Assembly (NCBI GenBank): GCA_030019475.1
Contig: JASEER010000020.1
Location: forward strand, 1 to 42,822
DNA: 42,822 nt
Reading direction: 5' to 3'
DNA from: Thermoanaerobacterales bacterium
GTDB taxonomy: Bacteria > Bacillota > Desulfotomaculia > Desulfotomaculales > JASEER01
The notes under the pieces were generated by a model. It had not been told where the DNA came from, did not search any database, and was given only the letters and a program-made list of their open reading frames with translations. Of this stretch, positions 1 to 42,822 are shown piece after piece; position 1 is the first letter of the stretch; the number at the start of each line of letters is the position of its first letter. Position numbers and translations under genes: made by a program.

Positions 1-232
1 GTCGCAATTCTGGCTTATGGAGTTGCAGGGTCTGGGTCAGTTCACTGTTCGGGCCGGCCCAAAGGCGCATAAGCATTGCCGCCAGGGGGATGTTTGGTCC
101 GCTGACCTGCGGCGGGCGGTAGGGGCCGGGGAGTTTGACAAAGGGCTCGGCCATCCAGGACACGCGGTAGCGGATCTGTTCCGCTTCCGGGATTTCCGGG
201 GACGGGTTTTCGGGAGCTTCCTTCGTGGACAT
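1..232 (-). CDS. partial protein of unknown function (C-terminus outside window)
   Basis: An open frame runs on the minus strand from an ATG at 232 to the window edge without a stop, giving 77 residues. A good ribosome site (AGGAG) lies 8-12 bases before the ATG, which supports a real start. The N-terminus is rich in Pro and Glu (MSTKEAPENPSPEIPEAE), followed by a stretch with PFVKLPGPYRPPQ and a short hydrophobic piece PLAAMLMRLW. I do not recognise a family. It faces the same way as the tRNA-Leu upstream, but the terminator between them suggests a separate transcript. Confidence 0.5.
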   Translation of the reverse strand, partial: MSTKEAPENPSPEIPEAEQIRYRVSWMAEPFVKLPGPYRPPQVSGPNIPLAAMLMRLWAGPNSELTQTLQLHKPELR

Positions 233-360
233 GCCGGACACTCCTTTCTTTTCGGTTACTACAGTCCATCATATGGTGCGGATACCGAAAAGTGCCTGGC
301 GATGGCGGCTTGAAGCGGCGTTGACCGGAACATGACCCAGGGCGCGCGTTTGGACACACC

Positions 361-390
361 AAAAAGGCCTCCCGCAGCCGGGAAGCCTTG
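361..390 (-). terminator. intrinsic terminator of tRNA-Leu
   Basis: Read on the minus strand, AAGGCTTCCC and GGGAGGCCTT form a ten-pair stem with one wobble around a six-base loop, followed by a short T run. It lies just past the tRNA 3' end. Confidence 0.8.
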
Positions 391-397
391 ATTTTCC

Positions 398-485
398 TGG
401 TGCCGAAGGGGGGAGTCGAACCCCCACGGGTGGTTAGCCCAACGGATTTTGAGTCCGCCGCGTCTGCCAATTCCGCCACTTCGGC
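398..485 (-). tRNA. tRNA-Leu (anticodon CAA)
   Basis: On the minus strand an 88-base cloverleaf runs from GCCGAAG to an encoded CCA. The acceptor stem GCCGAAG/CTTCGGC is perfect. The anticodon loop CTCAAAA gives anticodon CAA, which reads UUG. A long variable arm and the T-loop GGTTCGACTCC class it as a type II leucine tRNA. Apparent open frames across this segment are translations of the tRNA and not genes. Confidence 0.96.
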
Positions 486-502
486 GTGGATAGCGCAAAA
501 AA

Positions 503-531
503 ATTATAGCATAGCGGAGCCGGGAGAACAA
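503..531 (-). promoter_or_regulatory. sigma-A promoter of tRNA-Leu
   Basis: On the minus strand TTGTTC (526-531) and TATAAT (503-508) are exactly 17 bases apart. The -10 lies 17 bases before the mature tRNA 5' end. Confidence 0.8.
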
Positions 532-612
532 GGGGCCGGCACGCCGTCACGGCTTTCGCCCCTTCCGGGAGAGCGCTTCCTGGTTACACCCCCGCTTTTT
601 CGGGTTTGTTGG

Positions 613-641
613 TTGTCAGGGATACCTGTAGCAGGTAGAAT
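613..641 (+). promoter_or_regulatory. sigma-A-like promoter for the NifU-like gene
   Basis: TTGTCA (613-618) and TAGAAT (636-641) are 17 bases apart, 47 bases before the NifU-like start codon. Confidence 0.6.
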
Positions 642-688
642 ACCGCATAAGGCCATTGACAGCCAGGTTTCGTGCGAGGAGGGCGTAT

Positions 689-910
689 ATGTTGAAGCAA
701 AAGGTGGAGGAAGTCCTGCAGCAGGTGCGACCGTATCTCCAGCGTGACGGCGGGGACGTGGAACTGGTCGATGTCGTTGACGGTGTGGTCAAGGTTCGCC
801 TGAAAGGAGCCTGCAGCGGCTGAGGAATGGCCACCTGGACCTTGCGCCAGGGTATTGAGCGGTCGCTCAAACAAGCTATTCCAGAGGTTAAGGCAGTGGT
901 ACAGGTTTAG
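689..910 (+). CDS. NifU C-terminal-domain (Nfu-like) Fe-S scaffold protein, candidate selenoprotein with in-frame UGA
   Basis: Reading from ATG 689 through an in-frame TGA at 821-823 to TAG 908-910 gives one 73-residue Nfu domain, the usual size for a stand-alone member. It begins [18 protein letters not shown], continues [14 protein letters not shown], and after the TGA resumes in the same frame with [19 protein letters not shown]. Both halves are typical of the family. Nfu domains carry a conserved CxxC that holds a transferable 4Fe-4S cluster. Here Cys42 is present and codon 45, the second Cys, is TGA. The usual following Pro is Gly. GAGGAGGG at 676-683 is the ribosome site. selA and selB lie at 33.5-36.9 kb, so recoding as selenocysteine is plausible. 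The alternative is a nonsense mutation or sequencing error. Automated annotation would stop at residue 44 or miss the gene. Confidence 0.82.
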
Positions 911-922
911 AGGATTCTAAGA

Positions 923-952
923 GAAGGCTCCGTATCAGCGTACGGAGCCTTC
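923..952 (+). terminator. 12-bp perfect hairpin after the NifU-like gene
   Basis: GAAGGCTCCGTA (923-934) and its exact complement (941-952) enclose the loop TCAGCG. It begins 13 bases after the stop codon. There is no clear T run after it, so termination would be weak or factor-assisted. Confidence 0.55.
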
Positions 953-975
953 CGCTCCGGGGACTGCGACATTGC

Positions 976-1004
976 TTGACACGGGATGGATAAGTCTATA
1001 AAAT
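976..1004 (+). promoter_or_regulatory. sigma-A promoter upstream of the structured RNA and rny
   Basis: A consensus -35 TTGACA (976-981) is followed after 17 bases by TAAAAT (999-1004), overlapping TATAAA at 997-1002. It stands about 185 bases before the rny start. Confidence 0.8.
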
Positions 1005-1011
1005 ATCTTTG

Positions 1012-1148
1012 GGAGAAAATAGAATTGGCATCAAGACCATTGGTGGTTTTTAATAGATCAAAACCCAATATGGGCCGTGAGAGGATTCACTGAGTCCTCT
1101 TGTTCTGGATGTCAATTCTTTTTCGACCGAGGCTGCCTCGGTTTTTTT
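1012..1148 (+). ncRNA. candidate structured leader or small RNA, unidentified, ending in an intrinsic terminator
   Basis: The segment runs from a consensus promoter to an intrinsic terminator. AGAATTGGCATC (1021-1032) can pair with GATGTCAATTCT (1108-1119), with 11 of 12 Watson-Crick pairs plus one G-U, closing a domain of about 100 nt. Inside it, 1037-1050 can pair imperfectly with 1060-1073, and GAGGA (1081-1085) with TCCTC (1095-1099), giving a three-way-junction shape. It matches no riboswitch or small RNA class that I can recall (not ydaO, T-box, purine, SAM or 6S as I know them). It could be an independent small RNA or an attenuating leader of rny. Confidence 0.5.
1126..1148 (+). terminator. 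intrinsic terminator between promoter and rny
   Basis: ACCGAGG (1126-1132), loop CTG, then CCTCGGT (1136-1142), running into seven T residues. It lies 40 bases before rny, so it would either end a small RNA or attenuate rny. Confidence 0.85.
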
Positions 1149-1187
1149 ATTATTTGTTTGCCGCAGGATGTAGAAAGGAGGTGAACC

Positions 1188-2729
1188 ATGGAAAACAGTA
1201 CGGTTATTTTGATTGCCCTGGTTACGGCGCTGGTGGCCTTTGGTTTGGGTTACCTGAGCCGGCGGGCGCTGTCGGAGGCCAAAATCGGCGCGGCCGAGGA
1301 GAAGGCGCGACAAATACTGGAGGATGCGGCCCGCGAGGCCGAGGGGAAGAAACGTGAAGCTCTCGTGGAAGCCAAGGAAGAGGTTCTCCGCTTCCGGAAC
1401 GAGGTCGAACGCGAACATCGTGAACGCCGCTCCGAATTACAGCGCCTCGAACGCCGTCTTCTGCAAAAGGAGGAAACCCTGGATCGCAAGATCGAGGGGT
1501 TAGAGAAAAAAGAAGAGAACTTGAACCGCAAGGAGACGGAACTGGCGGCCAAGAAGGATGAACTCCAGGCTCTGTACCAGAAGCAGGTCCAGGAGCTGGA
1601 GCGCATATCCGGGCTTACGACCGAGGAGGCACGGGCCATTCTCCTGCGCGACGTGGAGCAGGAAATGCAGCATGAGACGGCGCTCCTGATCAAGGAACTG
1701 GAACAAAAAGCGCGGGACGAAGCGGAACGGCGCGCGCGGGACATTATTTCCCTTGCCATCCAGCGTTGTGCCGCCGATCACGTGGCCGAGTCGACGGTAG
1801 CCGTAATCTCGTTGCCCAACGACGAAATGAAGGGTCGGATTATCGGGCGGGAGGGCCGAAACATCCGGGCGTTTGAAACCCTCACCGGAGTGGACCTGAT
1901 TATTGATGATACGCCGGAAGCGGTAATCCTTTCCGGGTTTGATCCCATCCGAAGGGAAACCGCGCGCATGGCCCTGGAGCGGTTGATCGCGGACGGCCGC
2001 ATTCACCCCGCCCGCATTGAGGAGATGGTGGAGAAGGCCCGCAAGGAGATGGACGTGCAGATCCGGGAGGCCGGCGAACAGGCCGCTTTCGAGGTCAATG
2101 TCCACGGGCTGCACCCCGACGTCGTCAGACTGCTGGGGCGGCTGAAGTACCGTACCAGTTACGGTCAAAATGTCTTGAAGCATTCGGTGGAAGTGGCACA
2201 TCTAGCCGGCCTTATGGCCGCCGAGCTGGGTGCCGATGAAAAACTCGCCAAACGAGCGGGGTTGCTGCACGACATCGGCAAGTCGGTGGACCACGAGGTT
2301 GAGGGACCGCACGTGGCCATCGGCGTAGACCTGGCACGCAAGTACCAGGAGAGCCCCGAGGTGGTGCATGCCATCGCCGCGCACCATGGCGACGAGGAAC
2401 CTCAAACGGTGGAAGCGGTTCTCGTTCAGGCGGCAGACGCCATTTCGGCCGCCCGTCCGGGAGCACGCCGTGAGACTCTTGAGGCCTATATTAAGCGACT
2501 CACGAAGCTAGAGGAAATTGCCAACTCTTTCCCAGGAGTGGATAAGGCCTATGCTATCCAGGCCGGGCGCGAAATCCGCATCATGGTCAAGCCCGACAAG
2601 GTCGATGACCTCGGAGCGGTACGCCTGGTCCGGGACATTGCTCGCAAGGTGGAAAATGAACTCGAATACCCGGGCCAGATCAAGGTCGTCATTATTAGGG
2701 AGACCCGGGTTGTCGAGTACGCCAAATAG
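1188..2729 (+). CDS. rny: ribonuclease Y
   Basis: This 513-residue endoribonuclease starts mRNA decay at the inner face of the membrane and forms the core of the Firmicute RNA degradosome-like network. Residues 4-24 are one transmembrane anchor. Residues about 30-190 are a highly charged coiled coil. A KH RNA-binding domain follows ([20 protein letters not shown]). The HD domain carries the LLHDIGK motif near residue 360 and a second HHGDEE motif. Length and order match the family. AAAGGAGGTGAACC precedes ATG 1188. ymdB follows after 15 bases, as in many Firmicutes. A promoter and a terminator-bearing leader upstream suggest control of transcription. Confidence 0.97.
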
Positions 2730-2744
2730 AGTACCGGGGAGCGG

Positions 2745-3542
2745 ATGGTGACCGTGGTGCGTTTGCTGGTCATTGGGGATGTGGTAGGTCGTCCCGGACG
2801 CCGTGCGGTTCGGGAATGGCTGCCCGGCCTCAAGGCCGATCACGGAATTGACCTCGTGATTGCCAACGGGGAGAACGTCGCCGGTGGCAACGGCATAACC
2901 CGGGAAACGGCGCAGGAACTTTTTGCTTGTGGCGTGGATGTCCTGACGATGGGTAACCACGTCTGGGACAAGAGAGAAGTTCTCGGTTTCATTGACCGGG
3001 AGCCGCGGATTGTGCGTCCGGCGAACTACCCGCCGGGGACTCCCGGCTTGCCCTTCGGCATCTACCCGACTGTTCGCGGCCCGAAGGTTGCCATCGGCAA
3101 CCTGTCGGGCCGTGTTTTTATGCCTGCCCTGGATTGTCCTTTCCGCAGGGCTGATGAAATAGTTGATGAGATGCGCCGCATTACAAAGCTGGTGGTGATT
3201 GACTTCCATGCTGAGGCCACGTCGGAAAAGGTGGCCCTGGGCTGGCACCTGGACGGGCGGGTTACCGCGGTCCTTGGGACCCACACCCACGTCCAGACCG
3301 CCGACGAGCGCATTTTGCCCGGTGGAACGGCCTATATCACCGATCTGGGGATGACAGGACCGAGGGACTCGGTCATCGGCGTAAAAAGGGAGATCGTGAT
3401 CGAGAAATTCGTGCGCCAGCTTCCCCAGAAGTTTGAGACGGCCACCGGCCCCCGCCAGTTTAATGCCGTGGTTATCACTGCCGAAGATGAAAGCGGCAAA
3501 GCGCTCGGAATTACGAGGATCAACCTGTGGGAAGAATATTAA
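2745..3542 (+). CDS. ymdB: YmdB-family metallophosphoesterase (2',3'-cyclic nucleotide phosphodiesterase)
   Basis: The 265-residue product matches the YmdB/TIGR00282 family of calcineurin-like phosphoesterases, which hydrolyse cyclic nucleotides in vitro and affect sporulation and biofilm decisions in Bacillus. Metal-binding motifs are visible in order: GDVVGRPGR near residue 10, NGENVAGGNGIT, MGNHVWDK, DFHAEATSEK and GTHTHVQTADE. It follows rny by 15 bases and is probably co-transcribed with it. The ATG at 2745 follows GGGGAG; a GTG four codons in is an alternative start. Confidence 0.93.
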   Translation: MVTVVRLLVIGDVVGRPGRRAVREWLPGLKADHGIDLVIANGENVAGGNGITRETAQELFACGVDVLTMGNHVWDKREVLGFIDREPRIVRPANYPPGTPGLPFGIYPTVRGPKVAIGNLSGRVFMPALDCPFRRADEIVDEMRRITKLVVIDFHAEATSEKVALGWHLDGRVTAVLGTHTHVQTADERILPGGTAYITDLGMTGPRDSVIGVKREIVIEKFVRQLPQKFETATGPRQFNAVVITAEDESGKALGITRINLWEEY

Positions 3543-3590
3543 GAGGGTTGAATGGTATCGGCAGTTCTTTTAAAATTTTCCATCCGTGGC

Positions 3591-3618
3591 AAAGGAATTT
3601 TGTGACTCCCGGCGAAAT
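3591..3618 (+). promoter_or_regulatory. possible sigma-H promoter of spoVS
   Basis: AGGAATT (3593-3599) and GAAAT (3614-3618) are 14 bases apart, the spacing I recall for the Bacillus spoVG sigma-H promoter. spoVS is sigma-H controlled in Bacillus. The -10 match is imperfect. Confidence 0.45.
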
Positions 3619-3675
3619 AGGAATGGCAACAGATTGCATCAGACATTGATCGCTGCTCAAAGGGAGGTCACAGGG

Positions 3676-3936
3676 ATGGACGTCTTAAAGGTTTCAGCAA
3701 AGTCTAACCCTAACTCCGTGGCCGGTGCTCTGGCGGGGGTGCTGCGGGAGAGGGGCAGCGCCGAGCTACAGGCCATCGGGGCCGGTGCTATTAATCAGGC
3801 TGTAAAGGCTATAGCGATTGCCAGAGGGTTTGTGGCACCGAGCGGAATGGACCTGATCTGTATTCCCGCGTTCACGGACATAATGATTGATGGAGAGGAA
3901 AGGACGGCTATCAAGCTCATTGTTGAACCGCGGTGA
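3676..3936 (+). CDS. spoVS: stage V sporulation protein S
   Basis: The 86-residue protein, MDVLKVSAKSNPNSVAGALA onward, is a near-textbook SpoVS, a small Alba-like protein needed for late sporulation and coat assembly in Bacillus. The start at ATG 3676 is chosen because AGGGAGGTC lies just before it and the family begins MEVLKVSAKS; an upstream in-frame extension would add unrelated residues. Family features GAGAINQAVKAIAIARG and FTDIMIDGEERTAIKL are intact. The position after rny and ymdB is common in Clostridia and Bacilli. A possible sigma-H promoter lies about 60 bases upstream. It marks the host as a spore former. Confidence 0.97.
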   Translation: MDVLKVSAKSNPNSVAGALAGVLRERGSAELQAIGAGAINQAVKAIAIARGFVAPSGMDLICIPAFTDIMIDGEERTAIKLIVEPR

Positions 3937-4868
3937 TGATTGTTGACGCCCATTGCGATACCCTGACCCGGCTGCTTGAAAGGGAATGCTCCTTCGCCGA
4001 GGATATCCCTGACGGTCACCTTGATCTCTCGCGCCTTCTTAAAGGGGGGATCAAGGTGCAGTTTTTTGCGGCCTTCGTGCACCCCCGTTTTCGGCACCGG
4101 GGCATGGCCCGCACCCTGGCTCTTCTCGATGCCTTTCACCGCCTGGTTCTTCCTTCCCCGGAGATATCCTTAACCACCAATGCCGCCGAAATCCAGGCCG
4201 CCATCGGGGCGGGTAAGGTGGCGGGCATTATCAGCGTCGAAGGCGGCGAAGCCCTGGAAGGGGACCTGGTCAATTTGCGTACCCTTTACCGGCTGGGGGT
4301 CCGCGCCCTGACCCTCACCTGGAATGCCAGGAACGATCTGGCCGACGGTGTCGGAGAAGGGGACCGGGCAGGCGGCCTTTCACGCTTCGGTCTTTCGGTA
4401 ATCGAGGCGATGAACGACCTGGGGATGCTGATCGATGTCAGCCACCTGGCCGAGCCCGGGTTCTGGGATGTGCTCCGCGAGTCCCGGGTCCCGGTAACGG
4501 CATCCCACGCCAACTGCCGCGCCCTTTGTGACCACCCCCGGAACCTGACGGACGAACAGATCCGCGCCCTGGCCGATAGAGGGGGTGTCGTCGGGATCAC
4601 CTTCGTTCCCGACTTCGTGGACCGTCAAGCCCCGGACTTAGACCGGCTCGTGGACCACATCGTTCACGTCCTGCGGGTGGGCGGAGAGGAGTGCCCCGGC
4701 CTGGGGTCTGACTTCGACGGTTTTGACGGTTCTTTAGCGGGCCTCCCGGACGCTTCGGCCCTCGGGCGTATTCCGGAGGCGCTGGTGGCCCGCGGTTTGA
4801 CCCCGGCCGTGGTTGACAAGGTGCTGGGCGGGAATTTTATGCACCTTATTGGCGATGTGTTGCGCTAA
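3936..4868 (+). CDS. membrane dipeptidase family (M19) metallopeptidase
   Basis: This 310-residue protein belongs to the renal dipeptidase family (peptidase M19), zinc enzymes with a TIM-barrel fold that hydrolyse dipeptides, often with D-residues at the C-terminus. Visible ligands are the N-terminal DAHCDT, the bridging Glu in SVEGGEAL, and the histidines in VSHLAE and TASHANCRAL. The LGSDFDGFDG motif lies near the C-terminus. There is no signal peptide, so it is probably cytoplasmic. The ATG at 3936 overlaps the spoVS stop (TGATG); a GTG one codon upstream is also possible. The overlap implies translational coupling to spoVS. The physiological substrate cannot be told from sequence; peptidoglycan-derived dipeptides are one guess. 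Confidence 0.92.
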   Translation: MIVDAHCDTLTRLLERECSFAEDIPDGHLDLSRLLKGGIKVQFFAAFVHPRFRHRGMARTLALLDAFHRLVLPSPEISLTTNAAEIQAAIGAGKVAGIISVEGGEALEGDLVNLRTLYRLGVRALTLTWNARNDLADGVGEGDRAGGLSRFGLSVIEAMNDLGMLIDVSHLAEPGFWDVLRESRVPVTASHANCRALCDHPRNLTDEQIRALADRGGVVGITFVPDFVDRQAPDLDRLVDHIVHVLRVGGEECPGLGSDFDGFDGSLAGLPDASALGRIPEALVARGLTPAVVDKVLGGNFMHLIGDVLR

Positions 4869-4879
4869 AGGATGATTGC

Positions 4880-5689
4880 GTGTTAGCCGACCTGCATGTT
4901 CATACCACCGCCTCCGACGGGAGCGAGTCCCCCGCCGGCGTAGTGCGGCGGGCCTTGGTCCTTGGATTGGGGGCCATCGCGATTACCGACCACGATACCG
5001 TCGCCGGTTTGCAGGAGGCCCGGGAGGCCGCGGCCGGATCACCCCTTGTTGTGGTGCCCGGAGTGGAAATCAATACTGATTACAGCGGGCGCGAGGTGCA
5101 TGTCCTGGGCTATTATCCGAGGCTTGAGCCGCAGTTCATTGCACTTCTGAAAGACAGGGCGGAGGCACGGGTCCGGCGGGTCATCCGGATGGTGGAAAAA
5201 CTCAACGCTTTAGGGATCGCGATCCGTGTTTCCGACGTCATGGCCCGGGCCGGCCAGGGGAGCGTCGGCCGGCCGCACGTAGCCGCGGCCCTGGTGGCTG
5301 CGGGAGCGGTGGCCGACATGCGGGAGGCCTTTGACCGCTTTATCGGGCGAGGGGGGCCGGCCTATGTGCCCCGTGCAAGACTGCACCCCGCCGAAGCGGT
5401 CCAATCGATTGCCCGGGTTGGAGGTGTACCGGTGCTCGCCCATCCTGGGACGATCGGGGATGACCGTATCCTACCGGAACTCCTTGCCGCTGGGTTGGCC
5501 GGGGTTGAGGCCTATCACCCCGAACACGACGAGGATAGAACCAAACATTACCTGGCGCTGGCAGAGCGATACGGTCTGGTGGTCACCGGTGGGTCTGATT
5601 TCCATGGGGAAGGGTACCATGCGGCCCTGGGGGAGGTCTCGGTTCCCTACGCCGCCGTCCAGGCCCTGCGCAGGCTACGGAGGGTCTAA
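4880..5689 (+). CDS. PHP-domain phosphoesterase (RNase AM / TrpH-like)
   Basis: The 269-residue protein is a PHP-domain hydrolase of the YciV/RNase AM group, which act on 3',5'-nucleoside bisphosphates and short 5' RNA ends. The metal motifs are DLHVHTTASDGS at the N-terminus, ITDHDTVAGL, GVEIN, the inserted middle domain, AHPG, and the C-terminal TGGSDFHGE. The start is GTG 4880; the nearby ATG at 4872 runs into a stop after four codons. It follows the dipeptidase after 11 bases, so it is probably in the same operon. The exact substrate is inferred from family membership only. Confidence 0.9.
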   Translation: MLADLHVHTTASDGSESPAGVVRRALVLGLGAIAITDHDTVAGLQEAREAAAGSPLVVVPGVEINTDYSGREVHVLGYYPRLEPQFIALLKDRAEARVRRVIRMVEKLNALGIAIRVSDVMARAGQGSVGRPHVAAALVAAGAVADMREAFDRFIGRGGPAYVPRARLHPAEAVQSIARVGGVPVLAHPGTIGDDRILPELLAAGLAGVEAYHPEHDEDRTKHYLALAERYGLVVTGGSDFHGEGYHAALGEVSVPYAAVQALRRLRRV

Positions 5690-5745
5690 ATTTGCCCCTC
5701 CTGGCATAAACTATAAACCAAAGCTAGACTTCTGGAGGGACGTGA

Positions 5746-6015
5746 ATGCAGAGGGACGTTCGCGACCTCGAGCGCCGGGTTCAGGAACTGGAGGATAAGT
5801 TGCTCCAGCTGCGGCTAAGCCGCCGGGTACTGATGCACTTGTTGGAGCGCATGGAGCAGGAAAAGACGGTCTTTGTGCAACGGCTGGAAAGGGAAAACAA
5901 ACGGCTGCACCGTACCAATCTACAATTCGCCCAGAACCTTTTACAGAAGAACCGACAGATCATCGAACTGGAAAGCAAACTAAGGGTTTACACGGGGCGG
6001 GAATCGGGGGGTTGA
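5746..6015 (+). CDS. small coiled-coil protein of unknown function
   Basis: The 89-residue product is almost entirely predicted helix with heptad-like spacing of Leu and charged residues (RDLERRVQELEDKLLQLRL, later NRQIIELESKLRVY). It has no Cys, no signal peptide and no membrane segment. GGAGGG lies 7-12 bases before ATG 5746. An intrinsic terminator follows at 6080-6107, so the gene could end the operon that starts with rny or spoVS. I do not recognise a named family. Its size and helicity would suit a small structural or partner protein, but that is only a guess. Confidence 0.72.
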   Translation: MQRDVRDLERRVQELEDKLLQLRLSRRVLMHLLERMEQEKTVFVQRLERENKRLHRTNLQFAQNLLQKNRQIIELESKLRVYTGRESGG

Positions 6016-6079
6016 ACCCATTATCCACATAAATATGCACAGCCTGGGAATATTGGAAATAGGTGCCTGGTGAAAGATG

Positions 6080-6107
6080 GGAGGCGAAAGACGGTCTCCT
6101 TTTTTTT
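6080..6107 (+). terminator. intrinsic terminator after the coiled-coil gene
   Basis: GGAGGC (6080-6085) pairs with GTCTCC (6094-6099), with one G-U pair, and runs into eight T residues. Confidence 0.75.
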
Positions 6108-6119
6108 GACCTCCCCGTA

Positions 6120-6128
6120 TGTTATAAT
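6120..6128 (+). promoter_or_regulatory. extended -10 promoter of the DUF3842 gene
   Basis: TGTTATAAT at 6120-6128 is a perfect extended -10. No good -35 lies 17 bases upstream, where a T-rich tract is found, so activity would depend on the extended element. Confidence 0.5.
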
Positions 6129-6203
6129 CAGAAGCCAGGAACGATGGGGGAAACTCTCGAGAACTGGATAAAGGGTTTTCCCTGACAGGGAGAGAGGTTG
6201 CCC

Positions 6204-6614
6204 GTGCGCATAGCCGTCATCGACGGACAGGGCGGGGGGATCGGTAAGCATATTACTGAGAAGCTCCGGAAGTGTCTGCCCGAAGACCTTGAGATCCTGG
6301 CCTTGGGGACGAATGCCCTCGCGACGTCGGTGATGTTGAAGGCGGGTGCTAATGACGGCGCGAGCGGGGAAAATGCCGTCGTCTACAACGTGGGCCGTGT
6401 GGATGCGATTGTCGGGCCCGTAAGTATTGTCTTGCCAAACGCTATGCTTGGCGAAGTCACGCCCCGTATGGCGGAAGCGATCGTTGCCAGCCCCGCGCCG
6501 AAAATCCTCGTTCCGCTGGTACGCGGCGGAATTGAACTGGTAGGGGTGCGCGCCGAACCGTTACCCCACCTCGTTGATGAATTGGTTCAAAAGCTCAAGA
6601 GGTTTGCCGGATAG
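6204..6614 (+). CDS. DUF3842 family protein
   Basis: This 136-residue protein matches the uncharacterised DUF3842 family found in Firmicutes. It starts MRIAVIDGQGGGIG, a glycine-rich loop after a first beta strand that suggests a Rossmann-like nucleotide fold. Conserved features are GTNALATSVMLKAGA, NAVVYNVGRVDAIVGP and LVRGGIELVG. GTG 6204 is preferred because GGGAGAGAGG ends seven bases before it; the upstream TTG at 6198 would abut the ribosome site. The gene is flanked by its own promoter and a strong terminator, so it appears to be a single-gene unit. Its function is unknown. Confidence 0.88.
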   Translation: MRIAVIDGQGGGIGKHITEKLRKCLPEDLEILALGTNALATSVMLKAGANDGASGENAVVYNVGRVDAIVGPVSIVLPNAMLGEVTPRMAEAIVASPAPKILVPLVRGGIELVGVRAEPLPHLVDELVQKLKRFAG

Positions 6615-6626
6615 GCCCACACTGTC

Positions 6627-6658
6627 CCCCAGCCGAACCGGCTGGGGTATTATTTTTT
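6627..6658 (+). terminator. intrinsic terminator after the DUF3842 gene
   Basis: CCCCAGCCG (6627-6635) and CGGCTGGGG (6639-6647) are fully complementary around the loop AAC, followed by TATTATTTTTT. Confidence 0.92.
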
Positions 6659-6673
6659 ACGGGGGAGAAGGGA

Positions 6674-7294
6674 ATGGGCTGCCGGATTTATTTGGTGCGG
6701 CATGGGGAGACCCTGTGGAATCACGCTATGCGTTACCAAGGGCACGCCGACATTCCGTTAAACGAAAAAGGCTACACCCAGGCCCGGGCGGTGGCCCGGA
6801 GACTGTCGTCGGAGCGGATCGATGCCGTTTACAGCAGCGACCTGCAGCGTGCCAGGGTGACGGCTGAGGCTATCGCTGCCGTGCACGGATTGCCCGTCCA
6901 GATCGACAGGTCTTTGAGGGAAATCAACTTCGGGGCTTGGGAAGGCCTGACGCGCGATGAGATCAGGTTACGTTTCCCGGATGTGTCCCGGGAATGGTGG
7001 TCGAATCCGGTGGGGACACGCCTTCCGGGAGGGGAGACGCTGGCCGAGGTCGCGGACCGGGCCGTAAGCTACCTGTTGGGAACGGCCCGGAGGCATCCGG
7101 GCGGGACGGTGGTAGTGGCTTCCCACGGCGGGACTATTCGGGCCGTCATTGGGAGACTGATCCGCATGGATCTGAACGAGTACTGGCGCCTGCGGCAGGA
7201 TAATGCCGCGCTGAACCTGCTGGAGGTCCAGGATGGTGATCGTGCGGTTCTCCTTCTCTTCAACGATACCAGCCACCTTTTAGCTTCCACATAA
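6674..7294 (+). CDS. histidine phosphatase family protein (phosphoglycerate mutase-like)
   Basis: The 206-residue protein belongs to branch 1 of the histidine phosphatase superfamily. The catalytic loop is IYLVRHGETLWN near residue 6, with the phospho-accepting His in RHG. Further motifs are SSDLQRARVTAEAI, LREINFGAWEGL and the second catalytic His in VVASHGGTIRAVI. Members include cofactor-dependent phosphoglycerate mutases, alpha-ribazole phosphatase (CobC) and broad phosphatases. The length suits CobC or GpmB types, and the substrate cannot be decided from sequence. No cobalamin genes are nearby. GGGGGAGAAGGGA precedes ATG 6674. Confidence 0.9.
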   Translation: MGCRIYLVRHGETLWNHAMRYQGHADIPLNEKGYTQARAVARRLSSERIDAVYSSDLQRARVTAEAIAAVHGLPVQIDRSLREINFGAWEGLTRDEIRLRFPDVSREWWSNPVGTRLPGGETLAEVADRAVSYLLGTARRHPGGTVVVASHGGTIRAVIGRLIRMDLNEYWRLRQDNAALNLLEVQDGDRAVLLLFNDTSHLLAST

Positions 7295-7308
7295 TGGCAT
7301 GTAGGTTA

Positions 7309-7337
7309 TTGACATTATCTCAGTTATGGCTTACAAT
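7309..7337 (+). promoter_or_regulatory. sigma-A promoter of the kamA riboswitch transcript
   Basis: Consensus TTGACA (7309-7314) and TACAAT (7332-7337) are 17 bases apart, about 24 bases before the first riboswitch helix. Confidence 0.85.
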
Positions 7338-7360
7338 AAACTTAATTAAATATTGACCTA

Positions 7361-7477
7361 ACGCTTAATTCTCCGGTGTGGGAAACGGGGGAACCAACTT
7401 TTGGGGTGAGTCCCGGCTTGAAGGCGCCGGGTAGGGTTATCTTTCAATCCGAACCCGTCAGCTAACCTCGTAAGCGT
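7361..7477 (+). promoter_or_regulatory. c-di-AMP riboswitch (ydaO/yuaA class) upstream of kamA
   Basis: The hallmark blocks of the ydaO class occur in order: AAACGGGGGAACC, TTTTGGGGTGAGTCC, GTAGGGTT and CCGAACCCGTCAGCTAACC. The closing helix P1 is formed by ACGCTTA (7361-7367) with TAAGCGT (7471-7477). The class binds cyclic di-AMP and normally turns genes off when c-di-AMP is high. It is followed 55 bases later by a GC-rich hairpin and then by the lysine 2,3-aminomutase start at 7608. Confidence 0.93.
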
Positions 7478-7532
7478 AGAAAGAAAAACAAGCAGGCGGC
7501 TCTTGCCGCATCCTTGGCTAAGATTCTGCGCG

Positions 7533-7573
7533 CTCCGGAGAAGGACGATCCTCTCCGGAGTGTTCGTTTCCGG
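7533..7573 (+). terminator. hairpin in the riboswitch-kamA interval, possible expression platform
   Basis: CTCCGGAG (7533-7540) pairs exactly with 7553-7560, and AGGA/TCCT extends the stem past one bulged A. The tail TGTTCGTTTCC is only moderately T-rich, so it may be a weak terminator. Confidence 0.5.
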
Positions 7574-7607
7574 GGGGACACAAAGCCCGCGAAAAGGAGA
7601 TGATCAC

Positions 7608-8876
7608 ATGGCAACTTACCGTATCGGTTCGCAGGGGTTACCCCCGGAGGAAAAGCGAAAAGTCGCTCTGGGCCGGGCCCGTGAACTCAAGGCCCGTATC
7701 GCCGACTATCTGGCCGTTCGGGATAGCGTGCCTACGGGCTTCAGTTGGGCCGAATGCATTACGGCCGAAAAAGAACGACTGATGAGAATCCTGGGGGCCA
7801 CGAATGAGGAGTGGGCGGATTGGCACTGGCAAATGAAAAACCGCCTGCATACCGTGGACGCTTTGGCTCTTGCGACCGGCGTGCCCGTGACCGATCTCGC
7901 TGAAATTGAGAAGGTCGGTGCGCAATACCGTTGGTCGGTCTCACCCTACTATGCAACCCTTGTCGCCGCCGCGGGGCCGGGCAGTCCCGTCTGGCGTCAG
8001 GCCATTCCGTCCATCGAGGAACTGCGTGATACGGGGGGAAAGCTTGATCCAATGGGTGAGGAGTTCACATCTCCGGTGCCCGGCATTACCCGCCGTTACC
8101 CTGACCGTTTAATCATCAACGTCACCAATATGTGTGCAATGTACTGCCGCCATTGCCAGAGGCGCCGAAATATCGGCGAGGTCGACCGTCACAAGCCACG
8201 GGCGGTGATCGAGGCGGCCCTGGAGTATATTCGGCAGAACCCTGAAATCCGGGACGTGCTGGTCACCGGCGGCGACGCCCTGTTGCTTTCAGACCGCCAA
8301 CTGGATTGGCTTTTAGGGGAACTGCACGCCATTCCTCATGTTGAAATCAAGCGCCTGGGGACAAGGACCATTGTCACCATGCCGCAGCGCATCACCGACG
8401 ATCTGTGCGCCGTCCTGGCCCAATACCCGCCGATTTACATCAACACCCAGTTCAATCACCCTCTGGAGGTTACTGAAGACGCCGCCCGCGCATGTGACCG
8501 GTTGATCAAGGCGGGGGTGGTATTGGGCAACCAGGCGGTCTTGCTTAAGAATGTTAACAACGACCCCTTTGTCATGCGGAAACTGAACCAGGAGCTGCTC
8601 CGCATCCGTGTCCGGCCCTATTACATTTTTCACGCCAAACAGGTCAGAGGCACCCGGCACTTTATTACTTCCGTGGACGAGGGACTGAAGATTATGGATC
8701 AGTTGCGGGGTTACACCTCCGGGTTGGCGGTCCCGACCTATATTATCAATGCCCCTGACGGTTACGGTAAAACGCCGGTGACCCCGACCTATATCCTTGA
8801 ACGCGGGCCGGGCAAGGTGACTTTGCGCACGTGGGAGAACCGCATAATTACCTACCCTAACCGGGACGGTGGTTAA
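7608..8876 (+). CDS. kamA: lysine 2,3-aminomutase
   Basis: This 422-residue radical-SAM, PLP-dependent enzyme converts L-lysine to L-beta-lysine. The cluster motif is C176-x3-C180-x2-C183 (CAMYCRHC), in the usual KamA position. Further family features are VLVTGGDALLLSDRQLDWLL, LNQELLRIRVRPYYIFHAKQ and a C-terminal PTYIINAPDGYGKTP that includes the PLP-lysine region. ATG 7608 follows AAAAGGAGATGATCAC; in-frame codons upstream fall in the regulatory hairpin. Beta-lysine feeds either lysine fermentation or the osmolyte N-epsilon-acetyl-beta-lysine (ablA/ablB). No ablB or other kam genes are adjacent. The c-di-AMP riboswitch upstream favours an osmotic role. Confidence 0.93.
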   Translation: MATYRIGSQGLPPEEKRKVALGRARELKARIADYLAVRDSVPTGFSWAECITAEKERLMRILGATNEEWADWHWQMKNRLHTVDALALATGVPVTDLAEIEKVGAQYRWSVSPYYATLVAAAGPGSPVWRQAIPSIEELRDTGGKLDPMGEEFTSPVPGITRRYPDRLIINVTNMCAMYCRHCQRRRNIGEVDRHKPRAVIEAALEYIRQNPEIRDVLVTGGDALLLSDRQLDWLLGELHAIPHVEIKRLGTRTIVTMPQRITDDLCAVLAQYPPIYINTQFNHPLEVTEDAARACDRLIKAGVVLGNQAVLLKNVNNDPFVMRKLNQELLRIRVRPYYIFHAKQVRGTRHFITSVDEGLKIMDQLRGYTSGLAVPTYIINAPDGYGKTPVTPTYILERGPGKVTLRTWENRIITYPNRDGG

Positions 8877-8891
8877 AGCCGAATACACCCC

Positions 8892-8928
8892 GGCCGGGTT
8901 CTGCGGCATTGCAGGCCCCGGCCTTTTT
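8892..8928 (+). terminator. intrinsic terminator after kamA
   Basis: GGCCGGG (8892-8898) pairs with CCCGGCC (8917-8923), and CTGC/GCAG pair inside; a run of five T follows. Confidence 0.9.
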
Positions 8929-9156
8929 CGGTCTTCAGGCCAGGACACCTATGGAGCGGGGGCCGGTTATAGCGGCCTGAACGGTTCCTGAAATCATTAA
9001 CGGCAGGATGGTAAGGGCGGCGATGTTCAGTACCGGCTGCGGGTGTTGACGGTGGTTCTCCTGCGTGAGATATTGGCTGCGGAGATTTGAGGCCCGGGAA
9101 TTAAAAGAAACTTCGGAGGAGAAGCATAACAGTATCACCGGGTAGGAGGAAAAGCC
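8929..9156. other. gene-poor interval with no supported feature
   Basis: I found no convincing gene, RNA or promoter here. A short hydrophobic minus-strand frame (8935-9138) and a plus-strand frame crossing a TGA near 9050 were considered and set aside. Confidence 0.5.
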
Positions 9157-9384
9157 GTGGCGGATAAAGAGACTTGGAGCAGGGTGCCGTGGAGTTCCCA
9201 GGCGAGTTTAAAACTGAAAACGGATGAGGTCGGCATAGACTTTGATGCCTTTATTGAAGGGTTAAGGGGAAACCGTAGCGACGGGGATATGGCAAAGCAG
9301 TTTAATGTTCCTGTTGCAGTAATCAGTAACTTGCGGGAACAGTTTATACGCTTCGGGGTGGATTCGGTACAAGGCCGGGACTGA
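9157..9384 (+). CDS. small HTH-like protein of unknown function
   Basis: The 75-residue product starts at GTG 9157 behind a strong ribosome site (TAGGAGGAAAAGCC). The C-terminal half (SDGDMAKQFNVPVAVISNL) has the spacing of a helix-turn-helix, with D-x-x-x-A-x-x-x-x-V-x-x-x-x-I-x-x-L. No wing or second domain is present. It stands alone between the kamA terminator and a convergent SASP gene. It could be a small DNA-binding regulator, but this is inferred from the pattern only. Confidence 0.7.
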   Translation: MADKETWSRVPWSSQASLKLKTDEVGIDFDAFIEGLRGNRSDGDMAKQFNVPVAVISNLREQFIRFGVDSVQGRD

Positions 9385-9387
9385 CAT

Positions 9388-9410
9388 AAAAAAGGCCGGA
9401 AAATCCGGCC
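9388..9410 (-). terminator. intrinsic terminator of the SASP gene, shared by convergent genes
   Basis: GGCCGGA (9394-9400) and TCCGGCC (9404-9410) form a perfect seven-pair stem. Read on the minus strand it runs into six T residues. It may also weakly stop the convergent small HTH-like gene. Confidence 0.85.
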
Positions 9411-9430
9411 TATCGCGAACCTGACCTATC

Positions 9431-9799
9431 CTAAGCCCGGCCCTGCATATACTGTTCCGCGAAGGCGACCATTTTGCGTACCATGTTGCCGCCGAGTTTC
9501 CCGCCGAGGCGGCCTCCGACGGCGCCGCAGGCGGCCGAGGACAGCTCTCCCCAGTAACCGTCACGAATCTGGGCTCCGAGACCCAACTCCTCGGCCACCT
9601 CGTATTTCATTCGGTCCAGCACCTGGCGATAGTTTTCAGGGGTCAGGCTGGGTACCGGGGGCGCAGGGCCGGTTAATTCCCCGGCCATCTCGTAGGCCAG
9701 CTTATCGGAGAAGGGAAACCCCAACTCGCCGGCTACTTCGAATTTTAACCGGTCCAGGGCAGCCTTGGCACCGGCCACCAGGTTTTCATTACGGGCCAA
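9431..9799 (-). CDS. alpha/beta-type small acid-soluble spore protein with duplicated first motif
   Basis: SASPs coat spore DNA and are degraded by the Gpr protease at germination. The 122-residue product starts MARNENLVAGAKAALDRLKF and carries the first SASP helix twice: LDRLKFEVAGELG near residue 16, and LDRMKYEVAEELG about 50 residues later. Each copy has the (F/Y)EVAxELG pattern where Gpr cuts (EIA-SE in Bacillus). The second SASP helix appears once, as GGKLGGNMVRKMVAFAEQ. Typical family length is 60-90 residues, so this one is long. TTG 9799 is preferred because AGGGGGG lies about seven bases upstream and family proteins start with M-A-R-N-like residues; a TTG at 9820 is less likely. Confidence 0.9.
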   Translation of the reverse strand: MARNENLVAGAKAALDRLKFEVAGELGFPFSDKLAYEMAGELTGPAPPVPSLTPENYRQVLDRMKYEVAEELGLGAQIRDGYWGELSSAACGAVGGRLGGKLGGNMVRKMVAFAEQYMQGRA

Positions 9800-9853
9800 T
9801 TGAATCCCCCCTTGGACCAACGTTATTTAATTAACTGTTCATAGTGTTTCCAT

Positions 9854-9881
9854 TCCGGGTTAAACGATGCCCGGATTTTTT
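9854..9881 (+). terminator. terminator-like hairpin ahead of the guaB promoter
   Basis: TCCGGG (9854-9859) pairs with CCCGGA (9870-9875), followed by six T residues. No plus-strand gene lies directly upstream. Confidence 0.55.
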
Positions 9882-9918
9882 GTACTATTCTAAGAATTTT
9901 TAGTACCGGTAATTGCGG

Positions 9919-11443
<1,525 letters not shown>

Positions 11444-11467
11444 GTACTGATAATCATCTCCCTCTGG

Positions 11468-11490
11468 AACCTCCCTTCGGGGAGGTTTTT
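11468..11490 (+). terminator. intrinsic terminator of guaB
   Basis: AACCTCCC and GGGAGGTT are fully complementary around a TTCG tetraloop, followed by T residues. Confidence 0.95.
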
Positions 11491-11621
11491 CGCGTCTGTA
11501 GAAGGATGTAAGAAAACAACGGTAAAAAACCGGCTGATCTTCGCAGGAAAAGAGAAGGCAGAGGCGAACTGTTTTACTAGAAATTGGAAGATATAGTAAT
11601 CAAAGGGGGTAAGGAACCGGC

Positions 11622-12998
11622 GTGGATGGCAATCTCCACTCCCTGACGGATGTGTTAAAGCGAACCCTATTTTTCTTCGATGCCCTTTCAACCCGAGACC
11701 TGGCGCCATATGTACGCCGAAAAATGCTGCAGGACTATTCATTGACCGAGGTGGAAGAAAAGGTGGATCTCTGCCTGAAGCAACATTCCTGCTTCGTTCA
11801 GCAGGCGGACAGGCTCTGGCGCCTGGATCTGGGCGGTAACCGGGAAAACGACCACTTTTACCACCTTTTGCTGAAACGGCAGGAACCTCTCAGCCTCTGG
11901 GACGTTCTCAAGTCCAGTCAGTCAAAAAAGAAGAAACTGCGGCGTATGATCGCCGAGGAGGCCAACTTCATCTCTGACGGGCGGTTTGTCCAACTGACCA
12001 ACGGGACATGGGGGCTGACCGAATGGGAACTGGACGCCGGCCAATACCCGTTGAAGCATCTGGTCATCAAGGCCTTTCGCCTGCACCCGGGCGGCCTGTC
12101 GCTGCCTCAGGTGGTCAGCGTGGTTAACAACTGGCGGGAGGTCGCCGAAAACAGCATATCCGCCATCCTTTGTAAGTTCCCGTATTTTGAGCGCCAGGGG
12201 GAAAACGTTTGGGTATATAACCAGGTAGCACACAAGGTTTATGAAGAGGTTACGAGAAAATACCTGAACATCCTGCGCGAACAATGGCAGAAGAAGCTGG
12301 CCTCGTTGAAGCGCGAGTTGGAAGAGGTGAGCGCCGCCCAGCGCGAAGCGGCCGCCGCCCTGGCAGCCCAAGTCATAGCACGCGAACAGAACGAACAGAT
12401 GGTGGCGCAGCTTTCCGAGAAAGACCTGCTCCTTTCACTGCGAAAAAAAGAAATCCTCTATTACCAGGAACAAGTGCGCAGACTGGAGGCCAAGGCGGCG
12501 GCCATCCTGCACCAGTGCCGCCTGTGGGTGGCCCGTGCCCGTAACACCCAGGAAGACCTGTCCCGGGTGCGGGAGGCGTTGTCCGACGCTCAGGCGAGCC
12601 TGGAGGGGATGTTCACCAAACTGCAACAATACAAAGAGAAATACCGTGAATCAAAGGCCCGTCTGGCCGAACTGAAGGAGGACATGGCCGGGCGGGTGGC
12701 CGCCTTGCAGGGCGAAATCATTGACTTGAAGGAAAGAACGGAAAAGGCGCGGGAAACCGCCCGCCGCCGGGAACGGCACCTGGAGGAAGAGATTGAACGG
12801 CTTCAAGCCGACCTGAAGAACGCTCTTGAGGCCGGCGAAGACCTGCAACGTTCGATCAAGTTCATGCAACAGGAGATGAGCCGGACCAGGGATGCCTACC
12901 GGCTCCTTGAACGAAACCTTTCGCATCCGCTGGTGCGGCTTGCCCTCCGCTTGAGCCGGGCATTGTCCTGGGAGCGGGGCCGCCGCCGGAGGGCCTGA
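11622..12998 (+). CDS. winged-helix and coiled-coil protein of unknown function
   Basis: The 458-residue product has two halves. Residues 1-205 look like three related modules, each ending in an aromatic-rich strand: DRLWRLD near 67, NGTWGLTEWE near 135, and ENVWVYN near 200. This resembles tandem winged-helix (HARE/RpoE-delta-like) units, an assignment made by eye. Residues about 215-430 are a long charged coiled coil with many E, K, R and Q. The tail is very basic (WERGRRRRA). There is no signal or membrane segment. It starts at GTG 11622 after CAAAGGGGGTAAGGA. It lies alone between the guaB terminator and convergent feoAB. The layout would suit a nucleic-acid-binding or chromosome-associated protein, but no function is assigned. 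Confidence 0.8.
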   Translation: MDGNLHSLTDVLKRTLFFFDALSTRDLAPYVRRKMLQDYSLTEVEEKVDLCLKQHSCFVQQADRLWRLDLGGNRENDHFYHLLLKRQEPLSLWDVLKSSQSKKKKLRRMIAEEANFISDGRFVQLTNGTWGLTEWELDAGQYPLKHLVIKAFRLHPGGLSLPQVVSVVNNWREVAENSISAILCKFPYFERQGENVWVYNQVAHKVYEEVTRKYLNILREQWQKKLASLKRELEEVSAAQREAAAALAAQVIAREQNEQMVAQLSEKDLLLSLRKKEILYYQEQVRRLEAKAAAILHQCRLWVARARNTQEDLSRVREALSDAQASLEGMFTKLQQYKEKYRESKARLAELKEDMAGRVAALQGEIIDLKERTEKARETARRRERHLEEEIERLQADLKNALEAGEDLQRSIKFMQQEMSRTRDAYRLLERNLSHPLVRLALRLSRALSWERGRRRRA

Positions 12999-13023
12999 AG
13001 GCCGGGCTGTAAACAAGATTGTC

Positions 13024-13057
13024 AGCGGCGTGGTTATGTGTGGATAACCGCGCCGCT
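13024..13057. terminator. hairpin between convergent genes, possible bidirectional terminator
   Basis: AGCGGCG (13024-13030) pairs with CGCCGCT (13051-13057), and GGTTAT with ATAACC inside. It lies between the ends of the coiled-coil gene and feoB. T runs are weak on both sides. Confidence 0.5.
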
Positions 13058-13065
13058 CTGCTTCT

Positions 13066-14880
13066 CTATGAGAAGTTGGGGGAGATTGTTGTGGAGCCCC
13101 GCCGGGTACGGTGGATGATGAGGGCGACGGCCAAGGCCGCAATCAGTAGCGCCCACAGGGCCCACGGGGCCCAACGCAGGGCTGCGTTGACCCCGGTGCC
13201 CGCTACCGATGCAGTGGCGAACATAATGCCTGTGGCGCGCAGCATATCCCGGCCGCCCAGGTTCCGCAGCAGGACGGCGAAGGTAGCGATGCAGGGGAAG
13301 TAGACGGTAAGCAGGACGGAGGCGACGACAAGCTGTTCAACTTCTAATCCGAGGGGCTGGAGCAGAGTGAGCGCCACGTCCTTGCGCAGGAAGCCTATGA
13401 CCAGTGCGGCCAGGGATTCCTTCGGCAGGCCGAAGAGACCGTGGATCACCGGTTCAAACAAGGTGGCCAGCCTGTCGATAAGGTGCAGGCTGAAGAGCAG
13501 GTTAACGATGAGGATTCCCACAATAACGCTGGGCACAGCCTCCAGCAGATACTCCCGCAGCCTCAGTCCGAGTTTGCGACCGAAGACCGAAAGGTGCGGC
13601 AGGCGGTAAGACGGAATCTCGATCAGGAGCGAAGGAGTACTGCCGCCGACGAAACGGTCCAGGAGAAGGCCGAGAACGACCCAGATAATGACCAGGGTGG
13701 CGAAGACGTAGGCCAGGTAGATCCCGCCGTGACGGCCGACCAGGGCCAGAACGACCGCGGTTTGCGAGAAACACGGGATGGCGATGACCATCAGGGTGGT
13801 CGCGATAAACTTCTGGCGGCGGCTTTCCAGGGAGCGGATGGAGAGGGCGGCCGGCACATTGCAGCCCAAGCCCAGGATCATCGGGATAATGGCGTAACCA
13901 TGCATCCCGAGGGAATGCATCACAGAGTCCAAGAGCACTGCCAGGCGCGGTAGGAAGCCGAGGTCCTCAAGAAAGCCGAGAACCAGATAGAAGGCCAGAA
14001 TGTAAGGGAGGACCATAGCTAAGGGGACGTAAAGACCGGTGGTCAAAACTCCCATGGCCGTAACAAAATTGACATCCTGTCCCTCGAGGCTGCCGATCAG
14101 GAGCTGGTGCCAGAGGGGGTGGGCCTGGAGGAAGGAACTCAGGGCCTTGATCACGGGGGCATACCATTGGTTGAAGATGGGGTCCAAAACGTGGTTAATG
14201 AGGCCCTCGCCGATAAAGCGGATGACTTTGAAGGCCAGGAAGATAACCAGCGCCGCCAGCAGCAGCCCCGAACCGGGACGGACGCTCGCGTCTTCGAGCA
14301 TTTCCAGCCATGTGTGGTGGCGGTGGGTGACGGTTTGTACGGCGCAAACGACGCGACCCACGGCGGACCAACGGGTATCCGGGGTCCGGGGCTCAAGACG
14401 GCCGACTCGGGCCTCGGGGAGGCGGGCGATCAACTCCCGGATGCCCTGGGAGAGTACGGCGGCGGTCGGGACGACGGGCACCCCGAGCAATTCCTCCAGG
14501 CGAGGGACGTTGATTTTGATGCCCCGATGCTGGGCGTCGTCCCAGATATTGAGGGCGACGATGACCGGCAGCCGCCGTTCGATAAGTTGCAGGGTCAGGT
14601 AAAGGTTGCGTTCCAGGTTGGTGGCGTCAACCACGTTGAGAATCACGTCGCCCCGTTCGAGCATGGAGGCGGCCACCTGTTCGGTTTCGCAGGTGGGTTC
14701 CAGGCTGTAAATTCCGGGGACGTCAATGACTTCAACCCGCTGGTCGCCGAGATCCATCCACCCGTGGGTGAACTCAACGGTCGAGCCGGGGTAGTTTCCC
14801 GAGGTGACCCGGGTACCGGTCAGGCAACCGAAGACGACACTCTTGCCGACATTGGGGTTGCCGACGAGCAGTACCCGCAC
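13066..14880 (-). CDS. feoB: ferrous iron transport protein B
   Basis: This 604-residue membrane GTPase imports Fe2+. The N-terminal G domain has G1 GNPNVGKS, the switch GNYPGSTVEF, G3 DVPGIYSL and G4 NIWD. The C-terminal part has many membrane segments with the Gate motifs and GLGCNVPAA, whose Cys is conserved. Length is at the short end for FeoB. The start is GTG at 14880, whose first base is the last base of the feoA stop (TAGTG), so translation is coupled. No FeoC is visible. The gene runs opposite to its neighbours hom and the coiled-coil gene. Confidence 0.96.
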   Translation of the reverse strand: MRVLLVGNPNVGKSVVFGCLTGTRVTSGNYPGSTVEFTHGWMDLGDQRVEVIDVPGIYSLEPTCETEQVAASMLERGDVILNVVDATNLERNLYLTLQLIERRLPVIVALNIWDDAQHRGIKINVPRLEELLGVPVVPTAAVLSQGIRELIARLPEARVGRLEPRTPDTRWSAVGRVVCAVQTVTHRHHTWLEMLEDASVRPGSGLLLAALVIFLAFKVIRFIGEGLINHVLDPIFNQWYAPVIKALSSFLQAHPLWHQLLIGSLEGQDVNFVTAMGVLTTGLYVPLAMVLPYILAFYLVLGFLEDLGFLPRLAVLLDSVMHSLGMHGYAIIPMILGLGCNVPAALSIRSLESRRQKFIATTLMVIAIPCFSQTAVVLALVGRHGGIYLAYVFATLVIIWVVLGLLLDRFVGGSTPSLLIEIPSYRLPHLSVFGRKLGLRLREYLLEAVPSVIVGILIVNLLFSLHLIDRLATLFEPVIHGLFGLPKESLAALVIGFLRKDVALTLLQPLGLEVEQLVVASVLLTVYFPCIATFAVLLRNLGGRDMLRATGIMFATASVAGTGVNAALRWAPWALWALLIAALAVALIIHRTRRGSTTISPNFS

Positions 14881-15128
14881 TAACCTTCGACCTCCACCAC
14901 AACCTTGTTTGCCAGGCCCAGTCCGAGAGCGACCTTACTGTGTTCAAGGTCCACGACCACCGGGCCATGCAGGAACATTGCCGAAACCTTGGTCACCCTC
15001 TTCCCGGGGTGAAGCCCCAGCGCCTGCAGGCGCCCGGTAACGCCCTGGCCGCCTAAGAGGGCGACTACGGTCCCGGATTGTCCCGGCTTCAAATCTGCTA
15101 GTGTTTGGTGATTCCCCACTTTGTCCAT
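14880..15128 (-). CDS. feoA: ferrous iron transport protein A
   Basis: The 82-residue FeoA has the SH3-like fold that supports FeoB at the cytoplasmic membrane face. Typical features are the start TLADLKPGQSGTVVAL, GRLQALGLHPGKRVTKV, and the end ALGLGLANKVVVE. ATG 15128 follows GAGGGAGAGCAAG. A sigma-A-like promoter lies 28 bases upstream. I saw no clear Fur box, though the spacer region was only inspected by eye. Confidence 0.95.
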   Translation of the reverse strand: MDKVGNHQTLADLKPGQSGTVVALLGGQGVTGRLQALGLHPGKRVTKVSAMFLHGPVVVDLEHSKVALGLGLANKVVVEVEG

Positions 15129-15155
15129 CTTGCTCTCCCTCTACTTCCGTTTCAG

Positions 15156-15185
15156 ATTGTATGCCGGGGGATCAATTTCCGTCAA
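15156..15185 (-). promoter_or_regulatory. sigma-A promoter of feoAB
   Basis: On the minus strand TTGACG (15180-15185) and TACAAT (15156-15161) are 18 bases apart, just upstream of feoA. Confidence 0.75.
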
Positions 15186-15237
15186 TGGTAAAATAACGTG
15201 TGGCAAATATGGGCTGGAGATTGGTGAAGCCTGTAGA

Positions 15238-15243
15238 TATAAT
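15238..15243 (+). promoter_or_regulatory. possible -10 element of hom
   Basis: A perfect TATAAT stands 52 bases before the hom start, but no recognisable -35 lies at 16-18 bases upstream. Confidence 0.35.
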
Positions 15244-15294
15244 GGAATTGGTTTTGCGGGATAGCGGATTTAACCTAAAAGTGGGAGATGAACG

Positions 15295-16590
15295 ATGGAG
15301 AGAGATAAGGTCAGAGTCGGCCTCCTGGGAATGGGTACCGTGGGCCGGGGCGTTTACCGTCTTCTTCAAGATAATGCGCCGTTGATCACCCGGCGGGTGG
15401 GTATTCCGGTGGAGGTGGGCCGGGTCCTGGTGCGCGACAGGTTTAAGGACCGGGGGATCGCGGTCCCGGAGGGGATCCTTACCGACTGCGCGGACGACAT
15501 CCTGCGCGATCCTGCAATCGACATCGTGGTGGAGGTCATGGGCGGCACCGGCCTGGCGCGCGAGCTGGTGCTCAAGGCCCTTTCGCAAAAGAAGAGCGTA
15601 GTCACGGCGAACAAGGACATGATGGCCGCCTTCGGGAAGGAGTTGTTCGCCGCCGCGCAGGCCAACGGGCGCGATCTCTTCTTCGAAGCCGGCGTCGCGG
15701 GCGGCATTCCAATCATCAGGGTATTAAAGGAATGCCTGGCGGGAGACCGTATCCGGCAGGTTATGGGTATCGTCAACGGGACTACGAACTACATGCTGAC
15801 CAGGATGTCCCGTGAGGGTGCGGAGTTCGACGCCGTATTGCGCGCCGCCCAGGCGGCCGGATACGCCGAGGCCGATCCGACCAATGACGTTGAAGGCTAT
15901 GATGCCGCCCGGAAAATCGCCATTTTGGCCTCGATCGCCTTCAACACCCGCATCGCGTTGGACGATGTCTATGTCGAGGGTATAACCCGCATTACGGCCG
16001 AGGACATCCGCTACGCAGCCGAACTGGGCTACGCGGTTAAGCTGCTGGGGATCGCCCGGGACACGCCCGAAGGCGTCGAGGTACGGGTGCATCCGGCGCT
16101 TCTGCCGCAGTCTCACCCCCTGGCGGCGGTGAATGATGTTTTCAATGCCGTCTTTGTGGAGGGAGAGGCCGTCGGGGAGACCATGTTCTACGGGCGAGGC
16201 GCCGGTGAACTGCCCACGGCGAGCGCCGTGGTCGCCGATGTGATCGACGCCGCCCGCAATCTCCGGTACCGGGTGCCCGGGATTATCAGTTGCACCTGTT
16301 TCACGGAACGGCCGGTCAAGCCCATGGGGCGTGTGGTGAGCCGTAACTATCTGCGCCTGCGGGTCATCGACCGGCCGGGCGTCCTGGCCCAGATCGCCTT
16401 CGTTTTCGGGGAAAACCAGGTGAGCCTGGCTTCGGTCATTCAGAAGCAAACGGTCGGCGCGATGGCCGAACTTGTCCTGATAACCCATGATGTGGCCGAG
16501 GAGAACCTGCATCGCGCCCTGACGACCCTCGCTGAACTGCCCGTGGTCGACAGGGTCTTCAATGTCATCCGTGTTGTGGACGGGGCCTGA
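15295..16590 (+). CDS. hom: homoserine dehydrogenase
   Basis: The 431-residue enzyme reduces aspartate semialdehyde to homoserine for threonine and methionine synthesis. The nucleotide-binding loop is VGLLGMGTVGRGVYRLL near the N-terminus. The catalytic region has SVVTANKDMMA, FEAGVAGGIPIIRVLKE and GIVNGTTNYMLTRM. The signature DPTNDVEGYDAARKIAILA is present. A C-terminal ACT domain (LRLRVIDRPGVLAQIAFVFG) indicates feedback control by threonine, as in the long form of the family. GGGAGATGAACG precedes ATG 15295. Aspartokinase follows after 69 bases, so the two probably form one unit. thrB and thrC are not here. Confidence 0.97.
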   Translation: MERDKVRVGLLGMGTVGRGVYRLLQDNAPLITRRVGIPVEVGRVLVRDRFKDRGIAVPEGILTDCADDILRDPAIDIVVEVMGGTGLARELVLKALSQKKSVVTANKDMMAAFGKELFAAAQANGRDLFFEAGVAGGIPIIRVLKECLAGDRIRQVMGIVNGTTNYMLTRMSREGAEFDAVLRAAQAAGYAEADPTNDVEGYDAARKIAILASIAFNTRIALDDVYVEGITRITAEDIRYAAELGYAVKLLGIARDTPEGVEVRVHPALLPQSHPLAAVNDVFNAVFVEGEAVGETMFYGRGAGELPTASAVVADVIDAARNLRYRVPGIISCTCFTERPVKPMGRVVSRNYLRLRVIDRPGVLAQIAFVFGENQVSLASVIQKQTVGAMAELVLITHDVAEENLHRALTTLAELPVVDRVFNVIRVVDGA

Positions 16591-16659
16591 ACTTTCTAAC
16601 ACTACGGCCCGCTGACCCCGGGGATGGGGCGGGGCCGTTTCTGGGGGTGGGATGGACTA

Positions 16660-17904
16660 ATGCTGGTTGTACAGAAGTTCGGCGGCAGCTCGGTGGCCGA
16701 CGCCGGACGCATCGCCGACGTCGCCCGGCGCGTCGCCCGGACACGTACCGAGGGCCACCAGGTAGTCGTCGTGGTTTCGGCGATGGGTGACACTACCGAT
16801 CACCTCATCGCCCTGGCGCGTGAAGTATCGTCCGACCCGGCGACGCGGGAGATGGACATGCTGCTCGCGACGGGAGAGCAGGTGTCGATCGCTCTGCTGA
16901 CCATGGCTCTCCAGGCCATCGGGTATGACGCTGTGTCCCTGACCGGCGCCCAGGCCGGCATCCTGACCGACGGCACCTTCGGCAAGGCCCGTATTGCAGG
17001 CGTCGAGACGGCACGTTTACGCAAGGAACTAGGCTTGGGAAGGGTAGCCGTGGTTGCCGGCTTCCAAGGGGTCGATGCCGGGCAGGAGATCACGACTCTT
17101 GGACGGGGGGGATCGGACACTACAGCCGTGGCCCTGGCCGCCGCCCTAGGTGCCGATCTCTGCGAAATATACACCGATGTCGACGGGGTGTTCACCGCGG
17201 ACCCCCGTCTTGTGGCTGACGCGCGACAACTGGCCCGCATTTCGCATGACGAGATGCTTGAACTGGCCAGCCTGGGGGCGGTGGTCCTCCACCCGCGCGC
17301 CGTGGAGTTGGCCAAGCTTTACGCGGTGCCGCTGGTCGTCCGTTCAAGCTTTAACGACCGGCCGGGAACTCTGATTACGGAGGTGAGCGACTTGGAACAG
17401 GCGGCGGTGGTAAGCGGAATCGCCCACGACGGCAACGTGGCCCGTATCGGGCTCTTTGACGTTCACGACCGCCCGGGGATCGCCTCGCGCATTTTCCGGG
17501 CTTTGGCGGCCGAGAAGATCAACGTGGACATGATTATCCAGGGTGCGATGCGCGACGGACGTAACGATATCGCCTTCACCGTGAGCGGCACGGACCTGTC
17601 GAGGGCGCTCAAGGTCATCGAGGCCATCCAGGACGAAGTGGGCGCCAAGGGATACACTTATGACGAAGGACTGGCAAAAGTGTCCATCGTCGGCGCCGGG
17701 ATGGTTAGTTTTCCCGGCGTGGCGGCGGCGATGTTCGAGGCTCTGGCCGACGGCGGGATCAACATCGAGATGATCAGCACCTCGGAGATCAAGGTGTCTT
17801 GTGTGATCGCCCTCCAGGATGTGGAACGGGCCGTACGCCTGCTGCACGCCCGGTTCCGCCTAGCGCACGAAGCGGAGGCCCGGAATCCGGGGCTCTTTTC
17901 GTGA
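16660..17904 (+). CDS. aspartate kinase
   Basis: The 414-residue enzyme phosphorylates aspartate, the first step to lysine, threonine and methionine. It starts [18 protein letters not shown] with the KFGGSS signature. The amino acid kinase domain includes [28 protein letters not shown] and [13 protein letters not shown]. Two C-terminal ACT domains follow ([20 protein letters not shown] and the region near [16 protein letters not shown]). ATG 16660 is chosen over the one at 16624 because the family begins here and a GGGGGTGG ribosome site lies between them. It is the alpha subunit type with an internal beta start possible. Confidence 0.96.
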
Positions 17905-17997
17905 TACAAATAACTAGACTCTCCTACCGGGAACGGCAAGTTAGGGCGGTAACATTAGAGGGACATGCACGAATACAGGCATGATTCGGTGGGACAA

Positions 17998-18014
17998 GGC
18001 AAACTATGTTTGCC
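17998..18014 (+). promoter_or_regulatory. palindrome just upstream of the sat promoter (operator candidate)
   Basis: GGCAAAC-TAT-GTTTGCC is a perfect 7+3+7 palindrome ending 10 bases before the -35 hexamer, a usual place for an activator or repressor site. The cognate protein is unknown. Confidence 0.5.
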
Positions 18015-18024
18015 GAAATGAATG

Positions 18025-18053
18025 TTGACGCTACATACTCTATTTGGTATAGT
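18025..18053 (+). promoter_or_regulatory. sigma-A promoter of sat
   Basis: TTGACG (18025-18030) and TATAGT (18048-18053) are 17 bases apart, 85 bases before the sat start. Confidence 0.8.
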
Positions 18054-18138
18054 GAAAGTTGAAACAAGGGTTAGGGGAGGGGAACGGCAAGTTCCCCAAA
18101 TCACAAATCAATTAACTTTTTGGGAGGGAAAGTTTCAG

Positions 18139-19401
18139 ATGGCGCTTCCAAACCCACATGGCCCGAAAAAAGTGCTCATGCCCCTGCTGCTTGAAGGAGA
18201 AGCCCGTGCTGAGGAGATCAAGCGGGCGGCCGGTCTGCCGAAGGTCAACATGTCCTCTCGGGAGACTTCCGACTGCTTAATGCTCGGGATAGGCGCCTTC
18301 ACCCCGCTGCCCGGCTTCATGAACCAGGATGCCTGGAAAGGCTGCGTGTATGACCTGAAGCTTCCGGATGGAACCATGTGGCCGATGCCGGTGACCCTTT
18401 CCATAAGCGCCAACGACCTGCAGGCCAGCGGCATCAAAGTCGGTAGTGAGATCGCCCTCCATGACGAGGCCTCCGGCGAACTTTACGCGACGATGAAGGT
18501 CGAGGACATTTACCAGATTGACAAAGAGGCCGAATGTAAGGAAGTCTTCAAGACCACCGACGCCGAAGGGCACCCCGGCGTGGCCAAGGTTATGGCCCAA
18601 GGGGAGTACAACCTCGGCGGCCCGGTCAAGATCCTGAACGAGGGTAAATATCCCGCCAAGTACCCGAAGTATTACACCTACCCGGCCGCGACCCGGAAGA
18701 TTTTCGAGGATAAAGGCTGGAGCAATGTAGTGGCCTTCCAGACCCGGAACCCGATGCACCGTTCGCACGAGTACCTCGTCAAGTTCGCGCTGGAAAGCGG
18801 TTTCGTGGACGGCGCCTTCATCCATGCTATCGTCGGCGCTTTGAAGGCCGGTGACATTCCCGGTGAGACGCGCGTGAAGTGCTACGAAGCCCTGGTTGAG
18901 AACTACTTCCCGGCGGAGCGTATCCAGCTCGGCGTCTACCCGATGGAGATGCGTTACGGCGGCCCGCGCGAGGCCCTGCTGCACGCCGTCTTCCGGCAGA
19001 ACTGGGGCTGCAGGTACCTGATCGTCGGCCGCGACCACGCCGGCGTCGGCAGCTACTACGGGCCGTTTGACGCCCAGGTGATCTTCGACGAGCTATGGCC
19101 TGGGGCCCTTGAGCTGCGCCCGATGAAGATCAACTGGACCTTCTACTGCTTCAAGTGTGAGAGCATGGCCTCCCTGGCGACCTGCCCGCACAAGCCCGAG
19201 GACCGTGTCGTCGTGTCCGGCACCAAGTTCCGGCGTGCGATGCAGGAAGGCGAGGCGATTCCGGAGCAGTTCAGCCGGCCTGAGGTCATGGCGATCCTCC
19301 GCGACTACTACAAGACCGCCGAGAAGGTCGAGATTAAGAAGGGCGCATACGAGGACATCACCCCCGAGATGCTCAAGAAGATTCAAGAGGGCCAGAAGTA
19401 A
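18139..19401 (+). CDS. sat: sulfate adenylyltransferase (ATP sulfurylase)
   Basis: The 420-residue homo-oligomeric enzyme activates sulfate with ATP to APS. The active-site motifs are QTRNPMHRSHEYL and GRDHAGVGSYYGPFDAQ, both intact, with FRRAMQEGEAIPEQFSRPEV near the C-terminus. A CFKCESMASLATCPH stretch holds the three Cys/His residues that bind metal in related Sat proteins of anaerobes. There is no kinase domain. ATG 18139 is chosen because TGGGAGGGAAAG precedes it and the family starts here; an upstream extension would lie in the leader. Length and type fit dissimilatory sulfate reducers, but aprBA is not adjacent. It is a single-gene unit with its own promoter and terminator. Confidence 0.97.
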   Translation: MALPNPHGPKKVLMPLLLEGEARAEEIKRAAGLPKVNMSSRETSDCLMLGIGAFTPLPGFMNQDAWKGCVYDLKLPDGTMWPMPVTLSISANDLQASGIKVGSEIALHDEASGELYATMKVEDIYQIDKEAECKEVFKTTDAEGHPGVAKVMAQGEYNLGGPVKILNEGKYPAKYPKYYTYPAATRKIFEDKGWSNVVAFQTRNPMHRSHEYLVKFALESGFVDGAFIHAIVGALKAGDIPGETRVKCYEALVENYFPAERIQLGVYPMEMRYGGPREALLHAVFRQNWGCRYLIVGRDHAGVGSYYGPFDAQVIFDELWPGALELRPMKINWTFYCFKCESMASLATCPHKPEDRVVVSGTKFRRAMQEGEAIPEQFSRPEVMAILRDYYKTAEKVEIKKGAYEDITPEMLKKIQEGQK

Positions 19402-19425
19402 ACGCTTCCGCAACCTGTTACTACG

Positions 19426-19463
19426 GCACCCGCTCCGCAGGACCCGAAGCGGGTGCTTTCTTT
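19426..19463 (+). terminator. intrinsic terminator of sat
   Basis: GCACCCGCT (19426-19434) and AGCGGGTGC (19448-19456) are fully complementary, followed by TTTCTTT. Confidence 0.9.
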
Positions 19464-19523
19464 CTGCTTACCGATGGGTTATGCTTAAGGGGCGGCTTCT
19501 AAACCTTCCGGGAAGGCGATGGC

Positions 19524-20168
19524 ATGCAGGGCATCCAAACGGTGCTTTTCGACCTTGACGGCACGCTGGTCGATTCACTATCCCTGATTCAAGATACCTA
19601 CCAGGCCGTGTTTCGCCACATGGGACTACCGTGGGGGGACGGGGAAGTCATGCGCTTTATCGGAATCTCCCTGCGGGAAATCGCGGCGCGTTTCGCCCCG
19701 TCAAGGGCGGACGAGTTCATCCGCTTTTACCAGCGTGAATACGAGCGCGGGCATGACGCACGCTTGCGTACCTTCCCCGGCAGCCGCTCCATCCTGGAGT
19801 CCCTCGGGCGGCGCGGTTACCAAACCGGCGTGGTCACGTCCAAGGGTCGCCACGGCGCCTGTCTGGCTCTCCGGCTCCTTCAACTGGAAGAGCTTTTTGA
19901 TATAATGGTAACGGCCGACGACGTCCACCGGACCAAGCCCCACCCGGAGCCGGTGGTAAAGGCGCTCAGGGCTCTTGGAACGCCCCCGTGGGGCGCGGTT
20001 TTCGTGGGGGACAGCCCGTTTGACTTCGAGGCCGGACGCCGGGCCGGCGTAAGGACGCTGGCGGTGTCCTGGGGGTTAACGCCTTTGCAGGATCTAAACA
20101 GCTTCGGAGTGGACGGCGTCCTCCTCCAATGGGCCGATCTCGATTCCTACCTGCGCCGGTCAGCCTGA
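19524..20168 (+). CDS. HAD-family hydrolase (PpaX / phosphoglycolate phosphatase-like)
   Basis: The 214-residue protein is a HAD phosphatase of the Gph/PpaX type. Motif I is LFDLDGTLVDSL with the catalytic Asp pair, motif II is VVTSKGR, motif III is the Lys in DVHRTKPHPEP, and motif IV is VFVGDSPFDFEAGRRAG. The four-helix cap lies between motifs I and II. It could act on pyrophosphate, phosphoglycolate or another small phosphate ester; the sequence does not decide. ATG 19524 follows GGGAAGG, which itself is partly held in a short CCTTCC/GGAAGG hairpin. Confidence 0.9.
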   Translation: MQGIQTVLFDLDGTLVDSLSLIQDTYQAVFRHMGLPWGDGEVMRFIGISLREIAARFAPSRADEFIRFYQREYERGHDARLRTFPGSRSILESLGRRGYQTGVVTSKGRHGACLALRLLQLEELFDIMVTADDVHRTKPHPEPVVKALRALGTPPWGAVFVGDSPFDFEAGRRAGVRTLAVSWGLTPLQDLNSFGVDGVLLQWADLDSYLRRSA

Positions 20169-20219
20169 CGGCCGCCGCCGGTCCCCCCTTCCACCCGCTT
20201 TACGGCTCAGGAGCCCGGC

Positions 20220-20248
20220 TTGACTTTGAGGGCGGTATTCCTTAGAAT
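20220..20248 (+). promoter_or_regulatory. sigma-A promoter of tRNA-Pro
   Basis: TTGACT (20220-20225) and TAGAAT (20243-20248) are 17 bases apart, 14 bases before the mature tRNA. Confidence 0.85.
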
Positions 20249-20262
20249 AGATAGTGAAATGT

Positions 20263-20340
20263 CGGGGCGTAGCTCAGTTTGGCTAGAGCGCTACCTTGGG
20301 GTGGTAGAGGCCGCAGGTTCAAGTCCTGTCGCTCCGACCA
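20263..20340 (+). tRNA. tRNA-Pro (anticodon GGG)
   Basis: A 78-base cloverleaf with encoded CCA. The acceptor stem is CGGGGCG/CGCTCCG with one G-U pair. The D arm is GCTCAGTTTGGCTAGAGC. The anticodon stem CTACC/GGTAG encloses TTGGGGT, giving anticodon GGG. The T arm is GCAGG-TTCAAGT-CCTGT. Confidence 0.97.
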
Positions 20341-20351
20341 TATTGAAAGTA

Positions 20352-20373
20352 AAAGGCCGAAAGGCCTTTTTTT
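20352..20373 (+). terminator. intrinsic terminator of tRNA-Pro
   Basis: AAAGGCC-GAAA-GGCCTTT, a seven-pair stem with a GAAA loop, running into further T residues. Confidence 0.93.
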
Positions 20374-20433
20374 GTATACTTTTCGCGGGGCCAGCCAAAC
20401 TATGCGTTGACAAAAACAGAGGGAGGTGGGCCG

Positions 20434-20622
20434 ATGCGCGTGGAGGTTGATCCGGAGTTGTGCATTAGCTGCGGGGCGTGCATCGATACCTGTCCGGAAA
20501 TCTTCGACTGGAGCGAGGAGGACAAGGCTACCGCCACTCAGGATGAAGTGCCCGATGATCTGGAGGAATGCGCCCAGGATGCTATAGAGGGTTGTCCGAC
20601 GGAGGCGATCCGCGAACATTAG
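20434..20622 (+). CDS. monocluster 4Fe-4S ferredoxin
   Basis: This 62-residue acidic electron carrier has C10-x2-C13-x2-C16 and C54 (in EGCPTEAI) as the probable ligands of a single 4Fe-4S cluster. C20 and C46 are placed to form the disulfide seen in monocluster ferredoxins such as those of Desulfovibrio gigas and Thermotoga. ATG 20434 follows GGGAGGTGGGCCG; the upstream in-frame start would add unrelated residues. It lies between two terminators, so it is a single-gene unit. The partner enzyme is not evident. Confidence 0.94.
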   Translation: MRVEVDPELCISCGACIDTCPEIFDWSEEDKATATQDEVPDDLEECAQDAIEGCPTEAIREH

Positions 20623-20643
20623 AAAACAAAAAGTCCTGGTGAG

Positions 20644-20671
20644 AAAGCCTTCCCATCGGGGGAGGCTTTTT
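20644..20671 (+). terminator. intrinsic terminator of the ferredoxin gene
   Basis: AAAGCC-T-TCCC pairs with GGGA-GGCTTT with one bulged base, followed by TTCCTTTTT. Confidence 0.85.
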
Positions 20672-20712
20672 CCTTTTTCGAGGCGAATTAATCATGTTAG
20701 TAAACGCTTGGG

Positions 20713-21852
20713 ATGGGGAAGATGAGGGAGAGGGTCCTGCAGGTTATCCGCCCGGCGGCGGGCGGGATGAAAAACCATCTGCTTACTCTGGTGCGAGCGG
20801 CGGTGCCGTCTTACGAGGTGCTGGTGGCCTGTCCCCCCGGTGAACTCGCGGCGGAAGCGGAAGCCGCCGGGGCCGAGGTCATCCCTGTCCCCCTGCGCGG
20901 TGAACTCAACCCGGTATCCGACGCGCGCTGTGCATATCATCTGGCGCGGGCGGTGCGCCACCTCCGGATAGACCTGGTGCACGTCCACGGTGCGAAGGCG
21001 GGGCTGGTGGGCCGGCCGGCCGCCCGGCTGGGCGGCGTCCGCGGCATCATTTACACAGTGCACAACTCTATCCTTTATGAGGACTGGCCGGCCTGGAAGA
21101 GGTGGATGCTGGCCCATGCGGAAGCCGGTTTGAGCCGGCTTACCGATCGCATTATAACCGTCTCGGAGAATCTCCGGCGTGAATTGATTGAACGGGAGGG
21201 AATTGAGGCTTCCCGGATCGTGACCATCTATAACGGCATCGCCCCGGGACGCTTTGACGCGGGTTCCGGAGCACGCACCGCAATCCGGTGGGAGTTGGGT
21301 TTGGCGGGAGATGCCCCTGTGATCGGCACCGTCGCCCGGCTGGCGCCGCAGAAAGGTATAACCTATCTGATTCGGGCCCTGGCCCTCCTGCGTGAGCGTA
21401 TGCCGGACGTGCGCGGCGTGGTGGTGGGCGACGGTCCCCTACGTGCAACCTTGGAGCGCGAGGCGGAGGAGTGCGGGGTACCGGTTGTCTTTGCCGGGTA
21501 TCGTACGGACATCCCGGCCTTAATGGCGGCCTTCGACGTGTTCGTCCTCCCGTCGGTCACCGAAGGACTGCCCTTGATTGTTCTCGAAGCGATGGCTTCG
21601 GGGCGGGCGGTGGTGGCGACGGCGGTAGGCGGCCTGCCGGAGGCGGTGGCCGAAGGCGAGACGGGTTTACTCGTACCCCCCAAGGATCCGGATGCGCTTT
21701 GCGCAGCGTTGCAGTTTTTGCTAAACGCGCCCGGGGGTATGGCCCGTATGGGGGCCGCCGGTCGTGAGCGGGTGTTCCGCATGTTTACTTCGGAAAGGAT
21801 GGTTCAAAAAACTCTGGATGTATACCGCCAGATCTTAGGGACGACGGGTTGA
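20713..21852 (+). CDS. family 4 (GT-B) glycosyltransferase
   Basis: The 379-residue protein has the two-Rossmann GT-B layout. The N-terminal domain starts RVLQVIRPAAGGMKNHLL, the usual opening of this group, and contains LVHVHGAKAGLVGR. The C-terminal domain has IGTVARLAPQKGITYLIRAL, VVGDGPLR, and the donor-binding VLPSVTEGLPLIVLEAMASG with the E-x7-E pattern. It probably moves a sugar from a nucleotide or lipid donor to a cell-surface acceptor. The start is uncertain: ATG 20713 gives 379 residues, ATG 20722 gives 376 and has a slightly better upstream GGGATGGGGA. It ends 12 bases before the corA start, suggesting co-transcription. Confidence 0.9.
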   Translation: MGKMRERVLQVIRPAAGGMKNHLLTLVRAAVPSYEVLVACPPGELAAEAEAAGAEVIPVPLRGELNPVSDARCAYHLARAVRHLRIDLVHVHGAKAGLVGRPAARLGGVRGIIYTVHNSILYEDWPAWKRWMLAHAEAGLSRLTDRIITVSENLRRELIEREGIEASRIVTIYNGIAPGRFDAGSGARTAIRWELGLAGDAPVIGTVARLAPQKGITYLIRALALLRERMPDVRGVVVGDGPLRATLEREAEECGVPVVFAGYRTDIPALMAAFDVFVLPSVTEGLPLIVLEAMASGRAVVATAVGGLPEAVAEGETGLLVPPKDPDALCAALQFLLNAPGGMARMGAAGRERVFRMFTSERMVQKTLDVYRQILGTTG

Positions 21853-21864
21853 GAGGTGATATGA

Positions 21865-22926
21865 GTGGCGAAGTTTGAAGAACGGGTGTCGCAAAAGGCC
21901 GCGCTTTCACCCGGAACCCCCATTTACATAGGCCCCCGCAAGGCTGAAGAAGTGACGATTACCGTCCTGGAGTACGACAAAGAATCGTACCGGGAGAAGG
22001 TGGTAGAAAAGCCCGAGGACCTTGAGGCTCCCGGGGGCCCAGCCACGGTATGGGTAAATGTTGTCGGCGTCCACCAGGTTGAGGTGGTGAAAAAACTCGG
22101 AAACCGTTTCGGCCTGCACCCGCTCGTGGTGGAAGACATCCTGAACACCAAACAGCGCCCCAAGGTGGAGGAATATGCTGAGTACCTGTATATGGCCTTT
22201 AAAATCCTGTCCTATGACGAAAAGCACAGCAGGATATCCGCCAGCCAGGCAAGTATTGTCTTGGGTACGAATTACGTGCTGACATTTCAAGAGAACAAGG
22301 ACGGCACCTTCGATCCCGTTAAGAGGCGGATTGAGAATGGCAAAGGGCGTATTAGGACCATGGGCGCGGATTACCTGGCCTATGCCCTGGTGGATACCGT
22401 GGTAGACGAGTACTACAGGATCGGGGAACAGGTGGGGGAGGATATTGAGTTCCTGGAAGAAGAGGTGATCTCCGGGCCATCTCAAAGGACCCTGGCCGGT
22501 ATCCATGACCTGAGAAAACAGCTTATGCTCTTTCGGCGGTCGGTATGGCCGTTAAGGGAAATAGTAAGCGGGTTGGAGCAGGGAGAATCAGCGTTTCTAA
22601 AAAGGAGCACTCTCGTTTACCTAAAGGACGTCTACGACCATATCGCTGAAATCATTGAGACCGTGGAAAGTTACAGGGACATGATCTCGGAACTGCTTGA
22701 CACTTATATGTCAAGTGTCAGCTACAGGCTCAACGATGTAATGCGGGTTTTAACCATCATCGCCACGATTTTTATTCCGCTTACCTTCATTGTAGGGGTA
22801 TACGGCATGAATTTCAAATACATGCCTGAACTCTCCTGGCGCTGGGGTTACCCTGTGGTCTGGCTGATTATGATTCTTATTAGTGTTTCCATGCTGGCGT
22901 GTTTCAGAAAGCGTAAATGGCTTTAG
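21865..22926 (+). CDS. corA: CorA-family magnesium/cobalt transporter
   Basis: The 353-residue protein has the CorA layout: a large soluble N-terminal domain, a long stalk helix, and two C-terminal membrane helices. The signature YGMNF follows the first helix (IATIFIPLTFIVGVYGMNF). VEDILNTKQRPKVEEYAEYLY is the conserved funnel segment. Members form pentameric Mg2+ channels. GTG 21865 follows GAGAGGTGAT. The next gene begins 22 bases after its stop. Confidence 0.95.
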   Translation: MAKFEERVSQKAALSPGTPIYIGPRKAEEVTITVLEYDKESYREKVVEKPEDLEAPGGPATVWVNVVGVHQVEVVKKLGNRFGLHPLVVEDILNTKQRPKVEEYAEYLYMAFKILSYDEKHSRISASQASIVLGTNYVLTFQENKDGTFDPVKRRIENGKGRIRTMGADYLAYALVDTVVDEYYRIGEQVGEDIEFLEEEVISGPSQRTLAGIHDLRKQLMLFRRSVWPLREIVSGLEQGESAFLKRSTLVYLKDVYDHIAEIIETVESYRDMISELLDTYMSSVSYRLNDVMRVLTIIATIFIPLTFIVGVYGMNFKYMPELSWRWGYPVVWLIMILISVSMLACFRKRKWL

Positions 22927-22948
22927 AAAAAGGCTGGGAGGACTGTCC

Positions 22949-25138
22949 GTGACTGGGCGCGGGTTGGGTGTCTGGGTTTTGACGCTATTTTTTCTCCTGT
23001 TCGGGGGTGCGGGGGCAGCCCAGGGGTCCGAAGAGCCGGCGGCGGCTCAAGGAAGGCTGGTTCTGGTTGTCCTGGACCGGGCCGACCTGAATGACTTGAA
23101 GCAGTTGGATCTTCCCGCGGAGATGACGCGGCGGCTGGCATGGGGGTTAATGAACACTAACACCGGCGGGGCACGGAATGTGGAGAACACGCATGCGACG
23201 ATCGGCGCCGGGAGCCGCGCTATCGCCACCGGGGCGGGCATGGAGGCCTATAACGCCGCGGAAATGTTGCATAACCAGACCGCGGCGGCCGAATACCTCC
23301 GGCGGACCGGGGTCGAGGCCGCGCCGGGAGGCGTTGTCCACTTGGGTATCGCGGCGGTACGAAGCGAGAGCGCAAGGCTGCCCTACACCGTCCGTCCCGG
23401 CGCCCTGGGCAGCGCATTGCACGCCGCGGGGTTGAGGACGGCCGTTTTCGGCAACGCCGACTGGCTCGGCGTAGCCCGGCGGCCGGCCGCACTCCTGGCA
23501 ATGGATCAGCGGGGCTACGTTGACGCCGGGGATGTGGGTCGTAGCCTGCTGACCGTCGACCCTGCCTTCCCGGGCATCTTACGCACCGACTATGATAAAC
23601 TGTGGCAAGCCTTTCAGGGGTCGGACCAGGATATGGTTGTCCTTGACCTCGGGGACCTTTCCCGGCTTGATGAAGGCAGGCAGGATGTGCTGCCCGGGGT
23701 TTTCGCCACCCAACGCGCCCTGGCCTTGGATCGCGCGGGAACGTTCCTCGGGCGGGTATGGGAAACCCTGGACCCTGACCGTGACCTGCTGGTGGTCGTC
23801 GTACCGACGCCGCCCGCCCAGGCGATCATCGAGGGATCCACGCTGGCCCCGGTGATAATGGCCGGCGCCGGAGTGAACGGCGACACCCTTACCTCGGCCT
23901 CAACTCGTCGCCCGGGTATCGTCTTGAACATCGACATGGCGCCCACCGTATTGCGGTTTTTCAATCTCCCGCAGCCATCCGAGATGGATGGCCGACCTAT
24001 CCTCGCCGTGGCCGGGGGCGGCTTCACCGCCGTGGAGGCCAACGGGCGACAGGCCGTGCTGGCGCACAATATCCGTGTCCCGATCATTAAAGGCTACATG
24101 GTCACCCAGCTGATCGTGGTCGGCCTGGTAATCCTGGCCCTCCTCGTCCGGGAGACGGGGTTTGTCCGGCGTCTCCGACTTAAGACGCTGCTCCTGGCTA
24201 TCATGGCCTTCCCGGCCGCGGCGCTGCTCATCGCTGCCCGCCCCTACACCTCGGCTCCGGCCGCAGGGTTGCAGCTCATCATTGTCACCGTCGCCATTGC
24301 CGCCGCCGCGTCCGCCTTGGGACGGCGAAGGCCGCTCACGGCCTTTACGGCGATCGCGTTGTTCACCGTGGTCCTCATCATCACGGACCTTTGTCTGGGC
24401 GCTCCTTTGCAGAAGCACTCGCTCCTGAGCTACGACCCTCTGGGCGGGGCGCGTTTTTACGGACTGGGCAACGAATATATGGGAGTGCTGATGGGGGCCG
24501 TCATCCTGAGCGTGGCGTCCATCCTAACCCATGTCGGTCCAGGCCGCGGCGTTCTACCGGGGGTAGGATTGCTCTTGGCCCTTGTTTTTGTGGTTACGGC
24601 TCACCCCCAACTCGGCGCTAACTTCGGCGGGGCTGTTACGGCGGCCGTCTCTTTCATCGCCGTCTTCCTGACTTTTGCGGGGGTGCGCTTCACGTACCGC
24701 ACGGCATTCCTGGGTGGCGTGGCCGCGGCCGCCTTCATCGGGGCCTTTATTACCTTTGACGCCCTGCGCAGCCCCGAACAGCAGACCCACATCGGGCGTG
24801 CCGCCCGGGCGGTATTCGGCGGCGGGCTGACCGCCGGACTGCAGGAAGCGGGGGACATTATCGGCCGGAAGGTAAGTATGAACGTCAAGCTGATCCGCTA
24901 CACCATCTGGTCGCGGGTCTTTTTGGCCAGCCTGGCCGGCCTGGCGCTGCTGTTTTTCCGTCCCATAGGCCGGATGCAGGCCTTCCGCCAAAGGTACCGG
25001 TTCCTCTTCCATGGCTTGGTAGGCATTATTGTCGCCAGTTTCGTGGCGCTCGTCGTGAACGACTCGGGGATCGTGGCCGCGGCCACGGCCATGATTTTCG
25101 GAGCCCCGCCGCTTATGTACTACTTCCTGGAGGATTGA
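22949..25138 (+). CDS. membrane protein with alkaline-phosphatase-like extracellular domain, function unknown
   Basis: The 729-residue product starts at GTG 22949 behind CTGGGAGG. A signal-like segment (WVLTLFFLLFGGAGAAQG) is followed by an external domain to about residue 370. That domain has LVVLDRADLNDL near its start, NTHATIGAGSRA, VVVVPTPP and the closing block VLNIDMAPTVLRFFNLPQP. These recall the alkaline phosphatase/sulfatase superfamily, but not every metal ligand can be confirmed by eye. The C-terminal half holds about nine membrane helices, with a loop GGARFYGLGNEYMG. It may act in cell-surface polymer modification with the glycosyltransferase upstream. That link is inferred only from position. 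Confidence 0.8.
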   Translation: MTGRGLGVWVLTLFFLLFGGAGAAQGSEEPAAAQGRLVLVVLDRADLNDLKQLDLPAEMTRRLAWGLMNTNTGGARNVENTHATIGAGSRAIATGAGMEAYNAAEMLHNQTAAAEYLRRTGVEAAPGGVVHLGIAAVRSESARLPYTVRPGALGSALHAAGLRTAVFGNADWLGVARRPAALLAMDQRGYVDAGDVGRSLLTVDPAFPGILRTDYDKLWQAFQGSDQDMVVLDLGDLSRLDEGRQDVLPGVFATQRALALDRAGTFLGRVWETLDPDRDLLVVVVPTPPAQAIIEGSTLAPVIMAGAGVNGDTLTSASTRRPGIVLNIDMAPTVLRFFNLPQPSEMDGRPILAVAGGGFTAVEANGRQAVLAHNIRVPIIKGYMVTQLIVVGLVILALLVRETGFVRRLRLKTLLLAIMAFPAAALLIAARPYTSAPAAGLQLIIVTVAIAAAASALGRRRPLTAFTAIALFTVVLIITDLCLGAPLQKHSLLSYDPLGGARFYGLGNEYMGVLMGAVILSVASILTHVGPGRGVLPGVGLLLALVFVVTAHPQLGANFGGAVTAAVSFIAVFLTFAGVRFTYRTAFLGGVAAAAFIGAFITFDALRSPEQQTHIGRAARAVFGGGLTAGLQEAGDIIGRKVSMNVKLIRYTIWSRVFLASLAGLALLFFRPIGRMQAFRQRYRFLFHGLVGIIVASFVALVVNDSGIVAAATAMIFGAPPLMYYFLED

Positions 25139-25178
25139 CAGCTGCATATTGTAGAAGGGTGCATGGGGAAGAATTTTG

Positions 25179-25206
25179 TTGACAAGCGAGGTGATTATGC
25201 TACAAT
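25179..25206 (+). promoter_or_regulatory. sigma-A promoter of speD
   Basis: TTGACA (25179-25184) and TACAAT (25201-25206) are 16 bases apart, 84 bases before speD. Confidence 0.8.
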
Positions 25207-25224
25207 TTAATGTGGTTGCGATTA

Positions 25225-25249
25225 GCCAAACCTTACTAATTGGTTTGGC
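25225..25249 (+). promoter_or_regulatory. inverted repeat in the speD leader
   Basis: GCCAAACC (25225-25232) and GGTTTGGC (25242-25249) are perfect complements around nine bases. It lies 19 bases past the -10, so it could be an operator or an RNA hairpin near the 5' end. No T run follows directly. Confidence 0.5.
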
Positions 25250-25289
25250 GGATTCCAATCAATTTTTATTAAAGGGGGAGATAATGTAA

Positions 25290-25667
25290 ATGAAACCTTT
25301 GGGGCGCCACATTCTGGCTGAGATTTACGGCTGTGAATTCGATGCACTGAACGATGTCCAGAATGTCCAGGAGACGATGATTAACGCCGCCCTGGAGGCC
25401 GGAGCCGAGGTTCGAGAATACGTGTTCCACAAGTTTAGCCCCCAGGGGGTCAGCGGTGTCGTGGTGATCTCGGAGTCACACCTCACGATTCACACCTGGC
25501 CCGAACTCGGTTACGCAGCGGTCGACGTCTTCACCTGCGGGGATCGGGTTGATCCTTGGGACGCCTGCAACTACCTGAGTGAACACTTCGGCGCCAAGTA
25601 CGTGAAAGCCCACGAGACCAAGCGGGGCATCTTCCCCGAGGCGATGGGAAAAGCGGCTAATCTATAG
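25290..25667 (+). CDS. speD: S-adenosylmethionine decarboxylase proenzyme
   Basis: This 125-residue proenzyme of the short bacterial class makes decarboxylated SAM for spermidine synthesis. It is cleaved between Glu62 and Ser63 in [12 protein letters not shown], and Ser63 becomes the pyruvoyl group. His68 and Cys83 ([10 protein letters not shown]) are the conserved processing and catalytic residues, at the same numbers as in Thermotoga maritima SpeD. AAAGGGGGAGATAATGTAA precedes ATG 25290. speE is not adjacent. It has its own promoter and terminator. Confidence 0.97.
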
Positions 25668-25714
25668 GGGGGATATTTATTAGTACGAGTCCGAAGAAAA
25701 TTCGGTTGTAATTA

Positions 25715-25756
25715 GGCCTTGCAGTCAAGAGAGGATTGCAGGGCCGTTTTATTTTT
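25715..25756 (+). terminator. intrinsic terminator of speD
   Basis: GGCCTTGCAGTC (25715-25726) pairs with GATTGCAGGGCC (25734-25745), with G-U wobbles, and is followed by GTTTTATTTTT. Confidence 0.85.
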
Positions 25757-25822
25757 CCGACAGGAAAAGGCAGAGTTCAAAGCGAATAGAACCAGGGATT
25801 CGTTCCGCCGGAGGTTTTGCTG

Positions 25823-26572
25823 TTGGTTCACGACCCCTTGCACCTTCTTCGGGCCGACATCCGTGAGGCCTATCAAAGGATCGCCACCGGACCTCTGGCT
25901 GACTTTGGCGGGGATGGCGGAGCGTGGCCGGTAAGCGAGGACCGCTCGGTGGATTTTCATCTGCGCCCGGCTCTGGTTCTGGCTGTGACCCGTAATTGTC
26001 ACGGCGCACGGGACCGGGTACTGGCACTGGCCGGCTTGGTGCAACTCATTTTTATGGCCGCCCGTTTGCACGCCACGGTATCCGAGGATGGCCGGGGCGA
26101 AACGGCGAAGGCCATTCTCCTGGGTGATTACTGTTATTCGCGATTCTTTTCCCTGGCCGCCACGTCCGGACTGGGACGCTTCATAGGGCCGCTGGCGGAA
26201 GTCGTTTGTCTGATGGGCGAAGGGGGTGTCGAAAAGTGCCGGAAGGCTCCGGGGGGAGAGACGGCGGCCCTGGAGACGCTCCGCAAGGAAACCGCCGGGC
26301 TGTTCGCCGAGTCCTGTCGCTGCGCCGGCGACCTGATTGGAGCGGGGCCGGAGCAGCAACAAGCGTTACACCGTTTCGGGCTGTGCCTGGGCATGGGTTA
26401 TGCCCTGCTGCAGAACACTCTTTTTCGTCCGGCCGCCGTTTACTTTTCCGAGGCGCGCCTGGGTGTCGCCCACCTTCCCCGGGTGGCGGCGCGGGACATC
26501 CTTGAAGGGCTGATCGACTACCTCTGCCGGCGCATGCCGGAGCCGGCAGCGGCAGCCGCCATAGAAGGATAA
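25823..26572 (+). CDS. HepS-like small subunit of a polyprenyl diphosphate synthase
   Basis: The 249-residue all-helical protein resembles component 1 (HepS) of heptaprenyl diphosphate synthase: a VQLIFMAARLHATV helix followed by ILLGDYCYSRFFSLAATSG, matching the HepS LAGDY block. It has no DDxxD motif, so it should be non-catalytic and need a catalytic HepT-type partner encoded elsewhere. TTG 25823 is preferred because GGAGG lies eight bases before it; a TTG at 25817 is too close. It heads the menaquinone gene cluster, with menG 28 bases downstream, which fits a role in making the menaquinone side chain. The family call is by eye. Confidence 0.7.
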   Translation: MVHDPLHLLRADIREAYQRIATGPLADFGGDGGAWPVSEDRSVDFHLRPALVLAVTRNCHGARDRVLALAGLVQLIFMAARLHATVSEDGRGETAKAILLGDYCYSRFFSLAATSGLGRFIGPLAEVVCLMGEGGVEKCRKAPGGETAALETLRKETAGLFAESCRCAGDLIGAGPEQQQALHRFGLCLGMGYALLQNTLFRPAAVYFSEARLGVAHLPRVAARDILEGLIDYLCRRMPEPAAAAAIEG

Positions 26573-26600
26573 GAATAAGGAAGCGCGTAAGGAGATGGCG

Positions 26601-27326
26601 ATGTCTTTTAATCCTACCGATTCCCAGCATAAGCAGGAGTTTGTGCGCGAGGTTTTCGCGACCATCGCCCACCGTTATGATTTGCTCAACACCATTCTGA
26701 GCTTCAACCGGGATAAGGCCTGGCGGCGGTTTGCCGTGGGCAGGTGCGGGTTGAGACCCGGGATGCAGGCGCTTGATGTCGCTTGCGGCACAGGGATGCT
26801 AAGCTTTGAACTGGCGCGGGCGGTCGGCCCCGGCGGGCGCGTGGTCGGGATCGACTTCTGCCCTGAGATGCTGGAGAGGGCGAATGCCAACCGGGGCCGC
26901 TATCCCTTCGGAGGGCTGGTCACCTTTCAACAGGGAAACGCCATCGACCTGCCCTTCCCGGATGCCGCCTTTGACTGTGCCACTATCGGCTTTGCCTTGC
27001 GCAATGTGCCTGATGTAAAGAAGACCATTGCCGAAATGGCCCGGGTGGTCCGGCCGGGAGGACGGGTGGTCAGCCTGGAGTTCGGCAAGCCGAGTCTGCC
27101 GGTTTTCAAGCAGGCCTACTACCTTTACCTTAACGGATTGATCCCGGTGCTCGGGCGCCTGGGGGTGGGGCGTAAGGGGCCTTACAACTGGCTGGCCCAG
27201 TCTCAGAACTCATTCATGCATCAGAGTGCCGTGAGGGATCTGTTTGCCGACGTCGGGCTGGCCGACGCCCGTTATTATGAGCTTACCGGCGGGATCGTCG
27301 CCGTGCACGTGGGAACCAGGGTTTAG
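26601..27326 (+). CDS. menG: demethylmenaquinone methyltransferase
   Basis: The 241-residue SAM-dependent enzyme (UbiE/MenG family) carries out the last step of menaquinone synthesis. It has the family opening FATIAHRYDLLNTILSFNRDK, the SAM-binding LDVACGTGMLSFELA, the acidic GIDFCPEML, and the UbiE signatures ALRNVPDVKK and RVVRPGGRVVSLEF. ATG 26601 is preferred over ATG 26595 because AAGGAG (26589-26594) would abut the earlier codon. It lies between the HepS-like gene and ubiD, in the futalosine cluster. Confidence 0.95.
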   Translation: MSFNPTDSQHKQEFVREVFATIAHRYDLLNTILSFNRDKAWRRFAVGRCGLRPGMQALDVACGTGMLSFELARAVGPGGRVVGIDFCPEMLERANANRGRYPFGGLVTFQQGNAIDLPFPDAAFDCATIGFALRNVPDVKKTIAEMARVVRPGGRVVSLEFGKPSLPVFKQAYYLYLNGLIPVLGRLGVGRKGPYNWLAQSQNSFMHQSAVRDLFADVGLADARYYELTGGIVAVHVGTRV

Positions 27327-27342
27327 GGTGGAGGTGTGGAGA

Positions 27343-28788
27343 GTGTCTTCGTACCGGGACCTGCGGGAATTCATAAACGCCCTTGAGCGAAGGGGACTCC
27401 TACGACGCATCTCGGTCGAGGTGGACTCTGAGCTGGAGATTACCGAGATCACGGATCGGGTAGTCAAGTCCGGGGGCCCGGCTCTTTTATTTGAAAGGGT
27501 ACGGGGCTACGATGTCCCCGTCTTGATCAACGCCTTTGGATCGGAGGAGCGGGTACGTCTGGCTCTCGGGGTGGATGACCTCGACGATCTGGGACGGGAG
27601 CTTGTACGCTTGCTGCAGCCTGATCTGCCCACGACCTTTCTGGATAAATTGAAGACCCTGCCAAAGCTGGCCGAGCTGTCGTCTTTCCTGCCGAAGGTCG
27701 TACGCGGCGGACCCTGCCAGGAGGTGGTCGTCCGCGACCGGCCGACCCTCGCGCAGTTCCCGATTCTCAAATGCTGGCCGAAGGACGCCGGCCGTTTCAT
27801 TACTCTCCCCCTGGTTTTCACACGGGATCCGGAGACGGGACGGCGGAACGTGGGGATGTACCGCATGCAGGTTTTCGATGAAAGGACCACCGGGATGCAC
27901 TGGCACCTGCACAAGGACGGTGCAGGGCATTACCGCCGGGCCTGCGCCGGGAAACGGCGCCTGGAAGTGGCCGTCGCCCTCGGGGGTGACCCGGCCCTGA
28001 TCTACGCCGCCACGGCGCCCCTGCCCCGCGACCTGGACGAGCTTCTCCTGGCCGGCTTCATTCGCAAACAGCCGGTGGAACTGGTCCGGTGCCTCACGGT
28101 GGACCTCGAGGTCCCGGCACATGCCGAGATCATCCTGGAGGGTTACGTCGATCCCGAAGAACGTCGGCGTGAAGGACCCTTTGGTGACCATACCGGGTAT
28201 TATTCGCTGGCCGACGACTATCCCGTGTTCCATATCACCTGTATCACGCACCGGAGACAGCCGATATATCCGACGATCGTCGTCGGGCGCCCGCCCATGG
28301 AGGACACCTTCCTGGGCAAGGTTACCGAGCGGCTCTTCCTGCCGCTCATCCAGGTGGTCCTGCCCGAGGTTGTAGATATGAGCTTTCCCTTGGAGGGCGT
28401 CTTTCACAACTGTGCCGTGGTTTCCATCCGGAAGGATTTCCCCGGCCAGGCGCGCAAGGTCATGCACGCCCTCTGGGGTATGGGTCAGATGATGTTCACC
28501 AAGATGATTGTCGTCGTCGACCACGACGTGGACGTTCATAACCCGTCCGAAGTCTGGTGGAGGGTCTTTAACAACATCGACGCGCGGAGAGACCTGGTTT
28601 TAGCCGACGGGCCGCTCGATGTACTGGATCACTCCTCTCCGGCGCCGGTTTACGGGACCAAGATGGGACTTGACGCCACGCGCAAGGGGCCGGGGGAAGG
28701 GCACCCGCGGGAGTGGCCGGATGATATCGTTATGGACCCCGAAATCAAAACACTTGTGGACGGAAAGTGGGAGAGCTATGGCCTTTAG
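27343..28788 (+). CDS. UbiD-family decarboxylase (probable menaquinone decarboxylase MqnL)
   Basis: The 481-residue protein is a prenylated-FMN-dependent UbiD decarboxylase. It begins SSYRDLREFINALERRGLL and has GMYRMQVFDERTTGMHWHLH, EIILEGYVDPEERRREGPFG, and the E-x-F-P-H-like late region SFPLEGVFHNCAVVSI. In the futalosine route an enzyme of this family removes the carboxyl of the prenylated naphthoate. GTG 27343 is chosen because GGAGGTG lies just upstream. UbiX, which makes the cofactor, is not in the window. The gene overlaps ubiA by 11 bases. Confidence 0.92.
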   Translation: MSSYRDLREFINALERRGLLRRISVEVDSELEITEITDRVVKSGGPALLFERVRGYDVPVLINAFGSEERVRLALGVDDLDDLGRELVRLLQPDLPTTFLDKLKTLPKLAELSSFLPKVVRGGPCQEVVVRDRPTLAQFPILKCWPKDAGRFITLPLVFTRDPETGRRNVGMYRMQVFDERTTGMHWHLHKDGAGHYRRACAGKRRLEVAVALGGDPALIYAATAPLPRDLDELLLAGFIRKQPVELVRCLTVDLEVPAHAEIILEGYVDPEERRREGPFGDHTGYYSLADDYPVFHITCITHRRQPIYPTIVVGRPPMEDTFLGKVTERLFLPLIQVVLPEVVDMSFPLEGVFHNCAVVSIRKDFPGQARKVMHALWGMGQMMFTKMIVVVDHDVDVHNPSEVWWRVFNNIDARRDLVLADGPLDVLDHSSPAPVYGTKMGLDATRKGPGEGHPREWPDDIVMDPEIKTLVDGKWESYGL

Positions 28789-29632
28789 CCGCGTGCTCAC
28801 CTTTCTGGAAATGGTCAAATTCGAGCATACCGTTTTTGCCTTGCCCTTCGCTTTTGTCGGGGCGCTCCTGACCGAACGGCACCTGCCGGCCTGGAGCGAT
28901 GTCCTCTGGATCACGGTGGCGATGGTCGGGGCCCGCACGGCGGCAATGTCGTTAAACCGCCTGATCGACCGCCACGTCGACGCGCGGAATCCTCGTACGG
29001 CCAACCGGGCTTTACCGAAGGGGCTGCTCTCGGTCGGTGAGGTCTGGATCTATGTTATTATCTCCTTCGCTTTGCTCTTGATCGCCGCCTACCAGCTGAG
29101 CCCTCTGGCGGTCCGCCTCTTCCCCTTGGTGGTAGCCATCCTTGTCGGTTACTCCTATACCAAGCGCTTCACCTGGGCCTGTCACCTCTGGCTCGGGGCC
29201 GCGCTCGGCTTTGCCCCTCTGGGAGCCTGGATCGCCATCGCCAACCGCATCGACCTGGCCCCGATCCTCCTGGCCCTCGGCGTCCTGTTTTGGGTGGCCG
29301 GCTTTGACATCATATATGCCTGCCTGGACCATGACTTCGATATCCGGGCCGGTATTCATTCCATTCCGGTCCGGTTCGGGATACCCATTGCGCTGCGCAT
29401 CGCCCGGGGTTTTCACGTTGTCGCGCCGGCGCTGTTCCTGGCGGCCGGCATGGCCCTTCACCTCGGCGTGTTTTACTTCCTTGGCGTTGCTCTGGCCATT
29501 GCCTTGCTGGCATACGAGCATGCAATTGTCAACCCGGGAGACCTTTCCCGGGTCAATGTCGCCTTTTTCCACGCCAACGCTGTTCTGAGTATCCTGATCT
29601 TCTGCTTTACTCTGGTTGACGTACTCCGGTAG
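28778..29632 (+). CDS. UbiA-family prenyltransferase (probable menaquinone MqnP)
   Basis: The 284-residue membrane protein joins the polyprenyl tail to the 1,4-dihydroxy-6-naphthoate nucleus in the futalosine route. The first Asp-rich motif is NRLIDRHVDARNPRT, and the second is DIIYACLDHDFDIRAG. About eight membrane helices fit the family. ATG 28778 follows GTGGGAG and lies within the last codons of ubiD, so the genes are translationally coupled. Assignment to menaquinone rather than heme or ubiquinone rests on the flanking mqn genes. Confidence 0.93.
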   Translation: MAFSRVLTFLEMVKFEHTVFALPFAFVGALLTERHLPAWSDVLWITVAMVGARTAAMSLNRLIDRHVDARNPRTANRALPKGLLSVGEVWIYVIISFALLLIAAYQLSPLAVRLFPLVVAILVGYSYTKRFTWACHLWLGAALGFAPLGAWIAIANRIDLAPILLALGVLFWVAGFDIIYACLDHDFDIRAGIHSIPVRFGIPIALRIARGFHVVAPALFLAAGMALHLGVFYFLGVALAIALLAYEHAIVNPGDLSRVNVAFFHANAVLSILIFCFTLVDVLR

Positions 29633-29649
29633 GGAAGGGGAAGGACAGG

Positions 29650-30753
29650 TTGGAAAGCCTCTTCGCGGACGGTGAACTACGGGACATAGTGGAGAAAGTC
29701 CTGGGCGGGGAGCGCCTTGACCGGGGGGACGGAATACGCCTGCTGCATTCCAAGGATCTTCTGACAGTGGGCTATCTGGCCGATCTGGTGCGCCGGCGCA
29801 AGCACGGCGACCGGGTCTATTTCATTGTCAACCGGCATATCAACCAGACCAATATCTGCGTCAACCGCTGTCGTTTCTGCGCCTTCAGCAAGGATCCCGG
29901 CGCCCCCGGGAGTTACGCCCTGACCCTGGACGAGATCGTTGAACGGGCCCGGCGGTCGTGGGCCCTGGGTATCTCCGAGGTGCATATCGTCGGCGGCCTG
30001 CATCCGGACCTCGACCTTCAATACTACCTGGAAATGATGCGCCTCCTGCGTCAAGCCCTGCCGGGCGTCGTGATCCAGGCCCTCACGGCCGTGGAGGTGG
30101 AGTACCTGGCCCAGCGCCACCAAATGGCGGTGGAAGACGTTCTCCTCGCCCTTCACCAGGCCGGTCTGGACTCCCTGCCCGGGGGCGGGGCCGAGGTTTT
30201 CTCCCCGCGGGTGCGTGAACTGCTCTGCCCGAAGAAAATCAGCGGCGAGCGGTGGCTCTATGTGCATGAGGCCGCTCACCGCCTGGGGATCCGCACCAAC
30301 GCCACCATGCTGTACGGTCACGTTGAGACGCCCGAGGAGCGGGTGGACCACCTGCTCGCCCTGCGCGCGCTGCAGGACCGGACGGGGGGCTTCTTGACCT
30401 TTATTCCGCTGGCCTTCCACCGCCGGCATACCGAACTGGAGGGGGTCGTGCGCGACCGGACCACGGGATATGACGATCTCAAAATGCTGGCTGTGTCCCG
30501 GCTCATGCTGGACAACTTTGATCACATCAAAGCCTACTGGATTATGATCGGGGAGAAGATGTCCCAGGTCGCCTTGAGCTTCGGCGTCGACGACTTCGAC
30601 GGGACGGTGGTGGAGGAGAGGATCACCCATGCCGCCGGGGCCGAGACGGCACAGAGCGCGACACGGCGGGAACTGGTGCGCCAGATCCGGGCGGCGGGCC
30701 GGCGGCCGGTGGAAAGGGACACCCTTTACAACGTTATCCGGGAGGAGTTCTAG
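29650..30753 (+). CDS. mqnE: aminofutalosine synthase
   Basis: The 367-residue radical SAM enzyme joins 3-[(1-carboxyvinyl)oxy]benzoate and SAM to form aminofutalosine. The cluster motif is C-x3-C-x2-C in CVNRCRFCAF. The features that separate it from MqnC are IRTNATMLYGHVET and FIPLAFHRRHTELEG. It starts at TTG 29650 after AAGGGGAAGGACAGG. mqnA starts directly after its stop. MqnE and MqnC are paralogues, so this label depends on those motifs and on length. Confidence 0.92.
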   Translation: MESLFADGELRDIVEKVLGGERLDRGDGIRLLHSKDLLTVGYLADLVRRRKHGDRVYFIVNRHINQTNICVNRCRFCAFSKDPGAPGSYALTLDEIVERARRSWALGISEVHIVGGLHPDLDLQYYLEMMRLLRQALPGVVIQALTAVEVEYLAQRHQMAVEDVLLALHQAGLDSLPGGGAEVFSPRVRELLCPKKISGERWLYVHEAAHRLGIRTNATMLYGHVETPEERVDHLLALRALQDRTGGFLTFIPLAFHRRHTELEGVVRDRTTGYDDLKMLAVSRLMLDNFDHIKAYWIMIGEKMSQVALSFGVDDFDGTVVEERITHAAGAETAQSATRRELVRQIRAAGRRPVERDTLYNVIREEF

Positions 30754-31602
30754 ATGGCCTTCATCAGGCTGGGCCGGGTCGATTACCTGAACTGCCTGCC
30801 CGTCTACTATCCCCTTGAGAGGGGGTGGGTGCCGGTTAAGGCCACTCTGACCAAGGGCGTTCCAACACGCCTCAATCGCCTCTTTCTCGAGGGAGAGCTT
30901 GACGTCACGCCTATTTCATCTATCGAGTACGCCCGTAATCCCGGGAAATGCGTTATCCTCCCCGATATCTCCATCGCCTCCGACGGGCGGGTGGGGAGCA
31001 TCTTCCTCTTCAGCAGGGGTCCCGTGACGGAGCTGGACGGCCGCCACGTGGCCCTGCCGGATACCTCGGCCACCTCGGTCGTGCTGCTGAAGGTGCTGTT
31101 TCACCATTACTATCACGTTGAGGCGACGTACGAGACGATGCCCGACGACCTGGACCGGATGCTGGCCGTGGCCGACGCAGCCTTGCTGATCGGCGACAAT
31201 GCCATCCGGGAGCGTTGGCGGGTGCAGGAGGCGGGCAGCCCGCTGGTGGTCACCGACCTCGGGCAGGCCTGGAAGGACTTCACCGGGGACCCGATGGTTT
31301 TCGCCCTTTGGGTCATCCGCAGGGACTTTGCCTCCCGTGATCCGGAGAGCACCCGCGCCGCGGCCGGGGCCCTGCTGACCGCCAAGAGGGTAGGGGCGGC
31401 TCAGACGCCGACGCTGGTTGACGTCGCCCATCGCCGGACCGGGCTGCCCCGCCCGGTTCTTGAGGACTATTTCCGCATCATCCGTCACGAACTCGACGCC
31501 GATTACCGGCGGGGCTTGCTGACCTACTATGATTACGCCTACAAGAGCGGCCTTATTGAGGAACGGGTGCGCCTTGACATTTGGGGGGATGGCCTTGGTT
31601 AA
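30754..31602 (+). CDS. mqnA: chorismate dehydratase
   Basis: The 282-residue enzyme dehydrates chorismate to 3-[(1-carboxyvinyl)oxy]benzoate, the entry to the futalosine route. It has the periplasmic-binding-like fold of the family: RLGRVDYLNCLPVYYPLERG at the start, LDVTPISSIEYARN, VALPDTSATSVVLLKVL, and AALLIGDNAIR. The ATG directly follows the mqnE stop, and the gene overlaps mqnC by 14 bases. Confidence 0.95.
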   Translation: MAFIRLGRVDYLNCLPVYYPLERGWVPVKATLTKGVPTRLNRLFLEGELDVTPISSIEYARNPGKCVILPDISIASDGRVGSIFLFSRGPVTELDGRHVALPDTSATSVVLLKVLFHHYYHVEATYETMPDDLDRMLAVADAALLIGDNAIRERWRVQEAGSPLVVTDLGQAWKDFTGDPMVFALWVIRRDFASRDPESTRAAAGALLTAKRVGAAQTPTLVDVAHRRTGLPRPVLEDYFRIIRHELDADYRRGLLTYYDYAYKSGLIEERVRLDIWGDGLG

Positions 31603-32668
31603 GATCCACGCCGTCCTGGAAAAGGCCCTGTCCGGCGGCCGGCTGGACGAGGCGGAAGGGACGGCGCTGCTGGCCTCCGATGAGGTTCTTCTCGTGGGCC
31701 GGGCCGCGGATACCATTCGCCGCCGGCGCCACCCGGAGGGCCTGGTGACCTTTGTCATTGACCGGAACATCAACTACACCAACGTCTGCGTTTCGCGCTG
31801 CCGCTTCTGCGCGTTTTATCGTTCTCCCGGCGAGCCCGGGTCTTACGTGCTGGATCACGGCCAGATCCTGGACAAGATCCGGGAACTGGTCGACCTCGGC
31901 GGCACCCAGGTCTTAATCCAGGGAGGGCTCCACCCGGACCTGCCGCTGGACTACTACCTGGACATGCTGCGGGCCATCAAGCGGGAATTCCCCCAGGTTC
32001 AGGTCCACTCCTTCTCCCCGCCGGAGATCGTCCATCTCTCCCGCCGGTTTGGGCATGCGGTCCGGGACATGCTGGTCCTCTTGCGGGAGGCCGGACTGGA
32101 CTCGCTTCCCGGCGGAGGGGCGGAAATCCTGGTGGACCGCGTGCGGCGGGAGATCAGCCCGGCTAAGATCGGCTGGCGGGAGTGGATGGACGTTATGCGC
32201 CAGGCGCATGCCCTCGGCATGCGCACCACGGCGACGATGATGTTCGGAGCTGTGGAAACCCTGGAGGAGCGGGTGCGGCACATGATCCGGTTGCGGGACC
32301 TGCAAGACGAGACCCGAGGTTTTACGGCCTTCATACCGTGGAGTTTTCAGCCCTCGAATACGCACCTGGGCGGGTCGGGGTCCACGGCCCTCGACTACCT
32401 GAAGACCCTGGCCGTGGCCCGGCTGGTGCTGGACAACTTCGATAACCTGCAGTGTTCCTGGGTCACCCAGGGGCCGAAGGTGGCGCAGGTTGCCCTAACT
32501 TTTGGGGCTAACGACTTCGGGAGCACGATGCTTGAGGAAAACGTTGTCCGCGCCGCCGGCGCCTGCCACCGGGTACCCTTGGAGGAGATGCTGCACGTCA
32601 TCCGGGACGCGGGCTTCACTCCCGCCCAGAGGGCGACGGACTACACCGTTCTGCGTACCTGGGATTAG
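31589..32668 (+). CDS. mqnC: cyclic dehypoxanthinyl futalosine synthase
   Basis: The 359-residue radical SAM enzyme cyclises dehypoxanthine futalosine. The cluster motif is CVSRCRFCAF. MqnC-type features are GMRTTATMMFGAVET and TAFIPWSFQPSNT, and the HSFSPPEIVHLSRR segment. ATG 31589 lies inside the end of mqnA behind TTTGGGGGG. It is the last gene of the menaquinone set here. MqnB or an adenosine-nucleosidase substitute and MqnD are not in the window, so the pathway is incomplete locally. Confidence 0.94.
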   Translation: MALVKIHAVLEKALSGGRLDEAEGTALLASDEVLLVGRAADTIRRRRHPEGLVTFVIDRNINYTNVCVSRCRFCAFYRSPGEPGSYVLDHGQILDKIRELVDLGGTQVLIQGGLHPDLPLDYYLDMLRAIKREFPQVQVHSFSPPEIVHLSRRFGHAVRDMLVLLREAGLDSLPGGGAEILVDRVRREISPAKIGWREWMDVMRQAHALGMRTTATMMFGAVETLEERVRHMIRLRDLQDETRGFTAFIPWSFQPSNTHLGGSGSTALDYLKTLAVARLVLDNFDNLQCSWVTQGPKVAQVALTFGANDFGSTMLEENVVRAAGACHRVPLEEMLHVIRDAGFTPAQRATDYTVLRTWD

Positions 32669-32704
32669 GGCAAACGCCGGGTCCTCCACGGCCGGTCCAA
32701 TGCC

Positions 32705-33439
32705 ATGAACGGTTATAATATTAATGAAAGAATGAGCTTATGGAGGGTGTTTGAACTGGCACCGCATAACCTTTGGCTGAAATGTCCCACCATGGCCCGC
32801 CCGGGAGAAACATTCACCGTCAACCTTATTTACGGCCACCACTTCGAGCCCGAAGGAGACATCGACCAGGCGCGGGCGCGGGTCTGGGCTTTCCCCCCGG
32901 GGGGCGGGAGTCGTGACCTCGAAGCGCGGGCGGACGGCCGGTCGCTGCGGGCCTCTCTGACGGCCGACGTACCCGGGGTCTGGGCCGTTCTGGCGGCGTA
33001 CGATGCGGGCCTTTGGGCGGTACTGGCTGACGGGCGTCATCTCCCCGGGGGCCGGAAGGCCAACCCCGGGGTGGAAGCGGTGAGGGACGTGCATTATAGG
33101 AAATTCGCCAAGGCCCTCGTCGTTTGCGGCACGGAAGAAGCGGCCCTGCCGGGGCCGGCCGGAACGGAACTGGAAATCGTACCCCTGGCGCTGCGGGATG
33201 GAACACTGGAACTTGCAGTGCTGTTTTTCGGCAAACCGTTGGCCGGGGCACGTGTTTCCGCGGCTTGCCGGGGACGCAGGATCTCGCGCCTGACGCGTAC
33301 CGACGGGGCCGGGCTGGCCGCCGTCAACCTCAGCCCGGGGACCTGGCTGGTCATCGTTGACCACGAATCGGCGCCGGCCGATCCCGCCCGCGACCCCTAC
33401 GACAACCTTCAGGCGGTGTACTCTGTTGATATTTCGTAA
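32705..33439 (+). CDS. DUF4198 domain-containing protein
   Basis: The 244-residue protein resembles the DUF4198 family, often linked to nickel or cobalt uptake genes. PHNLWLKCPTMARPGETFTV opens the domain; the second half is an immunoglobulin-like beta module with FFGKPLAGARVSAACRGRR and a TDGAGLAAVNLSPGTWLVIV closing block. Most members have a signal peptide; this one has none that I can see. The start is uncertain: the ATG codons at 32705 and 32732 lack good ribosome sites, while GGAGGG at 32742-32747 would serve a CTG near 32756. It lies 36 bases after mqnC and 34 before selA. Confidence 0.8.
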   Translation: MNGYNINERMSLWRVFELAPHNLWLKCPTMARPGETFTVNLIYGHHFEPEGDIDQARARVWAFPPGGGSRDLEARADGRSLRASLTADVPGVWAVLAAYDAGLWAVLADGRHLPGGRKANPGVEAVRDVHYRKFAKALVVCGTEEAALPGPAGTELEIVPLALRDGTLELAVLFFGKPLAGARVSAACRGRRISRLTRTDGAGLAAVNLSPGTWLVIVDHESAPADPARDPYDNLQAVYSVDIS

Positions 33440-33473
33440 TGCCGGAATGGACGGAAGATACGGAGGATGATCC

Positions 33474-34883
33474 ATGGCTTCTGAAAGGCATGGGGCTTTG
33501 CGCCTGCTGCCGCCGGTGGACGAGGTGTTGCGTGAGATAGACGACCGTGTGGGTCCGCAGCCGCGCGGCGTGCTCGTGGCCGAGACGCGGCGCGTTTTGG
33601 AGGGCTGGCGACATGCGATCCTTGGTGACGAAGCCCCGGTCACGTTTGCAACCCGGGAAGAAGCCCTGGCGCGGGTGGCCGAGGATGTCTGCGAAAGGGT
33701 GCGGCGGACGGCCCTGCCCAACCTGCGGCGGGTGCTTAACGCGACCGGGGTGGTGCTGCATACGAACCTGGGCCGCGCCTTGCTCAGTGAACAGGCGCGG
33801 GAGGCCGTAGCCGAGGCTGCTGGGCGCTACACGAACCTGGAGTTTGACCTGGCCACCGGGCGGCGGGGTTCACGCTACTTTCTGGTGGAGGGCCTGCTGG
33901 CCGAGCTGACCGGCGCCGAAGCGGCGATGGTGGTCAACAATAACGCCGCCGCGGTTCTGCTCGCCCTCAGCACACTGGCGCGAGGCCGAGAAGTCATCGT
34001 GTCCCGGGGCCAGCTCGTGGAGATCGGCGGTTCCTTCCGCATTCCCGAAGTGATGGAGCAAAGCGGCGCACGGCTGGTCGAGGTCGGGGCGACGAACAAG
34101 ACCCATCGCCGTGACTACGAGCGGGCGGTCAATCCCGAGACGGCTCTGCTGTTGCACGTCCATACCTCCAATTACCGCATCGTGGGCTTTACCTGCGAGG
34201 TTAGCGTCGGGGAGCTTGCGGCCCTGGGACACCAGTTCGGGTTGCCCGTTATGTCGGATCTGGGCAGCGGTTTCCTGGTCGACCTTTCCCGCTTCGGCCT
34301 TCCTTATGAGCCGACCGTTCAAGAAACGGTGCGGGCCGGGGCCGACCTGGTGACCTTCAGCGGGGACAAGCTGCTTGGCGGGCCTCAGGCCGGGATCATC
34401 GTCGGGCGGGCCGACCTGGTCGAGCGTATGAAGAAAAACCCTCTGACCCGGGCTATTCGCATCGACAAGCTGACCCTTGCCGGGCTGGAGGCTACCTTAC
34501 GCGCCTACCGCGAACCGGATCAGGCCCTGCGGACGATCCCCACCCTGCACATGCTTACCGCGCCTTACGGGGAACTGGCGAAGCGCGCTGCGGCCCTGGA
34601 GCGCGAACTGGGCGAACTGGTTGGCGAGCGGGCTCTGGTGGAAGCGCGCGACGCTTTTTCCCAGGTCGGAGGGGGCGCGATGCCTACCGCCGTGCTGCCG
34701 ACGCGTGTCGTGGCCGTGCGCCCGCACAGCGGCACGGTGGACGGTTTGGTGACCGCGCTGCGGAGCGGCGACCCGCCGCTTATCGGACGGGTGCAGGACG
34801 ATACCCTGCTGCTCGACGTACGCACCCTGCAGGATGAGGAGATTGCCGTGGCGGCCAGGCTGGTGGCGGGTGCGCTCAGGTAA
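33474..34883 (+). CDS. selA: L-seryl-tRNA(Sec) selenium transferase
   Basis: The 469-residue PLP enzyme converts Ser-tRNA(Sec) to Sec-tRNA(Sec) with selenophosphate. The typical N-terminal domain ([18 protein letters not shown]) is followed by [19 protein letters not shown], the PLP region [18 protein letters not shown] with the Schiff-base Lys, and [22 protein letters not shown] 33474 follows GGAGGATGATCC. selB follows after 86 bases. Its presence, with selB, is what makes UGA recoding plausible elsewhere in this genome. I did not find tRNA-Sec or selD nearby. Confidence 0.97.
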
Positions 34884-34969
34884 CAACCCGATCCAGGAGC
34901 GTATCCGTTCGGGCAACGGGAAAAGAAACGGACGCTTCCCAGGGGTGGCCACAAAGGGGGAAAAGCGGC

Positions 34970-36886
34970 TTGAGACACCTGGTCATCGGGACGGCCGGCC
35001 ACGTGGATCACGGCAAGACAGCCCTTATTCACGTCCTCACAGGTATTGATACAGACCGCCTCCGCGAGGAGAAGGAGCGGGGGATTTCCATCGAACTGGG
35101 TTTCGCTTACCTGGATCTTCCCAGCGGCCGGCGGGCCGGTATCGTGGATGTTCCGGGCCACGAACGGTTTATCAAGAATATGCTCGCCGGCGTCGGCGGC
35201 ATCGACCTTGTCCTGCTCGTCATTGCCGCCGATGAAGGGGTGATGCCCCAGACCCGGGAGCATCTTGAGATCATTCAGCTCTTGGAGATCAAGCGGGGGA
35301 TCGTGGTCCTCACCAAGATCGACCTTGTAGACGAGGAATGGCTGGAACTGGTCCGGGAGGAGGTAACCTCCTTCCTGAAGGGAACGGTGCTGGAAGGCGC
35401 CCCGATCCTGGCCGTCTCCTCGGTAACGCGCGAGGGGCTGCCGGAACTTGTGCGGCTGATCGACGAACTGGCCGCCGACCTTCCCGAGCGGCGGGGAGCC
35501 GGGCCGGCGCGGCTGCCCATTGACCGTGTCTTTTCGGTTACCGGCTTTGGCACGGTGGTTACCGGTACCCTGGTGGACGGCCGCCTGCGGGTGGGTGACG
35601 CCGTGGAGGTTTTGCCCCGGGGTCTGAAAGCCAGGATCCGTTCCCTGCAAGTGCACAAGCGAAAAGTGGACGAAGCAGGGTCAGGACAACGCGTCGCCGT
35701 CAATCTTGCCGGCGTGGATGTAAGCGACGTTGACCGGGGCCAGGTTCTGGTTCCGCCACAGGCCTTCAGGCCCACACAGCGTCTTGACGCGCGCCTGGAG
35801 TTGCTGCCCGAGGCGCCGCGGCCCTTGAAGAACCGGGCGCGGATCCGCTTCTATCTGGGCGCGGCCGAGATCCTTGGACGGGCGGTGATCCTGGACCGGG
35901 ATGCTCTCGACCCGGGCGGGCGGGCTTACGCGCAACTGATCCTGGAGGAGCCTACCGTGGCCGCCAGGGGTGACCGGTTTGTGATCCGGTCCTATTCCCC
36001 CATGCGAACCATCGGGGGAGGCACGGTCATTGACCCTCATCCGCCCCGGCACAAGCGTTACCGCGATGAGACCATCGAAGCCCTGGCGACCCTGGAGCGG
36101 GGGACGCCGGAAGAACTGGTCGTCCAGGTCTTGACCGGGCGCGGGGAAGCACTGCCGGCCGGCGAAGTGGCCAAGGCCGCCGGCTTGAATCAGGAAACCG
36201 TCGGGGAGTCCCTGGCGGCACTCGCTGCCGACGGGCAGGTGGAAACGCTTGAGTGCGAGGGGCAGAACCTCTACATGGCGGCCCAGGTCTATGCGGATTG
36301 GCGCCAAAGGGTCCTGAAAGCGCTGGAAGAATACCGCTCTTCCTATCCCCTCCGCGAGGGTTACCCTAAGGAGGAACTGCGTTCGCGCAAGTTCTCGAGC
36401 GTCAGCGGGCGGCTGTTCCTTTGTTTCTTGCAGAACCTGGCGCAGCGGGGTGAAATCGAGGTCCTGGAAAAGAGTGTCCGCCTGCCGGGCGCGGGATCCC
36501 TTTCGCCACTTCTTGAAGCGCGGGTGAAGGCCCTGGACGATGTGTTCGCCGCGCGGGGCTTCCAGCCGCCTTCTTTTGTGGAGGCCGCGGCGGGTCAGGG
36601 GATCGGTGAGACGGAGTCCTCCGAGTATTTGCACTTCCTGCTCCGAGAAGGGCGGCTGATCAAGCTGGGCGATGACCTGTACCTGCACCGGGATACCGTG
36701 GAGCGGGCCAAGGAGGCCGTCGCGGCCTTCATCCGGGAGAAGGGGGAAATCACGGTCGGTGAAGCACGTGATCTCCTGCAGACTTCCCGGAAGTTTGCCC
36801 TTCCGCTGCTCGAATACCTCGACCAGGTTCGGTTCACCCGCCGCGTGGGCGACAAGCGTAAACTGGCGAAGGGCCAGGGGGTATGA
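34970..36886 (+). CDS. selB: selenocysteine-specific translation elongation factor
   Basis: The 638-residue factor brings Sec-tRNA to UGA codons next to a SECIS hairpin. The N-terminal EF-Tu-like GTPase has [19 protein letters not shown] (G1), [12 protein letters not shown] (G3) and LTKIDLV (G4). Domains II and III follow ([15 protein letters not shown] and later). The last 270 residues are winged-helix modules that bind the mRNA hairpin. The start is TTG 34970 with AAAGGGGG upstream. The next gene starts three bases after its stop. Length matches the bacterial family. Confidence 0.97.
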
Positions 36887-36889
36887 GCC

Positions 36890-37303
36890 GTGGGTTCCGG
36901 GGAGCTAAACGGGGGTAGGGGCGTATACCAGGTTTATGAGGCGGCCGTCGGGGATGGCCGCCACCGTGTCTTCCTGCACGCGGTTTGTACCGGGGACGGG
37001 GCCGTGGTCACCCTGGTAGGGGGGGAACATGCCCACGTGGGAGCGGTGGCGCTGGGCCTGCCGAGGCCCAGCCTGCGGGACGCCCGTACGCCGAGCGCCG
37101 ATGTGGCCGTAGTCCCGGTTCCCGGGCATAAGGATGACCGGGTGGCGCGGCCCGTCGCGGAGGCGATAGCCCGAGTTCTGGGCCAGCCCGTTGTGGTGAG
37201 CGTCGGGCTGCACGTGGACCAGGCCACGGATGAAGACCTGGCCCGCCTGGTTGAGAATGCTCGCACGGCCGCATACCAGTTCCTGGCATCCATCCCCAGG
37301 TAG
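36890..37303 (+). CDS. LpdD-like protein (candidate prenylated-flavin chaperone)
   Basis: The 137-residue protein resembles the small LpdD family reported to assist UbiD-type decarboxylases. Features are VVTLVGGEHAHVGAVALGLP near residue 40, VVPVPGHKDDRVARPVAEAI, and VVVSVGLHVDQATDEDL. The family call is from memory and not certain. GTG 36890 starts three bases after the selB stop, with AGGGGG about ten bases upstream, so it is probably in the selAB operon. The only UbiD protein in the window is 8 kb upstream, in the menaquinone cluster, which is a possible client. Confidence 0.6.
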   Translation: MGSGELNGGRGVYQVYEAAVGDGRHRVFLHAVCTGDGAVVTLVGGEHAHVGAVALGLPRPSLRDARTPSADVAVVPVPGHKDDRVARPVAEAIARVLGQPVVVSVGLHVDQATDEDLARLVENARTAAYQFLASIPR

Positions 37304-37333
37304 GACCATGGTAACGGCCCCAATAATTACATT

Positions 37334-37362
37334 CTAACAAATCTGTATTTTTTAGGTATAAT
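37334..37362 (+). promoter_or_regulatory. sigma-A promoter of the second riboswitch transcript
   Basis: CTAACA (37334-37339) and consensus TATAAT (37357-37362) are 17 bases apart, just upstream of the riboswitch. Confidence 0.65.
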
Positions 37363-37370
37363 TGTCGCAA

Positions 37371-37492
37371 AAGCCGAATCCCCTTCAAGGGGTACGGGGG
37401 AAAACACTTTTGGGGTGAATCCGGTCCAGGAGGTGAGTATATTTTCCGGTAGGGTACCCTCACCCGAACCCGTCAGCTAACCCCGGAGGCTC
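37371..37492 (+). promoter_or_regulatory. c-di-AMP riboswitch (ydaO/yuaA class) upstream of the wall hydrolase
   Basis: The same class blocks occur as in the first copy: ACGGGGGAAAACA, TTTTGGGGTGAATCC, GGTAGGGTA and CCGAACCCGTCAGCTAACC. P1 is shorter, AGCC (37372-37375) with GGCT (37488-37491). There is an extra hairpin TCCCCTTCAAGGGG near the 5' end. The ribosome site AGGAGGG begins a few bases after P1, so control could act on translation as well as on transcription. Confidence 0.92.
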
Positions 37493-37507
37493 AAGGAGGG
37501 CAGGTTC

Positions 37508-38263
37508 TTGCGTCGATCTTTGCTTATTCTTGTTTTAGGTGCCTTGTTTGCCTTACTCCCCGCCACAGCCAGCCCCGCCGCCACCTATACCGCGCGCCCC
37601 GGCGATTCCCTGTACCTGATCAGCCAGCGGTTCGGCACCACCGTTGCCACCGTGCGCAGTCTGAACGGCCTGTGGACAAGCGATTACATTTACGCGGGCC
37701 AGCGCCTGACCGTACCGGATCCGACGGGAACGCGTTACACCGTGCGGCCGGGGGACAGCTTCTACCTGATCGGCCGTAAGTTCGGCCTTCCCGCGGCGAC
37801 CATCATGCAGGCCAACGGGATCTGGTCCTGGACCATATATCCGGGGCAGGTTCTCTATATTCCGGTTGCGGCGGCGCCGGTTTCCCGGGGCTGGTCGACC
37901 GGCGGCAGCCGGGATCTCGAACTGCTTGCCAGGCTGATCACCGCCGAGGCCGACGATCAGCCCTATCTGGTCAAGGTCGCAGTTGGGGCGGTGGTCCTGA
38001 ACCGGGTCAGGAGTCAACTCTTTCCCAACAGCATTCCCGGGGTGATTTACGATACAGCCTACGGCCACTTCCAGTTCGAGCCGGTTTTAAACGGCTGGAT
38101 TAACCGCCCGCCCTCGCCGGATGCCGTGCGGGCGGCCCGGGACGCCCTGGCGGGTTGGGACCCCACCGGGGGTGCGCTCTATTTCTTTGAACCGTGGGTG
38201 GGTAACCGTTATCTGCATTCTCTCCCGGTAGCTTTAAGAATGGGCGCCTTTGTTTTCTGTTAG
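37508..38263 (+). CDS. LysM-domain cell wall hydrolase (SleB/CwlJ family)
   Basis: The 251-residue secreted protein starts at TTG 37508 with a signal peptide (LLILVLGALFALLPATASPA). Two LysM domains follow, each opening Y-T-x-R-P-G-D-S (about residues 27-70 and 75-117). The C-terminal hydrolase-2 domain (from about 134) has LLARLITAEADDQPYLVKVA, whose Glu is the likely catalytic residue, and VGAVVLNRV. Members cut spore cortex or vegetative peptidoglycan. The double LysM and the c-di-AMP riboswitch suggest vegetative wall turnover linked to osmotic state, though a germination role is possible in a spore former. Confidence 0.94.
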   Translation: MRRSLLILVLGALFALLPATASPAATYTARPGDSLYLISQRFGTTVATVRSLNGLWTSDYIYAGQRLTVPDPTGTRYTVRPGDSFYLIGRKFGLPAATIMQANGIWSWTIYPGQVLYIPVAAAPVSRGWSTGGSRDLELLARLITAEADDQPYLVKVAVGAVVLNRVRSQLFPNSIPGVIYDTAYGHFQFEPVLNGWINRPPSPDAVRAARDALAGWDPTGGALYFFEPWVGNRYLHSLPVALRMGAFVFC

Positions 38264-38282
38264 CGATGACTCCCGACAAGGC

Positions 38283-38319
38283 GGCCGGACCCCGACGGAG
38301 CGGGTCCGGCCCTTTTTTT
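38283..38319 (+). terminator. intrinsic terminator of the wall hydrolase gene
   Basis: GGCCGGACCC (38283-38292) and GGGTCCGGCC (38302-38311) form a perfect ten-pair stem, followed by CTTTTTTT. Confidence 0.95.
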
Positions 38320-38388
38320 ACCCTTTTGGAAGGGGTTGCCCCCCCGGAACGCGAATTGATGGGGCACTCTATGTTACGGAGGTGGAGA

Positions 38389-39546
38389 ATGGCTTCACGC
38401 GTCTATTTCGCCGATGTGCGCGGTAAGCACAGCCTGCTTGACAAGGTCGAGAGGCTCTTCCGGCGGGCGCGGCTCGACCAGGTGATCGCCAGGCGCGACC
38501 TGGTGGCCGTCAAGTGCCATTTCGGAGAGCGCGGGAACACTAGCTACGTGCGCCCGCAGTATTTGCGACGTCTGGTGGACCTGATCAAGAAGGCGGGCGG
38601 CAAGCCTTTTTTGACCGACGCTAACACCCTTTATGTGGGCGGGAGGGCCAACGCCGTTGACCACCTGGAAACCGCCGTGTTGCACGGGTTCGACTTCGCC
38701 GTGGTCGGGGCGCCGGTCATCATCGCCGACGGTTTGCTCGGTAAGGACTATGTGAACGTGGAGGTGAACCTGAAGCATTTCCGGGCGGTCAAGATCGGCA
38801 GCGCCGTGCACCATGCCGATGCGCTCGTGGTTGTCTCCCATTTTAAGGGCCACGAGGCCACCGGCTTCGGCGGCGTCCTCAAGAATGTTGGAATGGGGCT
38901 CGGCTGCCGGAGCGGAAAACAGATGATGCATTCTGATATCCTGCCTGCCGTGGGGGTTGAGAAGTGCCGGGGCTGCGGTCGATGCATCCGCTGGTGCCCG
39001 GCGGGGGCGATCACCCTTAACCCGCGCGGCCCGGTGGGTGGTGTCGCCGACGAGCGGCGGGCGCCTGACGGGCTTTCAATGAAAGTGGCGGCCATCGACC
39101 CCAAGCACTGTATCGGATGCGGGGAGTGCACCGTAACCTGCCCGGAGGGGGCCATTGCGATTAACTGGAAGACGGAACCGGATTTGATCCAAGAGAAGAT
39201 CGTGGAGTATGCCTACGGCGTGCTGAGGGAGAAGCAAGGCAAGGCCGCCTTCATCACCTTTGCCACCGACGTGACACCGGACTGCGACTGCTGCGGCTGG
39301 AGTGATGCCCCCGTCGTGCGCAACATCGGGCTTCTGGCCTCGAAGGACCCGGTGGCTCTGGACCAGGCCTGCGTGGATCTGGTGAACCGCGAACGGGGGC
39401 TGGAGTCATCGCGCCTGGCGGGCTTGACGGCCGGCGCCGACAAGTTCCGGGCGCTGTACCCCGCGATAGACTGGTCACGGCAGTTGGCCTATGCCGAAGA
39501 TATCGGTCTGGGGAAGCGTGAATATGAGTTGGTGCGGCTCCGCTGA
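38389..39546 (+). CDS. DUF362 domain protein with two 4Fe-4S clusters
   Basis: The 385-residue protein has a DUF362 core (VYFADVRGKHSLLDKVERLF, later VVSHFKGHEATGFGGVLKNV) into which a two-cluster ferredoxin module is inserted near residues 190-255: CRGCGRCIRWCPAGAI and CIGCGECTVTCPEGAI. A third Cys-rich stretch, PDCDCCGW, follows. Such proteins are common in anaerobes and are presumed to transfer electrons, but no partner is known. ATG 38389 is chosen because TACGGAGGTGGAGA precedes it; in-frame codons upstream read through a terminator. It is a single-gene unit. Confidence 0.9.
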   Translation: MASRVYFADVRGKHSLLDKVERLFRRARLDQVIARRDLVAVKCHFGERGNTSYVRPQYLRRLVDLIKKAGGKPFLTDANTLYVGGRANAVDHLETAVLHGFDFAVVGAPVIIADGLLGKDYVNVEVNLKHFRAVKIGSAVHHADALVVVSHFKGHEATGFGGVLKNVGMGLGCRSGKQMMHSDILPAVGVEKCRGCGRCIRWCPAGAITLNPRGPVGGVADERRAPDGLSMKVAAIDPKHCIGCGECTVTCPEGAIAINWKTEPDLIQEKIVEYAYGVLREKQGKAAFITFATDVTPDCDCCGWSDAPVVRNIGLLASKDPVALDQACVDLVNRERGLESSRLAGLTAGADKFRALYPAIDWSRQLAYAEDIGLGKREYELVRLR

Positions 39547-39597
39547 TCGTTGTTTTCCGGGCTTCGTTAAAAACAAGCGATCGGAATATTAAAAAGC

Positions 39598-39626
39598 TTG
39601 ACTAGAAAATGGCGAAAAGTTAGAAT
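39598..39626 (+). promoter_or_regulatory. sigma-A promoter of the ech operon with overlapping inverted repeat
   Basis: TTGACT (39598-39603) and TAGAAT (39621-39626) are 17 bases apart. GTTAG (39619-39623) and CTAAC (39631-39635) form an inverted repeat over the -10, a possible repressor site. Confidence 0.75.
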
Positions 39627-39773
39627 TATACTAACAATTAAAAGGCGCAAAGCAAGTTCTTGTATTTTATTTCACTAATCACACTCTGACGTCACCTAGC
39701 ACGCATTTGGATAATCGCTCCAGCCCTCTTTGCGCGCGCTTGGCCATTTCGCTCCAACAAGTAATACTTGACC

Positions 39774-39800
39774 GTCGCGGCCCTTTGGCCGCGACTTATT
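39774..39800 (+). terminator. hairpin in the ech leader, possible attenuator
   Basis: A nine-pair perfect stem with a CTTT loop, followed by TTATT. It lies 100 bases before echA. Confidence 0.5.
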
Positions 39801-39900
39801 CCACCCCGGCAAAGGCCGCCCGAGGAGGTGGGTTGAAAGTTATTTCCGCTCGCCCAACATTAGCCGTCGGTGTTAGGATTCAAGTTAGGAGGTAAACCGC

Positions 39901-41844
39901 ATGCCTGGTGAGAACCTTATCGCCGTCCTGATCCTCCTGCCCTTTGCCGTGGGTCTGCTGGGGTTGGCGGTCAGGGACGAAAAGGTGCGTCGGCCGCTCG
40001 TGATCGCCGCCTCTCTGGCCTTGATGGCGGCCTCGGTGGCGTTGTTGTTCACCGTCCTCGGGCGGGGGACGGTCACCTTCTCGCCGTCCGAAGCTTGGGA
40101 AATGCCGATAACGATCCTTGACTTCGCCATGCTGGCGTATTTCTTGTACATCGGCATTACGTCGAGACACGTGCTGGTCACGGCCCTGACCCTGGGGCAA
40201 TGGGTCCTTTTCCCGTTGCTGAAGTATTCCGTGCTTCCCGCGGGATACGAGGTGGAACGGGTTTTCCGGGTCGACCTGCTGGCCGTGGTTATGGGACTCA
40301 TAATCTCCGTCGTTGGCTCGTTGATTGTCATCTATGCGCTGGACTATATGCGGGAGCATGAGAAACACCTCAAGCTGAGCCGTACCCGGCAGCCGGTCTT
40401 CTTTTTATTCCTGATCGGCCTGCTCGGCGCAATGAACGGCCTGGTATTCGCCAACAGCATCCTCTGGCTTTTCTTCTTCTGGGAAATCACCACCCTTTGT
40501 TGTTACCATCTCATCAGGCATGATCTGACGTCCGAGGCCCAGGCATCCGCGCTGCGGGCGCTGTGGATGAACCTGGTGGGCGCCGTCGCCTGTGTTCTGG
40601 GAATGATTCTCGTTTTCCGGAGCGCCGGAACGCTGGCCCTGGATGAGATTTCCGCGGCCGGGACCGTCGGCCCGGCTTTACTTCTGCCGCTGGCGCTGTT
40701 CTGCCTTACGGGGTTCACGAAGGCGGCCCAGGTGCCGTGGCAGTCCTGGCTGTTGGGGGCCATGGTGGCGCCGACGCCGGTTTCCGCGTTGCTGCACTCG
40801 AGTACCATGGTCAAGGCCGGGGTGTACCTCGTATTACGGTTGGCTCCGAGTTTTGAGGGCACGCTTCTTTCGGCCGCCGTGGCCGTCTTTGGGGCCTTTG
40901 TCTTTATGACAACCGCGCTGGTGGCCATCAGCCAGCGTGTCTCCAAGAGGGTGTTGGCCTACTCCACGATCTCCAACCTGGGACTGATAATCTGCTGTGC
41001 AGGGATCAATACGGACCTGGCCATAGCCGCGGCCATTGCCCTCATCATCTTTCACGCCGTCTCTAAAGGCATGTTGTTCCTGGCGGTGGGGGCCATCGAA
41101 CAGCAGATCGAGAGCCGTGACATCGAGGACATGGAGGGGCTGGTGTCCCGCCTGCCGCTGATTACGGGCGCGGCCATTGTCGGGATGATCACTATGCTCT
41201 TCCTTCCGTTCGGCGCGGTCTTCGCCAAGTGGGCGAGCATGGAGGCGGCCGCCGTACCGATTTCACCCTGGTTCCCGCTGGTGGTGACCTTCCTGGCTGT
41301 CGGCAGTGCGGCTACACTGGTTTTCTGGAGTAAATGGATCGGGCGTCTTATGAGCAACCTCATCGTGGCGCGGAAAGAGGAAAAGGCTGAGCGCCGCCCC
41401 TTCTTCGCCTACGGCGCCCTTCTGGTCCTGGTTTCGACGGCCGTTGTCTTGAGTGTCTTTATCGTTCCGCTTATGTCCTTGCTGGTTATGCCTGCTGGAC
41501 AGGAAATGGGTTACGGCGTTCCTTTCGATACCTCGGGATGGCAGCTTAGGACGGCGCTGGGTACATTCAGCCCGTGGCCGTTGTTCGCCGCGGTTCTGGT
41601 GGCCATTGTCCTGCCGGCCCTGTTTATCCGCGTCCGCCGCGATGAATTGCAGCCTGCTTACCTCTGCGGTGAGAACGTGGCCGCCGATCCGGTGTCTTTC
41701 CGCGCCGTGGCCGATGTTCCGGTGACGGCGGCAACCGGCGGGGTTTACTGGCAACGTGCTTTCGGGGAAAACCAACTGAACAACTGGATAAACGGCGCCG
41801 GCATCCTGCTCCTGGCGGCGCTCTTCGCGGGGGTGATGATGTAA
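39901..41844 (+). CDS. echA: Ech-type hydrogenase membrane subunit A (NuoL/MrpA-like ion pump)
   Basis: The 647-residue protein is a proton- or sodium-pumping antiporter-like subunit of group 4 hydrogenases or complex I. About sixteen membrane helices are visible. The pump signature PWQSWLLGAMVAPTPVSALL and the following HSSTMVKAGVYLVLRL are intact, including the conserved Lys. The Glu in FFWEITTLCC sits in the expected helix. TTAGGAGGTAAACCGC precedes ATG 39901. The gene order NuoL-like, NuoH-like, NuoB-like is that of echABC. A Hyf, Coo or complex I relative cannot be fully excluded because the rest of the operon lies outside. Confidence 0.87.
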   Translation: MPGENLIAVLILLPFAVGLLGLAVRDEKVRRPLVIAASLALMAASVALLFTVLGRGTVTFSPSEAWEMPITILDFAMLAYFLYIGITSRHVLVTALTLGQWVLFPLLKYSVLPAGYEVERVFRVDLLAVVMGLIISVVGSLIVIYALDYMREHEKHLKLSRTRQPVFFLFLIGLLGAMNGLVFANSILWLFFFWEITTLCCYHLIRHDLTSEAQASALRALWMNLVGAVACVLGMILVFRSAGTLALDEISAAGTVGPALLLPLALFCLTGFTKAAQVPWQSWLLGAMVAPTPVSALLHSSTMVKAGVYLVLRLAPSFEGTLLSAAVAVFGAFVFMTTALVAISQRVSKRVLAYSTISNLGLIICCAGINTDLAIAAAIALIIFHAVSKGMLFLAVGAIEQQIESRDIEDMEGLVSRLPLITGAAIVGMITMLFLPFGAVFAKWASMEAAAVPISPWFPLVVTFLAVGSAATLVFWSKWIGRLMSNLIVARKEEKAERRPFFAYGALLVLVSTAVVLSVFIVPLMSLLVMPAGQEMGYGVPFDTSGWQLRTALGTFSPWPLFAAVLVAIVLPALFIRVRRDELQPAYLCGENVAADPVSFRAVADVPVTAATGGVYWQRAFGENQLNNWINGAGILLLAALFAGVMM

Positions 41845-42713
41845 TGCTTTATGACATCCTGGCCCTGGTCCTGGCCATATTCGTCGCCCCCGTGGCAGGG
41901 GGGCTGCTGCGTGGAGTGGACCGGAGGCTGACGGCCCGCCTCCAGGGACGGATCGGGCCGCCGATCCTTCAGCCGTTCTATGATTTCTTCAAGCTTCTGG
42001 GCAAGTCGCGCCTGGTCAGCTCCCGCGAGAACCTGATCTGGGCCTGGGCCTACCTGGTCCTGACGGTAGCGGCCTTGATCCTCTTCAGCCTGGGGCAGGA
42101 TCTCCTGGTCATCTTCTTTATGCTTGCCTTTGCCGGGGCGTCATTGGCCTTCGGGGCTTTTTCGGTGAAATCGCCGTATTCCCACTTCGGGGCTTACCGG
42201 GAGATCATGCAGATGCTTTCCTACGAGCCCATCCTGCTCCTTGCGGCCGTGGCCATCTTCCTTGAAACCGGCAGTTTTATGGTTGCGGACGTCCTCAGCC
42301 ACGGCGGACCGCTGCTCGTCTTTTTACCCCTGGCCTTTCTCGCCGTCTTAATCGCCCTGGGGATCAAGATGAGGAAGTCGCCGTTCGACATCGCGGCCTC
42401 GGAGCACGCCCACCAGGAAATCGTTCGCGGCGTGTATACTGAGTATTCAGGCCCTTTCCTGGCGTTGATCGAACTGACGCACTGGTATGAATTGATGCTG
42501 ATCCTGGGCTTCATTGCCCTCTTCTGGGCCCAGCCGCTCTGGTTGGGGGCCCTGCTCGCGTTGGGCTGTTTCATCCTTGAGATTCTTATCGATAATATTG
42601 CCGCCCGCCTGCGGTGGTCCTGGATGGTGGGCGTCAGCTGGGTCCTGGGAGTCGGTCTTCTGTTGGCCAACATCGTCATCATTCAGGTGGCCGGTTACGG
42701 CCCGGGTCTCTAA
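41844..42713 (+). CDS. echB: Ech-type hydrogenase membrane subunit B (NuoH-like)
   Basis: The 289-residue membrane protein is the NuoH-like subunit that couples the soluble arm to the ion pump. Family features are RLTARLQGRIGPPILQPFYD near residue 30, the FFKLLGKSRLV loop, FGAYREIMQMLSYEP, and RKSPFDIAASEHAHQEIVRG with conserved acids. About eight membrane helices are present. The ATG shares a base with the echA stop (TAATG), so translation is coupled. Confidence 0.9.
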   Translation: MLYDILALVLAIFVAPVAGGLLRGVDRRLTARLQGRIGPPILQPFYDFFKLLGKSRLVSSRENLIWAWAYLVLTVAALILFSLGQDLLVIFFMLAFAGASLAFGAFSVKSPYSHFGAYREIMQMLSYEPILLLAAVAIFLETGSFMVADVLSHGGPLLVFLPLAFLAVLIALGIKMRKSPFDIAASEHAHQEIVRGVYTEYSGPFLALIELTHWYELMLILGFIALFWAQPLWLGALLALGCFILEILIDNIAARLRWSWMVGVSWVLGVGLLLANIVIIQVAGYGPGL

Positions 42714-42752
42714 GGGGACGGCAATCTTTACGCCAGGGGAGGAGTAAGTCTG

Positions 42753-42822
42753 ATGGGACTCATCGCCAAGTCACGCCTTAAGTCGCCGTGGATCGTACAC
42801 TATTGCTGCGGCGGCTGCAACG
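42753..42822 (+). CDS. echC: Ech-type hydrogenase small subunit (NuoB-like), partial
   Basis: Only the first 23 codons are in the window: MGLIAKSRLKSPWIVHYCCG then GCN. The SPW-I-x-H-x-x-x-G-x-CN opening is that of the EchC/HyfI/NuoB small subunit, where the Cys pair starts the ligand set of the proximal 4Fe-4S cluster. GGGGAGGAGTAAG precedes ATG 42753. It is the third gene in the same order as echABCDEF. Confidence 0.8.
   Translation, partial: MGLIAKSRLKSPWIVHYCCGGCN

Follow-up and report, generated by a model that had tools for sequence, protein, structure and literature searches.

A c-di-AMP riboswitch upstream of a predicted glutamate 2,3-aminomutase gene and its proposed control of β-glutamate osmolyte synthesis in anaerobic Bacillota

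RESULTS

Organization of the riboswitch locus

The window analyzed here, the whole 42,822-nucleotide stretch of a Thermoanaerobacterales bacterium (contig JASEER010000020.1), carries a c-di-AMP riboswitch followed by a gene of the radical SAM/PLP 2,3-aminomutase family, eam, with these features:

7309–7337, + strand: own promoter of the eam transcript, sigma-70-type, TTGACA-17-TACAAT
7352–7491, + strand: c-di-AMP (ydaO/yuaA) riboswitch aptamer, RF00379
7474–7481, + strand: right shoulder of P1, candidate antiterminator 5' strand, GCGUAGAA
7524–7531, + strand: candidate antiterminator 3' strand, overlapping the left base of the hairpin, UUCUGCGC
7530–7563, + strand: hairpin rich in GC (about −24 to −25 kcal/mol), a probable intrinsic terminator whose U-tract (UCGUUUCC) is weak
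7593–7599, + strand: Shine-Dalgarno (SD) sequence AAAGGAG, read from the sequence
7608–8876, + strand: eam, glutamate 2,3-aminomutase (predicted catalysis), radical SAM/PLP, 422 aa, TIGR04368
8133–8156, + strand: CxxxCxxC radical-SAM Fe-S motif (C176, C180, C183)
8637–8639, + strand: Lys344, eam-type, in place of Asp293 of lysine 2,3-aminomutase (alignment to 2a5h)
8748–8750, + strand: Asn381, eam-type, in place of Asp330 of lysine 2,3-aminomutase (alignment to 2a5h)
8769–8771, + strand: Lys388, aligned with the PLP lysine, Lys337 of 2a5h
8892–8923, + strand: hairpin then TTTTT, terminator 3' of the eam stop codon, −24.6 kcal/mol

The aptamer matched RF00379 over the entire model (1–134 of 134) with all conserved blocks, at 99.8 bits (E = 1.2e-22) against a gathering score of 38, corroborating the ydaO-class riboswitch named in a preliminary description of this DNA. 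The promoter that the same description had noted with the riboswitch agrees with the consensus at 11 of 12 positions (shuffled sequences yield 0.3 per region), and because it begins after the end (7294) of the preceding gene, a member of the histidine phosphatase family, the eam transcript constitutes a unit of its own. As had also been described, no gene lies between the aptamer and the start codon of eam. The terminator hairpin behind the stop codon, which was not reported by a simple terminator scan, makes eam probably monocistronic. For the synthesis of c-di-AMP, the host possesses two diadenylate cyclase (DAC-domain) genes, scoring 158 and 101 bits.

Identity of the downstream gene

The downstream gene had been taken for kamA, encoding lysine 2,3-aminomutase (LAM), an assignment that had to be abandoned. 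Its 422-aa protein scored 691 bits on TIGR04368, the glutamate 2,3-aminomutase equivalog of NCBIfam (cut-off 650), and 435.2 bits on TIGR03820, the model of the lysine 2,3-aminomutase AblA, under the cut-off of 525.4. Lys344 and Asn381 replace Asp293 and Asp330 of the lysine enzyme, the two residues that bind the side chain of lysine, and it is this Lys and Asn exchange of the two aspartates that Ruzicka and Frey are said to have presented in 2007 as the mark of eam. Phylogenetically, the eam branch, which includes the window protein and 79 related loci from the named-genome collection (L006–L084), stood apart from the LAM branch with a support of 100; the nearest relative among the loci found was a protein from a Peptococcaceae MAG (68% identical). 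By model score, residues, and tree, the product of 7608–8876 is a glutamate 2,3-aminomutase with predicted catalysis, known here from its sequence, and its predicted product would be β-glutamate.

It is highly improbable that the gene instead encodes a lysine 2,3-aminomutase that feeds acetyl-β-lysine synthesis through a distant ablB. Membership in the same radical-SAM family, the LAM structure 2a5h as the sole PDB relative by sequence, and the presence of ablB in the genome speak for that reading, but the protein falls under the LAM cut-off and over that for eam, carries Lys and Asn at both lysine-binding positions, and clusters with eam proteins, and these three lines led us to reject the lysine identity; in addition, a true ablA that keeps both aspartates adjoins ablB elsewhere. 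With the gene recognized as eam, the question of β-lysine and ablB does not arise at this locus, and an adjacent acetyltransferase is unnecessary because β-glutamate, the predicted product, already is an osmolyte.

The leader and its candidate switching device

A GC-rich hairpin had been noted after the riboswitch; we located it at 7530–7563 (about −24 kcal/mol), within a leader (7480–7607) that folds 3.8 standard deviations better than shuffled sequences (z-score −3.8). Owing to its poor U-tract (UCGUUUCCG), the hairpin was missing from a terminator scan of the + strand, and with four U among the nine bases after the stem, termination is less certain here than in relatives such as Desulfosporosinus and Desulfocucumis, whose eam leaders contain terminator hairpins with U-runs. 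The segments 7474–7481 and 7524–7531 are complementary over 8 bp with one G-U pair (p = 0.023 against shuffles, uncorrected), and this candidate antiterminator has the geometry of the Dehalobacter switch, in which the right shoulder of P1 pairs with the left shoulder of the terminator (PMC9337991). A simple, crude search of relatives revealed no general counterpart of the pairing.

The eam leaders of Syntrophomonas contain hairpins that cover the SD sequence (CCCTCC/GGAGGG right before the ATG). Terminator hairpins in some lineages and SD-covering hairpins in others appear to be different output devices serving the same logic. At loci L034, L046, L047, and L064, hairpins hiding the SD sequence just before the ATG (some 60–100 bases 5' of eam) suggest that in Syntrophomonadaceae c-di-AMP controls the translation of eam rather than its transcription.

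Conservation of the link between riboswitch and eam

Our survey of the order counted an aptamer when it lay within 700 bp upstream of eam on the same strand. Among the matches listed (150 aptamers), at least 46 of the 68 eam genes in 80 genomes had one, a lower bound that compares with a chance expectation of 0.017 (about 0.02). These genes, at least 46 in number, are distributed over 46 genomes and 12 family groups, with the aptamer 48–333 bp upstream; seen from the other side, nearly a third of the 150 aptamers listed (46) sit on eam. The remaining 22 eam genes, some of them at contig ends, had no aptamer among the matches listed. Only 9 of the 50 LAM-like genes bore one, again among the matches listed, and five genomes, including the present one, carried it on both an eam and a LAM-like gene. 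In the named-genome collection, Rfam identified the aptamer at 34 of the 79 eam loci, including one cut at the contig edge (L007), and a 35th locus (L073) was recognized by motif only. Cultured relatives in which eam is arranged in this way include Desulfosporosinus lacus and Thermosyntropha lipolytica.

On the eam tree, the aptamer-bearing loci fall into one large group (Syntrophomonadaceae, Desulfotomaculaceae/Peptococcaceae, and Desulfosporosinus) plus one Clostridiaceae locus, and at least seven changes are required, a pattern that fits an old association followed by later losses. One Pelotomaculum eam gene (L017) is preceded by a tandem of a Na+ riboswitch and the c-di-AMP aptamer. In another relative (G024:C1:623348–626118), a c-di-AMP aptamer, eam, and a LAM-like gene follow one another on one strand, so that eam and ablA apparently form a single operon.

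Other c-di-AMP riboswitches in the genome

The genome contains five RF00379 aptamers, one before eam and the others as listed, together with the gene following the second aptamer of the window:

C8:64786–64916, − strand: c-di-AMP aptamer before ablA-ablB
C8:10833–10970, − strand: c-di-AMP aptamer before a betaine/proline/choline-family ABC ATPase gene (proV family)
C1:37082–37233, + strand: c-di-AMP aptamer before the binding-protein and permease genes of a polar amino-acid ABC transporter
Window 37362–37505, + strand: c-di-AMP aptamer (87.8 bits) directly before a LysM/cell-wall-hydrolase gene
Window 37508–38263: LysM and cell-wall hydrolase (SleB-like) gene, an ordinary ydaO target

The preliminary description had proposed looking for ablB elsewhere in the genome, and it was found on contig C8 beside a true ablA with a c-di-AMP riboswitch directly upstream. 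This AblA scored 576.6 bits on TIGR03820 (cut-off 525.4) and has the residues QCD and DAPGGGGK; AblB, encoded by the next gene, scored 250.9 bits on TIGR03827 (cut-off 205.1). The ablA leader contains a 20-nt GC hairpin and ACTTTTGTTTTT (in all, GACCCGAGGATCCTCGGGTC-ACTTTTGTTTTT), a textbook terminator. The proV-family ATPase exceeded its cut-off (431.5 bits on TIGR01186, cut-off 326.6), and the polar amino-acid transporter genes remained under equivalog cut-offs. Lysine fermentation, raised earlier as the explanation that would tell against an osmolyte role, was checked through the D-lysine 5,6-aminomutase alpha family (PF09043): this family had no match in the genome, and the same search, run on 119 genomes of the phylum as a positive control, had matches in 29.

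Two further features of the window lie apart from these genes. The selenocysteine machinery genes selA and selB occur together at 33474–37303, upstream of the second riboswitch, and 9431–9820 (− strand) encodes a 129-aa protein with two α/β-type SASP stretches, a double small acid-soluble spore protein.

DISCUSSION

Wall hydrolases and the transport of K+ or osmolytes are the usual targets of ydaO riboswitches. The aptamer described here is full-length like others of the RF00379 class, but its target is a gene of osmolyte synthesis, so that a second messenger usually tied to K+ and osmolyte transport is here often placed on an osmolyte-making gene, an arrangement frequent across a large group of anaerobic Bacillota. 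We consider it very probable that the glutamate 2,3-aminomutase gene, the only one on its transcript, is subject to an OFF switch formed by this canonical c-di-AMP riboswitch, in the service of β-glutamate as an osmolyte; we infer both the response to the ligand and the OFF direction from the riboswitch class and a published in vitro case. At high c-di-AMP, in a cell not short of osmolytes, the aptamer would be folded and the right shoulder of P1 kept in P1, the downstream hairpin would form, and transcription would end before eam. A drop in c-di-AMP upon osmotic upshift would open the aptamer and block the hairpin, allowing eam to be produced, and the enzyme would convert L-glutamate to β-glutamate, a metabolically inert anionic osmolyte that presumably accumulates in this organism. 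Through the same aptamer class, the same signal would reach ablAB, the betaine/proline-family and polar amino-acid ABC importers, and the wall hydrolase. The earlier proposal that c-di-AMP directly sets osmolyte synthesis is thus well supported as regards a β-amino-acid osmolyte, whereas the β-lysine route that it invoked falls away at this locus, where the gene is eam.

The hairpin might not be a terminator at all, with c-di-AMP changing the access of ribosomes instead. The weak U-tract in the window and the SD-covering hairpins of Syntrophomonadaceae eam leaders would agree with such translational control, which we nevertheless regard as unlikely, since no strong anti-SD pairing was found by eye in the window leader, the 7530–7563 stem sits 30 nt 5' of the SD sequence, and the hairpins of nearby relatives such as Desulfocucumis (L008) and Desulforadius (L074) resemble terminators. 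It seems less likely still that β-glutamate serves mainly in another role, such as redox balance, protection from light or heat, or nitrogen storage, with c-di-AMP acting as a general envelope or stress signal. Blue light induced eam in Moorella (PMC7835215) and the aptamer class is shared with a wall hydrolase, but the remaining aptamer targets include ablAB and the betaine-family transporter, and β-glutamate in methanogens increases with NaCl (PMC1224877).

Beyond the proposed OFF switch on eam, it is conceivable, albeit tentative, that the five aptamers place a whole osmolyte programme under one second messenger, encompassing both β-amino acids, import, and wall loosening. Anionic β-glutamate and zwitterionic acetyl-β-lysine would then arise from separate transcripts alongside betaine-family and amino-acid import, possibly with graded affinities that shift the cell from anionic to zwitterionic solute as stress grows.

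To our knowledge, the bacterial use of β-glutamate has barely been studied, and the proposed control gives eam a clear physiological role that is open to testing. Our assignment also cautions against taking eam for lysine 2,3-aminomutase. In methanogens, β-glutamate is regarded as an ideal osmolyte that is anionic and metabolically static, and it is known from a few bacteria; earlier NMR work spoke against an aminomutase route in methanogens (PMC1224877), which would make eam a bacterial route. In Moorella, eam has been proposed to make β-glutamate as an osmoprotectant (PMC7835215). The ablA-ablB pair, which yields N-epsilon-acetyl-β-lysine in methanogens and bacteria, is present in our genome at a locus separate from eam.

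In the closest published system, ablA of Dehalobacter sp. CF is preceded by a Na+ and a c-di-AMP riboswitch in tandem; the latter is an OFF switch (PMC9337991, 2022), and c-di-AMP cuts read-through to <5% in vitro. Both systems have a c-di-AMP aptamer and a terminator before a 2,3-aminomutase gene of osmolyte synthesis, but the Dehalobacter target is ablA and that described here is eam, with ablAB forming a separate unit under its own c-di-AMP switch; moreover, the tandem includes a Na+ riboswitch, whereas none was found in this genome. The same study lists eam as a gene of the Na+ riboswitch, not under c-di-AMP (PMC9337991). We found no report of c-di-AMP control of eam in the literature searched, the main ydaO papers being outside that search. 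The breadth of the link and the identity of the gene thus appear unrecognized in the literature searched, although a link between c-di-AMP and β-amino-acid osmolyte synthesis has already been published for ablA, and our survey widens that single case to a conserved rule. We also considered whether the published Dehalobacter gene might be eam after all. This is countered by LAM motifs at four Na+/c-di-AMP tandem loci (L095–L097 and L101; three genomes of one genus), which have QCD and, where the locus reaches that far, DAPGGGGK; the published reading as ablA therefore looks right for the tandem arrangement.
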